Of a stretch of 64,000 nt of DNA, positions 1 to 64,000 are shown in pieces. Position 1 is the first letter of the stretch. Each line of letters opens with the position of its first letter. This stretch comes from Plantactinospora mayteni (lineage in GTDB: Bacteria > Actinomycetota > Actinomycetes > Mycobacteriales > Micromonosporaceae): the NCBI RefSeq assembly GCF_016862935.1, contig NZ_BONX01000023.1, positions 434,001-498,000 of the forward strand, written 5' to 3'. A program made the position numbers and the translations under genes. The notes under the pieces are model-generated. The model did no database searches. It was not told the origin of the DNA and worked only from the letters and a program-made list of their open reading frames with translations.

Positions 1-127
1 GTCCCCGGCCGACCCGCCGGCGGCGCCTCGGCTTCGCCCGGCCGGCTCCAGCGGTCGCGGTGCCGGGCTTTCCCGGCCCGGTGCCGGGCCCGGTGGTCGG
101 GCCGGTCGACGTCGTGTTCCGGGCCAT
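1..127 (-). CDS. carbohydrate ABC transporter permease, second subunit (partial N-terminus)
   Basis: Only the first 42 codons are inside the window. The ATG lies two bases after the stop of the MalF-type permease gene, on the same strand. The visible residues are a Gly/Pro/Thr-rich stretch ending in a run of arginines (KPRRRRRVGRG), as expected for the cytoplasmic N-terminus before the first membrane helix of a MalG-type permease. The function is inferred from operon position, because sugar importers of this family normally have two permease genes in tandem. No family-specific motif is visible in the fragment. Confidence 0.6.
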   Translation of the reverse strand, partial: MARNTTSTGPTTGPGTGPGKPGTATAGAGRAKPRRRRRVGRG

Positions 128-129
128 CG

Positions 130-1065
130 TCAGTTCGCCTCCCGTAGCCGGCGACGGAGGTACACCGCGAGCAATGCCACGACGATCACCACCATCACGT
201 TGCCGAGCGCCGCCGCGTAGCCGTAGTTGCCGTACCGGAACGCCTCCTCGTAGGCGAAGAGCATCGGCAGCATGGTGCGACCGCCCGGCCCACCAGCGGT
301 GAGCACGTAGACCAGGCCGAACGAGTTGAAGTTCCAGATGAAGTCCAGCGAGGTGATCGCCACGATCACCGGCATCAGCGAGGGCAGGGTCACGTTGCGG
401 AACCGCTGCCACGCGCTGGCCCCGTCCATCGCCGCCGCCTCGTGCAGCTCGCGCGGCACCCCCTGCAACCCCGCCAGGAGTACGACGGTGGTCTGCGGCA
501 TGCCGGCCCAGACCCCGACGATGATCACCGCTGGCAGGGCGGTGTTGAAGTCGCCGAGCCAGGTGGTACGGAGCCCGTCCGCCCCGATCCGGTAGAGAAA
601 CTCGTTGAGCAGGCCGGCGTCCGGGTGGTAGACCAGCCGCCAGAGGATGCCGACCACCACCGGTGGCATCGCCCAGGGCACCACGGCGAGCACCCGGGCC
701 ACGCCCCGGAACCGCAGCCGCTGGTCGAGCAGCAGGGCCAGCCCGAGGGCGAGCAGGAACTGGAGCACCGTCACCGCGAACGCCCAGAGCAGGCCGATCC
801 GGAACGAACTCCAGAACAGGCTGTCGCCGAGCAGTTCCCGGTAGTTCGCCAGGCCGGTGAAGCTGACCTCGACGTTCCGGCCGGCCCGGGCGTCGGTGAA
901 GCCGAGGTAGATGCCGCGCAGCAGCGGGAACACCGACAGCACCAGCACGGGCAGCAGGGACGGGAGCAGCAGCAGGTAGACGGTGGTCCGGTCAGAACGG
1001 CGACGCCGGGAGCGGTTGCCCGGCCCGGTCCGGTCGACGTCGGGCCGCTCGGCCAGCGTGGTCAC
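130..1065 (-). CDS. carbohydrate ABC transporter permease (MalF/UgpA type)
   Basis: This is an inner-membrane permease subunit of a sugar importer, 311 aa, with about six hydrophobic segments starting near residue 28. The cytoplasmic EAA loop that docks the ATPase is clear near residues 215-235 (HEAAAMDGASAWQRFRNVTLP). The start is GTG, and its first bases overlap the stop of the upstream lacI-type gene (GTGA), so the two are co-transcribed. The second permease starts two bases downstream. No solute-binding protein or ATPase is in the window; they may lie beyond the left edge. The substrate cannot be read from the sequence. Confidence 0.9.
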   Translation of the reverse strand: MTTLAERPDVDRTGPGNRSRRRRSDRTTVYLLLLPSLLPVLVLSVFPLLRGIYLGFTDARAGRNVEVSFTGLANYRELLGDSLFWSSFRIGLLWAFAVTVLQFLLALGLALLLDQRLRFRGVARVLAVVPWAMPPVVVGILWRLVYHPDAGLLNEFLYRIGADGLRTTWLGDFNTALPAVIIVGVWAGMPQTTVVLLAGLQGVPRELHEAAAMDGASAWQRFRNVTLPSLMPVIVAITSLDFIWNFNSFGLVYVLTAGGPGGRTMLPMLFAYEEAFRYGNYGYAAALGNVMVVIVVALLAVYLRRRLREAN

Positions 1066-2198
1066 GAGGTCACCCCCACGGTGCCGTCGGCCGGAGCCGC
1101 CCGGCCCCCGGGTCGGGTGGCCCCGCCGCTCGACGGTCGCCGGCTCGACGGCGTACCGCCGGGGGTCGGGCGGCCGACGGTGCTGGAGGCGCGTACCACC
1201 AGGCTCGGCGCGACGTGTTCGCGCCGGGGCGGCAGGTCGGGGTCGGCGATCCGCTCCAGCAGGAGTTCGGCCGCCCGCCGTCCCCGGGCCGCGGAGCCGA
1301 GCGAGACGCTGGAGAGCTGCGGAAAGGCCATCTGGGCCAGCTCGGTGTCGTCCATGCCGACCAGCGCCACGTCCTCGGGTACCCGGCGGCGCTCGGTGAG
1401 CAGCGCGTGCAGGGCGCCGACCGCGATCAGGTCGTTGGCGCAGAGCAGCGCGTCGGGCTCAGCCCGGGCGAAGAGCCGGGCGGCGGCGTCCCGGCCGGCG
1501 GCGTACTGGAAGTCGCCGACCTCGATCAGCCGCTCGTCGACCGGGATGCCGTGGCTGGCCAGCGCGGCGCGGAAGCCGGCGTCCCGGGCCGCCCCCGGCA
1601 CCGTGTCCAGCGGGCCGTTGACGAGGCCGATCCGCTGCCGGCCGGCCGCGACCAGGTGGTCGACGGCGAGCGCCACGCCGGCCCGGGAGTCGGTCCGGAC
1701 GTTGTCGACCGGCGCGTCGTCGGGCAACTGTCCGACCACGACGACCGGGATCGGGCTGACCACGATCGCGTCGAGGTGACGGTCGGTGATCCGGATCGGG
1801 GACATGATCATGCCGTCCACGTACCGGTTGGCCAGCCGGCGCAGCAGGTCGGTCTCGCTCTCGATCTCGCCGCCGGTGGCGTGTACCAGGAGTTGCCGGC
1901 CCGAGGAGGTGACGACGGCCTCGATGGCCCGCATCATCGCCACGTAGACCGGGTTGCCGATGTCGGCGACGGCGAGCGCGACCAGGCCGGTGCGCTGGGA
2001 CTGGAGGGACCGGGCGATGGCGTTCGGCACGTAACCGACCTCGGCCGCCGCCGCGCGGACCTTGCGGACCGTCTCGGCGCTGCCGCCGATCCCGTTCAGG
2101 ACGCGCGAGGCCGAGGCGATCGAGACGCCGGCCCGGGCCGCCACGGTGTGCACGGTCGGCCGACCGTCGGCGGAGGTCTGTAAACGTTTACGACCCAT
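1062..2198 (-). CDS. LacI-family transcriptional regulator
   Basis: 378 aa. The N-terminal LacI helix-turn-helix and hinge are clear (VHTVAARAGVSIASASRVLNG), followed by a periplasmic-binding-protein-like effector domain. The ATG at 2198 (MGRKRLQ) is chosen because it sits just before the HTH; the open frame extends 23 codons further upstream without support. About 35 C-terminal residues are a low-complexity Pro/Gly/Arg tail. It heads an operon with the sugar permeases and very probably represses it in the absence of a sugar. A perfect LacI-type palindrome overlaps its first codons and two more lie upstream, suggesting autoregulation. Confidence 0.92.
   Translation of the reverse strand: MGRKRLQTSADGRPTVHTVAARAGVSIASASRVLNGIGGSAETVRKVRAAAAEVGYVPNAIARSLQSQRTGLVALAVADIGNPVYVAMMRAIEAVVTSSGRQLLVHATGGEIESETDLLRRLANRYVDGMIMSPIRITDRHLDAIVVSPIPVVVVGQLPDDAPVDNVRTDSRAGVALAVDHLVAAGRQRIGLVNGPLDTVPGAARDAGFRAALASHGIPVDERLIEVGDFQYAAGRDAAARLFARAEPDALLCANDLIAVGALHALLTERRRVPEDVALVGMDDTELAQMAFPQLSSVSLGSAARGRRAAELLLERIADPDLPPRREHVAPSLVVRASSTVGRPTPGGTPSSRRPSSGGATRPGGRAAPADGTVGVTS
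2180..2191. promoter_or_regulatory. LacI-type operator, site A (perfect palindrome)
   Basis: GTAAACGTTTAC is a perfect 12-bp palindrome with the central CpG typical of LacI-family operators. It overlaps codons 3-6 of the lacI-type gene. Two further copies of the AAACGTTT core lie upstream, which makes an operator cluster more likely than chance. Confidence 0.6.
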
Positions 2199-2222
2199 GC
2201 ACCGAACCTCCGCTCCTGACTT

Positions 2223-2234
2223 GTAAACGTTTCC
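2223..2234. promoter_or_regulatory. LacI-type operator, site B
   Basis: GTAAACGTTTCC keeps the AAACGTTT core and the outer G/C pair of site A with one mismatch. Its centre is 43 bp from site A, immediately upstream of the lacI-type start codon, where it would block transcription of the sugar operon. Confidence 0.6.
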
Positions 2235-2280
2235 GGGGAGTCTGCTCCGCTCCCCGCGACCCGTCAAGACCCCGTTACGA

Positions 2281-2288
2281 AAACGTTT
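2281..2288. promoter_or_regulatory. LacI-type operator core, site C
   Basis: The 8-bp core AAACGTTT (inside CGAAAACGTTTCG) is repeated 56 bp from site B. It lies at the distal end of the 260-bp gap before yccF. The flanks are less symmetric than in site A, so this is the weakest of the three sites. Confidence 0.45.
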
Positions 2289-2458
2289 CGTCCCTGCTCA
2301 GCGCGACAGTGGCGTCACCGAGTCGCGCGAATTCCCTCGGCGCACGTGTCGATCCGGCCGGGCGGGCGAGCGGGCGAGCAGCGCACCGATCGGATCGGCG
2401 TACCGAGCGGAGCGGCTACCCGGGGGCAGGGCGACCGTCGTGGCGGGATGTCTCGGCG

Positions 2459-2878
2459 TCAGCTCGTCGGCGCGGGGCTCGCCGCCGGGCGACGGAGGTC
2501 GTCGACCTCCACCACCTCGCGGCCGAGCGGCCAGAACGCCGCCGGGACCAGCTTGAAGTTGGCGATACCGAACGGGATTCCGATGATCGTGACGCAGAGC
2601 GCGACCCCGGCGACGATGTGCGCCAGCGCCAGCCACCAGCCGGCCAGTACCACCCAGAGCACGTTGGCCAGCCCCGAACCGAGCCCGGCGCCGGGCTTCG
2701 CCACCAGGGTCCGGCCGAACGGCCAGAGCGAGTAGTAGGCCAGCCGCAGCGCGGCGACTCCGAACGGGATGGTCACGACCAGCACGAAGCAGATCAGGGC
2801 CGCGATCCCGTAGCCGATGGCGAGGGCGATGCCGCTGCCGAAGATCAGCCAGAGCAGGTTGAGCACGAAACGCACCAT
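2459..2878 (-). CDS. YccF domain-containing membrane protein
   Basis: 139 aa, a small inner-membrane protein with two copies of the YccF motif. Each copy has a hydrophobic helix followed by a conserved turn (TIPFGVAALRLAYYSLWPFG near residues 36-55, then IIGIPFGIANFKLVPAAFWPLG near residues 98-119). The start at 2878 gives the usual family length; the longer open frame upstream is not needed. It lies 22 bp downstream of the ribokinase gene on the same strand, so the two may be co-transcribed. The molecular role of YccF proteins is not established. Confidence 0.88.
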   Translation of the reverse strand: MVRFVLNLLWLIFGSGIALAIGYGIAALICFVLVVTIPFGVAALRLAYYSLWPFGRTLVAKPGAGLGSGLANVLWVVLAGWWLALAHIVAGVALCVTIIGIPFGIANFKLVPAAFWPLGREVVEVDDLRRPAASPAPTS

Positions 2879-2900
2879 GCCTCCATCGTGCGCCTCCCGA

Positions 2901-3827
2901 TCAACTCGCGGGGACGGAGCCGGCGTCTCCACCCGCCGGCACGTAGAGGGCGTCGATCTCGGCCCGCAGCGGCAGCGAGACCGAGGCACCGAGCCGGCGC
3001 GCACAGGCGGCACCGGCCGCGCTCGCCCAGCGCACCGCGTCGACCGGCTCCCGTCCCTCGCCCCAGGCCACCGCGAGCGCGCCGGTGAAGGCGTCACCGG
3101 CCCCCGTGGAGTCGACCAGGTCCACCTTGACCGCGGGTACGTGCACGGCGGTGCCGTCCCGGTCGCCGTACCAGGCGCCGTGCCGGCCCAGGGTCAGCAC
3201 CGCGCGGGGCACCACGGCGAGCAGCGCCGCCGGGTCCTCCCGGCCGCACCCGGTGATCGCCCGCGCCTCCGCCTCGTTGACCACCAGCAGGTCGACCGAG
3301 TCCAGCAACTCGACCGGTACCGGCTGGGCGGGCGCCGCGTTCAGCACCACCCGGGTACCGGCGGACCGCGCCGCCCGAGCCGCCTCGGCCACCGTACCGA
3401 CCGGAATCTCCAACTGCGCGACCAGTACGTCCGCCTCGCGTACGGCGGTCAGCTCGCCCTCGGTGAGCCCGGTGAACGCCGAGTTGGCCGCCGGGGTGAC
3501 CACGATGGTGTTCTCGCCCTCGGCGTCGACGGTGACCACCGCCACCCCGGAGGCGCCGTAGACCACCCGGACCCGCTCGGTGTCCACCCCGGCGGCCGAG
3601 ATCCGGGCCTTGAGCGTCACGCCGAACGAGTCCGAGCCGATCGCGCCGAGCAGTGCCCCGTCGGCGCCGGCCCGGGTGGCCGCGATCGCCTGGTTGGCGC
3701 CCTTGCCGCCGGCCACCATCACGAAGTCGGTGCCGAAGACGGTCTCACCGGGTTTCGGCAGGGCATCGGTGGTGACCACCAGGTCCATGTTGGCGCTGCC
3801 CATGACTACGACCCGCGGCCGGCTCAC
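2901..3827 (-). CDS. rbsK: ribokinase (PfkB-family sugar kinase)
   Basis: 308 aa, phosphorylates D-ribose or a related sugar in the cytoplasm. The N-terminal PfkB/ribokinase region is clear (MGSANMDLV, then AGGKGANQA near residues 40-48), and the C-terminal ATP-binding and catalytic signature DSTGAGDAFTGAL contains the catalytic Asp. I chose the GTG at 3827 because GGGAGG lies 8 bases upstream; the GTG at 3836 overlaps that ribosome-binding site. No ribose transporter is adjacent. Specificity within PfkB is inferred from the overall ribokinase-like motifs. Confidence 0.88.
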   Translation of the reverse strand: MSRPRVVVMGSANMDLVVTTDALPKPGETVFGTDFVMVAGGKGANQAIAATRAGADGALLGAIGSDSFGVTLKARISAAGVDTERVRVVYGASGVAVVTVDAEGENTIVVTPAANSAFTGLTEGELTAVREADVLVAQLEIPVGTVAEAARAARSAGTRVVLNAAPAQPVPVELLDSVDLLVVNEAEARAITGCGREDPAALLAVVPRAVLTLGRHGAWYGDRDGTAVHVPAVKVDLVDSTGAGDAFTGALAVAWGEGREPVDAVRWASAAGAACARRLGASVSLPLRAEIDALYVPAGGDAGSVPAS

Positions 3828-3904
3828 CGGAGCCACCTCCCGTTTCGGCGACCGCCTGAGTCTAGAACCGGCCGTCGTCGGTGTCTTCTGGCAGGCTGCC
3901 AGAC

Positions 3905-4900
3905 ATGGGACAGATGCCGATCGGAGTGATGTACCGCTGTGACACCGCCCCCGAGCAGCTTCCGGCGTACGCCCGGCTGGTGGAGCGGCTGGGCTACGAC
4001 GAGCTGTGGGTGGTCGAGGACTGCTTCTTCGGCGGGGCGGTCTCCAGCGCCGCCGTCGCCGCGGCGGTCACCGACAAACTCAAGATCGGCATCGGCATCC
4101 TGCCGGCGGCGTTCCGCAATCCCGCGCTGGCCGCCATGGAGCTGGCCAACCTCGCCCGGCTCTTTCCCGGCCGGATCCTCCCCGGGTTCGGCCACGGGAT
4201 GCCGGACTGGGTACGCCAGGTCGGCGCCGACCACCCGTCCCCGCTGGCGGTGCTGGAGGAGACCGTGGCGGCGGTACGCGCCCTGCTGGCCGGGGAACGG
4301 GTCACCGTCGCCGGCCGGCACGCCAGACTGCGCGAGGTGGCGTTGGAGTTCCCGCCGGAGCAGCCGCCCCCGATCTCGACCGGCGTACGCGCCGAGAGGT
4401 CGCTGCGGCTCTCCGGCCGGGTGGCCGACGGCACCATCCTGGCCGAGGGCGCCAGCCCGGCGTACGTGCGCTGGGCTCGGGGGTTGATCGACGAGGGGCG
4501 CCGGGAGGCCGGTCGTACCGACGACCACCGGCTCACCGTCTACGCCCACCTGGACTTCGACGAGGGCCGGGCCAGTGCCCGCCGCGAGTTCGCCGCCCAG
4601 CTCGCCGGCGGCTGGGGGCTGCCACCGGCCGACGCCGACCTGGCCGACGAGATCACCGGCATGCTGGCCGGCTCGTCCGGTGCCGAGGCGCTGGCGGCGG
4701 CCCTGCCCGAGCACTATCTCGACCGGTTCACCGCGGCCGGCAGCGCCGAGCAGTGCGCGACGGCGGTGACCCGGCTCCGGGAGGCGAGCGCGGACGCGGT
4801 GGTCTTCGTCCCACCCCGGGACGCCCAGTCGGCGGTCGCCCAGCTCACCCTGGCGGCCGAGACGCTGCTCCCGCTGGTCCGCGCCGCCACCACCCGCTGA
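3905..4900 (+). CDS. LLM-class flavin-dependent oxidoreductase
   Basis: 331 aa if translation begins at MGQMPIG. Members of this TIM-barrel family bind FMN or coenzyme F420 and act as monooxygenases or dehydrogenases; no substrate can be assigned. Features seen are the ERLGYDELWVVED segment after strand 2, the glycine-rich PGRILPGFGHG loop, and the C-terminal GSAEQC motif that is common in F420-type members. An ATG nine bases downstream and another in-frame ATG at 3881 are possible starts. It is convergent with the ABC ATPase gene at 5108 and divergent from the ribokinase gene. Confidence 0.87.
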   Translation: MGQMPIGVMYRCDTAPEQLPAYARLVERLGYDELWVVEDCFFGGAVSSAAVAAAVTDKLKIGIGILPAAFRNPALAAMELANLARLFPGRILPGFGHGMPDWVRQVGADHPSPLAVLEETVAAVRALLAGERVTVAGRHARLREVALEFPPEQPPPISTGVRAERSLRLSGRVADGTILAEGASPAYVRWARGLIDEGRREAGRTDDHRLTVYAHLDFDEGRASARREFAAQLAGGWGLPPADADLADEITGMLAGSSGAEALAAALPEHYLDRFTAAGSAEQCATAVTRLREASADAVVFVPPRDAQSAVAQLTLAAETLLPLVRAATTR

Positions 4901-5107
4901 CGGGCGGGCCGCCACCACCCGCTGACCCCCGCCCACCCGCTGGCCCACGCCCACCAGCTACCCGCCGCTCTCCACCTGGACACCAGATACGTCAACCGTG
5001 CGCCGTAGCGCCTCTACCGTCCAGGTGACGGGCTGGCCACCGCCCGACGGCGACGGGCGCGGGCGGCCCGGTGAGCGGGTGAGCGGGTGAGCGGGTGGTT
5101 GGGGGGG
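4901..5107. repeat. complementary short repeats between convergent genes (possible terminator)
   Basis: Just after the LLM gene stop there are copies of CCACCACCCGCTGAC and CCCACCCGCTGG. At 5071-5098 there are four copies of the complementary heptamer AGCGGGT in a GTGAGCGG repeat. The two ends could pair over a long loop. No open reading frame with coding character is visible in this 207-bp gap. Confidence 0.4.
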
Positions 5108-5959
5108 TCAGGCGGCGCGGGCGGTGAAGCGGTCGCCGGAGCGGTCCACCACCAGCGGTACGCCGAAGGTCTTGGAGAGGTATTCGCCGGTGACCGTGTC
5201 GGCGAGCGGCCCCTGCGTCACGATGCCACCCTCACGGAGCAGCAGGGCGTGGGTGAAGCCCGGCGGAATCTCCTCGACGTGGTGCGTGACCAGCACCATC
5301 GCTGGAGCGTCCGGATCGTGGGCCAGATCGGCCAGCCGGGCCACCAGATCCTCCCGGCCGCCGAGGTCGAGTCCCGCCGCCGGCTCGTCGAGCAGCAGCA
5401 ACTCCGGGTCGGTCATCAGTGCGCGGGCGATCTGGGTGCGCTTCCGCTCGCCCTCGGAGAGGGTCCCGTAGGCGCGGTCGGCCAGGGCCAGCACGCCGAG
5501 CTGGGCGAGCAGGCCGTTGGCCCGCGCCTCGTCCATCTCGTCGTACTGCTCGCGCCAGCGGCCCACCACCGACCAGGCGGCGGTCAGCACCGCGTCCCGG
5601 ACCCGCTCCTCGGTCGGGATCCGCTCGGCCAGCGCCGCCGTGGTCAGCCCGATCCGGGTACGCAGTTCGGCCAGGTCGGTACGCCCGATCCGCTCGCCGA
5701 GCGCGTGCACCAGTCCGGTGGTCGGGTGCAACCGCCCGGCCGCCAGGTTGAGCAGTGTCGTCTTGCCCGCGCCGTTGGGCCCGAGGACCACCCAGCGCTC
5801 GTCCGGCCACACCCGCCACGTCACGTCACGCAACAGTGGAGTGCCGGAGCGCAGTACGCCGACCCCGTGGAAGTCGATCACCACGTCCGGGGGTACCGGT
5901 GCCGGGGAGCCGGCGTCGGCAGGGACGGAAACCGGATCATCACGCACCCGACCATCCAA
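5108..5959 (-). CDS. ABC transporter ATP-binding protein (stand-alone)
   Basis: 283 aa single nucleotide-binding domain. Walker A is GPNGAGKTT near residues 58-66. The signature motif is LSEGERKR, unusual in having E instead of the common GQ, and Walker B is LLLLDEPAAGLD, followed by the H-loop VTHHVEEI. No permease gene is adjacent, and the gene on the right is divergent, so its partner is unknown. It could be a ModF/YlmA-like ATPase, which are often orphan. The start is uncertain because no strong ribosome-binding site precedes the ATG at 5959. Confidence 0.82.
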   Translation of the reverse strand: MDGRVRDDPVSVPADAGSPAPVPPDVVIDFHGVGVLRSGTPLLRDVTWRVWPDERWVVLGPNGAGKTTLLNLAAGRLHPTTGLVHALGERIGRTDLAELRTRIGLTTAALAERIPTEERVRDAVLTAAWSVVGRWREQYDEMDEARANGLLAQLGVLALADRAYGTLSEGERKRTQIARALMTDPELLLLDEPAAGLDLGGREDLVARLADLAHDPDAPAMVLVTHHVEEIPPGFTHALLLREGGIVTQGPLADTVTGEYLSKTFGVPLVVDRSGDRFTARAA

Positions 5960-6045
5960 CCACGCAGCGCCGATCCCCCCGCGAGCAGCGTCCGGGCCGT
6001 AGGGTGAGGCGCCGTGTCGTGTGTCACGTTGCCGGGAGGTGAGGC

Positions 6046-7071
6046 GTGCCGGCGGTGATCGAGATCGACGGCCTGCGCAAGACGTTCACGGGCCTGCGCA
6101 GGGGCCGCCGGGTCGCGCTGGACGGGTTCGACATGCGCGTCGAGCCGGGGCAGGTGCACGGCTTCCTCGGCCCGAACGGCTCCGGCAAGACCACCACGCT
6201 GCGTACGCTGCTCGGCCTGGTCCGCGCGGACAGCGGCCGGATGGCCCTGTTCGGCGAGCCGGCGCCGCAGCGGCTGTCCGCCGTGGTCAGCCGGCTCGGG
6301 GCCATCGTGGAGAGCCCGCAGTTCTTCGGCAACTTCAGTGGCCGGCGCACCTTGCGACTACTCGCCGTCGCCGGTGGGGTGTCGCCCACCCGGGTCGACG
6401 AGGTGCTGGAGCAGGTCGGGCTGCGGGACCGGGCCGACGAGCGGGTGAAGGCGTACTCGCTGGGCATGAAGCAGCGGCTGGCGGTCGCCTCGGCCCTGCT
6501 CAAGGCGCCCGAGCTGCTGATACTGGACGAGCCGGCCAACGGGCTGGACCCGGCCGGGATCCGGGACATGCGCGACCTGATGCGCGACCTCTCCGCCGCC
6601 GGGGTCACCGTGCTGCTCTCCAGCCACATCCTCGCCGAGATCCAGCAGATCTGCGACCACGTGACAATTATCTCCCGGGGTCAGCGGGTGGCCGCCGGAC
6701 CCGTCGAGGCGGTGCTGGCCGGCTTCGACCACCGCGAGTTCCGGATCCGGGTCGCCGACGACCAGCCCCGGGCGGTCGAACTGGTCCAGGCGGCCGGGCT
6801 GCCGGTGGCGGTGCACGCCGACCATCTGGTGGTCTCCGGACTCGACGATCCGGCCCGGCTCAGCCAGCTCCTCGGCGAGCAGGGCGTCTGGCTGCGCGAA
6901 CTGACCCCGCTCACGCCGGATCTGGAGAGCGTCTTCCTGGAACTCACCGGCACCCGGCCCCACCCCGGGGTGCCGCGCCAGGTCGACGACTCGGTGCGGC
7001 CGAACGCCGCTCCGACGGACGATCCGCTGGAGATCACCGTCAGCTCCGACGACAAGAGGGCAGCGCCGTGA
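6046..7071 (+). CDS. ABC transporter ATP-binding protein (DrrA/BcrA-type exporter)
   Basis: 341 aa. The GTG start is preceded by GGGAGGTGAGG. The ATPase domain occupies about residues 4-235, with Walker A GPNGSGKTT, the Q-loop region SPQFFGNFSG, signature YSLGMKQRL and Walker B LLILDEPANGLDP. The C-terminal 100 residues resemble the extension found in drug and lantibiotic-resistance ATPases. Its stop overlaps the GTG start of the permease gene (GTGA), so the two subunits are translationally coupled. It likely powers export of a lipophilic molecule or peptide; the substrate is unknown. Confidence 0.9.
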   Translation: MPAVIEIDGLRKTFTGLRRGRRVALDGFDMRVEPGQVHGFLGPNGSGKTTTLRTLLGLVRADSGRMALFGEPAPQRLSAVVSRLGAIVESPQFFGNFSGRRTLRLLAVAGGVSPTRVDEVLEQVGLRDRADERVKAYSLGMKQRLAVASALLKAPELLILDEPANGLDPAGIRDMRDLMRDLSAAGVTVLLSSHILAEIQQICDHVTIISRGQRVAAGPVEAVLAGFDHREFRIRVADDQPRAVELVQAAGLPVAVHADHLVVSGLDDPARLSQLLGEQGVWLRELTPLTPDLESVFLELTGTRPHPGVPRQVDDSVRPNAAPTDDPLEITVSSDDKRAAP

Positions 7072-8069
7072 ACCTGGTACGCGCCGAGATCGGCCGGCTC
7101 ACCGCACGTCGCTTCGTACAGCTCATGCTGGTGCTGCTGGTCACCGCGTTCGGGATCACCGTCGCCACCACGCTGGCCGGTTCACACCAGCCGACCGACT
7201 TCGAGATCCGGGTGGCCGAGGCGCGCGCCGAGCACCAGCGGGCCGACGCGATGCGGTGGTACGCCGACTGCCTGGGTACCGACCGAACCGGTACGCCCAC
7301 CCCGGACGGGCGGTACCAGGGCGACTGCGCGGACCTCGACCCGAACCGGATCGACGGGTCCGACTTCCTGACCGGGGTCTTCGTCTTCGACCGGCAGATC
7401 CCCGCCCTGACCTACTTCCTGATCGCCTTCCTCTGCCTCTTCGGCTTCCTGGTCGGCGCCTCCTACATCGGCGCGGACCTCACCTCCGGCGGGATGACCA
7501 ACCTGCTGCTCTGGCGTCCACAACGGATGGTCGTACTCGGCACCAAGCTCGGCACCCTGCTCGTCGGCGTACTGGGGCTGTCGGTGGTCGCCTCGGCGGG
7601 CTATCTCGGCGCGTTCCGGCTCATCGCGGAGGTACGCGGCCTGCCCGGCAGCCCGGACAGCGAGTTCTGGACCGACCTGGCGGGCACCGTCAGCCGGGGA
7701 CTGTTGCTGGTGCTGATGGTCACCGCGCTGGGTTTCGCGACGGCCACGCTGGGCCGGCACACCTCGGCGGCGCTCGGTGTGGCGGCGGCGTACGGGGTGG
7801 TGTGGGAGGTGGGCGGCCGGATCGTGATGGGCATCGTCGACGTCGCCCGCCCGGACCAGTTGATGCTGAGCAGTTACGTGGTCGCCTGGGTCGGTGGTGA
7901 GATCCGGCTCTGGGCGCTCGCCGGCGACTGCGCCCCGGCGGCCGGGTCGGGCTACTGCGACCTGTCGTACTCGATCCTCTGGCCGGCCGGGCTCGTCGTG
8001 CTGCTCGGGCTGACGCTGCTGGCCCTCGGCGGCGCGTTCGCCGCCTTCCACCGCCGCGACCTGGCCTGA
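7068..8069 (+). CDS. ABC transporter permease (ABC-2 type), partner of the preceding ATPase
   Basis: 333 aa, starting with a GTG that overlaps the ATPase stop. The first membrane helix is at about residues 17-38. A polar extracellular loop of about 70 residues carries two cysteines (ADCLGT and GDCADL), and about five further helices end in GGAFAAFHRRDLA. This is the ABC-2/BcrB-like layout with a large first periplasmic loop. A later loop has a further Cys pair (DCAPAAGSGYCDL). Together with the upstream ATPase it makes a minimal export pump. A strong hairpin terminator follows. Confidence 0.85.
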   Translation: MNLVRAEIGRLTARRFVQLMLVLLVTAFGITVATTLAGSHQPTDFEIRVAEARAEHQRADAMRWYADCLGTDRTGTPTPDGRYQGDCADLDPNRIDGSDFLTGVFVFDRQIPALTYFLIAFLCLFGFLVGASYIGADLTSGGMTNLLLWRPQRMVVLGTKLGTLLVGVLGLSVVASAGYLGAFRLIAEVRGLPGSPDSEFWTDLAGTVSRGLLLVLMVTALGFATATLGRHTSAALGVAAAYGVVWEVGGRIVMGIVDVARPDQLMLSSYVVAWVGGEIRLWALAGDCAPAAGSGYCDLSYSILWPAGLVVLLGLTLLALGGAFAAFHRRDLA

Positions 8070-8091
8070 CTGCTGAGCGTTGGCCTGACCC

Positions 8092-8123
8092 GCTGGGCGG
8101 GGGATCGTGACCCCCCGCCCAGC
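8092..8123. terminator. bidirectional intrinsic terminator hairpin
   Basis: GCTGGGCGGGGG (8092-8103) pairs perfectly with CCCCCGCCCAGC (8112-8123) across an 8-base loop. It lies between the convergent stops of the ABC permease (8069) and the amidase (8132). No U-tract is present, as is usual in high-GC actinomycetes. Confidence 0.75.
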
Positions 8124-8131
8124 CCACGGCG

Positions 8132-9724
8132 TCAGACCCGGGTGACCCGGATGGCGTCCGCGATGACCAGGCCGGTGCCGCCGGTCCAGCGGCTCACCGC
8201 CACCTTGTTGGCGTCACCCGCGGCCAGGGTGAAGGTGCCCAGGGTCCGCCACGCGCCACCGCCGGAACGCTGGTCGACGTAGACGGTCTGGTTGCCGGTG
8301 GTGGTGGCGATGATGTACGGCGCCGAGCTGTTGTAGCCCGGGTCGGCCGGATACCAGGCGTCCACCCGGTAGCTGCCGGTCTCCGGGATGGCCACCTTGT
8401 ACCAGGCCGGGTCGCTCGACTCGACCGGGTCGGTGAACCGGTAGTCCGCACCCTGCTTCTGCGCGGAGTACGTCGACGTGCCCCAGTTGGCGCTGGCGGT
8501 GAACCGGCCGGCGGTGGAGTTGTCGACCGTCTGCGACCAGCCGCCGGGCGGCGGGTTCGAGCCGGTGACGAGCTGCATGTAGTAGGTCCAGTTCCAGTGC
8601 GGTCCCGGGTCGGTGTGGGTGGCGCCGGGGACCTGGTTGTGCCCGATGATCCGGGACCGGTCCTTCGGGATGCCGTACCGGTCGCAGAGGTGCCGGGTCA
8701 GCGCGGCCGAGGAGCGGTACATCGCGTCGGTGAACCAGGAGGGCTGGGTGACGTAGCCCTCGTGCTCGATGCCGATCGACTGGGTGTTGTAGGTCCAGTT
8801 GCCGGCGTGCCAGGCGACGTCCTTCTCCCGCACCGACTGGGTCACCGCGCCGTCCGAGGAGCGGATCGTGTAATGGGCGCTGACCTGCGCGGCCGGGTTC
8901 TGGAACCAGCTGATCGCGCCGGCGTACGACCCCTGGGTCACGTGGATCACCACGTAGTTGATCGGGTACGTCGACTCGCGGTTCGAGACGGTGTAGTTGG
9001 CCGAGTGCGCCGGGGCCCAGGCCGCCGGCCCGTAGTCGGTGCTCATGATGCCCATCCCGTCGGGGCTGCCGAGCGGCGGCACGTCGCGCAGGGCTCCCCG
9101 GTCCGGGGCGACCTTGCGGGCGGGCACCCGTACCGGCCCGTCGGCGGTGGCGGCGTCGATGCCGGAGCCGAGCAGGTCGTAGACGGTGTCGGCGTAGAGC
9201 CGGGCGACGGCCGGGGTGCTGGCGCCGCCGTACCGGACGAGTTGGCCGTACCAGCGATTGACGTCGCGGCGCTGCGCGGCGGTGAGCCCGGCGCCGTCGG
9301 CGTACGACCGCAGCACCGCCGCCGCACCGGTGACGTTGGCGGCCGAGTCGGTACGCAGAGTGTCCCGGCCCAGGCCGGTCAGCGCGACCGCCTCGTCCAG
9401 GGTACGCAGCTTCGGGTTGCTGGTCAGGTGCATCACGCCGTAGCCGCCGGAGGCGCTGGGTGCTCCGGCGTGCCCGTCGAGGTGCGTCTCGGCGTAACCG
9501 AGCGCCACCAGCAGGTCACGGGGTACGTCGTACCTGGTCGACGCCGTGTCGAAGGCGGCGGCCAGCGGTCCGGTCACCGTGGCCGGGCCGGCGGCGGCCG
9601 GCAGGTCGACGGGAGCGGGTCGTCCGGCCAGCGCGGGCTGACCGGTGAGGCCGATGGCGAGGGACGCGATCAGGGTGGCGCCGAGCAGGTGGCTCGCACG
9701 CGATTGGGGGTTCCGAACGGTCAC
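8132..9724 (-). CDS. secreted N-acetylmuramoyl-L-alanine amidase with golvesin-like C-terminal domain
   Basis: About 530 aa exported cell-wall hydrolase. A Sec signal peptide ends near GQPALAG. Residues about 55-200 look like a lysozyme/transglycosylase-like helical domain (YDVPRDLLVALGYAETHLDG). Residues about 255-390 are an amidase_2/PGRP domain with zinc ligands in YVVIHVTQGS, IGIEHEGY and the THTDPGPHWNW motif. The last 130 residues match the golvesin C-terminal-like beta-sandwich (RVDAWYPADPGYNSSAPYII). GGGGAGGA lies six bases before the GTG at 9724; the GTG at 9730 almost touches it. It probably trims or recycles peptidoglycan. Confidence 0.92.
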   Translation of the reverse strand: MTVRNPQSRASHLLGATLIASLAIGLTGQPALAGRPAPVDLPAAAGPATVTGPLAAAFDTASTRYDVPRDLLVALGYAETHLDGHAGAPSASGGYGVMHLTSNPKLRTLDEAVALTGLGRDTLRTDSAANVTGAAAVLRSYADGAGLTAAQRRDVNRWYGQLVRYGGASTPAVARLYADTVYDLLGSGIDAATADGPVRVPARKVAPDRGALRDVPPLGSPDGMGIMSTDYGPAAWAPAHSANYTVSNRESTYPINYVVIHVTQGSYAGAISWFQNPAAQVSAHYTIRSSDGAVTQSVREKDVAWHAGNWTYNTQSIGIEHEGYVTQPSWFTDAMYRSSAALTRHLCDRYGIPKDRSRIIGHNQVPGATHTDPGPHWNWTYYMQLVTGSNPPPGGWSQTVDNSTAGRFTASANWGTSTYSAQKQGADYRFTDPVESSDPAWYKVAIPETGSYRVDAWYPADPGYNSSAPYIIATTTGNQTVYVDQRSGGGAWRTLGTFTLAAGDANKVAVSRWTGGTGLVIADAIRVTRV

Positions 9725-9781
9725 CGTCACTCCTCCCCGGAGGATGGACGTCCCGGGAATCGGGACGCCGGGTGGCCGTAC

Positions 9782-9809
9782 CGTATAGCCTCACATCCGT
9801 CTATGTCGA
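9782..9809 (-). promoter_or_regulatory. candidate promoter for the amidase gene
   Basis: Reading the minus strand, TCGACA (9809-9804) and TATACG (9787-9782) are separated by 16 bases, about 55 bases upstream of the start codon. They lie in a stretch noticeably richer in A/T than its surroundings. Assigned by eye only. Confidence 0.35.
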
Positions 9810-9909
9810 GAGCTTGCACCTGACCGGCAGGTAACGAAAAATATCTACATGCCAGCGCGACGGGTGCACCGGACCAGCGCCCTGGGGCGCGATGGATGCC
9901 CCGGGCGCG

Positions 9910-9981
9910 GCGGATGCCTGCGGTGTGGCGGATGCCTGCGGTGTGGCGGACGCCTGCGGTGTGGCGGATGCCTGCGGTGTG
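9910..9981. repeat. 18-bp tandem repeat, four copies
   Basis: Four consecutive copies of GCGGATGCCTGCGGTGTG occupy 9910-9981. Only one base changes (T to C in copy 3), and a partial fifth copy runs into the stop codon of the ROK gene. The unit is a multiple of three, but no gene reads through it with a convincing start. It begins right after the ROK stop, so it will be in that gene's 3' untranslated region. Confidence 0.9.
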
Positions 9982-9986
9982 GCGGA

Positions 9987-11162
9987 TCAGCCGAGCGTGG
10001 AGCCGAACACCTCGTCGCGGACGGCGTCGAGCGCCACCCGGAGGGCACCGCGCAGCACCGACTCCTCGGTCAGCTCGGTGGGCACCACCCGGGGCGTGAC
10101 CAGGGTGATCGCGGCCACCTCGTGCTGCACCCGCTCGGCCAGCGCGGTACCGCCGGCCTGGCCGACCTCACCGGCCAGCACCACCAGCGGCGGATCGAGC
10201 ACCACGCAACTGCTGGCCACCCCGAGCGCCAGCCGCCGGGCGACCTCGTCGAGTACCGGCCCGCCCTCGGTGCCGGCCGCGATGGCGGCCCGGATCGCGT
10301 CCGCCGCCGCGCCGGCCCGGAAGCCGTGCTCGCGGGCCACCGCGCGGACCGCGTCGGAGCCGGCGAGCTGACCGAACGCCGGTTTCGCCCGCCGGGAGGC
10401 GTCCCGGGGAATGGGAGCGCCGGGCACCGGCAGGTAACCGATCTCGCCGGCCGCGCCGGTGCTGCCGTGGTGCAGCCGGCCGTTCAGCACGATCGCCAGA
10501 CCGACGCCGACGCCGAGCCAGACCAGCACGAAGTCGTCCACCCCACGCGCCGCACCGGACTCCGCCTCGGCGACCGCGGCCAGGTTGACATCGTTCTCGA
10601 AGACCACCGGGGTGTCCAGGTCCTCGCGGAGCGCGGCGAGCAGGCCGCGGTGCCAGCGGGGCAGGTTGAACGCGAAGGTGATGTCCCCGGTGGCCGGGTC
10701 GACCAGGCCGGGCGTGCCGAGCACCACCCGGCGTACGGTCGACAACTGGGCCCCGGCGTCGCTCGCCGCCTGCACCACCGCGTTGTGCACCACGCCCACC
10801 GGGTCGTCGGTGTCCCGGGTCGACTGTTCCACCCGACCGATCACCTCACCGGTGATGTCGGCACAGGCCGCCACCACCCGATCCGGCCCGACGTCGACGC
10901 CGACCACGTGCGCGGTGCCCGGCCGTACGGCATAGAGCTGCGCGTTCGGGCCGCGCCCGCCGGCCTGCTCGCCGACTCGGCTGACCAGACCGCGCTCCTC
11001 CAGGCGTTCCACCAATTGGGACGCGGTGACCTTGGACAACCCGGTCAGCTCGCCCAACTGCGCGCGGGTGAGCGGCCCGCGCGCGAGCAGCAGCTCCAGC
11101 GCCGCCCGGTCGTTGAGCGCGCGGAGCAGGCGGGGTGTACCAGGTAGCCGGGTGCTCGCCAT
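9987..11162 (-). CDS. ROK-family transcriptional regulator (NagC/XylR type)
   Basis: 391 aa. An N-terminal winged helix (LTRAQLGELTGLSKVTASQLVERLEERGLV) is fused to a ROK sugar-kinase-like domain with the glycine-rich ATP-binding-like motif and GAAGEIGYLPVPG. The usual ROK zinc-binding cysteine cluster is not visible: after GEIGYLPV the sequence reads PGAPIPRDASRRAK, with no CxCGxxGC. Effector-binding regulators without this cluster are known. It is divergent from a GH3 hydrolase gene, with a perfect inverted repeat next to its start, so it probably senses an amino sugar or glycoside and controls both genes. Confidence 0.9.
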   Translation of the reverse strand: MASTRLPGTPRLLRALNDRAALELLLARGPLTRAQLGELTGLSKVTASQLVERLEERGLVSRVGEQAGGRGPNAQLYAVRPGTAHVVGVDVGPDRVVAACADITGEVIGRVEQSTRDTDDPVGVVHNAVVQAASDAGAQLSTVRRVVLGTPGLVDPATGDITFAFNLPRWHRGLLAALREDLDTPVVFENDVNLAAVAEAESGAARGVDDFVLVWLGVGVGLAIVLNGRLHHGSTGAAGEIGYLPVPGAPIPRDASRRAKPAFGQLAGSDAVRAVAREHGFRAGAAADAIRAAIAAGTEGGPVLDEVARRLALGVASSCVVLDPPLVVLAGEVGQAGGTALAERVQHEVAAITLVTPRVVPTELTEESVLRGALRVALDAVRDEVFGSTLG

Positions 11163-11196
11163 GCAGTGTCCCTACTTGTTGCGGTGTACCTCTTGT

Positions 11197-11213
11197 TTAA
11201 GAAGCTTTCTTAA
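11197..11213. promoter_or_regulatory. inverted repeat, likely ROK operator
   Basis: TTAAGAA-GCT-TTCTTAA is a perfect 7-bp inverted repeat with a 3-bp spacer. It lies 35 bp upstream of the ROK start codon in the divergent intergenic region. It is strikingly A/T-rich for this genome, which supports a selected protein-binding site. Confidence 0.6.
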
Positions 11214-11358
11214 TAGCTAGGCTAACCTTCGTGGGAGTAGCCGTAGCGTAATGGCCCGGTGGGGCCGGAGTGTTAAGCCGATCCGGTAGCGCTTGACCGC
11301 GAGATGGTCCACCCCGATGCGACACTCGGAGCCGGGAAAGGGCCGAAGGGGGAGGAAC

Positions 11359-12810
11359 GTGCCGACCGATCCAGGAATCCGCCGGCTGGCGCTGGGTACG
11401 CTGCTCGCCGCCTTCCCCGGCACCAGCCCGCCCGGCTGGGCGCTCGACCTGCTCGCCGAGGGGCTGGCCGGGCACACCCTGTTCGGCCGGAACATCGCGC
11501 ACCCCGACCAGGTCGCCGCGACCACCGCCGCGCTGCGGGACGCCCGGCCGGACGTGTTGATCGCGATCGACGAGGAGGGTGGCGACGTCACCCGGCTGGC
11601 GCACGCCACCGGCAGTCCGTACCCGGGTAACGCGGCGCTCGGCGCGGTGCACGACGTCGGGCTGACCGAGCGGGTCTACCACGCGATCGGCAACGACCTG
11701 ATGGCGGTCGGGGTCAACCTCAACCTCGCGCCGACCGTCGACGTCAACACCGCCGACGACAACCCGATCATCGGCACCCGGGCGTTCGGCGCCGACCCGA
11801 CCCGGGTCGCCGCGCACGCCGCCGCCGCGGTCAGCGGGCTCCAGTCCGCCGGGGTGGCCGCCTGCGCCAAGCACTTCCCCGGGCACGGCGCCACGATCGC
11901 CGACTCCCACCTCGAACTGCCCACTGTGGACGTGCCGGTGGAATTGCTCCGGACCCGCGACCTGCCGCCCTTCGCGGCGGTGATCGCCGCGGACGCCAGG
12001 GCGATCATGACCGCGCACATCCGGGTACCGGCGCTCACCGGCGACGACCCGGCCACGTTCAGCCCCACCGTGCTGGGCGACCTGCTCCGGGGCGAATACG
12101 GCTTCACCGGCGTGGTGCTGACCGACGCGCTGGAGATGAAGGGTGCGGCGGTGGCCGCCGGCGGCATCGGGCCGGGCGCGGTCCGGGCGCTGGCCGCCGG
12201 TGCGGACCTGCTCTGCATCGGCGCGCAGGTCGACGCCGAGCTGGTCGAGCTGGTGGTCGCCGAGATCGTCGCCGCGCTGCGCGACGGCCGCCTCGACCGG
12301 GACCGGGTCGAGCAGGCCGCCGGGCGCACCGCCGCGCTCGCCGCCTGGACCCGGGCCGCCGCGCCGGTCGCGGCCGCCGGAACAGACCTCGGGTACGCTG
12401 CCGCGCGCCGCGCCGTACGGGTCGAGGGCAGCCTCGACGGGCTCACCGCACCCCTGGTGGTACAGCTCTTCGCCGCCTCCACGATCGCCGAGGGGCGGGT
12501 ACCGTGGGGGCTCGGGCCACACCTGAACGGCACCGAACAGCTCCGGGTCGTCGCCGCCGAGACCGACCCGGCCACGCTCCGGGAACGCGCCGCCGGACGG
12601 CCGATCGTGCTGGTCGGCCGGCACCTGCACCGGCTGCCGGGCGGACCCGAACTGGTCGAGGCGCTGGCCGGTACCCACCCGGTGACCGTGGTCGAGATGG
12701 GCTGGCCCTCCGGCTGGCGCCCCGCGGGCGTACGCGCCTTCGTCACCACGTACGGCGCCAGCCACGCCAACGGCCGGGCCGCCGCCGAAACCCTGCACCT
12801 GACCCGGTAA
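11359..12810 (+). CDS. glycoside hydrolase family 3, beta-N-acetylhexosaminidase (NagZ-like)
   Basis: 483 aa, starting at a GTG preceded by GGGGGAGGA. The NagZ-type hallmark is present: KHFPGHG followed by DSH, the Lys-His and catalytic Asp-His loop specific to beta-N-acetylglucosaminidases of GH3. The nucleophile aspartate is in GVVLTDALEMKGA. A C-terminal alpha/beta domain follows. No signal peptide is seen, so it should act in the cytoplasm on imported GlcNAc-containing oligosaccharides or muropeptides. The divergent ROK regulator fits control by an amino sugar. A longer open frame upstream (from 11293) lacks a ribosome-binding site. Confidence 0.9.
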   Translation: MPTDPGIRRLALGTLLAAFPGTSPPGWALDLLAEGLAGHTLFGRNIAHPDQVAATTAALRDARPDVLIAIDEEGGDVTRLAHATGSPYPGNAALGAVHDVGLTERVYHAIGNDLMAVGVNLNLAPTVDVNTADDNPIIGTRAFGADPTRVAAHAAAAVSGLQSAGVAACAKHFPGHGATIADSHLELPTVDVPVELLRTRDLPPFAAVIAADARAIMTAHIRVPALTGDDPATFSPTVLGDLLRGEYGFTGVVLTDALEMKGAAVAAGGIGPGAVRALAAGADLLCIGAQVDAELVELVVAEIVAALRDGRLDRDRVEQAAGRTAALAAWTRAAAPVAAAGTDLGYAAARRAVRVEGSLDGLTAPLVVQLFAASTIAEGRVPWGLGPHLNGTEQLRVVAAETDPATLRERAAGRPIVLVGRHLHRLPGGPELVEALAGTHPVTVVEMGWPSGWRPAGVRAFVTTYGASHANGRAAAETLHLTR

Positions 12811-12945
12811 GCCCCACTCCGAGCCCTCGGCTTGTGGATCCGGCAGGGTAGTCGCGCGGCACCGCCTTCTCGCCCGGCAGCGGATCGCCGTCGACTACCG
12901 CTCACGTCACGGTGCCGAGCCGCTGACCGGCGTACCGCGGACTGC

Positions 12946-13545
12946 TCAGCGTACCGGTGCCGTGGCCGATCGAGGTCGGTCTGACGACGCTCCGGCCGGA
13001 GCGCGCCACCAGCGGCGCGACGCCAGCGCGGCCAGCCCGGCGCCGGCGGCGTTGAGCAGTACGTCGTCCACGGAGGAGACCCGGTCCAGCCGCAGGACGT
13101 ACTGGGCGGTCTCGACCAGGACCGAGCAGCCCGCCGCGAGCGCCAGGATCCGCGGTACCGACGCCAGCGCCGCGAACCGCAGCGGGGCGAGGAAACCCAG
13201 CGCCGCGAAGACCAGCAGGTTGCCGACGACCTGTCCCGTCGCCGTCACCGGCCCCCCGTCGGCAAAGATCGTGAACAGGTCCCGCAGCGGTACCAGGCTC
13301 ACCCGACCGGGTACGGCACCGGCCTGGCTGCCCGGCAACATGATCATCCATACCCACGGCACCGTCCCGTAGACGATGCCGACCTCGGCCAGCGACCTCC
13401 GCCACGCCCACCCCGGCGTGGCGCCGGCGACACTCCGACGGCGTGCCAGCGCCCACACCGCCAGCCCGGCCAACGGCAGTACGGCCACCGTGATGAGCAC
13501 CACGCCGGTGAACGTACCGACCCAGCCGTGCCACCCCTTGATCAC
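12946..13545 (-). CDS. VanZ-family membrane protein
   Basis: 199 aa. The GTG at 13545 is chosen because GGAGGCAGC lies just upstream; the open frame runs 43 codons further without support. Four or five hydrophobic segments are visible. VanZ-like motifs include PLRDLF, the long GNLLVFAALGFLAPL helix and the C-terminal ETAQYVLRLDRVSSVDDVLLNAAGAGLA, which matches the ExxQ...GR..D..D...N..G pattern of the family. VanZ proteins are associated with teicoplanin resistance, but no van genes surround this one, so a resistance role should not be assumed. Confidence 0.87.
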   Translation of the reverse strand: MIKGWHGWVGTFTGVVLITVAVLPLAGLAVWALARRRSVAGATPGWAWRRSLAEVGIVYGTVPWVWMIMLPGSQAGAVPGRVSLVPLRDLFTIFADGGPVTATGQVVGNLLVFAALGFLAPLRFAALASVPRILALAAGCSVLVETAQYVLRLDRVSSVDDVLLNAAGAGLAALASRRWWRAPAGASSDRPRSATAPVR

Positions 13546-13800
13546 GCTGCCTCCGCATCCGTCCGACCGTGCAATGTACCCGGGCCGCCCTCGCTTGCTC
13601 CTTAGCAGGTCAAATCGGCCGAACGGCCAGTTCGGACGAGGCCGTCGCAGGCTTGTCGCATACGGAGCCGACACGTAGCGTTACCGGCACCGCGAACGGC
13701 GTCACCACTTGGACCTCGGCCTGGGAGAGGACGCGGACCGTGGACCCTGGCGCGGGTCCACGGTCCGCGGACGACACGCAGGCGTCCACGCCGGAACGGG

Positions 13801-14481
13801 TCACGAGTCCGTCGGCTGGCCGTCCTTCTCCAGCCCGTAGGCGGACCAGCCACGGTCGTCGAACCCGGCGGCCTCGGCGACCCGGGCCGACCCGAGGTTG
13901 CCGGGATCGTGCAGGTACGTCGGCACGGCGCCCTCGTCCAGCACCCGCCGGGCCGCCTGCGCCACCAGCCGGCGGGCCAGTCCCCGGCCCCGACCCGCCG
14001 GCTCGGTGCCGACGGCGATCTCGTGCCCGTAGCCGTCGTGCCGCTTGATGCCCACCCCGGCCAGGTAGCCGCCGTCGGAGTCCCGCACCACCAGCACCTC
14101 ACCGCCGAACGGCCGCAGCCACGGCGGCACCACCGGATCGCCTGCGTCGACCCACTCGCCACGGTCCGGGAGCGGCGCCGGGGCGAGCGTGTAGCGGAAC
14201 ACCGCCCGATAGCCGAGCCAGCCGGGCAGTGCCACCACGCTGGGCAGTTCGGTCAGCAGCGCCGCGATCGGCCGAGGGCCGAGCGCGCGTATGGCGGCGA
14301 CCCGGGCCGGCGGCACCGAGAGTACGATCCCGAGCGGGCTGCCGATGCCGACGACCGGATGCGGCTCACCGTCCCAGCCCGGGTGGATCCGGCGCTCGGA
14401 ACCGACCACGTCCAACGACCCTCCCGCCGGCCACTGGCCCAGCCAGGTCACCAGATGGTGGTGCAGCCGCTGGTCGAGCAT
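13801..14481 (-). CDS. GNAT-family N-acetyltransferase
   Basis: 226 aa from the ATG at 14481 (MLDQRLHHHLV). The GNAT acetyl-CoA loop is visible in the C-terminal half: EIAVGTEPAGRGRGLARRLVAQAAR contains the R/Q-x-x-G-x-G/A pattern, followed by YLHDPGNLGSARVAEAAGF. The N-terminal 100 residues have no recognised motif and may bind the acceptor. The upstream open frame overlaps a dispersed repeat and is not coding. The substrate is unknown. Confidence 0.82.
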   Translation of the reverse strand: MLDQRLHHHLVTWLGQWPAGGSLDVVGSERRIHPGWDGEPHPVVGIGSPLGIVLSVPPARVAAIRALGPRPIAALLTELPSVVALPGWLGYRAVFRYTLAPAPLPDRGEWVDAGDPVVPPWLRPFGGEVLVVRDSDGGYLAGVGIKRHDGYGHEIAVGTEPAGRGRGLARRLVAQAARRVLDEGAVPTYLHDPGNLGSARVAEAAGFDDRGWSAYGLEKDGQPTDS

Positions 14482-14927
14482 CCGCCCGCCCCCGATCAGT
14501 CTCCGGCCCTGTCGGGCCCGCCCGGACAACCCAATCTCAACGAAGATTATCAATGAACCTTTTCCACCTGAACCGCGTGGCGCTCGGGCACCGTGTCCGA
14601 CCTTAGGGTCCACCGGACCGCAAGGGGAGGTTGAAAGGTTCAATGCCAGCCGCCCCCGTCGGCGCCATGGGCGACCGGGGCGGCGGCACCGGCCGAAGTG
14701 GACAGACCCGGAGGTGGAGATTCACGGCCGTCCCCCGGTCAGCAGGCCAACCGCCCGGGACGGGCCAAAAAGGTGATCCTTAACCAAACCGGGGGTTGAG
14801 GCATCACACCGGGCGCTGCTAGCGTGCGCGGGGTACTCGAAGATCGTGGCTGCGACCCACGGTGCTCGCGACGCCAGAGCATGGCGAACAGTCGATCGTC
14901 GGCCTCCGACGGGTACGGGACGGTGTA
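14482..14927. other. intergenic region between the GNAT gene and the conservon
   Basis: This 446-bp divergent gap has no convincing gene. Its left part is A/T-rich (CAACGAAGATTATCAATG near 14540-14554), where a promoter for the GNAT gene is plausible, and it contains the dispersed palindromic repeat at 14555-14641. The right part holds AAGGTGATCCTTAACCAAACC near 14770 and presumably the cvn promoter; I cannot assign -35 and -10 boxes with confidence. Confidence 0.5.
14555..14641 (+). repeat. dispersed ~90-bp palindromic repeat, copy 1
   Basis: The terminal inverted repeats are GAACCTTTTCCACCT on the left and the complement of GAACCTTTCAACCT on the right. Internally it has CTGAACCGCGTGGCGC and ACCGCAAGGGGAGGTTG. 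The same ends and internal blocks recur at 51621-51710 and, inverted, at 51728-51818. No target-site duplication is obvious. Confidence 0.8.
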
Positions 14928-17498
14928 ATGAGCTTTCGTGCTTCGCGCCTGCGTACCAAGGTCGTCGCCGTGCTGCTCACCCTGACCGCGCTCTGGGCCT
15001 TCGGCGCGTGGGTCACCCTCCGCGACGGGTTGAACCTGGTCTGGGTGCGGACCCTGGAAGCCCAGGTGTACGCGCCGACCGAGCCACTGGTCCTGAAGCT
15101 CCAGAACGAGCGGCGGCTCTCGCTGGGCTACCTGGGCGCACCGGAGGCACCGCCCCGGGAGCAGTTGGAGACCGAGCGCCGCAAGGTACGCGCGGACGTG
15201 GCCGTCTTCCGGGCCGACGCGCAGTCCTGGTTCACGGAACTGGCGGCCCGGCCGGAACTCGAACGCCGGATCGACGAGGCGCTGGCCAAGCTCGACGGGC
15301 TGGCGGCCGTACGGGAGGCGGTCGACACCCGCCGGGTGGACCGGCAGGCCGCGGCGCAGGCGTTCACCGACGTGATCGAGACGATCTTCCGGATCTACGG
15401 CTCGCTCGGCAGTGTCGACGCCGGTGACGTCGACCGCCGGGTCGAGAGCCTGATCCGGTTCACCAAGGCACGGGAACTGGCCTCCCAGGCCGACGCGCTG
15501 CTGACCGGGGCGTACGCCGCCAACCGGATCAGCCAAGCCGAGCACGCCCGGGTGATCCAGCTGATCGGCGCCGAGCGGATGATCGCGGACGAGGCGATGG
15601 CCGAGCTGCCCCGGGCCGATCAGGACCGCTACCGTCAGGCGCTCCAGCAGGGACCCCTCGCCCGGCTGCGCGCCGTCCAGGACCAGATCGTCCAGAATGG
15701 ACGCCCGGGCGGCCGTCCGGCGGTCCCGGCGGACGAGTGGCGCGGCACCATCGACCCCGGGTTGCAGGAACTGCTCCGGTTGCAGGTCGCCGACAGCGAC
15801 GAGGTGGTCAAGGCCGCCATCCCCGGTGCGATCGGCACCATCGTCCAGATGCTGATCATGGCCATCCTCGGCCTGGTCGCCGTCGTCCTCTCGGTGAACA
15901 CCGCGCGGTCGACGGTGCGCCAGCTAGACCGGCTCCGCGAGGCCGCCCTCAAGCTCGCCAGCGAGCGGCTGCCGGACGTGGTCGGCCGGCTCGGCCGGGG
16001 TGAGACGGTCGACGTCGGCGCGGAGGCACCACCGCTGGAGGCCGGTCCGGACGAGATCGGGCAGGTGGCTCGGGCGTTCAACGTCGCCCAGGAGACCGCC
16101 GTACGGACCGCGGTGGAGCAGGCCGAGCTGCGTCGCGGCGTCCGAGACATCTTCCTCAACCTGGCCCGGCGTACCCAGGCGCTGATCCACCGCCAGCTCA
16201 CCCTGCTGGACGCGATGGAGCGCCGGGAGAACGACCCGGAGGAGTTGGAGGAGCTGTTCCGGGTAGACCACCTCGCCACCCGGATGCGGCGCAACGCGGA
16301 GAACCTGATCGTGCTCTCCGGTTCGACGCCGGGCCGGGCCTGGCGGCGGAACGTCCCGATGATCGACGTACTGCGGGGCGCGGTGGCCGAGGTCGAGGAC
16401 TACGCCCGGGTCACCGTGCTGCCGGCCGGCGCGGTGGACCTGGCCGGCCGGGCGGTCGGCGACGTGATCCACCTGATCGCGGAACTGGTCGAGAACGCGC
16501 TCTCCTTCTCTCCCCCGCACACGGCGGTGCGGGTCAGCGGTCAACTGGTCGCCAACGGCTACGCCGTGGAGATCGAGGACCGAGGGCTCGGCATGAGCGC
16601 CGAGGACCGGGCCGCCGCCAACGAGCGGATCGCCACCCCGCACGAGTTCACCCTCACCGGCGGCGCCGCCCAACTCGGCCTGTACGTGGTCAGCCGGCTC
16701 ACCGAGCGGCACGGCGTACGGGTCCGGCTGAAGGAGTCGCCGTACGGCGGCACCACGGCGGTGGTACTGCTGCCGCCGCACCTGATCACCGACCGCAGTA
16801 CGGAGGGCGAGCCGACCACCGGCTCGATGCCGGTCGAGCGGCTCGCGGCGAGCGCGATCGGCGGCAGCGTACGGCGACCGCCGGGCCGGGAAGTCGGCCG
16901 CCTGTCGGAGCGGGAGTCGGCACTCCGGTCCGGGCCGGAGCCGGGCCGCGAGCCGGGCCGCGAATCGGGCCGCGAATCGGGGCAACGCCCGGGGCGGGAG
17001 CCTGAATCGGATCCGGCGCAGGAGTCGCCCCGGAGTGCCGAGTGGGGGCTCGGAGCCGACAACCTGCTCGGCACCCCCAGCCGGCCGGCCGGCGCACCGC
17101 CGAAGCCGGACCTCGCACCGCCAGTCCCGGATCTGGCGCCGCCGACCCCGGACCTCGCAGCGCCAGCCCCGAATCTGGCGCCGCCGACCCCGGACCTCGC
17201 ACCGCCAGCCCCGAATCTGGCGCCGCCGACTCCGGATCTGGCGCCGGCGATCGGGTCGGCCTCGCTTACCCCGTCGGGGCTGCCGGTCCGGGTCCGGCAG
17301 GCGAACCTCGCCGCACCGCTGCGCGACGCTGACGGCCGGCCCGAACCCGAGCCGGCGGAGGAACCCGCCCCGCGTACTCCTGAACAGATCCGCCGGATGA
17401 TGAGTTCCTACCAATCGGGCACCCGGCGCGGACGGTCCGACGCCGCGCGCCCGCTGGACGACGGTGGCGCCACCGGGTCGGCTCCGCCCGAAGCCTGA
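14928..17498 (+). CDS. cvnA: CvnA: conservon histidine-kinase-like sensor
   Basis: 856 aa membrane sensor, first gene of a conservon. A membrane helix at about residues 12-30 is followed by a helical nitrate-sensor-like extracellular domain, a second helix at about 303-325 and a HAMP-like linker. A phosphoacceptor-like segment (LIHRQLTLLDAMER) follows, then a GHKL ATPase domain with the N box ELVENALSFS and G boxes DRGLGM and GAAQLGLYVV. The C-terminal 200 residues are disordered: a Gly-Arg-Glu repeat, then seven Pro-rich heptads. In Streptomyces, CvnA works with the roadblock, DUF742 and G-protein partners encoded next to it. The ATG at 14928 has only a weak ribosome-binding site. Confidence 0.9.
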   Translation: MSFRASRLRTKVVAVLLTLTALWAFGAWVTLRDGLNLVWVRTLEAQVYAPTEPLVLKLQNERRLSLGYLGAPEAPPREQLETERRKVRADVAVFRADAQSWFTELAARPELERRIDEALAKLDGLAAVREAVDTRRVDRQAAAQAFTDVIETIFRIYGSLGSVDAGDVDRRVESLIRFTKARELASQADALLTGAYAANRISQAEHARVIQLIGAERMIADEAMAELPRADQDRYRQALQQGPLARLRAVQDQIVQNGRPGGRPAVPADEWRGTIDPGLQELLRLQVADSDEVVKAAIPGAIGTIVQMLIMAILGLVAVVLSVNTARSTVRQLDRLREAALKLASERLPDVVGRLGRGETVDVGAEAPPLEAGPDEIGQVARAFNVAQETAVRTAVEQAELRRGVRDIFLNLARRTQALIHRQLTLLDAMERRENDPEELEELFRVDHLATRMRRNAENLIVLSGSTPGRAWRRNVPMIDVLRGAVAEVEDYARVTVLPAGAVDLAGRAVGDVIHLIAELVENALSFSPPHTAVRVSGQLVANGYAVEIEDRGLGMSAEDRAAANERIATPHEFTLTGGAAQLGLYVVSRLTERHGVRVRLKESPYGGTTAVVLLPPHLITDRSTEGEPTTGSMPVERLAASAIGGSVRRPPGREVGRLSERESALRSGPEPGREPGRESGRESGQRPGREPESDPAQESPRSAEWGLGADNLLGTPSRPAGAPPKPDLAPPVPDLAPPTPDLAAPAPNLAPPTPDLAPPAPNLAPPTPDLAPAIGSASLTPSGLPVRVRQANLAAPLRDADGRPEPEPAEEPAPRTPEQIRRMMSSYQSGTRRGRSDAARPLDDGGATGSAPPEA
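17103..17249 (+). repeat. 21-bp tandem repeat in the cvnA C-terminal coding region
   Basis: Seven near-identical 21-bp units encode the heptad xPDLAPP or xPNLAPP in the disordered tail of CvnA. Alternate units are more alike, suggesting expansion by 42-bp duplication. Copy number is likely to vary between strains. Confidence 0.85.
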
Positions 17499-17549
17499 CC
17501 GCCCACCCCGTCCGAGCTGGCGATATCACCGGTAGAGAGGTACAAATCC

Positions 17550-17969
17550 GTGCAGAAGACAGCGTCGAACCTCGACCTGACCTGGTTGCTCGACGACCTG
17601 GTCGGTCGGGTGAAACAGACCCAGCACGCCATCCTGCTCTCCGTCGACGGGCTGTTGATGGCCTCGTCGCGGGAGTTGGACCGGGACGACGCGGAACACC
17701 TGGCCGCGGTGGCCTCGGGCGTACAGAGCCTGGCCCGGGGTGCCGGCAGGCGGTTCGGCGGCGGACCGGTGCAGCAGACCATCATCGAGATGCGCTCGGC
17801 GTTCCTGTTCGTCACCGCGGCCGGGCACGGCGCCTGTCTCGCCGTACTCGCGTCGGAGGACGCGGACGTCGGCCTGGTCGCGTACGAGATGGCGATGCTG
17901 GTGACCCGGGCCGGGAAGTACCTCGCGTCGAGCAGCCGGGCACCTGACGCGCCGGTCCGACGGCAGTGA
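17550..17969 (+). CDS. cvnB: CvnB: roadblock/LC7 domain protein
   Basis: 139 aa, GTG start with GAGAGG ten bases upstream. It is a single roadblock/LC7 fold, beginning LDLTWLLDDLVGRVKQTQHAILLSVDGLLMASS, which is the typical start of conservon roadblock proteins. In conservons this protein binds the G-protein CvnD and the sensor on the cytoplasmic face of the membrane. It lies 51 bp after cvnA and 9 bp before cvnC. Confidence 0.93.
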   Translation: MQKTASNLDLTWLLDDLVGRVKQTQHAILLSVDGLLMASSRELDRDDAEHLAAVASGVQSLARGAGRRFGGGPVQQTIIEMRSAFLFVTAAGHGACLAVLASEDADVGLVAYEMAMLVTRAGKYLASSSRAPDAPVRRQ

Positions 17970-17978
17970 TCCCGGGCG

Positions 17979-18365
17979 ATGGCCGAGTACGAGGAGCCGC
18001 CCGAGGTCCACTGGGTCGACGAGCAGGCCGGCCCGGTGGTCCGGCCCTACGCGGTGACCCGGGGTCGGGCCCGGCCGGTGACCGGCAAGTTCGACCTGAC
18101 CTCGCAGGTGTGCACGGTACGGACGGTCTCCTCCCAGGACATCGGGCTCGGGCCGGAGCACCTGGCGATCGTCACGCTCTGCGGGCGGCGGCTCTCGGTC
18201 GCCGAGGTCGCGGCACACCTGGACCTGCCGCTCGGCACCGTCCGGGTGCTGCTCGGTGATCTGCTCGAACGACAACTCGTCCGGGTGTTCGAGCCACGGC
18301 CGGCACCGGTCCTTACCGATGACAGCGTCTTTGAACAGGTGATAAATGGGCTACGCGCACTCTGA
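17979..18365 (+). CDS. cvnC: CvnC: DUF742 protein
   Basis: 128 aa. Typical DUF742 features are the RPYAVTRGRARP segment followed by a winged-helix-like region (LSVAEVAAHLDLPLGTVRVLLGDLLERQLV), and the protein ends EQVINGLRAL. It is the third conservon component. Its last 20 bases overlap the start of cvnD, so translation of the two is coupled. DUF742 proteins are thought to take part in the conservon signalling complex; their biochemical role is not settled. Confidence 0.93.
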   Translation: MAEYEEPPEVHWVDEQAGPVVRPYAVTRGRARPVTGKFDLTSQVCTVRTVSSQDIGLGPEHLAIVTLCGRRLSVAEVAAHLDLPLGTVRVLLGDLLERQLVRVFEPRPAPVLTDDSVFEQVINGLRAL

Positions 18366-18966
18366 CGGTGCCGACCAGACCGGGACGACCGGCGAACTGA
18401 TGCCGACCGCCGTGAAGATCCTCATCGCGGGCGGCTTCGGTGTCGGCAAGACCACCCTGGTCGGCGCGGTCAGCGAGACCCGTCCACTCCGGACCGAGGA
18501 ACTCCTCACCGAGGAGGGCGTCAGCGTCGACGACCTCTCCGGGGTGGAGGCGAAGACCACCACGACGGTGGCGATGGACTTCGGCCGGATCAGCATCAAC
18601 GAGGAGCTGGTGCTCTATCTGTTCGGCACACCCGGGCAGGACCGGTTCTGGTTCGTCTGGGACGAGCTGGCACTCGGTGCGCTCGGCGCGGTAATACTCG
18701 CCGACACCCGGCGGCTCGCCGACTGCTTCCCGTCGGTCGACTACTTCGAGAAGCACGGCACGCCGTTCGTGGTCGCGGTCAACTGCTTCGAGGGCGCCCG
18801 GCAGCACCGGCTCGACGAGGTGACCCAGGCGCTGAACCTCGATCCGGGCGTACCGGTGATGCTCTGCGACGCCCGGAGCCGGGAGTCCGGCAAGGCGGTG
18901 CTGATCGCCGTCCTCGAACACGCGATGCGCAGCCACCGGGCGATGTCGCCGGCCACCGCCGGCTGA
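18346..18966 (+). CDS. cvnD: CvnD: conservon GTP/ATP-binding protein
   Basis: 206 aa, Ras-like small G-protein. The P-loop GGFGVGKTT is near residues 29-37, the switch II-like motif is LFGTPGQDRFWF, and the guanine-recognition position reads VAVNCF instead of NKxD, as is usual in CvnD proteins. It starts within the last codons of cvnC. In characterised conservons it acts as the GTPase arm of a membrane heterocomplex that affects development and antibiotic production. A hairpin terminator follows the gene. Confidence 0.93.
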   Translation: MGYAHSDGADQTGTTGELMPTAVKILIAGGFGVGKTTLVGAVSETRPLRTEELLTEEGVSVDDLSGVEAKTTTTVAMDFGRISINEELVLYLFGTPGQDRFWFVWDELALGALGAVILADTRRLADCFPSVDYFEKHGTPFVVAVNCFEGARQHRLDEVTQALNLDPGVPVMLCDARSRESGKAVLIAVLEHAMRSHRAMSPATAG

Positions 18967-19003
18967 GCCGCCCACCCGGGGCGGGGCCCCGGCCCGGTCG
19001 TGC

Positions 19004-19029
19004 ACTCGTCCGCAACGGCGCGGACGAGT
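19004..19029. terminator. bidirectional intrinsic terminator hairpin
   Basis: ACTCGTCCGC and GCGGACGAGT form a perfect 10-bp stem with a 6-base loop (AACGGC). It is placed between the convergent stops of cvnD and ndk. Confidence 0.75.
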
Positions 19030-19078
19030 CGCACCGACCAGCCGCCCCGGGATCGTCAGTCCGTCGGGGTGGTGCCGC

Positions 19079-19573
19079 TCAGAAGACGTACCGCTCGGCG
19101 AGGCCCCGGTAGTCGAACTGCTCGTCGGCGCCGAACCAGAGTTCCGACTCGTACTTCGCCTCGTCGACGCTGCCGGAGGCGTGCACCAGGTTGGCGATGG
19201 CCTTGCCGGTCGCCTCGGCGTACGCCTTCGACATGTGTGCGAAGTCGCCCCGGATGGTGCCCGGCGCCGCCTGCCCCGGGAAGGTCGGGCCGATCATGCG
19301 GCGGACGTTCGCCACCGCCTCGACACCCTCCAGCAGCAGCGCCACCACCGGCCCCTGCTGCATGTAGCTGGCGGTGGCGTCGTAGACGCCCTTGCCGTAC
19401 CGCTCCTCCAGGTCGAAGTAGTGCCGGCGGGTGAAGTCCGCGTCCATCTGCTTCATCTTGACGCCGACGATCTTCAGGCCGGCGTCCTCGAAGCGCTGCA
19501 CCAGGCGTCCGGTCAGCCCGCGCGCTACCGCGTCGGGCTTGAGCAGGACAAGAGTACGTTCTATGGCCGCCAC
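19079..19573 (-). CDS. ndk: nucleoside diphosphate kinase
   Basis: 164 aa, transfers the gamma phosphate between nucleoside triphosphates and diphosphates. It starts with the conserved ERTLVLLKPDAVARGLTG. The active-site histidine is in NLVHASGSVDEAKYESELWF, where the usual family sequence is IHGSDS. The GTG at 19573 is chosen because GAGGAAGGGG precedes it. The protein is longer than the usual 135-140 aa: an extra segment of about 15 residues (HMSKAYAEATGKAIA) sits between the PGTIRGDF motif and the active-site His. It may be a divergent Ndk class, but the catalytic core looks complete. Confidence 0.9.
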   Translation of the reverse strand: MAAIERTLVLLKPDAVARGLTGRLVQRFEDAGLKIVGVKMKQMDADFTRRHYFDLEERYGKGVYDATASYMQQGPVVALLLEGVEAVANVRRMIGPTFPGQAAPGTIRGDFAHMSKAYAEATGKAIANLVHASGSVDEAKYESELWFGADEQFDYRGLAERYVF

Positions 19574-19713
19574 CGTGGCCCCTTCCTCGATCATCTGGTC
19601 GGGCCCCCACGAGCTGGACGCCGGGGCGCCCGACACCTGGCCGTCGGGCGCCCGCTCCAGCGACAGGCCGCTGAGATCACGATAGTAGTCGGCCCGGTTC
19701 GGCCGGTTCGGTG

Positions 19714-20991
19714 CTACCGCCCGGTCGCCGGCCCGGTCTGGCCGGCGACGGCCAGCGAGGTCTGCCGGTAGCTGAGCCGCCGGAGCAGTACCTCGGCCGG
19801 ACCGCGCCGCCCCGACCGGCGCATCAGCTCGGCGAGCAGCACGGTGCCGAGCCAGATGCCGAGAGCCACCGCCGAGGCACCCGCGTCACCGAGCCGGCCA
19901 CCGAGCCCGCCGGCCCAGGGCGAGAAGAGCGCCACGAACGCCACCGACTGGAGCAGGTAGCAGGTCAGCGAGCGCTGTCCGCAGGCGGCGAGCGCGGTGG
20001 CCACCCGACCGGGCGTACCGCTGCGGCCCGGTGCGGTGCCGAGCCGGTACGCGACCAGGCCGGCCAGCGCGGCGTAGCCGAGCCCCGCGCCGATGCCGGT
20101 GACGCTGTGCAGGACGTACGCCGGCACGGCGGTGGCGGCGCTCCAGTCCGTCCAGATCCGCGCGTCGATCAGCGCCAGCGGGGTACCGCCGAGCACCGCG
20201 AGGCCGATCCCGCCCAGCGCGACCCGGGTCAGCAGTCGCCGGTGCCGGCCGGGCTCGTCGAGCAGCCGGCGCCGGGCGGCCCAGATGCCGAGCAGCATCG
20301 GGGTGACCACGTCCAGCGCCAGCATCGGGGCGAGTACCGCCCAGGTCCCGACCCGGGGACCGATCGCGGCGAGCGGGGACTCGGCGCTGGTCGGATACGG
20401 CGTCGAGCCGCTCTCGATGATCCCGAACGGGGGGACGACGGCGATCGCGGCGAAGACCAGCGTCCAGAGCCCGGCGACCAGGAGCAGGGTACGGTCCCGG
20501 GCCCGGAGCATGCCGACCAGCACCAGCCCGAGCAGGCCGTACGTGGCGAGGATGTCGCCGAAGAACAGCAGCAGCGCGTGTACGAAGCCGAACACGATCA
20601 GCCAGCGGTTGCGCCGGCGCAGCAGGCCGCGTACCTGCGGCCAGTCGGCGCCGGACGCGGCACGCCGGTCGGCCAGCCGGACCATCCCGTAGCCGAAGAG
20701 CGCGGCGAACATCGGCAGCGCGCGGCCGTCCACCAGCAGCACCTGGAGGCCGGCGACCACCCGGTCTACGGTGCCGCCGTCGATGCGGTAGCCCCGGAAC
20801 AGGGTCTCGTGGCCGTAGAGGTACATGTGGGCGTGGGCCAGCGCGATGAGCAGCAGCATCGTGCCCCGGGCGAGGTCCGGGGCGAGGGACCGGGCGGCCG
20901 GCGCCCCCGATCCACGAACGTCGCCCGCGGCTCGGTCGGGACGAGTCCGGGGCGGGGCGGGGCGGTCGGTGGGGTCGGAGAGTCTGGACAT
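19714..20991 (-). CDS. DUF418 domain-containing multi-pass membrane protein
   Basis: 425 aa with about nine or ten hydrophobic segments. After a polar, Pro/Arg-rich N-terminus of about 35 residues it begins SLAPDLARGTMLLLIALAHAHMYLYG, the typical YeiB/DUF418 opening. The DUF418 C-terminal block is visible (ALAACGQRSLTCYLLQSVAFVALF). The ATG is preceded by GGGGGGGAA. It is divergent from a TetR gene, with an inverted repeat between them, and is a plausible target of that regulator. DUF418 proteins have no firm function; some are resistance- or transport-associated. Confidence 0.87.
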   Translation of the reverse strand: MSRLSDPTDRPAPPRTRPDRAAGDVRGSGAPAARSLAPDLARGTMLLLIALAHAHMYLYGHETLFRGYRIDGGTVDRVVAGLQVLLVDGRALPMFAALFGYGMVRLADRRAASGADWPQVRGLLRRRNRWLIVFGFVHALLLFFGDILATYGLLGLVLVGMLRARDRTLLLVAGLWTLVFAAIAVVPPFGIIESGSTPYPTSAESPLAAIGPRVGTWAVLAPMLALDVVTPMLLGIWAARRRLLDEPGRHRRLLTRVALGGIGLAVLGGTPLALIDARIWTDWSAATAVPAYVLHSVTGIGAGLGYAALAGLVAYRLGTAPGRSGTPGRVATALAACGQRSLTCYLLQSVAFVALFSPWAGGLGGRLGDAGASAVALGIWLGTVLLAELMRRSGRRGPAEVLLRRLSYRQTSLAVAGQTGPATGR

Positions 20992-21097
20992 GGTTCCCCC
21001 CGTTGGTCCAGGAATGTGGGCACGGCAGGTCGCGGCGAACGGACGGCGGCCGGGAGCCGGCAGAATCCAGTCGACTGCGACGATTAGCTACGGATGT

Positions 21098-21124
21098 GTA
21101 TCTAACCTTCGGCGGATAAGATAC
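21098..21124. promoter_or_regulatory. candidate TetR operator
   Basis: GTATCT and AGATAC are 6-bp inverted half-sites separated by 15 bp, in an A/T-rich patch 28 bp upstream of the TetR ATG. The site lies between the divergent DUF418 and TetR genes, where an autoregulatory operator is expected. Confidence 0.45.
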
Positions 21125-21151
21125 GCAAGCGTTTCTTAGTGGAGAGGCAGC

Positions 21152-21802
21152 ATGCGCGAGAAAGAAGCCGGCCGGGAGCCGGAGCGGCGTACCCGGCGGC
21201 GCGGTGACGAGCTGGTCCGGGCCATCCACGCCGCCGTACTCCGCCAGGTGGCCGAGGTCGGCGTCGGGGGTCTCACCATGGAGGGCATCGCCAAGGAGGC
21301 CGCCACCGCCAAGACCTCGCTGTACCGGCGCTGGTCGTCCCCCCGGGAACTGCTGCTCGACGCGCTGCACGAGGCACATCCGCAGGAGGTACCGTCCCCC
21401 GGCGCGGACGACCTGCGCGGCGACCTGATCCGGGCACTGCGGCAACTCGTCGCCTGGATGACCACCCCGGCCGCCAACGCCGTGGTGGCGATCGTCATGG
21501 AGCGGCACCGCCACCCGGACCTGGTGGCGGCGTTGTACACCCGGGTCTTCGACGCCCGGGGCGGCACCTTCACCAGTACCGTCCTGCGGCACTACGCCAT
21601 CCGGGGGGAGGTCGATCCCGCGCTGCTCACCCCGGTGGTGATGGACATCGGCGAGGCGCTGGTGCTCAAGTACAGCACCGACAACGACCACCTGCCCGGC
21701 GACGAGGTGCTCGCCGCCATCGTCGACCAGGCGATCCTGCCCGCCGTCGGCATCTGGCCGAAGGACCGGCAGCCGACGGGCCGGCCCTCCTCGACGGGCT
21801 GA
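21152..21802 (+). CDS. TetR/AcrR-family transcriptional regulator
   Basis: 216 aa. The N-terminal TetR helix-turn-helix is at about residues 20-65 (VAEVGVGGLTMEGIAKEAATAKTSLYRRWSSPREL), followed by a helical C-terminal ligand domain of the TetR_C_11 kind. GGAGAGG precedes the ATG. It is divergent from the DUF418 gene and about 250 bp upstream of the NRPS operon on the same strand. It may repress the DUF418 gene, the NRPS operon, or both. Confidence 0.9.
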   Translation: MREKEAGREPERRTRRRGDELVRAIHAAVLRQVAEVGVGGLTMEGIAKEAATAKTSLYRRWSSPRELLLDALHEAHPQEVPSPGADDLRGDLIRALRQLVAWMTTPAANAVVAIVMERHRHPDLVAALYTRVFDARGGTFTSTVLRHYAIRGEVDPALLTPVVMDIGEALVLKYSTDNDHLPGDEVLAAIVDQAILPAVGIWPKDRQPTGRPSSTG

Positions 21803-22054
21803 CTCCGCCGATCCACTGTGGATACCCGGTTCCCTGCGGCAATGCGGCCGATAGCCGAATGAATGGCGATAACCCCGTCTCCGGTACGGCAAGGCCGCAG
21901 TTTCCCTGGTTTGCAGGCGGTTGCCCAGCGTTGTCGCACGGTCACTTGACGCTGGTCCGGTTGTGTAAAGATCGGCCGGCGTAGCCACCGTTACGCCGAG
22001 GCATCCGTCAACGCCGCACACGTGAACCGTTGCTGGCGAACGAGAGGGGACGCC

Positions 22055-25000
22055 GTGTCGCTCCAGGCCGAGCACGCACCCGTCGGGCTGATCCACGAGG
22101 CATTCGACGCACAGGCGGGGCGGTCGCCCACCGCGACCGCCCTCGTGGTGGACCGGGAACGGTTCAGTTACACCGATCTCGGCAACCGTGCCGACCGGGT
22201 CGCCTCGGCGTTGCGCGCCCGGGGCATCGGCCGGGGCGACCTGGTCGGCGTCTGCCTGCCCCGGACCGCCTGGCTGGTCCCGGCGCTGCTGGGCGTACTC
22301 AAGTCCGGGGCGGCGTACGTGCCGCTCGATCCCGGCTATCCCGCCGACCGGCTCCGGCTGATCGCCGAGGACGCCCGGCTGCGCCTGGTGGTCTGCGACC
22401 GGTCGAGCACCGCCCTGGCGGCGGCGGCCGGAGCCGGCGTACTCGACGTCGCCGACCTGCCCGCCGAACTTCCCGCCGAGCCGGTGCGGCAGCGGGGCGA
22501 GGGCGGATCCGACGACGACCTGGCGTACGTGCTCTACACCTCCGGCTCCACCGGACAGCCCAAGGGAGTACCGCTGGCCCACCGCAACGCCATGGCGTTC
22601 CTGCGCTGGGCCGCCGCCGCGTACGGCCCGGACGAACTGCGGGGCAGCCTGGCCGGCGCCTCGGTCTGCTTCGACTTCTCGGTGCTGGAGATCTTCGCTC
22701 CGCTGCTCACCGGCGGCACCGTCATCCTGGCCGAGACCGTCTTCGCACTGCCCCACCTGCCGGCCCGGGACGAGGTGACGATGCTCTGCGGACCGCCGTC
22801 CGCGCTCTCCGTCCTGCTGGGCCGCCCGCTGCCGGCCGGGGTCCGGACCATCACCTTCGGCGGCGAGGTACTGACCTCGGCGCTCTGCGCCCGGGCGTAC
22901 GCCAACCCGGGGCTGCGCCGCGTGGTCAACATCTACGGCCCGACCGAGACCACCACCGCGGTACTCGCCGACGAGGTGCCGCCGGGCGGCGAGCCGTGCC
23001 TCGGCCGGCCGATCGCCGATGCGGTGCTGTCGATCCGGGACGATCACGGCCGGCCGGTCGCCGACGGTGAGGCCGGGGAGCTGTGGATCGCCGGGCCGGG
23101 GGTCGGCACCGGCTACCTCGGTCGCCCCGAGCTGACCGCCCAGCGCTACGTCGAGCGGGACGGCCGGCACCACTACCGCACCGGGGACCTGATCCGGCGC
23201 CGCGACGACCGGTACGCGTTCGTCGGCCGGCGCGACGACCAGGTGAAGGTACGCGGGTTCCGGGTCGAGCCGGGCGAGGTGCAGGCGGCGCTCGCCGGCC
23301 ACCCCGACGTACGCGCCGCCGTGGTGCTGGCCCCGGTCGACCCGTACGGGACCCGCCGGCTGGTGGGCTACGTCGAGCCGTCCGCGCCGGTGACCGAACC
23401 GGAGCTGACGGCATACCTGCGCGACCGGCTCCCCGGGTTCATGGTGCCGTCCCGGATCGCGGTGCTGGACCGGCTGCCGCTGGGCCCGACCGGCAAGGTG
23501 GACCGGGCCGCCCTGCCCGAGGTCGAGTTCGCCCGCGCCGACGACGAGACGTACATCGCGCCGCAGGGCGACACCGAAACCGAGCTGGCCCGGCTGGTGG
23601 CCGAGGTACTCGGCGTGGCCCGGGTCGGCCGGCACGACCGCTTCACCGAGCTGGGCGGGCACTCGCTGGCCGCCGCCCGGCTACTGGCCCGGGTCGCCGA
23701 CCGGCACGGGGTCGCGGTGTCGCTCGGCCGGTTCCTCGGCGCGCCGACCGTGGCCGAGCTGGCCCGGGAACTGGCTCCGGACCGGGCCCGGCCGGTGCTG
23801 GTCCGGGAGCACCGCGACCGGCACCCGCTCACCGACATGCAGCGGGTCTTCTGGATGCTGCGCCAGGTGACCGGCACACCGTGGGCCTCCACGGTGGGAC
23901 TTCGGCTGGCGGTCACCGGACTCTCCGATGTGGAACACCTTCGCGCCGCGCTGGCCGCCGTGGTGGTCCGGCACGAGTCACTGCGCACCCGGATCCTCGA
24001 CGGCGACGACGGCCCGTACGCCGTGGTGGCGCCGCCCGCCCCGGTGCCGGTGACCGAGCTGACCGACCGAGCCGGCACCACCACCGGCGGAGCCGACACG
24101 ACGGACGATCCCGTCGACCGGTCCACCGGCTCGCCGTCGATGGGGACGCCGACGACAACCGGGGTACCCGGAATCCTCGACGCCGAGCGGCGGCGCAAGC
24201 TGGCCGCCGGTTTCGCGGCGCAGCCGTTCGAGCTGGCCGGTGACGTGCCGATGATCCGGGTCGGCGTGCTCTGGACCGGGCCGGACGAGGCCGAACTCGC
24301 GATCGCGGTCGACCACACCGGCTTCGACGGGGTGTCGATCGGGGTGCTCATGCGGGAGCTGGCCACCGCCCTGGCGGCGGTCCGGGCCGGTGCCGATCCC
24401 GTTGCCGCGCTCCCGCCGCTGCCGGTGCAGGTCTCCGACGTGGCGGTCGCCGACGAACAGGCCCGCTCGGCCGCCGGACCGGCCGTGGAGGAGTTCTGGA
24501 AATCCACACTCGACGGTGCCACTCCGCCCTACGACCTGCCGGGGAAGCCACGGCTGGGCCCGAGCCGGCACGCCGGGCGCCGGGTCGTCCGGCCGATCGA
24601 CTCCGGGTTGCGGGCCGGGATCGCCGCGCTGGGCGAGCGGGACGGGCTGACCCCGTACGCGATGTGGGCCGCCGCCCTGGTCGTGCTCCTGGACGGGCTC
24701 ACCGGGCGGCCGGACACCCTGCTCGGGGTCGCCGCCGCCAACCGTGACCGGCCGGGGCTGGACCGGCTCGTCGGCGCGCTGATGGACGTACTCCCGGTCC
24801 GGGTCGACTGCGCCGACGACCCGTCCTTCGCCGGCCTGGCCGCCCGGGTGGCCGCGAACACCGCGCGGGTACTGGCGCACCGGGACGTGGCCGTCGGCGA
24901 CCTGCCCCGGCTCACCGGCGTGGTACGCCCGCTCGGCGCCGGCCTCACCCCGGTCGTGCTCTCGGTCCAGCCGGACGACCTGCCGATGGAGCTGACCGAG

Positions 25001-27178
25001 GACGGCGGCACGGTACGCCTGCTCGGCGAACTCGACACCGCCACCGCGCAGAACGAGCTGACCGTCTACGTAAACGCCAGCGCGGACGGCCCCGAGCTGC
25101 ACGTCGAGTACGACACCGGCCGGTTCGAGGCCGCCGACGGGGAACGGATGGCGGACCGGCTACTCCGGTTGCTCGGCGCGGCGGTCGCCGAGCCGGACCG
25201 GCCGGTCTCGACACTGCCGCTGCTCGACGAGGCGGAACGGAGCTGGCTGCTGCGGGTCGGCGACGGCGGCCCGGTGCCGGCGGAGAGCCCGCCGACCGTA
25301 CTGCCGGCGATCTTCGCGCGGGCCGCCGCCACCCCGGAGGCGGTCGCGGTGGTCGGGCCGAGCGGCACCCTCGACTACGCCGGCCTCGCCGCGCATGCCG
25401 AACGGGTCGCCGCGCACCTGGTCGCGCTCGGTGCCGGGCCGGACGCGCCGGTCGGGGTCTGCCTGCCCCGGGACCACCTGCTGCCGGCGACACTGCTCGG
25501 CGTACTCCGGGCCGGCAGCGCGTACCTGCCGCTCGAGCCGGACCAGCCGGTCGACCGGCTCCGGCACCAGGCGACCGAGGGCGGGGTACGACTCGTCCTG
25601 GTCACCCCGGCCACCGCCGCCGCGGTCGCCGGGCTGTCCGGGGTCCGACTGGTCGACGCGACCGCCGTACCGGCCGCCGACGGGGTGCCGCTGCCGCCGA
25701 TGCCGGACGCCGACGCGCTGGCGTACGTGCTCTACACCTCCGGCTCGACCGGTCGACCGAAGGGCGTGGAGGTCACCCACGGCAACCTGGCCGGCTATCT
25801 GGCGGCGATGCGCGGCGATCCCGGGTACGGCCCGGCCGACGTCTTCCTGGCCGTCGCCCCGCTCTCCTTCGACCTCTCCTGTTTCGAGCTGTGGCTGGCC
25901 CTGATGGTCGGGGCCCGGACCGTCGTCGTCGGCCGGGACACCGCCGTGGACGGTCCGGTCCTGGCCGCCCGGGTCGAGCAGACCGGGGTGACGGCGATGC
26001 TGGTCACCCCGTCGACGCTGCGGCTGATGCTGGCGGCGGGCTGGCGCGGCGGCCCGCGGGTCCGGGTGATCAGTTGCGGGGAGCCGCTGGACGCGGGGCT
26101 CGCCGACGAGCTGACCAAGGTGGTGGGCCAGCTCTTCGACGGGTACGGGCCGACCGAGGCGACCGTCCTGGTGACCTGCCATCCGATCCCGCCCGGGATC
26201 GCCGGTCCGGTGCCGATCGGCGGGCCGATCCGGGGCGCCCGGCTCTACGTGCTCGACCGGTCGGGTCGGCTCGCTCCGCCCGGCGTGGTCGGGGAACTCT
26301 GGATCGGCGGCGCCGGAGTGGCCCGGGGCTACCGCAACCGCCCCGACCTCAGCGCGGCGGCCTTCGACACCGACCCGTACGCACCGGCCGGCCGCCGCTA
26401 CCGCACCGGTGACCTGGCCCGATGGCGGCCGGACGGGGTACTCGACTATCTCGGGCGGCGGGACACCCAGGTCAAGTTGCGCGGTTACCGGATCGAGCTG
26501 GAGGAGATCGAGACGGTGCTCCGGGGCCATCCGGCGGTCGCCGACGCGGCGGTGACGATTGTCGAGCCGGGCGGCCCGGACGGGTACCTCGCGGCCTATC
26601 TGGTCGGGGAGGCGGGACTCGATCCGGAGGCGGTCGCCGGGCACGCCCGGAGCCGGCTGCCCGGCTACATGGTCCCGCCGCGCTGGACCGTACTGGACCG
26701 GCTGCCGCTGACCACGGCCGGCAAGGTGGACCGGGCCGCCCTGCCGGCCCCGGCCGGGCCGACCGCGCCGCCGGCACCGCCACAGACCGAGATGGAGAAG
26801 TTCGTCGCCGAACTCTGGGCCGTGGTGCTGGACCGCCCGGAGGCGGGCCGGGATGACGACTTCTTCGCGGTCGGCGGGCACTCGCTCGCGGCCACCCGGC
26901 TCACCGGCCGGCTCCGCGAGCAGCTCGGCTGCGACATCGGGGTACCGCTGCTGTTCCAGCACCCCCGGCTGGCCGACTACGCCGCCCGGGTCGAGGAACT
27001 CGTCCTCGCCGACCTGGCCGCCCTGGACGACCTGGACGACGTGACCGACGTCGACTCAGCGGGGCGGGTGGAGCCGCCGGAGTCGGTGGCGCCCGCGGAG
27101 CCGGCCCGGTCCGGGCCGACACCAGGAACGCCGTCGCCGAACGGGGCCGGGCCGGCGGTCGAGGGGTGGGCGCGATGA
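22055..27178 (+). CDS. non-ribosomal peptide synthetase, A-T-C-A-T
   Basis: 1707 aa. The GTG at 22055 is chosen because GAGAGGGGA lies five bases upstream. Adenylation domain 1 covers about residues 10-505 (YTSGSTGQPKG, YRTGDL). Carrier domain 1 has the phosphopantetheine site at Ser537 (LGGHS). The condensation domain is at about 585-1045, adenylation domain 2 at about 1060-1560, and carrier domain 2 has Ser1610. The condensation active-site motif reads D753-H754-TGF-D758-G759, with the second, catalytic His kept and the first His replaced by Asp. Aligning by eye to GrsA gives specificity residues DFLCIFITAK for A1 and DLFLICGVLK for A2; I do not recognise either. The ATGA overlap couples it to the next synthetase. 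Confidence 0.95.
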   Translation: MSLQAEHAPVGLIHEAFDAQAGRSPTATALVVDRERFSYTDLGNRADRVASALRARGIGRGDLVGVCLPRTAWLVPALLGVLKSGAAYVPLDPGYPADRLRLIAEDARLRLVVCDRSSTALAAAAGAGVLDVADLPAELPAEPVRQRGEGGSDDDLAYVLYTSGSTGQPKGVPLAHRNAMAFLRWAAAAYGPDELRGSLAGASVCFDFSVLEIFAPLLTGGTVILAETVFALPHLPARDEVTMLCGPPSALSVLLGRPLPAGVRTITFGGEVLTSALCARAYANPGLRRVVNIYGPTETTTAVLADEVPPGGEPCLGRPIADAVLSIRDDHGRPVADGEAGELWIAGPGVGTGYLGRPELTAQRYVERDGRHHYRTGDLIRRRDDRYAFVGRRDDQVKVRGFRVEPGEVQAALAGHPDVRAAVVLAPVDPYGTRRLVGYVEPSAPVTEPELTAYLRDRLPGFMVPSRIAVLDRLPLGPTGKVDRAALPEVEFARADDETYIAPQGDTETELARLVAEVLGVARVGRHDRFTELGGHSLAAARLLARVADRHGVAVSLGRFLGAPTVAELARELAPDRARPVLVREHRDRHPLTDMQRVFWMLRQVTGTPWASTVGLRLAVTGLSDVEHLRAALAAVVVRHESLRTRILDGDDGPYAVVAPPAPVPVTELTDRAGTTTGGADTTDDPVDRSTGSPSMGTPTTTGVPGILDAERRRKLAAGFAAQPFELAGDVPMIRVGVLWTGPDEAELAIAVDHTGFDGVSIGVLMRELATALAAVRAGADPVAALPPLPVQVSDVAVADEQARSAAGPAVEEFWKSTLDGATPPYDLPGKPRLGPSRHAGRRVVRPIDSGLRAGIAALGERDGLTPYAMWAAALVVLLDGLTGRPDTLLGVAAANRDRPGLDRLVGALMDVLPVRVDCADDPSFAGLAARVAANTARVLAHRDVAVGDLPRLTGVVRPLGAGLTPVVLSVQPDDLPMELTEDGGTVRLLGELDTATAQNELTVYVNASADGPELHVEYDTGRFEAADGERMADRLLRLLGAAVAEPDRPVSTLPLLDEAERSWLLRVGDGGPVPAESPPTVLPAIFARAAATPEAVAVVGPSGTLDYAGLAAHAERVAAHLVALGAGPDAPVGVCLPRDHLLPATLLGVLRAGSAYLPLEPDQPVDRLRHQATEGGVRLVLVTPATAAAVAGLSGVRLVDATAVPAADGVPLPPMPDADALAYVLYTSGSTGRPKGVEVTHGNLAGYLAAMRGDPGYGPADVFLAVAPLSFDLSCFELWLALMVGARTVVVGRDTAVDGPVLAARVEQTGVTAMLVTPSTLRLMLAAGWRGGPRVRVISCGEPLDAGLADELTKVVGQLFDGYGPTEATVLVTCHPIPPGIAGPVPIGGPIRGARLYVLDRSGRLAPPGVVGELWIGGAGVARGYRNRPDLSAAAFDTDPYAPAGRRYRTGDLARWRPDGVLDYLGRRDTQVKLRGYRIELEEIETVLRGHPAVADAAVTIVEPGGPDGYLAAYLVGEAGLDPEAVAGHARSRLPGYMVPPRWTVLDRLPLTTAGKVDRAALPAPAGPTAPPAPPQTEMEKFVAELWAVVLDRPEAGRDDDFFAVGGHSLAATRLTGRLREQLGCDIGVPLLFQHPRLADYAARVEELVLADLAALDDLDDVTDVDSAGRVEPPESVAPAEPARSGPTPGTPSPNGAGPAVEGWAR

Positions 27179-30100
27179 CCGAGGTGGAGGCGCGGCCGGC
27201 CACCGGCAATGCCGAGGAGTTGCGGAGCCGACTGGCGCAGCGGCTCGCCCGGGCCCGCCAGGCCGGGACCGCGACCACCATCCCGCGCCGGCCGGACCCG
27301 GACGCGCCGGTGCCGCTGCACGGCAGCCAGACCGGGATGTGGTTCGCCGCCCAGTACGAGCCGGAGAGTCCGGCCTACAACGTCCCGACCGGGCTGCGGC
27401 TGCGCGGCCCGCTCGACCCGGAGGCGCTGTGCGGGGCGGTCGTCGACCTGGTCGGCCGGCACGCGGTACTGCGCAGCGTCGTCGAGCCCCGGGACGGTAC
27501 GCCGGTCTGCGTACCCCGGCCGGCAGGCGTTCTCCGGGTCGAGGTGGTGGACCTGTCCACAGAGGAACATCCCGAGGAGGTCGTCCGGGACCGGTTGGCC
27601 CGGGGTGCCGCCGAGCCGTTCGCGCTGGACCGGGAACTGCCGACCCGTGCCGTGCTCTACCGGCTCGCCGACGACGACCACCTGCTCGCGCTCACCTTCC
27701 ACCACATCGCGGTCGACGCGTGGTCACTGCGCCTGATCGTCACCGACCTGGCCGCCTGCTACGCCGTCCGGACCGGTACCGCCACAGCCGCGCCACCGCC
27801 ACCGTTGCAGTACGCCGACGTGGTCGCCTGGGAGCGGCGGCGTGCCGATCCGGCCCGCTCCGCCGCCACCCTCGACCGGTGGCGGGAGCGGCTCGCCGGA
27901 CTGCCGGCCGTGCTGCCACTGCCGACCGATCGGCCCCGTCCGGCGGTGGCCGAGTCGGCCGGCGACCGGGTACCGGTCGAGCTGCCGGCCGAGTTCGCCG
28001 ACCGGGTACGCCGGGCCGCGGCCGAGACCGGCAGTACCCCGTTCATGGTGCTGCTCGCCGCCTGGCAGGCGCTGCTGTCCCGGCTCGCCGGCACCGACGA
28101 CCTCGCGGTCGGCATGATCTCGGCCGGGCGGCGGCACCCGGAGACCGAGCCGGTGGTGGGGTGCTTCGTGCGTACGGTGCCGGTCCGGGCGGAGCTGTCC
28201 GGCGAGCCGACCGGACGGGAGTTGCTGGCCCGGACCCGTACCGCCGTGCTCGACGCGATCGAGCACGCCGACGTGTCGCTGGAGGAGCTACTGGCCGCCG
28301 TCCGCCCGGAGCGGGTCGCCGGCGCCCATCCGCTGTTCCAGACCCTGGTGAACGTCTACGACGACCCGCTCGGCGCGGTCCGGCTGCCCGGGCTGCGCAC
28401 CGAGGCGGTGGAGCTGGACACCCCGACGGCAAAGCTCGACCTGAGCCTCAACGTCGTTGACCCGGGCCCGGGTCGGCCGCTGCCCGGCTGGCTCGGCTAC
28501 CGCAGTGCGCTCTTCGACCGGAGCACCGTGCAGTCCCTGGTCGACTGGTTCAGCACCCTGCTCGGTGGGCTGGTCGCCGACCTCGACCGGCCGGTGCCGG
28601 CGCTGGGGCTGGCACCGGTGCCGGGGCCGCTGCTCAGCGGACCCGAGCCGTCCTGGACCGACGACGCGAGCACCCTGACCACGCTGGTCGACAGGTGGAT
28701 CGCGGAGCGTCCGGCGGCAGCCGCCGTGGTCGGGCCGGACGGCGTGCTGAGCTATGCCGAACTGGACCGCCGGGCGGAGCTGCTTGCCGGCCGGCTCCGG
28801 AGGGTCGGGGTCGGTGCCGACGAGCCGGTGGCGGTCTGGGTCGAGCGGAGTACCGACCTGGTGGTCGGGTTGCTCGGCGCGCTGCGGGCCGGTGCGGGGT
28901 ACCTGCCGCTGGATCCCGGCTATCCGACGGCCCGGGTCCGGACCATGCTGGCCGCCGTCGGTGGGCGGGTGGTGGTCACCCAGCCCGAGCTGGCGGCCCG
29001 GCTCGCCGACGATCCCGCCGGCACCGCCGGGGCCGAGCCGCTTCCGCTGGTACTCGTCGACGGCGCCGTCGAGCCTGCCGACACGCCGGGTTCGGGCCCG
29101 CCGGCCGGCCCGCCCCCGACGGCGGAACCGGGCGGACCGGTGGACGGTACGGGGACAGTGGACGATGCGGGGGCAGTGGACGATGCGGGGGCAGTGGACG
29201 ATGCGGGGGCGGTGGACGGTGCGGGGGCGGCGGGCACGACGGACGGAGCGGACCGGCTCGCCTACGTCATCTTCACCTCCGGCTCCACCGGCACGCCGAA
29301 GGGCGTCGCGGTGTCGCACCGGTCGATCGTGCACTACCTGCGGGCGGTACTCGACCGGCTCGGGGCACCGGCGGCCGGCGGGGCGTCCTTCGCGCTCGTC
29401 TCCACCGCCGCTGCCGACCTCGGCCTGACCTGCGTACTCGGTGCGCTGGTCACCGGCGGCACCCTGCACGTGGTGGACCGGGAGACCTCGCTCGACCCGG
29501 CCGCGCTCGCCGGCTATCTCGGCCGGCACCGGGTGGACGTGCTCAAGCTGGTACCCAGTCAACTCCGCCTGCTGGACGCGCACGGTGACCTGGCCGGGGT
29601 GCTGCCCGGCCGGCTGCTGGTGCTGGCCGGCGAGGCGTGCCCGTGGGAGCTGGTGGCACGGGTCCGGGCGGCCCGGCCGGACCTCGCGGTGCAGAGCCAC
29701 TACGGACCGACCGAGACGACCGTCGCGGTGCTCGCCTGCGACGTGGCCGAGGTGCCGGAGTCCCGGCGGGACGGCACCGTGCCGCTCGGCCGGCCGCTGG
29801 CCGGCGCCCGGCTCTACGTGGTGGACCGGGCCGGCCGCGCACTGCCGGCCGGGGTACCCGGGGAACTCGTCGTCGGCGGTCCCGGGGTGGCCCGGGGCTA
29901 CCTGAACCGTCCCGAGGCGACCGCCGCGTCGTTCGTCCCCGACCCGGTGCACGGCACCGAACGCTGCTACCGGACCGGCGACCGGGTGCGGATCCGGCCC
30001 GACGGCACGGTGGACTTCCTCGGCCGGGTCGACGACCAGGTGAAGATCCGGGGTTTCCGGGTGGAGCCCGGCGAGGTGGCCGCCGCCTGTCGGGCGGTAC

Positions 30101-32727
30101 CCGGGGTCGCCGACGCGTACGTGCTGCCGGTCGGCGAGGAGCCACGGCGGCAGCTCGCGGCCTGGCTGGTACGGCGCCCGGAGACCGAACTCGACGTCGG
30201 GGCGGTGCGTACCGCGCTGCACGGGCAACTCCCCGACCATCTGATCCCGACCGCCTACGTGGTGCTCGACGCGCTGCCGTTGAACCCGAACGGCAAGGTG
30301 GACCGGGCCGCACTGCCGGCACCGGTCGCGGCCGGGCACACCCCGTTGACCGGGGACACCCAGCACCGGATCGCCGCCGTCTGGACCGAGCTGCTCGGCG
30401 CCGAGCGGGTCGGTGCCGACGACGACTTCTTCGCGCTCGGCGGCGACTCGTTCACGGCGGTCCGGGCCGCCCGGGCGATCGACCCCCGGCTGCGGGTGAT
30501 CGACCTGTTCACCCACCGGACGGTCGCACTGCTCGCGGGCTATCTCGACGGGCTGGACGGCGGCGCCGAGGCGGGACTGCTGCACCGGCTCGCCGGGCCG
30601 GCGCCGGGTACTCCGACGACGCTGACCGCGGTCTGCGTCCCGTACGGCGGTGGCTCGGCGGCGGCGTTGCAGCCCTTCGCCGAGGCGCTCGCCACCGCCC
30701 ACCCCGGCACCCAGGTGTACGCCGTCGAGCTGCCCGGCCACGACCCGGCCCGCCCCGACGAGCCGCTGCTCCCCCTCCCCGACCTGGTACGCCGGTGCGC
30801 CGCCGAACTCGACGCGGTCCCCGGCCCGCTGCTGGTCTACGGCCACTGTGTCGGCACCGCCGCCGCGCTGGCGCTCGCCCAGCGGCTGGAAGGCGACGGC
30901 CGGGAGGTGGTCGGGCTGGTGCTCGGGGCGAGCTTCCCGATGGCCCGGTTGCCCGGCCGGCTCTCCCGGTGGATCGGCCGGCTCTTCCCGACCGACCGAT
31001 GGCTCTCCGACCGGGCGTACCGGAACTTCCTCACCGTGATGGGCGGGTTGGAGGATGTCGCCGACACCCCGGAGGCAGCCGCCGACACCGCCACCATGCT
31101 GCGGGCGCTGCGGCACGACGCCCGGGACGCCGAGGCGTGGTTCGGCGACCGGCTCGGCGAACCGGACGCGCCCCGGCTGCGCGCCCCGGTCCTCGCCGTG
31201 GTCGGCGAGCGGGACCGCAGCACCGAGCTGTACGCCGAGCGGTACCGCGAGTGGGGCGCCTTCGCCGAGCGCGTCGAGCTGGCCACCATCCCCCGGGCCG
31301 GGCACTACTTCCTCAAGCACCAGGCGACCGGGCTGGGTGAGCTGGTCGCCGCGCGGCTGCGCGCCTGGGGTTCCGGTGAGCTGCCGGCGGCGGGCGGGGC
31401 GGAGCTGCTGGCCCGGACGGAGACCCGGCGCAACCTGCGGGCGTTCGGGCTGCTCGCCGGCGGGCAGTTCGTCTCGATGGTGGGCAGCCAGTTGAGCGCC
31501 TTCGCGCTCGGAGTCTGGGTCTACCAGCAGACCGGCCGGCTGCTCGACTTCGCGATGATCACCATGTTGGCGCTGGTCCCGGCCGTCTTCGCCGCGCCGA
31601 TCGGCGGTGCGGTCACCGACCGCTTCGACCGGCGCCGGGTGATGCTCGGCGCCGACCTGGCCGGTGCCGTCGCCATGAGTGCGCTGGCGCTGCAACTCTG
31701 GCTCGGCGAGCTGCGGATCTGGCAGGTGATGCTGGCGGTCACGGTCGGCTCGCTGGCCACGGCGGTACAGCGGCCGGCATATCTGGCGGCGACCGCGCAA
31801 CTGGTGCCGAAGCCGTACCTGCCGCAGGCGAACGCGCTGGCCAACCTCGGCACCGGCGTCGGTACGCTACTCGGCCCGCTCGCCGGTGGCGTGCTGATCA
31901 CCGCGCTCGGCCTGCCGGGCGTGGTCGCGCTGGACGTGGCCTGTTTCCTGGTCGCGGTCGGCACGCTGCTGCTGGTCCGCTTCCCGGACCGGCTGTTCCG
32001 GCGCCGGGAGGAGACCTTCGGCCGGGCGCTCGCCGGGGGCTGGCGGTTCATCGCCCGGCGCCGCCCGATGATCGTCATGATCGTCTTCTACGTGCCGGTG
32101 AACTATCTGCTGGCGGTGGCGATGGTCCTGGTCACCCCGCTGGTGCTGGACTTCGGTTCACCGGCCACCCTGGGCCTGGTCACCGGGATCGGTGGGCTCG
32201 GAGCGGCGGTCGGCGCGCTGGCCATGGTGGTCTGGGGCGGCACCCGGCGGCTCGCGGTCGGCATGGTCGGCTTCACCGTACCGGTCGGGCTCGGCACGGT
32301 GCTGATGGGCGTACGCCCCGAACCGGCGCTGGTCGCGGCCGGGCTCTTCCTCTACTGGGCGTCGCTGTCGATCCTGAACGCACACTGGATCTCGATCATC
32401 CAGGTGAAGGTGGTGCAGGACCTCCAGGGACGGGTGCTGGCGGTCAACCAGATGCTGGCCGCCGCGATGATGCCGCTGGGCTTCGTCACCGCGCCCGCGA
32501 TCGCGGAACGGGTCGTCGACCCACTGGTGCCGGGCGGCGCCGGCCGGGCCATCGCGGTACTGCTGGTCTGCACCGGCGCGCTGCTGATGTTCTGGAGCGC
32601 GGCGGGGCTGGCGTACCGGCCGCTGCGGCGGCTGGAGGACGACCTGCCGGACGGGGTCGCCGGAGCGGAGATCGACGACGACCTCGACGCGCTGCAACGC
32701 GAGTTCGACACCCGCCCGACCCGCTGA
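27175..32727 (+). CDS. non-ribosomal peptide synthetase C-A-T-TE fused to an MFS transporter
   Basis: 1850 aa, continuing the assembly line. The condensation domain (about 20-460) has His176-His177-IAV-Asp181-Ala182, so Ala replaces the usual Gly of HHxxxDG. The adenylation domain (about 500-1050) gives specificity residues DLTKVAHVAK by eye, close to known Asp codes such as DLTKVGHIGK. The carrier domain has Ser1092 (GGDS). The thioesterase (about 1140-1400) has GHCVG, with Cys1225 where serine is usual. From about residue 1418 to 1820 the chain is a complete MFS permease with about 12 hydrophobic segments and motif A GGAVTDRFDRRRVM. The fusion is uninterrupted, so synthesis and export of the peptide would occur on one polypeptide. 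Confidence 0.93.
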   Translation: MTEVEARPATGNAEELRSRLAQRLARARQAGTATTIPRRPDPDAPVPLHGSQTGMWFAAQYEPESPAYNVPTGLRLRGPLDPEALCGAVVDLVGRHAVLRSVVEPRDGTPVCVPRPAGVLRVEVVDLSTEEHPEEVVRDRLARGAAEPFALDRELPTRAVLYRLADDDHLLALTFHHIAVDAWSLRLIVTDLAACYAVRTGTATAAPPPPLQYADVVAWERRRADPARSAATLDRWRERLAGLPAVLPLPTDRPRPAVAESAGDRVPVELPAEFADRVRRAAAETGSTPFMVLLAAWQALLSRLAGTDDLAVGMISAGRRHPETEPVVGCFVRTVPVRAELSGEPTGRELLARTRTAVLDAIEHADVSLEELLAAVRPERVAGAHPLFQTLVNVYDDPLGAVRLPGLRTEAVELDTPTAKLDLSLNVVDPGPGRPLPGWLGYRSALFDRSTVQSLVDWFSTLLGGLVADLDRPVPALGLAPVPGPLLSGPEPSWTDDASTLTTLVDRWIAERPAAAAVVGPDGVLSYAELDRRAELLAGRLRRVGVGADEPVAVWVERSTDLVVGLLGALRAGAGYLPLDPGYPTARVRTMLAAVGGRVVVTQPELAARLADDPAGTAGAEPLPLVLVDGAVEPADTPGSGPPAGPPPTAEPGGPVDGTGTVDDAGAVDDAGAVDDAGAVDGAGAAGTTDGADRLAYVIFTSGSTGTPKGVAVSHRSIVHYLRAVLDRLGAPAAGGASFALVSTAAADLGLTCVLGALVTGGTLHVVDRETSLDPAALAGYLGRHRVDVLKLVPSQLRLLDAHGDLAGVLPGRLLVLAGEACPWELVARVRAARPDLAVQSHYGPTETTVAVLACDVAEVPESRRDGTVPLGRPLAGARLYVVDRAGRALPAGVPGELVVGGPGVARGYLNRPEATAASFVPDPVHGTERCYRTGDRVRIRPDGTVDFLGRVDDQVKIRGFRVEPGEVAAACRAVPGVADAYVLPVGEEPRRQLAAWLVRRPETELDVGAVRTALHGQLPDHLIPTAYVVLDALPLNPNGKVDRAALPAPVAAGHTPLTGDTQHRIAAVWTELLGAERVGADDDFFALGGDSFTAVRAARAIDPRLRVIDLFTHRTVALLAGYLDGLDGGAEAGLLHRLAGPAPGTPTTLTAVCVPYGGGSAAALQPFAEALATAHPGTQVYAVELPGHDPARPDEPLLPLPDLVRRCAAELDAVPGPLLVYGHCVGTAAALALAQRLEGDGREVVGLVLGASFPMARLPGRLSRWIGRLFPTDRWLSDRAYRNFLTVMGGLEDVADTPEAAADTATMLRALRHDARDAEAWFGDRLGEPDAPRLRAPVLAVVGERDRSTELYAERYREWGAFAERVELATIPRAGHYFLKHQATGLGELVAARLRAWGSGELPAAGGAELLARTETRRNLRAFGLLAGGQFVSMVGSQLSAFALGVWVYQQTGRLLDFAMITMLALVPAVFAAPIGGAVTDRFDRRRVMLGADLAGAVAMSALALQLWLGELRIWQVMLAVTVGSLATAVQRPAYLAATAQLVPKPYLPQANALANLGTGVGTLLGPLAGGVLITALGLPGVVALDVACFLVAVGTLLLVRFPDRLFRRREETFGRALAGGWRFIARRRPMIVMIVFYVPVNYLLAVAMVLVTPLVLDFGSPATLGLVTGIGGLGAAVGALAMVVWGGTRRLAVGMVGFTVPVGLGTVLMGVRPEPALVAAGLFLYWASLSILNAHWISIIQVKVVQDLQGRVLAVNQMLAAAMMPLGFVTAPAIAERVVDPLVPGGAGRAIAVLLVCTGALLMFWSAAGLAYRPLRRLEDDLPDGVAGAEIDDDLDALQREFDTRPTR
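29140..29229 (+). repeat. 18-bp tandem repeat inside the third adenylation domain
   Basis: Five units of GTGGACGATGCGGGGGCA, the outer ones diverged, encode repeats of VDDAGA. They lie in a Pro/Gly-rich linker just before the YVIFTSGSTG motif. The insert is in frame and falls at a variable loop, so the enzyme should still fold. Confidence 0.85.
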
Positions 32728-32733
32728 CCGCTG

Positions 32734-32773
32734 CCCGGCCGGCCCACTGGTGCACACCAGCGGGCCGGCCGGG
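32734..32773. terminator. bidirectional intrinsic terminator hairpin
   Basis: Two 19-base arms (32734-32752 and 32755-32773) are complementary with one mismatch, each containing CCCGGCCGGCCC or its complement. It sits between the NRPS stop (32727) and the convergent LLM oxidoreductase stop (32780), so it ends the NRPS operon. Confidence 0.8.
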
Positions 32774-32779
32774 TCCGGT

Positions 32780-33652
32780 TCAGAACTGTCGTACCACCGG
32801 GATGACCTCGGCGCCGATCCGTTCGAGTACGTCCAGCCGGGGCAGTTGCGGCACGCCGCCGATCGCCACGTCGAAGCCGAGATCGTGCAGCCGGTGCAGC
32901 TCGTCGAGGAGTTGGCTGGTCTTCTCGCCGTTCTCCCCGACGTCCATGACCTGGTAGACGGTCTTGGTGATCTCGGCGTAGTCCCGGCCCTCCCGCTCGC
33001 AGTGCTCGCGCAGGATGGCCAGCTTGCGCTCCAACTCCGGGGTGTTGAACAGGTTGCACGCCTGGGCGTACTTGGCGACCAGCCGCAGGGTCTTCTTCTC
33101 GCCACCGCCGCCGATCATGATTGGTGGCCGGGGTCGGCTCAGCGGCTGGGGCGAGTTGAGCAGCCGGTCGGCCTCGATGTGCCGGCCCTGGAACGGCCCG
33201 TCGTCGTCGGACCACATCTGGAGCACGTACCGCAGGGTCTCCTCGAGCAGTTCGAAGCGCTCGGCGACCGGTGGGAACGGGAAGCCGAGCCCCCGGGACT
33301 CCTCCTCGTTCCAGCCGGCGCCGATGCCGAGCATCGCCCGCCCGCCGGAGAGGACGTCCAGGGTCGTCACTGTCTTGGCGAGCAGCCCCGGCTGCCGGTG
33401 GTGTACCCCGGTGATCAGGGTCAACAGGGTGGCCCGCTCGGTGTGCGCGGCCAGAAAGCCCAGCGTGGTGTACGCCTCCAGCATCTCCGCCTCGGGCGGG
33501 CCGACCCCCTGGATCTGGAAGAAGTGGTCCATCAGGGCGAGATAGTCGAACCCGACCTGATCGGCCGTGCGGGCCACGGCGGCCAGGTCGGCGCCGAGCC
33601 CAGCAGGCCCGTTCGGCCAGGTCAGGTTGGGAATCTGTAGGCCAAGCCGCAT
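32780..33652 (-). CDS. LLM-class (F420-type) flavin-dependent oxidoreductase
   Basis: 290 aa from the ATG at 33652 (MRLGLQIPNLTWP). Family features include VGFDYLALMDHFFQI after strand 2, LLTLITGVHHRQPGLLAKTVTTLDVLSGGRAMLGIGAGWNEEE in the middle, and RPPIMIGGGGEKKTLRL. This pattern is typical of predicted F420-dependent members in actinomycetes. A GAGGAG lies about 11 bases before the ATG. It is convergent with the NRPS operon and separated from it by a strong terminator, so a tailoring role in that pathway is possible but not shown by the context. Confidence 0.9.
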   Translation of the reverse strand: MRLGLQIPNLTWPNGPAGLGADLAAVARTADQVGFDYLALMDHFFQIQGVGPPEAEMLEAYTTLGFLAAHTERATLLTLITGVHHRQPGLLAKTVTTLDVLSGGRAMLGIGAGWNEEESRGLGFPFPPVAERFELLEETLRYVLQMWSDDDGPFQGRHIEADRLLNSPQPLSRPRPPIMIGGGGEKKTLRLVAKYAQACNLFNTPELERKLAILREHCEREGRDYAEITKTVYQVMDVGENGEKTSQLLDELHRLHDLGFDVAIGGVPQLPRLDVLERIGAEVIPVVRQF

Positions 33653-34049
33653 GACGTCCGGTCGTCTCCTCTCGACGTGTCGCAACCGGTCTGGGTTGGA
33701 CACACGCAGTGCAACCCTATCCGCCCACCGGCCGGGTCGGCCCGGTTCACCAACCGGCCACCACCGAGAAGCCGAGCACGCCGAGAATCCGCGCACGCCG
33801 CGGAGCCGAGCACGCCAAGAGGCCGCGCACGCCGAGAAGCTGAGCACGCCGAGAGGCCGCGCACCGCCGGGAATCCGCGCACGCCGCGAAGCCGGGCCCA
33901 TCCTGGTCGGCCTGCCGGTTAACCGCCCCGAAAGCGTTCGGGAACACCGGCGAGACGGTCCGTTGTGACGATCTTGATCCACCGCCGTCCGGCGGCTGGC
34001 GGCACCCCACCTCCGGTGCCCACCGAATTCCGTAGACCGGAGCCTTGCC
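33653..34049. other. intergenic region with a tandem repeat, between divergent genes
   Basis: This 397-bp divergent gap has no convincing gene. It contains the 17-bp repeat tract at 33764-33900. Sequence on either side must contain the promoters of the LLM gene and the Tat amidase gene, but no clear boxes stand out. Confidence 0.5.
33764..33900. repeat. 17-bp degenerate tandem repeat, eight copies
   Basis: Eight consecutive copies of a 17-bp unit with consensus CCGAGAAGCCGAGCACG run from 33764 to 33900. Alternate units have CGCGCACG in place of GAGCACG, and there is one single-base insertion at 33866. Because 17 is not a multiple of three and the tract falls in a divergent promoter region, it is non-coding. 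Confidence 0.85.
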
Positions 34050-35927
34050 ATGCCTGATCTGCACGACACCTCCCCGACCGCCCCCAGACCGGATGCCGGG
34101 GTACGGCACCGGGTCAGCAGGCGTACCTTCCTCGGCGGCAGTGCCGCGGTGGCCGGCGCGACCGCGGCCACCCTGGTCGCGGCGGAACCGGCCGGCGCCA
34201 CCCAGGGCTCGACCGGCACCGACCCGGTACGCCGGCTCCTCGACGACCTGCCTACGGCCGGCCAGATCCCGCGCCGGGCGCGGATCGTGGACTACGAGAT
34301 CGCCGAGCTGATCGTCCTGCTCCGGGCCGGGCGGCTCAGCTCGGTCGAGTTGACCCGTGCCTACCTGGACCGGATCGACCGGCTCAACGGCCCCTTCGAG
34401 ACGTACGGCGACAACGGGGGCTACAACGCGTTCGTCCGGGTCGACCGGGCGGGTGCGCTGGCCCAGGCCGCCGCCGCCGACAAGCGACTGCGCAAGGGAC
34501 CGCCCTGGGCGGTACCGCCACTCTGCGGCATCCCGTTCGGGATCAAGGACTCGGTCGGGATCAAGGGCCTGGAGGCCAAGAACGGGACGCACGCGTACAG
34601 CGGCAACCTGGCGTACCGGGACTCCACGGTGGTGGCCCGGCTGCGCGAGCAGGGCGCGGTGATCATCGGCCACACCGTCGCCTCGGCCTTCTCCGGCTCT
34701 ATCGCCGGCACCTTCGCCGGCAACGCCTGGAACCCCCGGTTCGTCCCCGGCGGCTCCAGTCAGGGTTCCGGGGTGGCCACCGCCGCCCGGCTGGCGGCGG
34801 CGACCATCGGCGAGGAGACCGGCGGCTCGATCATGATGCCCGCCGCCGCGAACGGGGCCAGCGCGATCAAGCCGTCACTCGGCCTGGTCTCGACCGCCGG
34901 GGTGATGCCGCTCTCCCCCGGCTACGACGTACTCGGGCCGATCGCCCGCTCGGTCCGGGACGCCTCGCTGGTGCTCACCGCCATCCTCGGCCCCGATCCC
35001 GCGCCCGACCCGCTGACCCTCGCCGCGCCGCACCCGTTCCCGGCACTGCCGGTCGCCGCCCGCCGGGGGTCCAGGCCGCTGGCCGGACTGACCATCGGGG
35101 TGCCGCAGACCGACTGGATGACCCGGGGCGGCACCGGCACCCCACCGGCGCAGACCTACGATCCCGACCACCGGGCGGCCTTCGAGCGGTTCAAGCGGGA
35201 ACTCGTCGGGCTGGGTGCCCAGGTGAAGGACTTCGCCGGCCTCGACGTCACCCTTCCGGAGAACGACCCGTACTTCCGGACGGCGGACCGGCTGCCGGTG
35301 CCGACCGGCAACCCGGTGTCGCCGGCCACCGCCGTACTCAGCCCGAACCGGTACGAGATCCGCTACTGGCAGGCCGTGGCGGCGTTCGCCGAGTCGCACC
35401 CCGGCAACGCCGAGGCGCTGCGCCGGCAGTTCGGTGACCTGGCCGCGGCTGCCGCCACCGCCGGTGCCATCCCGGCGGCGGTACGCGACGAGGGCGAGCG
35501 GCGGCGGCGTACCCTCCAGGCCAACTACCAGCGGGCGCTGGACGACGCCGGGGTCGACTTCATGCTGGTGCTGCCGATCGGCGGCACCATCGGCCCCCGG
35601 TTCGGCGGCACGCAGCTGCCGAACTACCGCAGCTTCTACCAGCTCCCGAACGCGCTGACCTGGCCGATGGTGTCGTTCCCGATCGGCTACGACTCGACCG
35701 AGGGACTGCCGATCAACGCCGCCTTCTGGGGACCGCGCTTCTCCGAACCGACCCTGGTCGCGGCGGCCATCGACTACCAGGACCGCTATCCGAAACACCA
35801 CCGGGCGGCTCCGGCCGACCCGGTCTTCGACCCGGCGGCCCGGCGCGCCCCGCAGGTGGCGGCCGACGAGGTGGTACCGCCGGAGCTGTCCAACGATCCG
35901 CTGGTGGCCGAGGAGGCGTGGCGATGA
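34050..35927 (+). CDS. Tat-exported amidase-signature hydrolase
   Basis: 625 aa. A twin-arginine signal is clear (VSRRTFLGGSAAVAGATAATLVAAEPAGA), so the folded enzyme is exported. The amidase-signature core has the catalytic Lys in FGIKDSVG, the Gly/Ser-rich GGSSQGSG motif and the TGGSI loop carrying the catalytic serines, giving the Ser-cisSer-Lys triad. The family cleaves amides, from peptide amides to aryl amides; the substrate is unknown. The gene overlaps the next small gene by ATGA. A C-terminal extension of about 60 residues after the core is Pro/Ala-rich. Confidence 0.9.
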   Translation: MPDLHDTSPTAPRPDAGVRHRVSRRTFLGGSAAVAGATAATLVAAEPAGATQGSTGTDPVRRLLDDLPTAGQIPRRARIVDYEIAELIVLLRAGRLSSVELTRAYLDRIDRLNGPFETYGDNGGYNAFVRVDRAGALAQAAAADKRLRKGPPWAVPPLCGIPFGIKDSVGIKGLEAKNGTHAYSGNLAYRDSTVVARLREQGAVIIGHTVASAFSGSIAGTFAGNAWNPRFVPGGSSQGSGVATAARLAAATIGEETGGSIMMPAAANGASAIKPSLGLVSTAGVMPLSPGYDVLGPIARSVRDASLVLTAILGPDPAPDPLTLAAPHPFPALPVAARRGSRPLAGLTIGVPQTDWMTRGGTGTPPAQTYDPDHRAAFERFKRELVGLGAQVKDFAGLDVTLPENDPYFRTADRLPVPTGNPVSPATAVLSPNRYEIRYWQAVAAFAESHPGNAEALRRQFGDLAAAAATAGAIPAAVRDEGERRRRTLQANYQRALDDAGVDFMLVLPIGGTIGPRFGGTQLPNYRSFYQLPNALTWPMVSFPIGYDSTEGLPINAAFWGPRFSEPTLVAAAIDYQDRYPKHHRAAPADPVFDPAARRAPQVAADEVVPPELSNDPLVAEEAWR

Positions 35928-36103
35928 CCGGACCGTTCCTGACGGTGGAGTGGGTACCGCTGCTCAGCGCGGGCTTCCCGCTGCGCGAGCCGGACGACGA
36001 ACCGGCGCCGATACTCACCGTCGAATGGGGGCCCAAGCTCGGCACCAGCTACTACGGCTACGGCCGGGACCTGGCGCAGGAGGAGAGCGGGCCGCGCGGC
36101 TGA
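35924..36103 (+). CDS. small protein of unknown function with a doubled LTVEW motif
   Basis: 59 aa, starting at an ATG that overlaps the amidase stop and is preceded by GAGGAGG at suitable distance. I do not recognise the family. It contains two similar segments, FLTVEWVPLL (residues 5-14) and ILTVEWGPKL (residues 30-39). An acidic linker (REPDDEPAP) joins them and the tail is Gly/Tyr-rich (GTSYYGYGRD). It has no signal peptide, no cysteine and no membrane helix. Translational coupling suggests it works with the amidase, for example as a subunit, inhibitor or substrate peptide. A terminator follows. Confidence 0.65.
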   Translation: MTGPFLTVEWVPLLSAGFPLREPDDEPAPILTVEWGPKLGTSYYGYGRDLAQEESGPRG

Positions 36104-36123
36104 CCGCCGTGCCGGTCGGCCCG

Positions 36124-36156
36124 GGCCGGGCTGGCGCTGCTCGCGCCGCCCCGGCC
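36124..36156. terminator. bidirectional intrinsic terminator hairpin
   Basis: GGCCGGG and GGCGC pair with GCGCC and CCCGGCC around a TGCTC loop; one internal mismatch interrupts the stem. It sits between the small-protein stop and the convergent ABM gene stop at 36168. Confidence 0.65.
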
Positions 36157-36167
36157 TGACCTGCGGT

Positions 36168-36500
36168 TCAGCTCCGCTCGGGTACGGTCATCTCGCCGAG
36201 GACCGACCAGTCGTCCTGCGGGATGGTGGCGTTGACGATCTTCGGTGTCTCGGCGAGGTGCGGCGGCAGGCTCCGCTGCGCCTGCCGGAAGTGCGCGGAC
36301 TGCACGTGCGCGGCACCCGCGTCACCGTCCCGGAACGCCTCGACCAGGACGTACTCCGTCGGGTCGTCGATACTGCGCGACCAGTCGAACCACAGGCAGC
36401 CGGGCTCGGCCCGGGTCGCCCGGGTAAAGTCGCCGGCGATCTCGGGCCACCGGTCGGCGTACTCCGGCAGTACTCGGAACTTCGCGGTGATAAAGATCAT
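36168..36500 (-). CDS. putative quinol monooxygenase (ABM domain)
   Basis: 110 aa single antibiotic-biosynthesis-monooxygenase (ABM/YgiN-like) domain. It begins MIFITAKFRVLPEYADRWPEIAGDFTRATRAEPGCLWFDWSRSIDDPTEYVLVEAFRDGDAGAAH. The EPGCLxFDWxR and YVLVEAFRD blocks are typical of small dimeric ferredoxin-like monooxygenases that act on quinols without a cofactor. The ATG at 36500 has GAGGAG eight or so bases upstream. The substrate is unknown. Confidence 0.87.
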   Translation of the reverse strand: MIFITAKFRVLPEYADRWPEIAGDFTRATRAEPGCLWFDWSRSIDDPTEYVLVEAFRDGDAGAAHVQSAHFRQAQRSLPPHLAETPKIVNATIPQDDWSVLGEMTVPERS

Positions 36501-36707
36501 CTGGATCTCCTCGTACGGCTGGGCGGGCACCGGCGAGCGGGGTCGCGCCCGCAGATCCTAGTGCTCCTGGGATCCGTACGCCCAGTTGCTGCCGATCACG
36601 GCCTTTCGCCGGTTATGGCCGGCATCCGGCCGTCCTGCGGCGAACCACTGCCGAACCGCCCGCCGACCTGGGTCCCGCCGGACATCGCACGGACTACGCT
36701 TTCCCGC

Positions 36708-37925
36708 GTGATCGAGGCGGGCGACTCCGGAGCCGACGAGCGGCTGCGCCGAATCGAGGCGGTGACCGACTCCGCGCTGTCCCGGCTCGACGTGCCGGAC
36801 CTGCTCGACGAACTGCTCGCCCGGGTCTGTGGGCTGCTCCGGGTCGACACGGCCGCGATCCTGCTGCTCGACCAGCACGCCCAGCAACTCGTGGCCACCG
36901 CCGCGAAGGGATTGGCGGAGGAGGTCCGGCAGGGTTTCCGGATCGACGTCGGCCGGGGGTTCGCCGGCCGGGTCGCCCGGGACAAACAGCCGGTGGTGCT
37001 CGAACGGGTCACCCCGGCCGAGGTGGTCAACCCGATCCTGCCCGACAAGGGCATCCGGTCGATGCTCGGCGTACCTCTGCTCGCCGGCTCCGAACTGGTC
37101 GGCGTGCTACACGTCGGCACCCTCACCCCGCGCCGGTTCGACGCCGACGACATCCGGCTGCTGCAACTCGTCGCCGACCGGGCGAGCCTGGCCAGTCAGG
37201 CCCGGCTGGGCAGCATCGACCGGGCCGCCGCGCTCGCCCTGCAACGCAGCCTGCTGCCGACCCGGCTGCCGGCGGCGCCCGGCGTCGACATGGCCGCCCG
37301 GTACGTCCCCGGCCACCACACCGGGGTCGGCGGCGACTGGTACGACGTCTTCACCCTCCCCTCCGGTTGGCTCGGCATCGTGGTCGGCGACGTCTCCGGG
37401 CACGGCCTCCCGGCGGCCGTGGTGATGGGCCGGCTGCGCAGCGCCCTGCGGGCCTACGCCCTGGAGTGCGACGATCCCGCCGACGCGCTGACCCGGCTCG
37501 ACCGCAAGATCCAGCACTTCGAGGCGGGCAAGCTGGCCACGGTGCTCTACGCGCTGGTCAGTCCGGACCGGACGCACGTACGCGTCTCGCTCGCCGGACA
37601 CCTGTCTCCGATGATGGCCCGGCCCGGGCACCCGGTCGACACCGTGGCCCTCCCCGTCGACCTGCCGCTCGGCACCGGCCGCCCGAGACCCCGGCGCAGC
37701 ACCACCGTCGACTTCCCGCCGGGCGCCCTGCTGGTCTGCTACACCGACGGACTCGTCGAACGTCGAGACGAACTCATCGACATCGGGCTGGAGCGGCTGC
37801 GTACGGCGATCCAGCCCGGACCGGCCGAGACGCTCTGCGCGACCGTGATGACCACCCTCGGTGTCGAACAACCCGGCGACGACGTGGCCCTGCTGGCGTT
37901 ACGCCGCGACCCAACCACCGGATAG
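36708..37925 (+). CDS. GAF-domain SpoIIE/PP2C-type protein phosphatase
   Basis: 405 aa. A GAF domain covers about residues 25-165 (LLDELLARVCGLLRVDTAAILLLD to GVPLLAGSELVGVLHVG). A PP2C SpoIIE domain follows (about 190-400), with metal-binding motifs GGDWYDVF, VGDVSGHGLPAAVVMG and CYTDGLVERR, and a final GDDVALLALR. Such RsbU-like phosphatases dephosphorylate anti-anti-sigma factors in stress or developmental switches. The GTG at 36708 is used because it starts just before the first helix; no good ribosome-binding site is seen and TACGCT lies nine bases before it, so the mRNA may be leaderless. Confidence 0.87.
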   Translation: MIEAGDSGADERLRRIEAVTDSALSRLDVPDLLDELLARVCGLLRVDTAAILLLDQHAQQLVATAAKGLAEEVRQGFRIDVGRGFAGRVARDKQPVVLERVTPAEVVNPILPDKGIRSMLGVPLLAGSELVGVLHVGTLTPRRFDADDIRLLQLVADRASLASQARLGSIDRAAALALQRSLLPTRLPAAPGVDMAARYVPGHHTGVGGDWYDVFTLPSGWLGIVVGDVSGHGLPAAVVMGRLRSALRAYALECDDPADALTRLDRKIQHFEAGKLATVLYALVSPDRTHVRVSLAGHLSPMMARPGHPVDTVALPVDLPLGTGRPRPRRSTTVDFPPGALLVCYTDGLVERRDELIDIGLERLRTAIQPGPAETLCATVMTTLGVEQPGDDVALLALRRDPTTG

Positions 37926-37974
37926 CCGCTCCGCTCGGCTCGACGGCAGGCCGGGGGTGAGGACGGCGCGGGCC

Positions 37975-38058
37975 GGGTCACGACAGTGGCAGACCTAGTT
38001 ACGGCGACGGCAGGCTGGGTCACGACAGCGGCAGACCGAGTCGCGGCGACGGCAGGCC
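37975..38058. repeat. 42-bp direct repeat, two full copies
   Basis: The unit beginning GGGTCACGACAGTGGCAGAC and ending CGGCGACGGCAGGCT occurs at 37975-38016 and again, with five changes, at 38017-38058. A decayed third copy follows. It lies in the 168-bp gap between convergent genes. Confidence 0.8.
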
Positions 38059-38093
38059 GGGGAACGGCAGCGGCGGGCTGGGGCAGAGCCGAG

Positions 38094-39203
38094 TCAGAGT
38101 GGCGGGAGGCCGAGGGCGTCGTCGACGCGGCCCAGCACCGCGACGTCGTCCGCGCCCACGCCCCGGAGCAGGTCGATCGCGGTCGCCCGGATCTGACCCA
38201 CGATCATGATGATCGGCAACGGGGGTTGTCGGGTGAGCAGCCGCCCGGCGGTGCGTACCGCGTCCAGGGCGGCGACGTCGGTCTGCTCGGCGTACCGGTC
38301 GGCCGCCTCGTCCTGCCCGCTCAGGTCGGCGGCGAGCGCCTCGCCGGCACAGCGCATCGCCTCGGCGAGCAACCGCAACGCCTCGCCGAGTTCCGGCGGA
38401 CTGGGTACCGGCAGCCGAGTCAGCGCCACCCCGGCTCGGGCCAGTACCCGCAGGTTGCGTACCGCGAAGTCGACCTGCCGGCTCGACGCGTCGAGCGCGT
38501 GTACCCGCCCGATGTGCCGGTGCCGCCGTACGTGCAGCCGCAGCGCCTCCCCGGCGGCCAGTACCGCCGTCTGGAGCTTGTCCACCGCGGCGTCCAGCCG
38601 GCGGGCCCGCTCCAGCGCGGCGAGCGCCGCCGGCTCGTCGCGGCGGTCCAGCGCCTCGCTGATCTCGGTGAGCAGCTCCGCCAGCGCGGCGAAGGTCTGA
38701 CGCGACTCGGCCAGCAGCGGGGCGAGCGGCTGCCGGGCGCTGACCAACTGGCTCGCGGCCAGCGCCACCACCCCGCCGATCAGCGCGTCCACGAACCGGA
38801 ACGGCACCAGCGCGTCGGTCGACGGCGGCACCGTCACCAGATAGAGGGCGGAGACCGTGGCCTGCACCACGGAAACGCTGCTCGCGCCGATCGCCGTGGC
38901 GAGCCCGACGGTCAGCAGCACGACGGTGAGTACCGTCCAGGTGGTCCGGCCGAGGGCCTGCACCACGAGGTCGGCGACGAGTACCCCGGCGGCGACCCCG
39001 AGCACCACCTCCACGGCCCGGCGCACCCGCTGGCCCCGGGCCTGGCCCAGCACGATCAGCGCCGCCGCCGGGGCGAAGAACGGTTGCGGATGACCGAGCA
39101 CCGCCGCCGCGAGCGCCCAGGAGACGGTCGCGGCCAGCGTCGCCTCGACCACCGGCAGCCAACCCTGGCGCAGCCGGTCGACGACGGGCCGGAGCCATCC
39201 CAC
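38094..39203 (-). CDS. FUSC-family membrane protein (aromatic acid exporter-like)
   Basis: 369 aa, beginning at the GTG at 39203 (VGWLRPVVDRLRQGW); the open frame extends upstream only as basic, non-coding-looking sequence. About six hydrophobic segments occupy residues 15-155 in the order typical of the FUSC/YccS N-terminal half. These include PQPFFAPAAALIVLGQARGQRVRRAVEVVLGVAAG, the hallmark hinge. The remaining 200 residues form a helical cytoplasmic domain. Relatives export aromatic acids or polyamine-like compounds; the cargo here is unknown. Confidence 0.87.
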   Translation of the reverse strand: MGWLRPVVDRLRQGWLPVVEATLAATVSWALAAAVLGHPQPFFAPAAALIVLGQARGQRVRRAVEVVLGVAAGVLVADLVVQALGRTTWTVLTVVLLTVGLATAIGASSVSVVQATVSALYLVTVPPSTDALVPFRFVDALIGGVVALAASQLVSARQPLAPLLAESRQTFAALAELLTEISEALDRRDEPAALAALERARRLDAAVDKLQTAVLAAGEALRLHVRRHRHIGRVHALDASSRQVDFAVRNLRVLARAGVALTRLPVPSPPELGEALRLLAEAMRCAGEALAADLSGQDEAADRYAEQTDVAALDAVRTAGRLLTRQPPLPIIMIVGQIRATAIDLLRGVGADDVAVLGRVDDALGLPPL

Positions 39204-39316
39204 CGGCGAACACCTCGTCCCTGACGATCGTTTCCCGCACGATAGCCGCTGCTGGGACCGCCTCCGGCGCGGGAGCCCGTCGTCGCCGACCGCCCCGACC
39301 GGTAGCCTCGGTCGCC

Positions 39317-39865
39317 GTGACCGGTGTCCTGCACTCACACTGCTCGTACTGCGGCACGGCCTATTCGGCGCCGGCCTGGCCCCGGGTCTGCGCCCACTGC
39401 GGCCGGACCACCTGGCGGAACCCGTCACCGGTGGCGCTGGCGATCCTGCCGGTGCTGACCGCCGACGGCATCGGCGTGGTGGTGCAGCGCCGGGACATCG
39501 AGCCGGGCCGGGGGCTGCTCGCGCTGCCGGGCGGGTTCATCGACTACGGCGAGGACTGGCGCGACGCGCTGGTCCGGGAACTCCGCGAGGAGACCGGCCT
39601 GGTCGCCGACGCCGGGACGGCGAACCTGTACGCGGTGCACAGCGTACCGGCGGGCGGCACGATCCTGATCTTCGGCGTACTGCCGGCGCGGCCGGCCGAC
39701 TCACTGCCCGTCTCGGCACCGACCGAGGAGGCCAGCGAGTGGTTGGTACTCACCGAGCCGGCGGAGTTGGCCTTCGCCATCCACACCGAGGTGCTGGCCG
39801 GGTTCCTGGCCGCCAACCGGCCGTCCGGATCGGCCGAGTCGGGCCCGACCCCGCCGACCAACTGA
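39317..39865 (+). CDS. Nudix hydrolase with N-terminal zinc ribbon
   Basis: 182 aa, GTG start. Two CxxC pairs (CSYCG at about 9-13, CAHCGR at about 25-30) form a zinc ribbon like that of NudC-type proteins. The Nudix box is complete: GGFIDYGEDWRDALVRELREETGL (GX5EX7REUXEEXGU). It hydrolyses a nucleoside diphosphate linked to another group. It lacks the long N-terminal part of true NudC, so NADH specificity is not implied. TAGCCT lies 8 bases before the GTG, making a leaderless transcript plausible. Confidence 0.9.
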   Translation: MTGVLHSHCSYCGTAYSAPAWPRVCAHCGRTTWRNPSPVALAILPVLTADGIGVVVQRRDIEPGRGLLALPGGFIDYGEDWRDALVRELREETGLVADAGTANLYAVHSVPAGGTILIFGVLPARPADSLPVSAPTEEASEWLVLTEPAELAFAIHTEVLAGFLAANRPSGSAESGPTPPTN

Positions 39866-39915
39866 TCCCGGCCGTTCGGCAGCAGGGAGGAGCCTTGCCG
39901 TCTCACATCAGCTCC

Positions 39916-39979
39916 GCAGGCATCGCCGGGTTGCCTGCCGGTCTCCCATCAGCTCCGCAGGCATCGCCGGGATGCCTGC
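39916..39979. terminator. two tandem hairpins in a 41-bp direct repeat (probable terminators)
   Basis: GCAGGCA (39916-39922) pairs with TGCCTGC (39932-39938), and the same arms recur at 39957-39963 and 39973-39979. Each hairpin is preceded by CATCAGCTCC, so the whole unit is duplicated. They lie between the convergent Nudix and MauE-like genes. Confidence 0.65.
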
Positions 39980-40067
39980 CGGTGGGCGGCCACAACTGAC
40001 TCCCGCCGGCCGACGCCGCCCGCACGACGTCGGTCGGCGGGCCCGAGCAGGCGCGTTCGCCGCCGGC

Positions 40068-40607
40068 TCAGCGGATGCCCGTCGATGCTGGTTCGACCAG
40101 GGCGATGATGTCGTCGAGCATGACGACCAAGCCGCCGAGCACCGCACCGGCGACCGCCACCACCACGGCGATGCCGGCGTCAACGGGCCCGCCCGACAAC
40201 GAACCGAGAAGCCCGAGCAGGGCGACCGCGACAAGTACGACGTTACGGCCGACGTGGCGGGCGCCCAGCGGCGTCTCGGAACGGCCGAAGCACCGGCACG
40301 GTTCGCGGTTGCCTCGGGCCAGCGACATCGCGATGCCGGCGGTCATCGCCGCCAGCAAACCGACTGCCAGCCCGAACCCGAGCACGCCCGCCTGCCGGGC
40401 CGGTACCGCCAACGCGAGCACGATGGCCAGCTCGGCAGCGGCCACGGCGACCGCCGCCGGCCGGGCCAGCGCGGGCGGCAGTACGCCCATCTGCCGGACC
40501 GAGGCCACGAACTCGGTGAACGCGGTGGCTCTCCGGAGTTTCCCGGCTACCGCGATGACGAATACGACGCCGATCAACACCCGGCAACCGATGGCCAGAC
40601 TCGTCAT
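40068..40607 (-). CDS. MauE/DoxX-like redox-associated membrane protein
   Basis: 179 aa integral membrane protein with four main hydrophobic segments. It begins CRVLIGVVFVIAVAGKLRRATAFTEFVASV, the characteristic MauE-like first helix and loop. A cysteine pair, Cys104 and Cys106 in EPCRCFG, lies after helix 3, as in MauE. MauE is needed with MauD to form the disulfides of the methylamine dehydrogenase small subunit. Here there is no mau structural gene; instead the locus encodes a Cys-rich peptide, a CxxC redoxin, an exporter and a signal peptidase. It is inferred to pass electrons between the membrane and the redoxin. GGAGAAAG precedes the ATG. Confidence 0.87.
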   Translation of the reverse strand: MTSLAIGCRVLIGVVFVIAVAGKLRRATAFTEFVASVRQMGVLPPALARPAAVAVAAAELAIVLALAVPARQAGVLGFGLAVGLLAAMTAGIAMSLARGNREPCRCFGRSETPLGARHVGRNVVLVAVALLGLLGSLSGGPVDAGIAVVVAVAGAVLGGLVVMLDDIIALVEPASTGIR

Positions 40608-40620
40608 GTCTTCTTTCTCC

Positions 40621-40746
40621 TCAGCAGGGGCCGGAGGCCACGCCGACCAGGTGGGAACTCTCGCGGTAACCGCGCGTCCGGGAGTCGATGCTCTTGCGCC
40701 GCCGGGTGCAGTGGGCGATGGACCGGCTGAAGTTGTCGCCGAGCAC
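40621..40746 (-). pseudogene. in-frame fragment resembling S26 signal-peptidase box E
   Basis: In the same frame as the S26 gene, after its stop codon, 41 codons read from a GTG to a stop 13 bases before the mauE-like ATG. The translation has LGDNFSRSI, then ten extra residues (AHCTRRRKSI), then DSRTRGY and ESSHLVGVA. Without the extra residues it matches GDNxxxSxDSRxxG, box E of type I signal peptidases. The 30-bp insert is bounded by ATCG direct repeats, and third-position G/C is very high. It could be a decayed duplicate or a small translated protein; no ribosome-binding site is seen. Confidence 0.4.
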
Positions 40747-40806
40747 CGTCCCGACGCCATCCGCCCGCTCGTCCGCCGACCGACGGGACGTGGTGGAGGG
40801 CGAGGG

Positions 40807-41361
40807 TCACCGTTCACCCCGATCGACGGGCCGGTGCGCTACGTGCCGCTCGTCGGGACAGGGCACCCGCACGGGATCGGCCCGGGGTTCGGGCTTGACC
40901 GGTACGGCGGGAGCCTGGCCGTGCAGTGGTCGGAGCACCACGCCCACCACCGCGTCGGTGGGCACGTACCCGTAGAGGCGAGAGTCACCGCTGCCGTCGG
41001 GGTTGTCGCCCAACAGCACGAGCTGACCGGGGGGCACCACCGGCGAGTCGTCGATGCGGAACGGCACCGGATCACCCGCGACCGCCGCTACCCGCTTGAT
41101 GACCCGTCGGTTGGCGAGGGACTCCTCGGGGGTGACCCACTCGGGAATCGGCCGGAGTCGTTCCGGCAGGTCGACCACGACCACCTGACCGACCCGTACC
41201 CGACGGCCGGCGCGACGTCGGGCCAGCAGGCGGTCGCCGTGCTGGTAGGTCGGCACCATGCTGGGGCCACGTACGGTGACCACGAGATGGGCGCGGCGCA
41301 GCCACGCCAGCCACGCGGTGACGGCGACGACGAGCAGCACGGCCAGCGGCAGCCACCTCAT
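40807..41361 (-). CDS. S26-family signal peptidase
   Basis: 184 aa membrane-anchored serine protease with one N-terminal helix (residues 3-20). The catalytic Ser34 is in VRGPSMVPT and the general-base Lys89 is in NRRVIKRVAAVAGDPV. Box E reads LLGDNPDGSGDSRLYGYVP. The family cleaves exported proteins after AxA-type sites. Its ATG overlaps the stop of the ABC exporter gene (ATGA). The Cys-rich peptide of this locus ends its leader in SAAA, a suitable cleavage site, so this is probably its leader peptidase. The last 35 residues are Pro/Arg-rich and not conserved in appearance. Confidence 0.9.
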   Translation of the reverse strand: MRWLPLAVLLVVAVTAWLAWLRRAHLVVTVRGPSMVPTYQHGDRLLARRRAGRRVRVGQVVVVDLPERLRPIPEWVTPEESLANRRVIKRVAAVAGDPVPFRIDDSPVVPPGQLVLLGDNPDGSGDSRLYGYVPTDAVVGVVLRPLHGQAPAVPVKPEPRADPVRVPCPDERHVAHRPVDRGER

Positions 41362-43223
41362 GCCGGTGCCGCCGCGACGTAGCCCTGGGCCTGGAGGTTG
41401 AACAGCCGGGCGTAGATCCCGGACTCGGCCAGCAACGTCGGGTGGTCACCGCACTCGACGATCTGACCGTCGGAGAGCACCACGATCCGGTCCGCGTCCC
41501 GGACCGTGTTGAGGCGGTGCGAGATCAGCAGGCTGGTCCGGCCGGCGCGGTGGTCCCGGAGCCGGACATGGATCTCCGCCTCCGCCTCCGCGTCCAGTCC
41601 GGAGCTGGGTTCGTCGAGGATCAGCAGGTCCCGGTCGTCCCGCATCAACGCCCGGGCCAGGGCCAGCCGCTGCCCCTGGCCGCCGGAGAGCAGTACTCCG
41701 GTGTCGGCGTCCTCCTTGTCGATGCCCTCGAGGAACATCCGGGTCAGCATCGTGTCGTACCCCTTGGGGAGCTTGGTCAGTGTCTCGTGCACTCCGGCGC
41801 GGTGGGCAGCCGCCTCGACGCGCCGCCGGTCCCGCAGGCCGGTCAGGTCACCCAGGCCGATGTTCTCCGCCGCCGAGAGTTCGTACTCGGTGTAGTCCTG
41901 GAACACCGTGCCGATCCGCTGCCGCAGCTCGGCCGGGTCGAACTCCCGCAGGTCGACACCGTCCCAGCGGATCTCGCCCCGGCCCGGATCGTACAGCCGG
42001 CACAGCAGCTTGACCACGGTGCTCTTGCCGGAGCCGTTCAGCCCGACCAGGGCGGCGGCCCCGCCGGCGGGAATCGTGAGGTTCACGCCGCGCAGCACCC
42101 ACGGCCGGTCCGGGCCGTAGCGGAACCACACGTCCCGGAACTCGATCCCCACGGTCAGCGCGGGTACCGGTGTGGGCGCCGCCGGAACCGGCAGGTCGGG
42201 TTCGACCGTGGTCGCCACGTGGTAGTGGTCCAGCATCATCAGCGCGTGGTGGGCGGCGCCGAACTGGCTCACGATCCCGGAGAGGCCACCCTGGACCCCG
42301 GCGACCGCGGCCACGAAGACCGTGACGTCCCCCACGCTGAGCTGGCCGGAGCGGCTCGCCATGACCGCCCAGACCAGCCCTCCGCCGGCGGTCACCGCCC
42401 CGAGGAGGGCGAGGAGGGTCTGGATCTTCAGATCTTTCCGGTCGACGGCCCGGCTGTCGGTGTTGGCGGAGTGCAGTTCGTGGAGCATCCGGTCCCGGAA
42501 GAACACGCCCAGCCCGAAGAGCCGGATCTCCTTCGCTCCTCGGGGCTCGCTGAGCAGGTTGGCGTAGAAGTACTGCCGGCGTCCGGCGTACCCGACCCGC
42601 CACATCGTCGCGGTGCGGAGCCGGCTCAGCAGGATCTCCGCCCGGAGGGTGGGAACCGCGGCCACCGCGACGGCCACGACCAGCCAGGGATTCATCAGCC
42701 ACAGGGTGGCCAGGAAGCCGACGGCGGTCAGGGCGTTCCGCCCGATGCCGGTCGCGTTGGTCAGCAGGTCCCCCGGGCCGGTGCCGCCGGCCTGCTGTGC
42801 GAGCTGGAGCCGGGTGTGGAACGTCGGGTCCTCCAGCTTCGCGAGACCGCGCAACCGCTCGTTGACCGCGCGGTAGAGCCGGTCCACCGCGTGCACCCGT
42901 ACCCGGCGGCCCAGTTCCGCCTCGGCGTAGCGGATCAGGCGGGGCAGAATCACCACGGCGATCCCGGCGGCGGCCAGGGCCACGGTCAGCCAGACCAGCA
43001 CCGCTTCGGCCCGGCTCAGGATCAGACCGTCGAGGACCAGCCGGGTGAGCCAGGCGACCGCCACGGGCATCAGCCCGGTCGCGACGGCCAGCGCGAGCAG
43101 CCCGACGAGTATCCACGGAGCCGCGCGCAGCGCCAGGGCGGCGGCGGTCCGGGCGTGGCCGACCATCACCCGGAAGGTGATCCGCTCCGTAGTACCTCCC
43201 GGGCCACCGGGGAGGCCGATCAT
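41358..43223 (-). CDS. ABC exporter (fused transmembrane and ATPase domains)
   Basis: 621 aa half-transporter. Six membrane helices lie in about residues 30-320, then the ATPase domain with Walker A GLNGSGKST, signature LSGGQGQR and Walker B LLILDEPSSGLD, and the H-loop ISHRLNTV. It has no N-terminal C39 peptidase domain, so leader removal must be done by another protease, consistent with the adjacent S26 enzyme. Both ends overlap neighbours by ATGA. It most likely exports the Cys-rich peptide encoded upstream. The ATG at 43223 follows the redoxin stop directly; a longer open frame from 43295 is unlikely. Confidence 0.92.
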   Translation of the reverse strand: MIGLPGGPGGTTERITFRVMVGHARTAAALALRAAPWILVGLLALAVATGLMPVAVAWLTRLVLDGLILSRAEAVLVWLTVALAAAGIAVVILPRLIRYAEAELGRRVRVHAVDRLYRAVNERLRGLAKLEDPTFHTRLQLAQQAGGTGPGDLLTNATGIGRNALTAVGFLATLWLMNPWLVVAVAVAAVPTLRAEILLSRLRTATMWRVGYAGRRQYFYANLLSEPRGAKEIRLFGLGVFFRDRMLHELHSANTDSRAVDRKDLKIQTLLALLGAVTAGGGLVWAVMASRSGQLSVGDVTVFVAAVAGVQGGLSGIVSQFGAAHHALMMLDHYHVATTVEPDLPVPAAPTPVPALTVGIEFRDVWFRYGPDRPWVLRGVNLTIPAGGAAALVGLNGSGKSTVVKLLCRLYDPGRGEIRWDGVDLREFDPAELRQRIGTVFQDYTEYELSAAENIGLGDLTGLRDRRRVEAAAHRAGVHETLTKLPKGYDTMLTRMFLEGIDKEDADTGVLLSGGQGQRLALARALMRDDRDLLILDEPSSGLDAEAEAEIHVRLRDHRAGRTSLLISHRLNTVRDADRIVVLSDGQIVECGDHPTLLAESGIYARLFNLQAQGYVAAAPA

Positions 43224-43762
43224 GCGGCGACCGGGACCGCCACCACGTCCGCGGGCCGGGTGGTCACCACCGCCCCGTGTTCGTCCAGACGGCACATCGC
43301 CGGGTAGCCGGTGACCTCGAACGCCTCGCCCACCGGGCCCTTCCGTTCCTCGACGACCACCATCGCGATCCCACGGAGCTGCTCGACCATGTCAGCGGCG
43401 TCGGCCGCCTTCTCGGCGACCACCACGGCCAGGACGTGACGCGGCCCGGCCGGCAGGGCCCGGGCCGCCTCGACGAACCGGGGGAGCCACTCGGCGCAGG
43501 ACGAACAGGTGGTGGAGAAGAAGCCGGCCATCGCGCCGTCCCGGGCCAGGTCAGCCTCGTTGACCTGGGCGCCGTCCACGGTGGTGGCCCGGAACGGGGA
43601 AGGCCGCTTGCCCACTGCGATCAGGGGCTGCGGTCGTGGCACCGCCATGGAGATGCTCAGCAACTGCTCGGAATGGTTCCGCAGCCGCCGGATCACCCCT
43701 AGCGTCAGAATCAGGTTGAGCAGCGTGACGACGATACACAGAACCACCACAGCAACAGACAT
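43220..43762 (-). CDS. membrane-anchored thioredoxin-like protein (MauD/TlpA-like)
   Basis: 180 aa. One N-terminal membrane helix (residues 4-24) is followed by a redoxin domain facing outside. The active site is Cys86-Ser-Ser-Cys89 in FFSTTCSSCAEWLPRF, and the cis-proline motif is GYPAM. The layout matches MauD, which together with MauE forms disulfides in the methylamine dehydrogenase small subunit. It is the first gene of the tightly overlapping redoxin-exporter-peptidase run, 298 bp downstream of the Cys-rich peptide gene. It is inferred to oxidise or isomerise the peptide's cysteines after export. Confidence 0.9.
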   Translation of the reverse strand: MSVAVVVLCIVVTLLNLILTLGVIRRLRNHSEQLLSISMAVPRPQPLIAVGKRPSPFRATTVDGAQVNEADLARDGAMAGFFSTTCSSCAEWLPRFVEAARALPAGPRHVLAVVVAEKAADAADMVEQLRGIAMVVVEERKGPVGEAFEVTGYPAMCRLDEHGAVVTTRPADVVAVPVAA

Positions 43763-44060
43763 GCCGACCCCGTCCTTTCCGTTCCTACCGTGTCCTACCG
43801 TGCGGACTCGTTGCCACCACGCCGTGTCGATGCTTGCCGGAGCAGCAACTCGAGAAGTGACACATATTCAGAGAGCCGATCCGTTAATACCGAACCGGCC
43901 GCCGCCAATCCTCACGAAGGATGGCAGCAGCCGGCCAATCGATACGGTGACTCGATTCGGCGTACGCCTTAACGTTTGCTGACCCACCGCTGTCGCCAGC
44001 ACGCAAGTCCCGGACGTTCCTTAGTCCAGGCAACGACGTACGCCAGCGATTCAGGAGCTA

Positions 44061-44261
44061 CTAGTGGCAGCCGGTGCACTCGATGATCTGGGCGCTGTTC
44101 GCGCAGTAGCAGTCGCGGTGCAGGCCACCGCCGCAGGAGGGGTAGTAGTAGCAGGGACCCGTGTACGGGTACGGGCCACAGGGGCAGCTCGCCGCCGCAC
44201 TGGTGGTCGGCACGAACTTGCTCAGCAGTCGGTCGCCGAGCATCTCGAGTTTCTCGAACAT
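44061..44261 (-). CDS. Cys-rich secreted peptide precursor (8 cysteines)
   Basis: 66 aa. The ATG at 44261 follows AAAGGGGAG by about three bases; an in-frame ATG at 44276 is less well placed. Residues 1-24 form a charged, amphipathic leader (LEMLGDRLLSKFVPTTSAAA) with no long hydrophobic core. The core (from Ser25) has cysteines at 26, 28, 37, 43, 51, 53, 62 and 65, and is rich in Tyr, Gly and Pro. The even cysteine number would allow four disulfides. The same-strand neighbours encode a CxxC redoxin, exporter, AxA-type signal peptidase and MauE-like protein. No lanthionine, radical-SAM or YcaO enzyme is nearby, so disulfides are the likeliest modification. I do not recognise a named family. 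Confidence 0.8.
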   Translation of the reverse strand: MFEKLEMLGDRLLSKFVPTTSAAASCPCGPYPYTGPCYYYPSCGGGLHRDCYCANSAQIIECTGCH

Positions 44262-44810
44262 CTGCTCCCCTTTCATCGGGGGTTGTCAGGCCCCCGCACT
44301 GACGTAGCAGCCCGTCATGAGGATCTAGACGGGAGTGAATCAGACGTTATCAGGGAACGTAGCCATCGAGCAACCTTCATGAACGCCCACCCCGCCCCCG
44401 CAACTACTGAGAGTTATTTACAACCGTCATCAGATGTTCATCATGAGTAGGAGGTTTCGGAAGTCATTCTGTATGATGCCCCGATCGGCAGCGGGCTCAC
44501 GGAGCGTGTTTGCCGGCGAGTGGTACGATCGCAACTTGCGGTCGAAGATGGAGACATTGGTCGTCCCCAGTGGACCGATTTTGTGCTGTGAACAGACTCG
44601 ACCATGGGATAGCCGCCGCGCGCCGGTCAGCTCGGGGGTGATCTCGGCCGGCGCGTCGCGAAAGGTCTGGAGAAGACGACGCGTCCGCCGTCAGCGACCG
44701 TGACGACGGAGGCGTTCGGTCGTGACGGCCACCCACTGGCGCAGCCGGATCGAGGGTGGAAGCCCAGGGCGTGCAGAGCGATACCTAGAAATCCAAGGGA
44801 TCATGGCGTC
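44262..44810. other. A/T-richer divergent intergenic region upstream of the Cys-rich peptide gene
   Basis: This 549-bp region separates the peptide gene from a divergent SUKH-like gene. Base composition is visibly less GC-rich than the rest of the window, for example GAGAGTTATTTACAACCGTC near 44409. An 89-codon open frame at 44434-44703 and a shorter one beside it have weak third-position bias and no homology I recognise. They may be remnants of a lost gene. Confidence 0.45.
44346..44373 (-). promoter_or_regulatory. candidate promoter for the Cys-rich peptide gene
   Basis: On the minus strand TTGCTC (44373-44368) and GATAAC (44351-44346) are 16 bases apart, about 85 bases upstream of the precursor start codon. 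The surrounding DNA is unusually A/T-rich. Assigned by eye only. Confidence 0.3.
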
Positions 44811-45503
44811 ATGACCCGCTTCACCGAACAGGAACTCAGATACCGCCGGATGCTGGACGAACTCCAGGCCGCCGCAGGGGTGGAGGTGTTCTACGAGGAG
44901 AGGGGGAACGTCGAGGAGGGCCTCGGCGAGGCTCCGGATGCCTTCGCCCTCTTCGAGGAGTGGCACGGCATCCGACTCGCTCCGGAACTGCGGCGCGGCT
45001 TCCTCCGGTTCGACGGAATCTCCTGCCATTGGAGGCTCAGGAGGGGCGAGTCGAGCCTGAGCGGTGAGTTCTCGTTGCGCCATCTCTCCGCCGCCTTCTT
45101 CGCCACCGGTGAGCACCTGATCCACGAGGACCTCGACCCGGAACGGCGCGTTCTCTACTCGGGGTTCCGCATCTTCGACGAGCACGCCAGGACCGGGGCA
45201 GGCACCCTCGCGGCACTGGGCATCCCGCCCGCCGCGACGGGGCTCCTCTCGCCGGAGATCTGGTACTACGACAGTTCCGACGGGGAACTGAAACTGGACC
45301 TCGACTATGCCCAGTACATCGACACGCTCCTCGTCACCAGGGGGACGAACGGCTGGCAGTACCTGTACGCCGACGTGGACCTGACCGAGAGTGGCCTCGC
45401 GGGTGTTGGGGATGACCTACGGACCATGCTCGACGTGTTCCCGGAACTCTTCCCGGACCACGACTACGCGGACCTCCGTACCCGCCTCCAGGAGCGCCTG
45501 TGA
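44811..45503 (+). CDS. SMI1/KNR4 (SUKH)-like protein
   Basis: 230 aa cytoplasmic protein, ATG preceded by AAGGGA. The segment EEWHGIRLAPELRRGFLRFDGISCHWRLR, followed by SLSGEFSLRHLSAAFF, resembles the SUKH/SMI1-KNR4 fold, with an acidic N-terminal helix and LPxELRxFLxxxNG-like core. SUKH proteins are often immunity proteins of polymorphic toxins, but no toxin gene is adjacent; others have regulatory roles. It starts the plus-strand group that continues with a WD40-like gene. The family call is by pattern only. Confidence 0.6.
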   Translation: MTRFTEQELRYRRMLDELQAAAGVEVFYEERGNVEEGLGEAPDAFALFEEWHGIRLAPELRRGFLRFDGISCHWRLRRGESSLSGEFSLRHLSAAFFATGEHLIHEDLDPERRVLYSGFRIFDEHARTGAGTLAALGIPPAATGLLSPEIWYYDSSDGELKLDLDYAQYIDTLLVTRGTNGWQYLYADVDLTESGLAGVGDDLRTMLDVFPELFPDHDYADLRTRLQERL

Positions 45504-45738
45504 CCCTCATCGCCTGGGTACCCCGCCACCGGAGCTGACCTGCCTGATCACCCGATGGGCCGCCCCGAACCGTCGCCCCGGCACGGCGGTTGTCCCGACG
45601 ACAATCGGCCGTGCAGTAACGCCATCTCCGGCCACACACGACAGCGAGGTGGTCGACGCCGCACGGGCGGGGCAGCGTCGGGGGCCTGTGGCAGTATTCG
45701 GTGCGCTCTGCCCCATAGATCCCCTTGAGGAGACGACG

Positions 45739-47184
45739 ATGTCGACCGACCTGTACGGCGTACGGGTGCTTTCCGTCGACCCGGAGGAACTCCGGATCAG
45801 GTTCAAGGTCTTCGTGGTCTATTACGACACGGCGTACCGGAGCCACGAGTCCGCGCCGGACGACGTCGGCTTCTTCTTCCATCTGCTGTGGCAGCAGGCG
45901 ATCGAGCAGCCGGAGGATTCCCGGGCCGCCTCCCTGGCGCGACTGGTGGATATGGACCACGCGCTGGACTTCGAATGGGTCGACGCCAACGCACGCCGGT
46001 TCGTGTCCCGGGTCGAGCGGGTCGCCGCCGCCAACCATCCGCCGACCGAGGAGCAGTGGGAGCGGCTGCACGACTTCTACTACGAGGACGACGGTGGCTG
46101 GAAGGACGAGGACCTGCTGGTCCAGTTCGAGTACGACGTGTGGGTCACCGACCAGCGTTGGCTGGAGCCGCTGCGTGCGGGGGACGCATGGGGGACGACG
46201 GGGTTCCCGGTCAACGCCGACACCTGGACGGCCGAGGAGTCGTCGCACATTCCGGACCTCAGCAACCCCGCACAGGTGTTACACCCGTTCCGCACCGCCA
46301 CCGGCGACCTCAGCTACGACCACATCAGCTCACTGGCCTTCTCCGATGACGGCAGATACCTGGCCACGTGCAGCGACCAGAACCGGGTCTGGGTCCACGA
46401 CACCGCGGACTGGACCGAGTTACTGCACACCTCCGCGGGTGAGGAGTGGATCGTGCCGCAGGTGATGTGGGTGCCGGGTGAGCACATCGTCACCGTCAAG
46501 ACCCTCCCCGACGACAACGAATTCGGCGTCCAGCCACAGTGGGCCTTCGACGTCGACGCCCGGACGGAGGTCGAGGCTCCCTTCCAGGCCGGGCTCCGGC
46601 GTTCCCACGACGGTGCCTACCGGATCGGTCCGAACGGCGCGGGCGAGGGCGGCTACGACCTGCTCCCCACCGCGCACTCGCCCCATCGCCAGGTCGCCCA
46701 TGCCGGGCAGTGGGATCCGATCCAGTGCGAGGGCTTCTCCGGGGACGGGTCCCGGCTGTTCCTCGGGGCGCAGGAGAACCTCTACGTCGTCGACCCGGCG
46801 ACCGGAGAGGTCGTCGACACCGTGCTGCCCGCCCCGGAGCGGCTGTTCGCGCTCGCCGCGAACCCCGACGGCAACTATCTCGCGGTCGGGAGCCACAGCC
46901 GGAAGCTGCACTACCTTACCGGCCGGGCGCGCGAGCAGTGCCCGTATGAGCTCTGCGTATGGCGGATGGCCGACAAGAAGATCATCATGGGACGCCAACT
47001 GACGGCGCGGCTCGAACATCTCGCCTGGTCGCCGGACGGGCGCTGGCTGGTCGTCGCCATGGAACCCACCGCCAAGAGTGACTCCCACGATGGCCAGACC
47101 GCCCTGGTCGTGTTCGCCATGGGGCCGGTCGACGATGCACCGGTGTCGCGCGCGAAACTGCGGCCAGGCCCCGAACCGGCGTGA
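45739..47184 (+). CDS. WD40-repeat-like protein
   Basis: 481 aa, ATG preceded by TGAGGAG. Residues about 1-170 form an acidic domain that I do not recognise (LYGVRVLSVDPEELRIRFKVF...). From about residue 190 the sequence has WD40-like blades: HISSLAFSDDGRYLATCSDQNRVWVHD, AGEEWIVPQVMWVPG, LFALAANPDGNYLAVGS and LEHLAWSPDGRWLVVAM. It probably acts as a protein-interaction scaffold in the cytoplasm; no signal peptide is present. It lies 235 bp after the SUKH-like gene. Confidence 0.75.
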   Translation: MSTDLYGVRVLSVDPEELRIRFKVFVVYYDTAYRSHESAPDDVGFFFHLLWQQAIEQPEDSRAASLARLVDMDHALDFEWVDANARRFVSRVERVAAANHPPTEEQWERLHDFYYEDDGGWKDEDLLVQFEYDVWVTDQRWLEPLRAGDAWGTTGFPVNADTWTAEESSHIPDLSNPAQVLHPFRTATGDLSYDHISSLAFSDDGRYLATCSDQNRVWVHDTADWTELLHTSAGEEWIVPQVMWVPGEHIVTVKTLPDDNEFGVQPQWAFDVDARTEVEAPFQAGLRRSHDGAYRIGPNGAGEGGYDLLPTAHSPHRQVAHAGQWDPIQCEGFSGDGSRLFLGAQENLYVVDPATGEVVDTVLPAPERLFALAANPDGNYLAVGSHSRKLHYLTGRAREQCPYELCVWRMADKKIIMGRQLTARLEHLAWSPDGRWLVVAMEPTAKSDSHDGQTALVVFAMGPVDDAPVSRAKLRPGPEPA

Positions 47185-47311
47185 GGCTGTGCCCGTCGCG
47201 GAGGTCCGGCTCCAACCTGACTGGCCCGCCGGGACGGGAGGCGGTAGGCTGCTCGGCGATGAATACCTCATTCAGCAGATTGGGGGTCCAGTCCACGCAA
47301 GGTGAGTGCTG

Positions 47312-48772
47312 ATGCACCCATCGACTGTGGACAGAGACTCCCGGCTCTCCTTCTGGCGGCGCGTACGCGAGTTCGCCGTGCCGCTCCCGATGATCGAGTT
47401 GGCTACCGCCCGCCGTACTCTCGGCGACTGGGCCGGGGCCTGCGCCGCCGCACGCGTCGATATCGATCTGCGACCGCGTTCCGTGGCGCGCACCTATGGC
47501 CGCGAACTGGCCGACCGGCTCCGGGCCGACCTCCGCCATCTCGCACCTGACCTGCTGCGCTGGCACCTGCCCCGGGTCGCTCCGGACGGGTTGCTGCGAC
47601 CGGGCCTGACCATCTCGCTGGCCCGGTACCCCGGGACGGACGCCGGCACCCCGCACCTGGTGGCCCGGACCGCGCCGGCCTGGGCGGACGCCGGGCAGCG
47701 GATCAGCCTCGCGCTGTGGGATCCGGCACGGCCGGCCGAACCGGCCGGGCCACATCCGCACCCCCGTCCGGACCGACGGTTCCGGCTCGACCTGCACCGG
47801 CACCTCTGGGACGTACGCCAGGCCGGGGAGTTGCGGGTCCGGTCCGGGGCGGAGCGGCAACCCGGCGCCGGCCGGCTCGACACGGGACGGCCCGAGCAGC
47901 CGGCCAGCCGCCGCCAGGCGGTGTCCAGCAGCCAGTGGCCCGTGCCGGACGGCTTCGACTGCGCGGTGCAGCGCTGGGCCGCCGAGGCGGAACTGCTGCT
48001 CGACGCGGACGGCAGCAGCGGCCACACCGCCACCGTCCGGCTCGGCTCCCGGCACCGGCTGCTGCTGGATCTGGTGCCGGATCCGGGAGGCGGCCCCGTC
48101 GGGCTACGGATCCGGGCGGCGCCGGTGCGGGACCACCCCTCCGGGCTACCGGTACTGCCGGACGCGGCCACCTGGATACTGCCCGACCTGGCGCTGCTCC
48201 GGGCCGGGCTGATCGGGGCCGACGGGTTGCACCCGCTGGTCGCCTCGGCGCTCGTACCGGACCGGCCGGTCGCCGAGACCCGGCCGGACCCGACCGACGG
48301 GCCCGGACCGCGGTACGTCGAGTGCCGGGGCGTCCGGCACCGGATCGGCGTACTGGACGGCACACTCGTCGCGCTGGACCACGATCCCGCCGAGATCCGC
48401 CGCGAGGAACTGCTGGCCGCGCTGACCGGCACCCCGTTGCCCTGTCTGCTGGCGATCGACGGCGCACACCGTCAGCCCGAGAACCTCGGCGACATCCGCG
48501 CCCGGCTGGACCACGGCGACACCGACGGTGCCGTGGCCACGGTCGAACGGCTCCTCGGACCGGACGCGCTGCTCCGCGGCGGCGCGCTGTGGGACGAACT
48601 GGAGACGGCAGCGCTCCGCCGGGTCTCGCACGGGCTGTATCGGGCAGGGCTCGGCGCGTCCGCACCGCACCCGGCCAGCGGGCTCGACGGGTACCGCCGG
48701 GAGCTGTCTCGGCGGGTCGCCCGACCCTCGGGTACCTCCCGGGCACATCCGCGGCACGCGTCCGCCCGCTGA
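47312..48772 (+). CDS. hypothetical protein associated with a MoxR/VWA pair
   Basis: 486 aa from the ATG at 47312, which has AAGGTGAG seven bases upstream; a GTG at 47306 is also possible. I recognise no domain. The protein is Arg/Ala/Leu-rich, with an Arg/Pro-rich linker at about residues 150-215 and an alternating hydrophobic C-terminal half (HRLLLDLVPDPGGGPVGLRIRAAP). It lies about 80 bp before a MoxR-type ATPase gene and a VWA gene, which themselves overlap, so the three form one unit. It may be the client or adaptor of the ATPase-VWA chaperone pair. Confidence 0.75.
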   Translation: MHPSTVDRDSRLSFWRRVREFAVPLPMIELATARRTLGDWAGACAAARVDIDLRPRSVARTYGRELADRLRADLRHLAPDLLRWHLPRVAPDGLLRPGLTISLARYPGTDAGTPHLVARTAPAWADAGQRISLALWDPARPAEPAGPHPHPRPDRRFRLDLHRHLWDVRQAGELRVRSGAERQPGAGRLDTGRPEQPASRRQAVSSSQWPVPDGFDCAVQRWAAEAELLLDADGSSGHTATVRLGSRHRLLLDLVPDPGGGPVGLRIRAAPVRDHPSGLPVLPDAATWILPDLALLRAGLIGADGLHPLVASALVPDRPVAETRPDPTDGPGPRYVECRGVRHRIGVLDGTLVALDHDPAEIRREELLAALTGTPLPCLLAIDGAHRQPENLGDIRARLDHGDTDGAVATVERLLGPDALLRGGALWDELETAALRRVSHGLYRAGLGASAPHPASGLDGYRRELSRRVARPSGTSRAHPRHASAR

Positions 48773-48853
48773 CCCGCGCGACTCGTCCTCCTCCACTCCC
48801 TGGCCCGGGCTGCTGCCCCACCCGGCCCTCGACTCGACCCAAGGTGATCTCAC

Positions 48854-50299
48854 ATGCGTATCCCCGTCCCGTCCGCGCCCTCCCCCGCCGTCGCCACCGC
48901 CTCCCCTGCCTCCCCAGCCGTCGCTGCCGCCTCGCCCGCCGTCGCCACCGCCTCCCCTGCCGTCGCTATCGCCTCCCCCGTCCGCTTCGCATCCTCGGCC
49001 CCCGCCCCTGCTCCGGCTGCCGTTCCGGGTGCACTGCCGGGCACGCCGTCTCGGCGAGAGTGCCGGAACGCTCCGGCCGAGCTGGCGGGGGCCGGCCAGC
49101 TCGACGTCGCCGCCGACCTGCTCGCCCTGCTCGGCGACACCGCCACCGAGCCTCGGCCCGACCCGCAGTTGGAGGCGCTGACCCTGGCCGTCGCCGCCGA
49201 CCTGCCGGTACTGCTCTGGGGTGAGCCGGGAATCGGCAAGACGGCCGTGCTGAACCAGCTCGCCTCGGCCCTCGACCTGCCGCTGACCACGGTGATCGCC
49301 AGCGTGCACGAACCGTCCGACTTCGCCGGCCTGCCCGTGGTCGGCGACGATCCGGCGGTCCAGGGCGTGCCGATGGCCCCGCCGGACTGGGCCGTACGCC
49401 TGGTCCGGGCCGGCCGGGGACTGCTCTTCCTGGACGAACTCTCCACCGCACCGCCAGCCGTGCAGGCCGCACTGCTCCGCGTGGTGCTGGAACGGCGGGT
49501 CGGGGCGCTGCGGCTCCCGCCCGGCGTACGGATCGTCGCCGCCGCCAATCCACGCTCCTCGGCCGCCGACGGCTGGGAACTGAGCCCACCGCTGGCCAAC
49601 CGCTTCGTGCATCTACAGTGGACGTACGACCACCAGGTCGTGGTCCGGGGGCTCGGCGGGACCTGGCCCCGGGCCGCGCTGCCCCGGCTCGACCCGGAGC
49701 GGCTGCCCGAGGCGGTGGCGTTCGCCCGGCGCGCGGTGTGCGAGTTCCTGACCGCCCGCCCCGGCCTCGTACACCGGCTGCCCGACAACGAGGCCCGCCG
49801 GGGCGGCCCGTGGCCGTCACCACGCAGTTGGGACATGACGCTGCGGCTGGTCGCCTTCGGCACCGCGGCCGACACCTCCCGGGAGGTGTTGTCGATGCTG
49901 GTCCGGGGCACCGTCGGCGACGGCCCGGGGCTGGAGTTGCTGGCCAGCCTGGACCGGCTGGACCTGCCGGACCCCGAGCTGCTGCTCGCCGACCCTGCCC
50001 GGGCCGACCTGCCCGAGCGGGGTGACCTGCGACAGGCCGTACTCGACGGAGTGGTCGAGGCGGTCCGGAAGCTCCCCGACCGGTCCCGCTGGGACGCGGC
50101 CTGGAAACTGCTGGTCCGGGCGCTGGAGACCGGCGCCCCGGACCTGGTGGTGGTACCCGCGAGCACGCTCGCCGCGCTCCGCCAACCCGACTGGGACCTG
50201 CCGGAGTCGATCGACCGGCTCGCCGGGGTGGTCTCGCTGACCCGGCGGGCGGACGGCGTCGCCACCCGGGTCGCCGCCACCGCCGGGAGCGGCCGATGA
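48854..50299 (+). CDS. MoxR-family AAA+ ATPase
   Basis: 481 aa, ATG preceded by AAGGTGA. Residues 1-60 are a low-complexity Ala/Ser/Pro/Val segment with repeated SPAVATA units. The AAA+ core follows with Walker A GEPGIGKT, the MoxR-type EPSDFAGLPVV loop, Walker B LLFLDELS and sensor I AAANPRSS. MoxR ATPases partner with VWA proteins to remodel or insert metal into target complexes. The gene overlaps the VWA gene by four bases. The repetitive N-terminus is unusual for the family and may be a flexible tether. Confidence 0.9.
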   Translation: MRIPVPSAPSPAVATASPASPAVAAASPAVATASPAVAIASPVRFASSAPAPAPAAVPGALPGTPSRRECRNAPAELAGAGQLDVAADLLALLGDTATEPRPDPQLEALTLAVAADLPVLLWGEPGIGKTAVLNQLASALDLPLTTVIASVHEPSDFAGLPVVGDDPAVQGVPMAPPDWAVRLVRAGRGLLFLDELSTAPPAVQAALLRVVLERRVGALRLPPGVRIVAAANPRSSAADGWELSPPLANRFVHLQWTYDHQVVVRGLGGTWPRAALPRLDPERLPEAVAFARRAVCEFLTARPGLVHRLPDNEARRGGPWPSPRSWDMTLRLVAFGTAADTSREVLSMLVRGTVGDGPGLELLASLDRLDLPDPELLLADPARADLPERGDLRQAVLDGVVEAVRKLPDRSRWDAAWKLLVRALETGAPDLVVVPASTLAALRQPDWDLPESIDRLAGVVSLTRRADGVATRVAATAGSGR

Positions 50300-51597
50300 C
50301 CCGCCCCAGTCCGCTGCCGGCCGGGCCGGTGACCCCGGTCTCCGACCCGGCCGGGCAGGCCGGTGCCCTCGACACCGAGAAGCTCTTCACCGCCCGGCTG
50401 CACGCCGCCCGGGTCCGGCCCTACCTGGCGACGGCGCTCTTCGCGCTGCACGTCGTGGAGTCGCGCCGGGTACCGACGATGGCCGTGGACCGGCACTGGC
50501 GGTGTTACGTCTCGCCCGCGTTCGTGGACCGGACCCCGGTGGAGGAGTTGGCCGGAGTGTGGGTGCACGAGGTCTCCCACCTGCTCCGCGACCACCACGG
50601 CCGGGGTGACCGGGTCGCCGTACGGCGTGGCCTGGTCGGGCCGGGGGAACGGCTGCGGATGAACATCGCGGCGGACTGCGAGATCAACGACGACGTGTAC
50701 GGGGACGGGCTGGCCCGACCCGACGGCGCCGTCGAACCGGGGTCGCTGGGCCTCTCCCCGGGCGAGCTGATGGAGGACTACCTGCGGCAGTTCCGGCTCG
50801 GGCCGTACCTCCAGGACTTCGTCTGGCTGGACTGCGGCAGTGGTGCAGACGGGCTGGACCGGGAGTGGGACCTGGGGCCGGACGGCGCGCACGGGCTCAC
50901 CGAGCAGGAGCGGGACGCCGTCCGGTTCCGGGTCGCCCAGGGCATCGCCGCCCGGCCGGGTACCGCACCGAGGGGGTGGCAGCGGTGGGCGGAGGAGGCG
51001 TTCCATCCGCCGCAGCCGTGGCGGAACCTGCTCGGCGCGGCCATCCGCTCGGCGGCCGACGGGCCCGGCGCGGGCGACGACTACAGCTACGGCCGGCCGG
51101 CACGACGCTCCGCCAGCCTGCCCGGGGTGATCCTGCCGAGCCTGCGCCGCAGACCGCCCCGGGTCTCGGTGGTGATCGACACCTCCGGTTCGGTGAGCGA
51201 CGCCGAACTGGGCAGCGCGCTGCTGGAGGTCGCCGCGATCGGTCGTGCGGTGGGCGGCCGGCGTGACCTCGTCAGCGTACTGTCGTGTGACGCGGCGGCC
51301 CGGACCGTGCACCGGCTGTGCCGGGCCGAGGGGATTCCGCTGGTCGGCGGCGGTGGGACGGACCTGCGTACCGGCTTCGCGAAGGTGCTGCGGGCCCGGC
51401 CCGCTCCGGACGTCGTGGTGGTACTGACCGACGGCCAGACCCCCTGGCCGGCCGCCCGGCCGGCCTGCCGGACGGTGGTGGGGCTGTTCCCCCGACCGAC
51501 GGCGGCCCGGTCCTGGTCCGAGGACGATCCCGACTACGTACCGGACACGCCGCCGGACTGGGCCCGGGTGGTCGAGATCGGCCCGGCTTCCCGATAG
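50296..51597 (+). CDS. VWA-like metallopeptidase-domain protein (DUF2201)
   Basis: 433 aa. The N-terminal half (about residues 25-200) resembles the DUF2201 putative metallopeptidase domain, with a HEVSHLLRDH zinc-binding-like helix and a downstream NIAADCEINDD motif. The C-terminal half has a VWA-like domain with MIDAS residues in VVIDTSGSVSD and later GGGGTDLRTGF and VVVLTDGQTPW. It is the usual partner of the preceding MoxR ATPase; together they probably act as a chaperone or maturation machine on a target, perhaps involving the upstream hypothetical protein. Confidence 0.9.
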   Translation: MTRPSPLPAGPVTPVSDPAGQAGALDTEKLFTARLHAARVRPYLATALFALHVVESRRVPTMAVDRHWRCYVSPAFVDRTPVEELAGVWVHEVSHLLRDHHGRGDRVAVRRGLVGPGERLRMNIAADCEINDDVYGDGLARPDGAVEPGSLGLSPGELMEDYLRQFRLGPYLQDFVWLDCGSGADGLDREWDLGPDGAHGLTEQERDAVRFRVAQGIAARPGTAPRGWQRWAEEAFHPPQPWRNLLGAAIRSAADGPGAGDDYSYGRPARRSASLPGVILPSLRRRPPRVSVVIDTSGSVSDAELGSALLEVAAIGRAVGGRRDLVSVLSCDAAARTVHRLCRAEGIPLVGGGGTDLRTGFAKVLRARPAPDVVVVLTDGQTPWPAARPACRTVVGLFPRPTAARSWSEDDPDYVPDTPPDWARVVEIGPASR

Positions 51598-51620
51598 GCC
51601 GGACGCCCTTGATCACCACT

Positions 51621-51710
51621 GGACCTTCTCCACCTGAACCGGGTGGCGCTCTGGCACCCCGTCCGACGTCGCGGCTCCGCCGGAGACCGCACGGGGAGGT
51701 GGACAAGGCA
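51621..51710 (+). repeat. dispersed ~90-bp palindromic repeat, copy 2
   Basis: Same orientation as the copy at 14555. It has GGACCTTCTCCACCTGAACC at the left end, GTGGCGCTCTGGCACC inside, and ACCGCACGGGGAGGTGGAC at the right end. It begins 24 bp after the VWA gene stop. Confidence 0.8.
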
Positions 51711-51727
51711 CCGGTCGCGCGCTCAGT

Positions 51728-51818
51728 GAACCTTTTTCAACCTCCCCTTGCGGTCCGCCGTTGGCCGCAGGTGGAAGTCGGGGCGCATGCGCCGCGCGGT
51801 TCAGGTTGAAAAAGGCTC
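51728..51818 (-). repeat. dispersed ~90-bp palindromic repeat, copy 3 (inverted)
   Basis: Read on the minus strand, it starts with GCCTTTTTCAACCTGAACCG and ends GGACCGCAAGGGGAGGTTG plus GAAAAAGGTTC, closely matching the copy at 14555. It touches the stop codon of the nitroreductase gene. With copy 2 it fills the gap between two convergent genes and could form long hairpins in either transcript. Confidence 0.8.
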
Positions 51819-52800
51819 AGTGGCCGGCGTGCGCGATGCCGCCGATCCGGCGTGCCGAGGGCGGCGCCGTACCGGCCGGCCGACCGACCCGGGCGACGTG
51901 CAGCAGCCGCTCGGCCGGCACGCCCAGCACCACGCCCAGCGCGTCGCGGGTGGTGGGCGCGTCGACGAGCTGGCTCAGCGGATGCGCCGCCACCCCGGCC
52001 GCGTGCAGGGTCAGCCAGACCCGCATCAGCACCCGCCCCAGCCCGACCATGCCAGTATCGTCCAGTTCGGAGGGTCCGACGAGGACCAGCACGGCACCGC
52101 CGAGCGCGAGCGGGTTGCCGGCGGCCGTGCCGAGCAGCCGGGGCAGCCCCAGCCGGCGCAGCATCGGGTACGCCGCCAGTGCCGCGCGCAGTCCGGTCGC
52201 CTCGGCCCGGGACAGCCGCAGGCAGCGGTCGGTGAGCCCGTCGGCGTGGTAGTCCGGGTGCCCCGGGTGGAGCCGCAGCCAGTACCGCAGTTCGCCGACC
52301 ACCGCTGGATCGGCGTACAGGTGCCGGTCGGCGAGCCGGAGCAGTCGGGCCAGCAGGTCGGCGTCCGGTACCACCCGGACCGCTCCGCCGACCTCCCGGG
52401 CGAGCGCGTCGACGGCCGCCACGACCTCGGCCGGCGGGCCCGCCGTGAACCGCCCCCGGTGGGTACGCCGCCCGCGCACCTCCGCCGCCCCGAACGGGCT
52501 GTCGTAACGGCTCCCGGCTGCCCGCAGCCAGCCCACCCGACGCTCCTCGGCACAGTGGTCCGGTACGAACCCGACCCGCAGCCCGGCGTCGGCCGCGACG
52601 ACCAGGCAGGTCTCGACGAACGCGCCGAGCGACAGCCACAGGTCCCGCCCGGACGGGTCGGCCGCCGGCAGCGCGTCGGACGGGTCCCAGCCCACCCGGA
52701 TCTCCGCCGTCCGGTGGTCGAGCCGCCACGGCTGGGTGTTGTGCGCGCTCGGCGCCCGCCAGCAGAGCGGCTCCAGCGCCCGGAACGCCGCGACGTCCAC
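51817..52800 (-). CDS. nitroreductase-family protein (Acg-like)
   Basis: 327 aa, GTG start immediately after the stop of the upstream GNAT gene. The N-terminal CWRAPSAHNTQPWRL motif is the FMN-binding SxxNxQPW signature of Acg/Rv3131-type nitroreductases. The middle carries GRRTHRGRF, and the C-terminal half has GVAAHPLSQLVDAP. Acg-type proteins resemble two fused half-domains and some sequester rather than use FMN. It is last in a four-gene operon with an adenylate-forming enzyme; it may reduce or oxidise the small molecule handled by that operon. Confidence 0.87.
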   Translation of the reverse strand: MDVAAFRALEPLCWRAPSAHNTQPWRLDHRTAEIRVGWDPSDALPAADPSGRDLWLSLGAFVETCLVVAADAGLRVGFVPDHCAEERRVGWLRAAGSRYDSPFGAAEVRGRRTHRGRFTAGPPAEVVAAVDALAREVGGAVRVVPDADLLARLLRLADRHLYADPAVVGELRYWLRLHPGHPDYHADGLTDRCLRLSRAEATGLRAALAAYPMLRRLGLPRLLGTAAGNPLALGGAVLVLVGPSELDDTGMVGLGRVLMRVWLTLHAAGVAAHPLSQLVDAPTTRDALGVVLGVPAERLLHVARVGRPAGTAPPSARRIGGIAHAGH

Positions 52801-53937
52801 CTACAACGCCTTCTCGTAGAAGGTGTACCCGTGCAGCGGCCGGCCGCCCATCCCCCGGAACTGCGCGGCCGAGGCCGGATTGTCCCGCCCGACGTACGTG
52901 CTGCGCAGCGTCCGGTATCCCCCGGCGTGCAGGTTGCGGCGAAGCTGCGCCGAGAGCAGCCGCTGGTAGCCGCGCCCCTGGCAGTCCGGCAGTACGCCCT
53001 TGACGATCAGCACCGCCTCCCGCCGGTAGCGCCGTCGGGTCGCCAGCAGCCGGAGCTGGTTGACCAGGTTGAGGTTGCCCCGTACCCGGATCACGAACTC
53101 GCTGATGTCCGGGATGCAGAGTACGAAGGCCACCGGCCGGTCCGCCCGGGTCAGATAGAGCAGCAACGACTCGTCCAGCAGGTACGCCAGCCCGTCGGTC
53201 TGCTCGCGCAGCTCGTCGAACGAGATCTCGGTGTAGTAGCCGAGCTGGGCAAAGGAGGCGTTCAGCAGGTCGCGCACCATGTGCAGTTGCTCGTCCAGCC
53301 GCCGCAGGTCGCCCCGGTGCACCCGCAACTCCGGATCGTCGACGAGCGGTAGGGAGCCGCCCGGTTCGGAGCCGGCCCGATCGGAGCCGACCGGTTCGGA
53401 GCCGAGCGGATCAGGCGTCACCGGGCAGATCCAGGTGTCCGACTCGAACCGCCGGACGAAGCCGTACGACTCGTAGGCGGTCACGTACCTCGGCGGGTTG
53501 TAGGCGCTGTCGACGAAACCCCGGTCGGCGTACCCGGAGGTGATGACCCCGCCGGACTCGTTGGGCAGCAACGCCACCGGCCCGAAGAGCGTCTCCCGGT
53601 CGCCGGCGGCCCGGCCGGCGGCGGTGATCGCCTCGAAGAGCGGCTCCGCCGCCGCCTCGGTGAACTCGGTCAGCCCGAAGAGCTGGCACCGCCGGCCGAG
53701 TTTGGTGTCGAGGGCGGCGTCGGTGTGCAGCGTGGTCCGGCCCACCGCTACCCCGGTAGCGGCATCCCGGAGCAGGTACATCGGCACGCCCGCGCGCCAC
53801 CAGCGCCGCACCTGGGCGCGGACCGGGGGCACGAAGCGCGGCTCGTCCGCGTACACCCGGTCGGTGACGGCGAGGAAGTCCCGCAGGCCGCGCCGGTCGA
53901 CGACGCGTTCCAGCCTGGTCGTCGCGGCGGTGGTCAT
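52801..53937 (-). CDS. GNAT-fold acyltransferase-like protein
   Basis: 378 aa, ATG at 53937 overlapping the stop of the gene before it (ATGA). The N-terminal domain starts with FLAVTDRVYADEPRFVPPVRAQVRRWW, and a GNAT-like CoA-binding region lies in the C-terminal half (VLIVKGVLPDCQGRGYQRLLSAQLRRNL), followed by STYVGRDNPASAAQFRGMGG. In between is a linker of repeated GSEP/GSDR units (about residues 180-200). This layout resembles large GNAT proteins of unknown acceptor that occur with fatty-acid or polyketide-like genes. The acceptor is unknown. Confidence 0.8.
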   Translation of the reverse strand: MTTAATTRLERVVDRRGLRDFLAVTDRVYADEPRFVPPVRAQVRRWWRAGVPMYLLRDAATGVAVGRTTLHTDAALDTKLGRRCQLFGLTEFTEAAAEPLFEAITAAGRAAGDRETLFGPVALLPNESGGVITSGYADRGFVDSAYNPPRYVTAYESYGFVRRFESDTWICPVTPDPLGSEPVGSDRAGSEPGGSLPLVDDPELRVHRGDLRRLDEQLHMVRDLLNASFAQLGYYTEISFDELREQTDGLAYLLDESLLLYLTRADRPVAFVLCIPDISEFVIRVRGNLNLVNQLRLLATRRRYRREAVLIVKGVLPDCQGRGYQRLLSAQLRRNLHAGGYRTLRSTYVGRDNPASAAQFRGMGGRPLHGYTFYEKAL

Positions 53938-54374
53938 CGCCGCACCGCCGGCCCGGTCGACTCCGTGCCCAGCGGGGTGAAGGTCGGGATGTGCGCCATC
54001 TCGGTGGACTCGGCCCGCCACGCCCCGTTAGAGTAGCCGTCCGGTTCGGCGGTGTAGAGCCGGATGTAGCCGGCGGTCGCGTTCCGGGTGCCGTCGGTGA
54101 CCCACATCATCAGCCTCCGGTGGTGTCGGGAGCGGGCGAACCGCAGCATCGCGTCCCGGTCGGCGAAGAACGCGATGGTGCCGAGGGTGAACGGGAACTC
54201 CCAGTAGACGGTATGCCAGCGGTATCCGGACATCCGCCGAAGGTCGCGGAGCATCCGGAGCCAGACCGGCCAGAGCCGCAGGATCGCCAGCGGGCTCCGG
54301 TAGCGGGTCGCGCCGATGAACATCGCGCCGGCCCGGGCCTGCGCCGGAGCCTGGGAGAAATCCCGGGTACGCAT
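53934..54374 (-). CDS. small ABM-like (DUF4188/spheroidene monooxygenase-like) protein
   Basis: 146 aa. It begins MRTRDFSQAPAQARAGAMFIGATRYRSPLAILRLWPVWLRMLRDLRRMSGYRWHTVYWEFPFTLGTIAFFADRDAMLRFARS. The pattern of one basic helix, a YxWEFPFTLGTIAFF strand and FARSRHHRRLMMWVTDGTRNATAGYIRLY resembles small monooxygenase-like or DUF4188 proteins with a ferredoxin-like fold. The family assignment is from memory of such motifs and is tentative. The ATG follows GGGAGG. It lies 3 bp after the adenylate-forming gene and overlaps the GNAT gene. Confidence 0.6.
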   Translation of the reverse strand: MRTRDFSQAPAQARAGAMFIGATRYRSPLAILRLWPVWLRMLRDLRRMSGYRWHTVYWEFPFTLGTIAFFADRDAMLRFARSRHHRRLMMWVTDGTRNATAGYIRLYTAEPDGYSNGAWRAESTEMAHIPTFTPLGTESTGPAVRR

Positions 54375-54377
54375 GCC

Positions 54378-55973
54378 TCAACCTCCCAGCAGGTAGACGT
54401 TCTTGATCTTCTGTTCGCCGGCGAACGGGCCGGTCCCCGCCTCGTGCAGTTCCACCCGCAGCTCGCCGGCGGTCGGGTCCTCGGTCAACGACTGCGCGAA
54501 GTCCCGGGAGACGGCGGCGAGGTGCCGGCGTACCCCGTCCCGGCAGGCCGTGGCGAGGGCGTCCCGGACCGGTCCGGCCAGCGGGCGGCGCAGTTCCAGG
54601 TGCACCACCGGCCGGGTCTCCAGTCCCGTGTCCTCGGCCAGGGCCAGCCGGAACCGGCTGATCTCGGCCGCGTACGGGTTGCCGGCGTAGAGGCCGTACT
54701 CGACGTCCTGGGGGTAGAGGTTGGCGCCGAGGTAGGAGACCGTCGAGTCGCGCCGGCCGAAGAGCAGCAGCAACGGCAGGGTCATCCGCTCGCCGGCCAC
54801 CGCCGCGTGCCACTCGGCCCGCCGGCCCGGGTCGGCGCGGACCAGGTCGAGGATCTTCCGGTACGGCAGCAGCACCGCCTCGTCGCCGACGTTGTAGCGC
54901 AGCCGGGGCTGGAGCACGTCCAGGCTGGTCACCGTGCAGAGCAGTTCGCGCCGCTCGTTGGTCTCCAGATAGGTGGCGAGCGGGTTGTACTGGAACACCA
55001 TCGGCAGCCGCTGCTCCCGCTCGCCGAGCAGCGCCGCCCGGAACCCGGGATCCGTCCACAGTCGACGCCGTAGCCAGACCGTGAACGCGGTCTCCGCACC
55101 GATCCCGATGGTCAGGTCCGACGCCCCGTACGCCGACCGTACCCGGCGGAACCGCTCCTCCAGATAGCTCCGCAGCGCCTCGGTCATCCCCTCCCCGCCG
55201 CAACTGGCGGAGATCCGGTAGCGGGCCCAGTCGAAGCCCTCGGCGTCGAGCCGGTCCCGCAGGTGCTTCAGGAACGGCGGGTACGCGGTCACCAGGTAGT
55301 CGAAGTCCGGGCCGAACTCACGGAACGTGTCGATGATCTTGCCGAGGTCGGGACCGGTGTTCTTCACCACCGCGATCCGGGCCATCGCGGTCCCGGTGGT
55401 GGTCCCGGTCGCCCAGGCGCCCATCGAGTAGGCGTTCACGACGAAGGGTCGGCGCATCGGGAAGACCAGGCTGGTGTAGCCGGCGATGTCATGGTGCACC
55501 GCGCGCAGTTCCCGCTCGCCGCGCGGCCAGTTGAACGGCCGGCCCGACGAGCCGGCCGACTCGTCGACCACCACACCCCGGGCCGGCAGCCGGCCACCCC
55601 AGCAGCGCCGGGCGGCGTCGTGCGGTACGACGTAGTTCTCCTTGTCGGTCTCCGGGAACTCGTCGAGCCGGCGCCGGACCTGTCCGTCCACACCGGCCGG
55701 TCGGGCCCGCAGGAAGGCCCGGTACGCCGGGACGTCCAGTGCGGCGAGCGCACAGACCGCCCGCGCGTGCGCCGCCGCGAGCCGGTCGAAGACCGGGTGG
55801 TGCCGGCCGGCCAGCCACCGCCAGCCGGCCGGATGCCGGAGGGCCAGCCGGAGCACGGCTGTCCGGAGCCGCCCGGCGAACGACAGGCGGGCCCGGCACC
55901 AGCGCTCGCGGAGGGTCAGACCTGGTGACGTGAATGTGGACGGAGCGGGATACCGGCGCAACGTCTCGGTCAT
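54378..55973 (-). CDS. CapK/phenylacetate-CoA ligase-like adenylate-forming enzyme
   Basis: 531 aa from the ATG at 55973 (MTETLRRYPAPS). It resembles the PaaK/CapK branch of adenylate-forming enzymes: an N-terminal helical part, an ATP-binding loop ESAGSSGRPFNW near residues 134-145, then SASCGGEGMTEALRSYLEE, YGASDLTIG and LLRYNVGDEAVLLP-like blocks, ending in a small C-terminal lid (ELHEAGTGPFAGEQKIKNVYLLG). Such enzymes activate a carboxylic acid as an acyl-adenylate and often transfer it to CoA or a carrier protein. It is the first gene of a tight four-gene operon and probably supplies the activated acid. Confidence 0.82.
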   Translation of the reverse strand: MTETLRRYPAPSTFTSPGLTLRERWCRARLSFAGRLRTAVLRLALRHPAGWRWLAGRHHPVFDRLAAAHARAVCALAALDVPAYRAFLRARPAGVDGQVRRRLDEFPETDKENYVVPHDAARRCWGGRLPARGVVVDESAGSSGRPFNWPRGERELRAVHHDIAGYTSLVFPMRRPFVVNAYSMGAWATGTTTGTAMARIAVVKNTGPDLGKIIDTFREFGPDFDYLVTAYPPFLKHLRDRLDAEGFDWARYRISASCGGEGMTEALRSYLEERFRRVRSAYGASDLTIGIGAETAFTVWLRRRLWTDPGFRAALLGEREQRLPMVFQYNPLATYLETNERRELLCTVTSLDVLQPRLRYNVGDEAVLLPYRKILDLVRADPGRRAEWHAAVAGERMTLPLLLLFGRRDSTVSYLGANLYPQDVEYGLYAGNPYAAEISRFRLALAEDTGLETRPVVHLELRRPLAGPVRDALATACRDGVRRHLAAVSRDFAQSLTEDPTAGELRVELHEAGTGPFAGEQKIKNVYLLGG

Positions 55974-56040
55974 CACAGCAGTGTCGGCGGGGACGGTGCC
56001 GGATGCCTGAGTCGTGGTGCCGGTCCGGCGCTGAGTATCC

Positions 56041-56090
56041 GTACCCAGACCTGCTGCCGGGCGGCGCGGGTGTTTGCGGTCCCTGGGTAC
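56041..56090. promoter_or_regulatory. 8-bp inverted repeat, distant arms
   Basis: GTACCCAG (56041-56048) and CTGGGTAC (56083-56090) are perfect inverted half-sites 34 bp apart in the divergent region between the CapK-like and MMPL genes. Paired operators of this kind often bracket a promoter. Confidence 0.4.
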
Positions 56091-56112
56091 AGCTTGCCAG
56101 ACCGAGGAGCCG

Positions 56113-56134
56113 GAGTACTGCGATCTCAGTACTC
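56113..56134. promoter_or_regulatory. 8-bp inverted repeat, operator-like
   Basis: GAGTACTG and CAGTACTC are perfect inverted arms with a 6-bp spacer, 87 bp upstream of the MMPL start codon. They lie in the same divergent region as the GTACCCAG pair and share the GTAC-containing core. Confidence 0.5.
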
Positions 56135-56220
56135 GAGGTGTCCGCAGCGGCACGACGACGGGACGGTGTCCGGGGCCGAGTCTGAGGGGCAACCGATCCC
56201 GATCCGGAGGCACCTGTCCC

Positions 56221-58443
56221 GTGGCTATGTTTCTCTACCGACTGGGCCGGCTGGCCTTCCGCCGACGCTGGTCTGTCCTGCTGGTCTGGCTGGCCGTGCT
56301 GGCCGGCGTCGGCTTCGCGGCCAGCACCGCGGCGGAACTGCCGGAGGACTCCGGGACGATCCCGGGGATCGAGGCGAGCGACGCGTTCGAGCTGATCCGG
56401 CAGCGCTTCCCCGGCAACGCCGAGCGGGCGAGCGCCCGGGTCGTCTTCGTCGCCGCGCCCGGCGAGAAGGTGACCGACGCCGACAACCGCGCGACGATCG
56501 ACCGGCTGGTCACCGAGGCGTCCCAGGGCGCCCAGGTCGTCGCCGCCGTGGGCCCGTTCCAGGTCGGGGCGGTGAGTGCGGACGGGTCCACCGCGTACGC
56601 GATGGTCACCTACACGGCGCCGGCGGACGACCTCACCGACGCCAGCCGGCAGCAGTTGCGGGAGGCGGTCGACCGGGTCCGGACGGCGGGCTTGACGGTG
56701 GAGGTCGGCGGGCCGGTGCTGGCCAGCCCGCCACAGGTCGGCGGAGTGAGCGAACTGGTCGGGATCGGGCTCGCCGCGCTGGTCCTGCTGGTCACCTTCG
56801 GCTCGCTGGTGGCGGCGGGACTGCCGCTGCTGACCGCGCTGCTCGGGGTGGGCGTCAGCATGCTGGCGATCTTCACCGTCGGCGGGTTCTTCGGGCTCTC
56901 CACCACCAGCACCACCCTGGCCGCCATGCTCGGGCTCGCGGTCGGCATCGACTACGCCCTCTTCGTGGTTTCCCGCTACCGGGAGGAGCGAGCCGGCGGG
57001 CACCCGTCCGGGGAGGCCGCCGGCCTGGCCGTCGGCACCGCCGGGTCGGCGGTGGTGGTCGCCGGGCTCACCGTGGTCATCGCGCTGGCAGGGCTGGCCG
57101 CGGTCGGGATACCGACGGCGGCCAGGATGGGGCTGACCGCTGCCGGGGCGGTGATCGTCGCCGTGCTGATCGCGGTGACCCTGGTCCCCGCGCTGCTGGG
57201 CTTCTGCCCGGACGCCGTACTCGCCCGGCGGGTCCGCCGGGGCCGGGCACCCGGTTCGGCGGGTACGACCGACAACGCCGGTACCCGATGGGCGCGGCTC
57301 GTCCTGCGCCGCCCCGTGGCCGTGCTGCTCGGCTCGGTCGCCGGCCTGGTGCTGCTGGCCGTTCCAGTGCTGGACCTGCGACTGGGCATGCCCGGCGACG
57401 AGACGAGGTCCACCGCGACCACCGAACGCCGGGCCTACGACGCGCTCGCCGCCGGTTTCGGGCCGGGCGTCAACGGTCCGCTGGTCATCGTGGTGGACGC
57501 CCGGGGTGCGGCCGATCCGCAGGCGGCGGCACAGCGCATCGGCGCCACGATCGCCGCCACCCCCGGCGTGGTGACGGTCTCCCCGGCACAGCTCAACCCG
57601 GCCGGCGACACCGCGCTGTTCACCGCGATCCCGTCCAGCGCACCGACCAGTGAACGGACCGGGGACCTGATCCAGCGCATCCGCGACGCCCGGCCCGGCA
57701 CCGTGACCGGAACCGGCGCGACGTTCCTGGTCACCGGTACCACGGCGGTGGAGATCGACATCGCCCGGACGGTGCCGGGGGCGCTGGTCCCGTACCTGGC
57801 GATCGTGCTCGGCCTGGCCTTCCTGCTGCTGCTGGTGATCTTCCGCTCCCTGCTCGTACCGCTGAAGGCCGTCTTCGGCTTCCTGCTCTCCGTACTCGCC
57901 TCGATCGGCGCGGTGGTCGCGGTCTTCCAGTGGGGCTGGGGTGCCGACCTGATCGGCCTCGAACAGGCCGGGCCGATCATCAGCATGATGCCGATCATGC
58001 TGGTGGGGATCATCTTCGGCCTGGCCATGGATTACGAGGTGTTCCTGGTCTCCCGGATGCGGGAGGCGCACATGCGCGGGGAACCCGCCCGCCAGGCCGT
58101 GGTCACCGGTTTCCGGCACAGCGCCCGGGTGGTGGTGGCCGCCGCGCTGATCATGGTCGCCGTCTTCGCCGGGTTCGTCGGCGCCGACCTGTCCATGATC
58201 AAGATGATCGGGTTCAGCCTGGCCACCGCCGTACTCCTGGACGCCTTCGTCGTCCGGATGGCCCTGGTGCCCGCCCTGCTCGCACTGCTCGGCGAGCGGG
58301 CCTGGGCACTGCCGCGCTGGCTGGACCGGCTACTGCCGCGCCTCGACCTGGAAGGCGAGGCCCTCCGCCGCCGGCACACCATCGAGGGTGCCTCGGCCGT
58401 CGACCCGGTGCCGGTCGCCGGCCGCGAGTCACCGGCCGGCTGA
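56221..58443 (+). CDS. MMPL/RND-family transporter
   Basis: 740 aa. The GTG at 56221 is preferred because GGAGG lies ten bases before it; an ATG is two codons later. The protein has the RND duplicated layout: helix 1 (about 15-35), an extracellular domain, then helices 2-6 with the SSD-like GLAVGIDYALFVVSRYREE motif. A second extracellular domain follows and a second helix set with FGLAMDYEVFLVSRMREAH. MMPL proteins export lipids or hydrophobic molecules using the proton gradient. It is divergent from the CapK-like operon and may export its product; it is also just upstream of a two-component system. Confidence 0.93.
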   Translation: MAMFLYRLGRLAFRRRWSVLLVWLAVLAGVGFAASTAAELPEDSGTIPGIEASDAFELIRQRFPGNAERASARVVFVAAPGEKVTDADNRATIDRLVTEASQGAQVVAAVGPFQVGAVSADGSTAYAMVTYTAPADDLTDASRQQLREAVDRVRTAGLTVEVGGPVLASPPQVGGVSELVGIGLAALVLLVTFGSLVAAGLPLLTALLGVGVSMLAIFTVGGFFGLSTTSTTLAAMLGLAVGIDYALFVVSRYREERAGGHPSGEAAGLAVGTAGSAVVVAGLTVVIALAGLAAVGIPTAARMGLTAAGAVIVAVLIAVTLVPALLGFCPDAVLARRVRRGRAPGSAGTTDNAGTRWARLVLRRPVAVLLGSVAGLVLLAVPVLDLRLGMPGDETRSTATTERRAYDALAAGFGPGVNGPLVIVVDARGAADPQAAAQRIGATIAATPGVVTVSPAQLNPAGDTALFTAIPSSAPTSERTGDLIQRIRDARPGTVTGTGATFLVTGTTAVEIDIARTVPGALVPYLAIVLGLAFLLLLVIFRSLLVPLKAVFGFLLSVLASIGAVVAVFQWGWGADLIGLEQAGPIISMMPIMLVGIIFGLAMDYEVFLVSRMREAHMRGEPARQAVVTGFRHSARVVVAAALIMVAVFAGFVGADLSMIKMIGFSLATAVLLDAFVVRMALVPALLALLGERAWALPRWLDRLLPRLDLEGEALRRRHTIEGASAVDPVPVAGRESPAG

Positions 58444-58516
58444 GCTGCGCAGACCCGGGCGACTCACTGCGGTGCATCATCGACCATAGAACCCACCACG
58501 TCGGCCGGAGCCTGCC

Positions 58517-59692
58517 ATGACGATCAGCCAGTACGCCAGGGAGCACCCCCGGCTCGTCGACGTGGCCCTGGTGGCCCTGATGATCTGCGCCGCCGCCGGC
58601 CCCTTCGTGCTGAACAGCGGCCTCTCCCACACCGACAACCTGAGCTGGCAGTCCGCCCTGCCGCTGGCCGTACTCGGCGCGGTGGCGTTGCTGTGGCGGC
58701 GCAGCCGTCCGCGTACCGTGGTGGTGGTCACGGCAGCCTGTGCCGGGATCGCCGGCGGGTTCGGCTACCTGGTCACCCCGGTACTGCTCGCCCCGCTGAT
58801 GCTCGCGCTGCACGAGTTGGCCGTACGGGTTCCCGGCAGGACCTCCCGGCGGTACTACCTCGGGACCACCGTCGCGGTCGTGGTGCCGGCACTCGTCGGC
58901 GACGACTACGGCTACCCCTGGATGCTGACCGTCCTCAACCCGCTGCTCTTCCTGCTGCTGCCGATCGCGCTGGCCGAGGCCACCCGGCTCCGGCGCGACA
59001 ACCTGGCAGCCGTCACGGCCCGCGCCGAGTACGCCGAGCGGAGCCGCGAGGAGGAGGCCCGGCACCGCGTCGCGGAGGAGCGGGTACGCATCGCCCGCGA
59101 GCTGCACGACGTCGTCGCCCACCACCTGGCCCTGGCCAACGCCCAGGCCGGTACGGCCGCCTACCTGGCCCGGGACCGCTCCGACCAGGTCCCCCGGATC
59201 CTCGCCGAGCTGACCGGCACCACCTCCGCCGCGCTACGCGAGCTGAAGGCCACGGTCGGCCTGCTGCGGCAGCCCGACGACCCGAACTCCCCGCTGGAAC
59301 CCGCTCCCGGGCTCGGGCAACTCTCCGAACTCACCGCCGCGTTCGCCTCCGCCGGGCTGGAGGTCGAGGTGACCGTCGACGGCGAGGCGCGGCAACTCTC
59401 CCCGGGCGTCGACCTGACCGCGTACCGGATCGTGCAGGAGGCCCTGACCAACGTGACCAGACACGCCGGCACCGACACCGCCTCGGTACGGCTGGCCTAC
59501 GGCATGGACCGGCTGACCATCACCGTCAGCAACGATGCGCCACCCACCGCGTCCACCGCCGGGTCGCCGGGCGAGGGCTTCGGCCTCGTCGGCATGCGCG
59601 AACGCGCCCACTCGGCGGGCGGCCGGTTCCGGGCCGGACCGCACGCCTCGGGCGGGTTCACCGTCGCCACCGAACTGCCGATCCGGCCGTGA
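58517..59692 (+). CDS. NarL-family sensor histidine kinase
   Basis: 391 aa. Five or six N-terminal hydrophobic segments (about 15-155) form the membrane sensor. The HisKA_3 dimerisation motif ERVRIARELHDVVAHHL carries the phospho-acceptor His197. The HATPase domain has ALTNVTRHAGTDTASV and GFGLVGMRERAHSAGG. Its stop overlaps the GTG start of the response regulator (GTGA), so they form a two-component pair. The MMPL transporter gene is 73 bp upstream and is a plausible target. The signal is unknown. Confidence 0.93.
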   Translation: MTISQYAREHPRLVDVALVALMICAAAGPFVLNSGLSHTDNLSWQSALPLAVLGAVALLWRRSRPRTVVVVTAACAGIAGGFGYLVTPVLLAPLMLALHELAVRVPGRTSRRYYLGTTVAVVVPALVGDDYGYPWMLTVLNPLLFLLLPIALAEATRLRRDNLAAVTARAEYAERSREEEARHRVAEERVRIARELHDVVAHHLALANAQAGTAAYLARDRSDQVPRILAELTGTTSAALRELKATVGLLRQPDDPNSPLEPAPGLGQLSELTAAFASAGLEVEVTVDGEARQLSPGVDLTAYRIVQEALTNVTRHAGTDTASVRLAYGMDRLTITVSNDAPPTASTAGSPGEGFGLVGMRERAHSAGGRFRAGPHASGGFTVATELPIRP

Positions 59693-60378
59693 CCGCCGCC
59701 GAGGACCGACCCGGGACCGTCCGGGTACTGCTCGCCGACGACCAGGCGCTGCTCCGGGCGACCTTCCGGTTGCTGATCGAGGCCAACCCCGACCTGGAGG
59801 TGGTGGGCGAGGCCGCCGACGGCGCGGAGGCGGTGGCACTGGCCCGCGCCCATCAGCCCAGCGTCGTCCTGATGGACATCCGGATGCCCCGGGTCGACGG
59901 CCTCGCCGCCACCGCCGCCATCTGCGCCGATCCGACCCTCGCCGCCACCCGGGTGCTCGTGCTCACCACCTTCGAGACCGAGGAGTACGTCGCCGGGGCG
60001 CTGCGCGCGGGTGCCAGCGGGTTCCTCGGCAAGGACGTCTCCGCCGACGGGCTGCTCGACGGGATCCGCACCGTCGCGGCCGGCGAGGCGCTGCTGTCGC
60101 CCACGGCGACCCGAGCCCTGATCAGCCGGTTCCTGGGCACCGCCGAGCCGGACCCGCCGGCCGGATCCGTCGCCCGACTGGCGGTGCTCACCGCACGGGA
60201 GCGCGAGGTGCTGGTGCTGGCCGCCGAGGGCAGGTCGAACGCCGAGATCGCCGAGCGGCTCGTGGTCAGCCCGCTGACCGTCCGGACCCACGTCCAGCGT
60301 GCCATGACCAAACTGCACGCCCGGGACCGTACCCAACTGGTCGTCATCGCCTACCAGACCGGCCTGGTACGACGGTGA
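59689..60378 (+). CDS. NarL/LuxR-family response regulator
   Basis: 229 aa, GTG start overlapping the kinase stop. The receiver domain (about 10-125) begins VRVLLADDQALLR and has the phospho-acceptor Asp63 in VVLMDIRMPRVDG, with the conserved Lys in GFLGKDVSADGL. The C-terminal LuxR helix-turn-helix (LTAREREVLVLAAEGRSNAEIAERLVVSPLTVRTHVQRAMTKLHA) is complete. It is expected to control nearby genes when phosphorylated by the upstream kinase. Confidence 0.95.
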   Translation: MTAAEDRPGTVRVLLADDQALLRATFRLLIEANPDLEVVGEAADGAEAVALARAHQPSVVLMDIRMPRVDGLAATAAICADPTLAATRVLVLTTFETEEYVAGALRAGASGFLGKDVSADGLLDGIRTVAAGEALLSPTATRALISRFLGTAEPDPPAGSVARLAVLTAREREVLVLAAEGRSNAEIAERLVVSPLTVRTHVQRAMTKLHARDRTQLVVIAYQTGLVRR

Positions 60379-60484
60379 TCGATGGAATTGGCGGCCCGGA
60401 CTATCCTGGGTCCACCTTCCTCGACGCCCGGTCGGGGTGCCCGGACGCCGAGCGAAGGTGCCGTACGCCGGGAGAAGGTGCGGA

Positions 60485-63013
60485 ATGCGGGAGACCGGTC
60501 GGGGGGCGCTGCTCCGGTTCGTCGCCGAACTCAAGCGGCTACGACAACTCGCCGGTGCGCCGTCACTGAACAGCCTGGTCGCGGTCGCCGCCCGGTTGGG
60601 CAAGCCGCTCGCCCGCACCACACTCAGCGACAAGCTGAACGCCAAGTCGCTGCCGGACTGGGAGTTCGTCCTCGCGTACGTGCAGACCTGTCTGGCGTAC
60701 GCCGAGCAGGTGGGTGCGCGGATCCCGGCGGAACTGACCGACCTGAGCCGGTGGGATGCCGCGCACTGGCGGTTGTTGCGAGCCGTGGACAGCGCCCGGG
60801 CGGACGACCGGCTCAGCGCCGCGGCGTACACCGAGATCGGTCGCCACGCCGCCCGCCTCGCGCCCGCCGACCGGTCGAAGCCGGCCGGGCCGGCGGCGTC
60901 CAGTGAGCCGGCCGGGCCTGCTCCGGCGGGGGTGCCTTCCGACCTGTCGGTGGTGCCCCGGCAGTTGCCGGCCGCGGTGCGGCACTTCGCGGGGCGGGCG
61001 GCGGAGGTCGCCGCCCTGACCGAACTGCTGGCCGAGTCGACCGGTGCCCCGGACGCGGTGCTGATCTCGGCCATCGGCGGAACGGCCGGGATCGGCAAGA
61101 CCGCCCTCGCGGTCTGCTGGGCGCACCAGGTGGCCGACCGGTTTCCCGACGGGCAGGTCTACGTCAACCTGCGCGGCTTCGACCCCACCGGGCCGGTGAC
61201 CAGCCCGGAGGAGGCGTTGCGCGACTTCCTGGAAGCCCTGGCCGTGCCGGCGGAGCGGATCCCGGTGGGGCTGGCCGCCCGGGCCGGGCTCTACCGCAGC
61301 CTGCTCGCCGGCAGGCGGATGCTGGTGCTGCTGGACAACGCCCACGACGCCGACCAGGTACGCCCGCTGCTGCCCGGGTCGCCGGGCTGCCTGGTGGTGG
61401 TGACCAGCCGCAACCAGATGCCGGACCTGGTCGCCGAGATGGGCGCGTACCCGCTGGTCCTGGACCCGTTACCCGGGCCGGAAGCGCGCGAGTTGCTCGG
61501 CCGGCGGCTCGGTCCGGACCGGGTCGCCCGGGAACCTGAGGCGACCGACCGGATCGTCGCCGCCGCGGCCGGGCTGCCGCTGGCGCTCGCCATCGTCGCC
61601 GCCCGCGCGGCCACCCACCCGGACTTCCGGCTGGCCCGGCTCGCCGACGAACTCGGCGACACCCGGGCCAGCCTGGACGGGTTCGCCAGCGCCGAGGCCG
61701 GCACCGACATCCGGACCGTCTTCTCCTGGTCCCTCCAGAACCTGGATCCGGCCAGCACGCGGCTGTTCCGGCTGCTCGGACTGCACCCGGGACCGGACCT
61801 GTCGGTGCCGGCGGCGGCGAGTCTCGCCGGTCTGCCCGGGCCGGAGGTCCGGCGGTCGCTGGCGACGCTGGCCCGGGCGAACCTGGTCACCGAACACGTC
61901 CCCGGCCGGTACGCCCTGCACGACCTGCTCCGGGCCTACGCCGCCGAGCAGGTCGGCACGGCCGACGCCGACCCGGAGCGCCGCGCCGCGCTGGGCCGGC
62001 TCTTCGACCACTACCTGCACACCGCACACGCCGCGGACCTGCTGGTGCACCGCCACCGGGACGACATCAGTCTGCCCCCGGCAGATCCCGACGCGGTGCT
62101 GCCGGGCCTGGCCGACGACACCGAGGCGTGGACCTGGCTCACCACCGAGCACCGGGTGTTGCTCGCCGTGGTCGCCCAGGCCGTCGCCACCGGCTTCGAC
62201 GTGCACGCCTGGCAGCTCGCCTGGACCATGAACACCTATCTCGACCGGCTGGGAGCCTGGCAGGACCAGTCCGCCGCACAACACCTGGCGCTGCTCGCCG
62301 CCGCCCGGGTCGGCGACCGGAACGGCCAGGCCCGCGCCCACCGCAACCGGGCCATCGCCTGCCTGCGGCTGGGCGAGTTCGACGAGGCCCAGCACCACCT
62401 GCGGCAGTCCCTCGACCTCTACGGTGGGCTCGGCGACCGGGTCGGCAGTGCCCGTACCCAACTCAACCTCGGCATCCTGGCCGAACGCCGGGGTCGCTAC
62501 CCGCAGGCTCTGCACCACGCGCGGCGGGCCTTCGACCTGTTCGACGCCGTCGGCCACGCGGCCGGCCGGGCCAACGCGCTCAACAACATCGGCTGGTACC
62601 ACATCCAGCTCGGCGACCACCGGCGGGCGCTCGGCTACTGCCAGCAGGCGCTGGTCGAACAGCAGCGGGTCGGCAACCGGTACTGGCAGGCGCACACCTG
62701 GGACAGTCTCGGTACCGCGCACCACCACCTCGGGGACCACGGGCAGGCAGTCGACTGCTACGAACACGCGCTCGCGCTGTGGCGGGAGGCCGGCGAGCGC
62801 TACCACGAGGCCACCACCCTGACCCACCTCGGCGACACCCAGCACACCACCGGCGCCGTCGAGCCGGCCCGGACGGCCTGGCGGCACGCCCTCGACATCC
62901 TCGACCGGCTCGGTCACCCGGACGCCGAACAGGTACGCGGCCGGCTGCACACCGAGGTCGAAGCCCCGGTCCGGGCGGACGCCGGGTACGCCCCGGACGG
63001 TCCACCGTCCTGA
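60485..63013 (+). CDS. NB-ARC/TPR regulator with XRE-like N-terminus
   Basis: 842 aa, ATG preceded by GGAGAAGG. Residues 1-75 resemble an XRE-type helical domain (FVAELKRLRQLAGAPSLNSLVAVAARLGKPLARTTLSDKLN). The NB-ARC ATPase region follows (about 165-500), with P-loop IGGTAGIGKTALA, Walker B MLVLLDNAHDADQVRPLLPG and GLPLALAIVAA. The rest consists of TPR repeats (for example GDRNGQARAHRNRAIACLRLGEFDEAQHHLRQSL). This STAND architecture is common in actinomycete regulators of secondary metabolism and signalling. Its target is unknown; a secreted protease gene lies next to it, convergent. Confidence 0.9.
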   Translation: MRETGRGALLRFVAELKRLRQLAGAPSLNSLVAVAARLGKPLARTTLSDKLNAKSLPDWEFVLAYVQTCLAYAEQVGARIPAELTDLSRWDAAHWRLLRAVDSARADDRLSAAAYTEIGRHAARLAPADRSKPAGPAASSEPAGPAPAGVPSDLSVVPRQLPAAVRHFAGRAAEVAALTELLAESTGAPDAVLISAIGGTAGIGKTALAVCWAHQVADRFPDGQVYVNLRGFDPTGPVTSPEEALRDFLEALAVPAERIPVGLAARAGLYRSLLAGRRMLVLLDNAHDADQVRPLLPGSPGCLVVVTSRNQMPDLVAEMGAYPLVLDPLPGPEARELLGRRLGPDRVAREPEATDRIVAAAAGLPLALAIVAARAATHPDFRLARLADELGDTRASLDGFASAEAGTDIRTVFSWSLQNLDPASTRLFRLLGLHPGPDLSVPAAASLAGLPGPEVRRSLATLARANLVTEHVPGRYALHDLLRAYAAEQVGTADADPERRAALGRLFDHYLHTAHAADLLVHRHRDDISLPPADPDAVLPGLADDTEAWTWLTTEHRVLLAVVAQAVATGFDVHAWQLAWTMNTYLDRLGAWQDQSAAQHLALLAAARVGDRNGQARAHRNRAIACLRLGEFDEAQHHLRQSLDLYGGLGDRVGSARTQLNLGILAERRGRYPQALHHARRAFDLFDAVGHAAGRANALNNIGWYHIQLGDHRRALGYCQQALVEQQRVGNRYWQAHTWDSLGTAHHHLGDHGQAVDCYEHALALWREAGERYHEATTLTHLGDTQHTTGAVEPARTAWRHALDILDRLGHPDAEQVRGRLHTEVEAPVRADAGYAPDGPPS

Positions 63014-63051
63014 GCACACCCGGTGCCGCCCACCGTCGCCATGTCGGGGTG

Positions 63052-63912
63052 TCATCGCCAGGACATCAGGTCCCGGTAGCCGAGCTGGGTGATCCGGGTC
63101 GCGATGTTGTTGACCGCGCCGGGCCCACCGCCGGACGGGCCGGAGGTGTGGATCCCGAACACCGTCCACGGATTCGGGTCCGGGTCCGGCGGCGGAATCG
63201 GCTTCGGCCGGGTCGGGCACCAGTCGTCCGGGTCGGTCAGGTAGAGCGGGCTGCCGTCCTGCCCAGTGCTCGTGTCGTGCTGGTGGTACAGCGTGGTGGC
63301 GGTCTCCGCGCGGATGTAGTCCTGACTGCGCCACTGGGTCGACTGCCGGTCGGCCAAATATCCCTGGCTGACCGTGCAGGCACCGGTCACGGACTCGTTC
63401 GTCCAGCCGATCGGGTACCAGCCGGTGGCGTTCCCGATCGTGCAGTCGAGCTGGATCGCACCGTAGTCCTGGCCCGGGTCCGAGCCTCTGGTCCATGCGC
63501 TGGAGGCGAAAGCGGCGCGTGCCCGGCACGACCCGTACGGTGCCCTGCCCCCGTCGTAGCCCGGATAGGCCACCAGGTTGGTACGCCACTGGCCTCCCGC
63601 CCCGGTGTGCACACAGTGCCCGGCGGTCGCCACCGTACGCTCGCTGATCATGAAACCGGTGCACTGTCCACCGGTGAAGGTGAGCAGCACGGTAGCGCTG
63701 GCCGGGAAGCTGGTGGTGTCGGTGACCGGGGTCCGCTCGTCAGGCTGGAAGACCCCGTCGACCTTGGCGTCGACTGCCGTGGCGGCCGTGGCTGCCGTGT
63801 GCACGGGCGACGACGCCGGTGCGGCCACCGCCGGGCTGCTCCCCGGCACGGCGACCATCGCGCCGACAACGGCGGCGGCGAAGGCGACGGCTGTCCATCT
63901 TCTTCTCACCAT
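63052..63912 (-). CDS. secreted trypsin/V8-like serine protease
   Basis: 286 aa. The Sec signal peptide (residues 1-31) ends in PAVAAPA, and a short pro-region follows. The catalytic triad is His99 in TVATAGHC, Asp149 in QDYGAIQL and Ser221 in TGQDGSPLY. The GQDGSP motif and the order of domains fit the glutamyl endopeptidase/V8 group. Cysteines at 84 and 100 flank the His loop, as expected for a disulfide. GAAGGGAAG precedes the ATG. It should act outside the cell on proteins. Confidence 0.92.
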   Translation of the reverse strand: MVRRRWTAVAFAAAVVGAMVAVPGSSPAVAAPASSPVHTAATAATAVDAKVDGVFQPDERTPVTDTTSFPASATVLLTFTGGQCTGFMISERTVATAGHCVHTGAGGQWRTNLVAYPGYDGGRAPYGSCRARAAFASSAWTRGSDPGQDYGAIQLDCTIGNATGWYPIGWTNESVTGACTVSQGYLADRQSTQWRSQDYIRAETATTLYHQHDTSTGQDGSPLYLTDPDDWCPTRPKPIPPPDPDPNPWTVFGIHTSGPSGGGPGAVNNIATRITQLGYRDLMSWR

Positions 63913-64000
63913 GACTTCCCTTCGACGGCGGGAGATCCCGCTGAGCGGATGTCGATGGCGTCATCGTCGACCGGGTCGCCGCTGTCCGGCGGATTTCCGG

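Follow-up and report, generated by a model that had tools for sequence, protein, structure and literature searches.

MauD and MauE participate in the maturation of methylamine dehydrogenase, i.e., in the formation of the disulfides of its small subunit. As a rule, type I signal peptidases and TlpA/ResA redoxins work outside, the nickel superoxide dismutase maturation protease (TIGR02754) is an S26-type enzyme with cytoplasmic action, and fulvocin C is a cysteine-rich bacterial peptide. Genome mining with decRiPPter revealed, in Streptomyces, three candidate RiPP families that contain mauE, one of them also possessing mauD; in each of these families, proposed to be RiPPs, the precursor has at least eight cysteines, and the strict filter asked for a peptidase and a regulator gene in addition to the transporter (PMC7794033). 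Furthermore, some class I lasso peptide clusters contain genes for a DoxX protein and a thioredoxin (sviE/sviF, mslE/mslF, humE/humF; PMC9266682, PMC7168211). A ΔsviF mutant still makes sviceucin, but the peptide is retained in mycelia; ΔmslE and ΔmslF mutants still make MS-271 with lower yield, and disulfide installation in RiPPs is regarded as poorly understood (PMC9266682).

The window (the whole stretch of 64,000 nucleotides of Plantactinospora mayteni DNA that was analysed) contains a minus-strand gene set in the order peptide, redoxin (RDX), ABC exporter, S26 peptidase, MauE (Table 1). A sequence-only reading had listed a 66-aa, 8-Cys peptide with a charged leader ending in SAAA, a membrane-anchored CxxC redoxin, an exporter without C39 domain, an S26 peptidase with intact Ser34/Lys89 and a MauE-like protein with a CxC motif; all these parts were confirmed at their places on the minus strand, the leader ending in VPTTSAAA and being followed by SCPC. 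The ATGA overlaps that it reported are visible in the coordinates as four-base overlaps of RDX with ABC and of ABC with S26, and 199 bases separate S26 from MauE.

Table 1. Features of the peptide locus in the window and of the MauE-thioredoxin fusions in related loci
Feature	Position	Strand	Properties
Precursor peptide gene	44061..44261	-	66 aa with stop, 8 Cys
Leader	44190..44261	-	24 aa, MFEKLEMLGDRLLSKFVPTTSAAA; AxA at end; from family alignments
Predicted mature core	44064..44189	-	42 aa, 8 Cys
RNA hairpin, peptide-redoxin intergenic	43895..43936	-	long, without T-run
RDX	43220..43762	-	N-terminal membrane anchor and ResA/TlpA-like thioredoxin domain, C86xxC89
ABC exporter	41358..43223	-	membrane domain and ATPase, 621 aa, without C39
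S26 peptidase	40807..41361	-	Ser34/Lys89, PF10502, TIGR02227
MauE-family membrane protein	40068..40607	-	five predicted TM segments, C104xC106 between TM3/TM4, PF07291
MauE-thioredoxin fusion ORFs	L177:7569-8705, L178:7493-8479, L179:7292-8245	-	three genomes, one genus

The same reading knew of no described system with this composition. This has to be corrected, as clusters combining mauE/mauD with precursors of eight or more cysteines had previously been flagged by decRiPPter (PMC7794033). The likeness is one of gene content: mauE stands beside a precursor with at least eight cysteines in both cases, and the window contains the eight-cysteine precursor, mauE, a transporter and a peptidase but not the regulator (no BTAD/SARP gene is present among the genes called at 36-50 kb of the window). 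The leader, the link between S26 and AxA, the parity of the cysteines, the topology and the fusion reported below do not appear in the passages of that account on these families, which are only flagged there (PMC7794033); apart from decRiPPter, searches in an open-access library turned up no work on this gene set. With these class I lasso clusters the locus shares, as judged from their description, a membrane protein of DoxX type and a thioredoxin protein with CxxC, combined with a disulfide-bearing ribosomal peptide; the lasso clusters additionally encode a lasso cyclase and split B proteins. With MauD/MauE it shares a protein of the MauE family PF07291 and a thioredoxin-fold partner serving a small cysteine-rich protein; here, however, a peptide takes the place of the enzyme subunit and comes with a dedicated exporter and an S26 peptidase, and nothing in the list of conserved neighbours was recognised as a methylamine dehydrogenase gene.

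Taking the evidence presented below together, we consider it probable that the genes of this locus make and secrete a disulfide-rich peptide of ribosomal origin, most likely a RiPP resembling bacteriocins; S26 would cut after AxA, RDX and MauE would act on the thiols, and the ABC protein would export the product.

The start of the peptide was set at the second in-frame ATG (a start at the ATG in frame at 44276 would lengthen it to 71 aa); it is preceded by the RBS-like stretch aaaggggagcagATG, and the same start methionine is found in the closest relatives L049, L050 and L051. All 12 comparisons (leader and core) of the window peptide with these three relatives gave a dS (0.63-2.55) above dN (0.12-0.34). 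Together with the conserved key residues of the partner proteins, this makes the locus more than a product of chance. The family leader follows the consensus ~LGDRxLxxfVPxxxAxA and has no Sec-type hydrophobic core, and the core is hypervariable and cysteine-rich. The window peptide had no match in Pfam/NCBIfam, 38 family members gave only weak matches there (E of 0.038 or worse), and the peptide profile matched no solved structure at E up to 10. The mean AlphaFold pLDDT of the peptide and of MauE (50.3 and 48.9, respectively) was too low for use, and annotators label the peptide "hypothetical protein" in the plasmid-collection records. Fulvocin C (NF033852) was considered as a relative and rejected: one of the 38 members matched it (E=0.038), the window peptide did not, and a rescan of ten of the 38 with E up to 10 was negative for it. 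The NF033852 proteins encoded in the same genome (L183, C7:140059; L184, C66:69244) are long; a CxxC stretch lies in their N-terminal part and their C-terminus is very rich in cysteine, and with this different architecture they are unrelated to the peptide family.

The gap between the peptide and RDX genes contains a hairpin. The fold of the 86 bases at 43875-43960 has z=-4.25 (0 of 200 shuffles equally stable), this region having been picked after a wider fold, that of the whole 298-base gap, which reached z=-2.0 only. The counterpart in L049 also forms a hairpin (z=-6.5), and a terminator scan detected no terminator-like site; the hairpin is a possible dosage element balancing precursor against enzymes. 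Genes for WD40-type and MoxR-like AAA ATPase proteins are located upstream of the cluster (45739-47184 and 48854-50299 of the window), with no link seen.

Searched by tblastn (E up to 0.01), the window peptide has matches in 52 of 300 Micromonosporaceae genomes. Family loci were chosen by the peptide alone (the window plus 54 of the 75 tblastn rows from other genomes), and the peptide was recovered by profile in all 55 of them; RDX is present in 45, ABC in 47, S26 in 45, MauE in 40 and all four in 39, in varying order and orientation, and in seven loci the peptide stands without any of the four. In a class-wide sample of 394 genomes, two separate searches, one using the peptide profile A2 and the other the RDX profile A1, found at least 33 and at least 27 genomes, respectively. 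Among the matches listed, 26 of the 27 RDX genomes belong to the 33 peptide genomes; at a distance limit of 5 kb, a peptide match accompanies 52 of 57 RDX places and RDX accompanies 57 of 66 peptide places, all these figures being raw counts across related genomes. The peptide profile had no match in 22,008 ORFs of reversed DNA from 91 loci. That the peptide would be conserved beside this gene set in relatives is thus borne out by the 52 of 57 RDX places and the 39 of 55 complete family loci. The five RDX places without a peptide match are one lasso cluster, L181 with a small 4-Cys ORF and three others.

The P. mayteni genome itself has three peptide sets: the one in the window, one on C45 (L044) and one on C11 (L163, no MauE in the stretch). 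Its MauE loci L043 and L046-L048 have no peptide, none of the partners and no BTAD-type regulator. The lasso cluster is also located in this genome (L045 on C53, 4769-10559) and comprises Asn synthase, PqqD-like and Transglut_core3 genes; its precursor has two cysteines and, by eye, the leader motif YERPTL, and is followed by MauE and an RDX of the window's redoxin family. Its product is perhaps a one-disulfide lasso. The L045 cyclase and B2, used as tblastn queries against the 91 loci (window included), matched L045 only. In the plasmid collection, seven records have MauE matches; in all four that were examined (three Streptomyces plasmids and one chromosome-sized Nonomuraea record) peptide, RDX, ABC, S26 and MauE are present. 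These loci were found through MauE, the L053 peptide having no match among the plasmids; the window peptide had none among phages. A Rhizobium match (L006) is a short stretch inside another frame and was judged to be due to chance. In 16 loci (L052-L054, L062-L072, L075, L096) the set adjoins the same conserved neighbours, by eye infC, rpmI, rplT, pheS and pheT, i.e., a fixed insertion place. L088 carries three tandem small cysteine-rich ORFs with a similar leader (14281-15414) and none of the four partners in the stretch.

The leader would serve, with its amphipathic character, as a handle on the 66-aa precursor, and S26 is predicted to cut after AxA just before the core, as suggested by the motif and the degree to which it is conserved and by a single natural loss. 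A22 and A24 are invariant in the A2 alignment. Among 93 distinct profile-found peptides, AxA was detected by script in 88 and, with L175 (AxA) and L209 (VxA) added by eye, in 90, a count that is partly circular since 31 of the 38 A2 rows were chosen by a pattern demanding AxA. The exceptions, L177, L178 and L179, belong to three genomes within one genus. Of the 21 class loci with a peptide, 18 contain S26 and just these three lack it; the losses of AxA and S26 in them are probably one evolutionary event. S26 is also absent nearby in 10 of the 55 family loci, whose peptides are all outside the group of AxA exceptions; as these peptides keep AxA, S26 may act there in trans. The peptidase of the window matches PF10502 (E=1.6e-19) and scores 70.8 bits with TIGR02227 (cut-off 47); with TIGR02754 it stays below the cut-off (46.7 versus 63.25 bits). 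Ser34 is kept in 46 of 47 and Lys89 in 47 of 47 homologues; these homologues, like those of RDX and MauE below, were chosen by similarity to the window proteins, with the window counted in. The proposed removal of the leader by S26 fits an AxA (or VxA) positioned directly before the core in 90 of 93 peptides. Export would be the task of the ABC protein, as known for its family; its 13 Pfam matches include no C39 peptidase.

RDX has a single hydrophobic N-terminal segment and the motif C86-S-S-C89, both cysteines of which are kept in 46 of 46 homologues; its Pfam matches (ResA, AhpC-TSA, Redoxin) are weak, and its profile matches ResA structures. The MauE protein matches PF07291 with E=6.9e-25 (88.3 bits versus a cut-off of 27), and Cys104 and Cys106 of its C104-R-C106 motif are kept in 40 of 40 homologues. 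In L177-L179 a single ORF encodes MauE followed by a thioredoxin domain, the RDX anchor being lost; the exporter of L177 appears as two ORFs. From this natural fusion, the co-conservation and the even cysteine numbers, we infer that the membrane-anchored thioredoxin and MauE may jointly act on the thiols of the core. The idea that both redox proteins belong to the set holds for the redoxin (45 of 55 loci) and less so for MauE, which is the loosest member (40 of 55) and is absent beside L050 and L051, two of the three closest relatives. The MauE of the window shares 77% identity with the L099 protein and 61% with the L092 protein, and the other parts are closest to L049-L051; by sequence, MauE looks to have been exchanged between loci.

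That disulfide formation requires the MauE/redoxin pair is conjecture, and the deletions in the lasso clusters warn against equating the pair with this reaction. Instead, the pair could keep the peptide export-competent or repair wrong pairs, the disulfides forming spontaneously. The mycelial retention of sviceucin in ΔsviF and the merely lowered yield in ΔmslE and ΔmslF (PMC9266682) would suit such a role, as would the fact that MauE is not always present in cis; however, SviE/SviF are likened to the redox pair by description only, an RDX with invariant CxxC accompanies the peptide in 45 of 55 family loci, and unaided pairing becomes harder with up to 12 cysteines per core. We regard this alternative as rather unlikely and retain thiol chemistry by the redox pair as the working model.

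An even number of cysteines follows the leader in 88 of 93 distinct peptides; so it does in 52 of 57 clusters formed at 60% identity, which remain related by descent. With at least six cysteines, 51 of 55 clusters are even compared to 339 of 486 background ORFs (0.70; P=4e-5). As cysteine-rich background ORFs also lean even, parity was tested against 0.70, and a binomial test against 0.5 (P=3e-11) was discarded as too generous. Odd members exist, e.g., L056, both peptides of L089 and L204; in L087 the script counts one cysteine too many (by eye 10, even), and the totals keep the script value. Even parity above background suggests full pairing of the cysteines and fits the disulfides originally proposed for the peptide; the window peptide would end with four. 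The CxC pairs within the core could also point to metal binding, as in a metallothionein or metallophore-like peptide, but the parity and the linkage to a CxxC/CxC redox pair make this highly improbable.

The order of events was first thought to be export, cleavage and oxidation. In this classical sequence the reduced precursor is exported, S26 clips it outside, and RDX and MauE form the disulfides outside, in line with the ordinary location of type I signal peptidases and TlpA/ResA redoxins and with the score of S26 above the TIGR02227 cut-off. The distribution of charges makes it doubtful, as it places the active sites inside. For RDX, the mean number of K/R before and after the first TM segment is 0.00 and 3.25 (after > before in 65 of 65; 65 of 67 proteins had a detectable segment). 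For S26 it is 0.15 and 2.63 (59 of the 63 proteins examined), 54 of the 59 having more after, four being equal and one opposite. The housekeeping peptidases (L185, L186) and redoxins (L195, L196, L198) of the same genome show the opposite arrangement, with K/R before the segment (by eye). In MauE, loops 1 and 3 contain ~5.3 and 5.8 K/R and loops 2 and 4 ~0.2 each, so that the loop between TM3 and TM4 carrying CxC is K/R-rich. With five TM segments this loop and the C-terminus share a side, and therefore the fusion in L177-L179 puts the thioredoxin domain, too, on the side of CxC. These patterns suggest that the active sites of RDX, MauE and S26 face the cytoplasm and that processing may precede export, the positive-inside rule being a predictor only and start codons and TM limits having been set imperfectly by script. 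We therefore judge the classical order unlikely. In the proposed alternative, the peptide would be cleaved and its thiols processed at the cytoplasmic side of the membrane, either ahead of export or in the course of it. A wider version of it, in which a MauE/thioredoxin module (sometimes fused) makes or edits disulfides and an inverted S26 finishes the cysteine-rich RiPP on the cytoplasmic face before release by ABC, is put forward tentatively; the same logic would extend to lasso peptides and might account for MauD/MauE in the case of methylamine dehydrogenase.

As to function, an antimicrobial role of the predicted peptide is favoured. A signal or developmental factor would go along with the BTAD/SARP-type regulator present in 33 of 55 family loci (the 55 including the window), 10 of 21 class loci and 2 of 4 plasmid-collection peptide loci (raw counts; two examples are BTAD/NB-ARC/TPR by Pfam) and with the fact that no immunity gene was identified. 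However, presence is patchy (a 71-aa type occurs in 12 of 121 genomes of genus g4), cores are hypervariable, tandem copies exist (L180, L165, G520), and plasmids carry the set, so that a signalling role appears distinctly less probable than an antimicrobial one. Among 14 g4 peptides, pN/pS is 0.10 in the leader and 0.45 in the core; it is 1.25 in a ten-residue loop picked after viewing the alignment.

The set thus represents a compact system in which nature provides both a MauE-thioredoxin fusion and a loss of S26 together with the AxA site. It is spread over several actinobacterial families and Streptomyces plasmids. If the inside topology is true, the reducing cytoplasm would be an unusual place for making disulfides. 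Hypothetical proteins that had been scattered become one testable family, for which the leader can be recognised, a cleavage site is likely and the presence of disulfides is predicted from parity.
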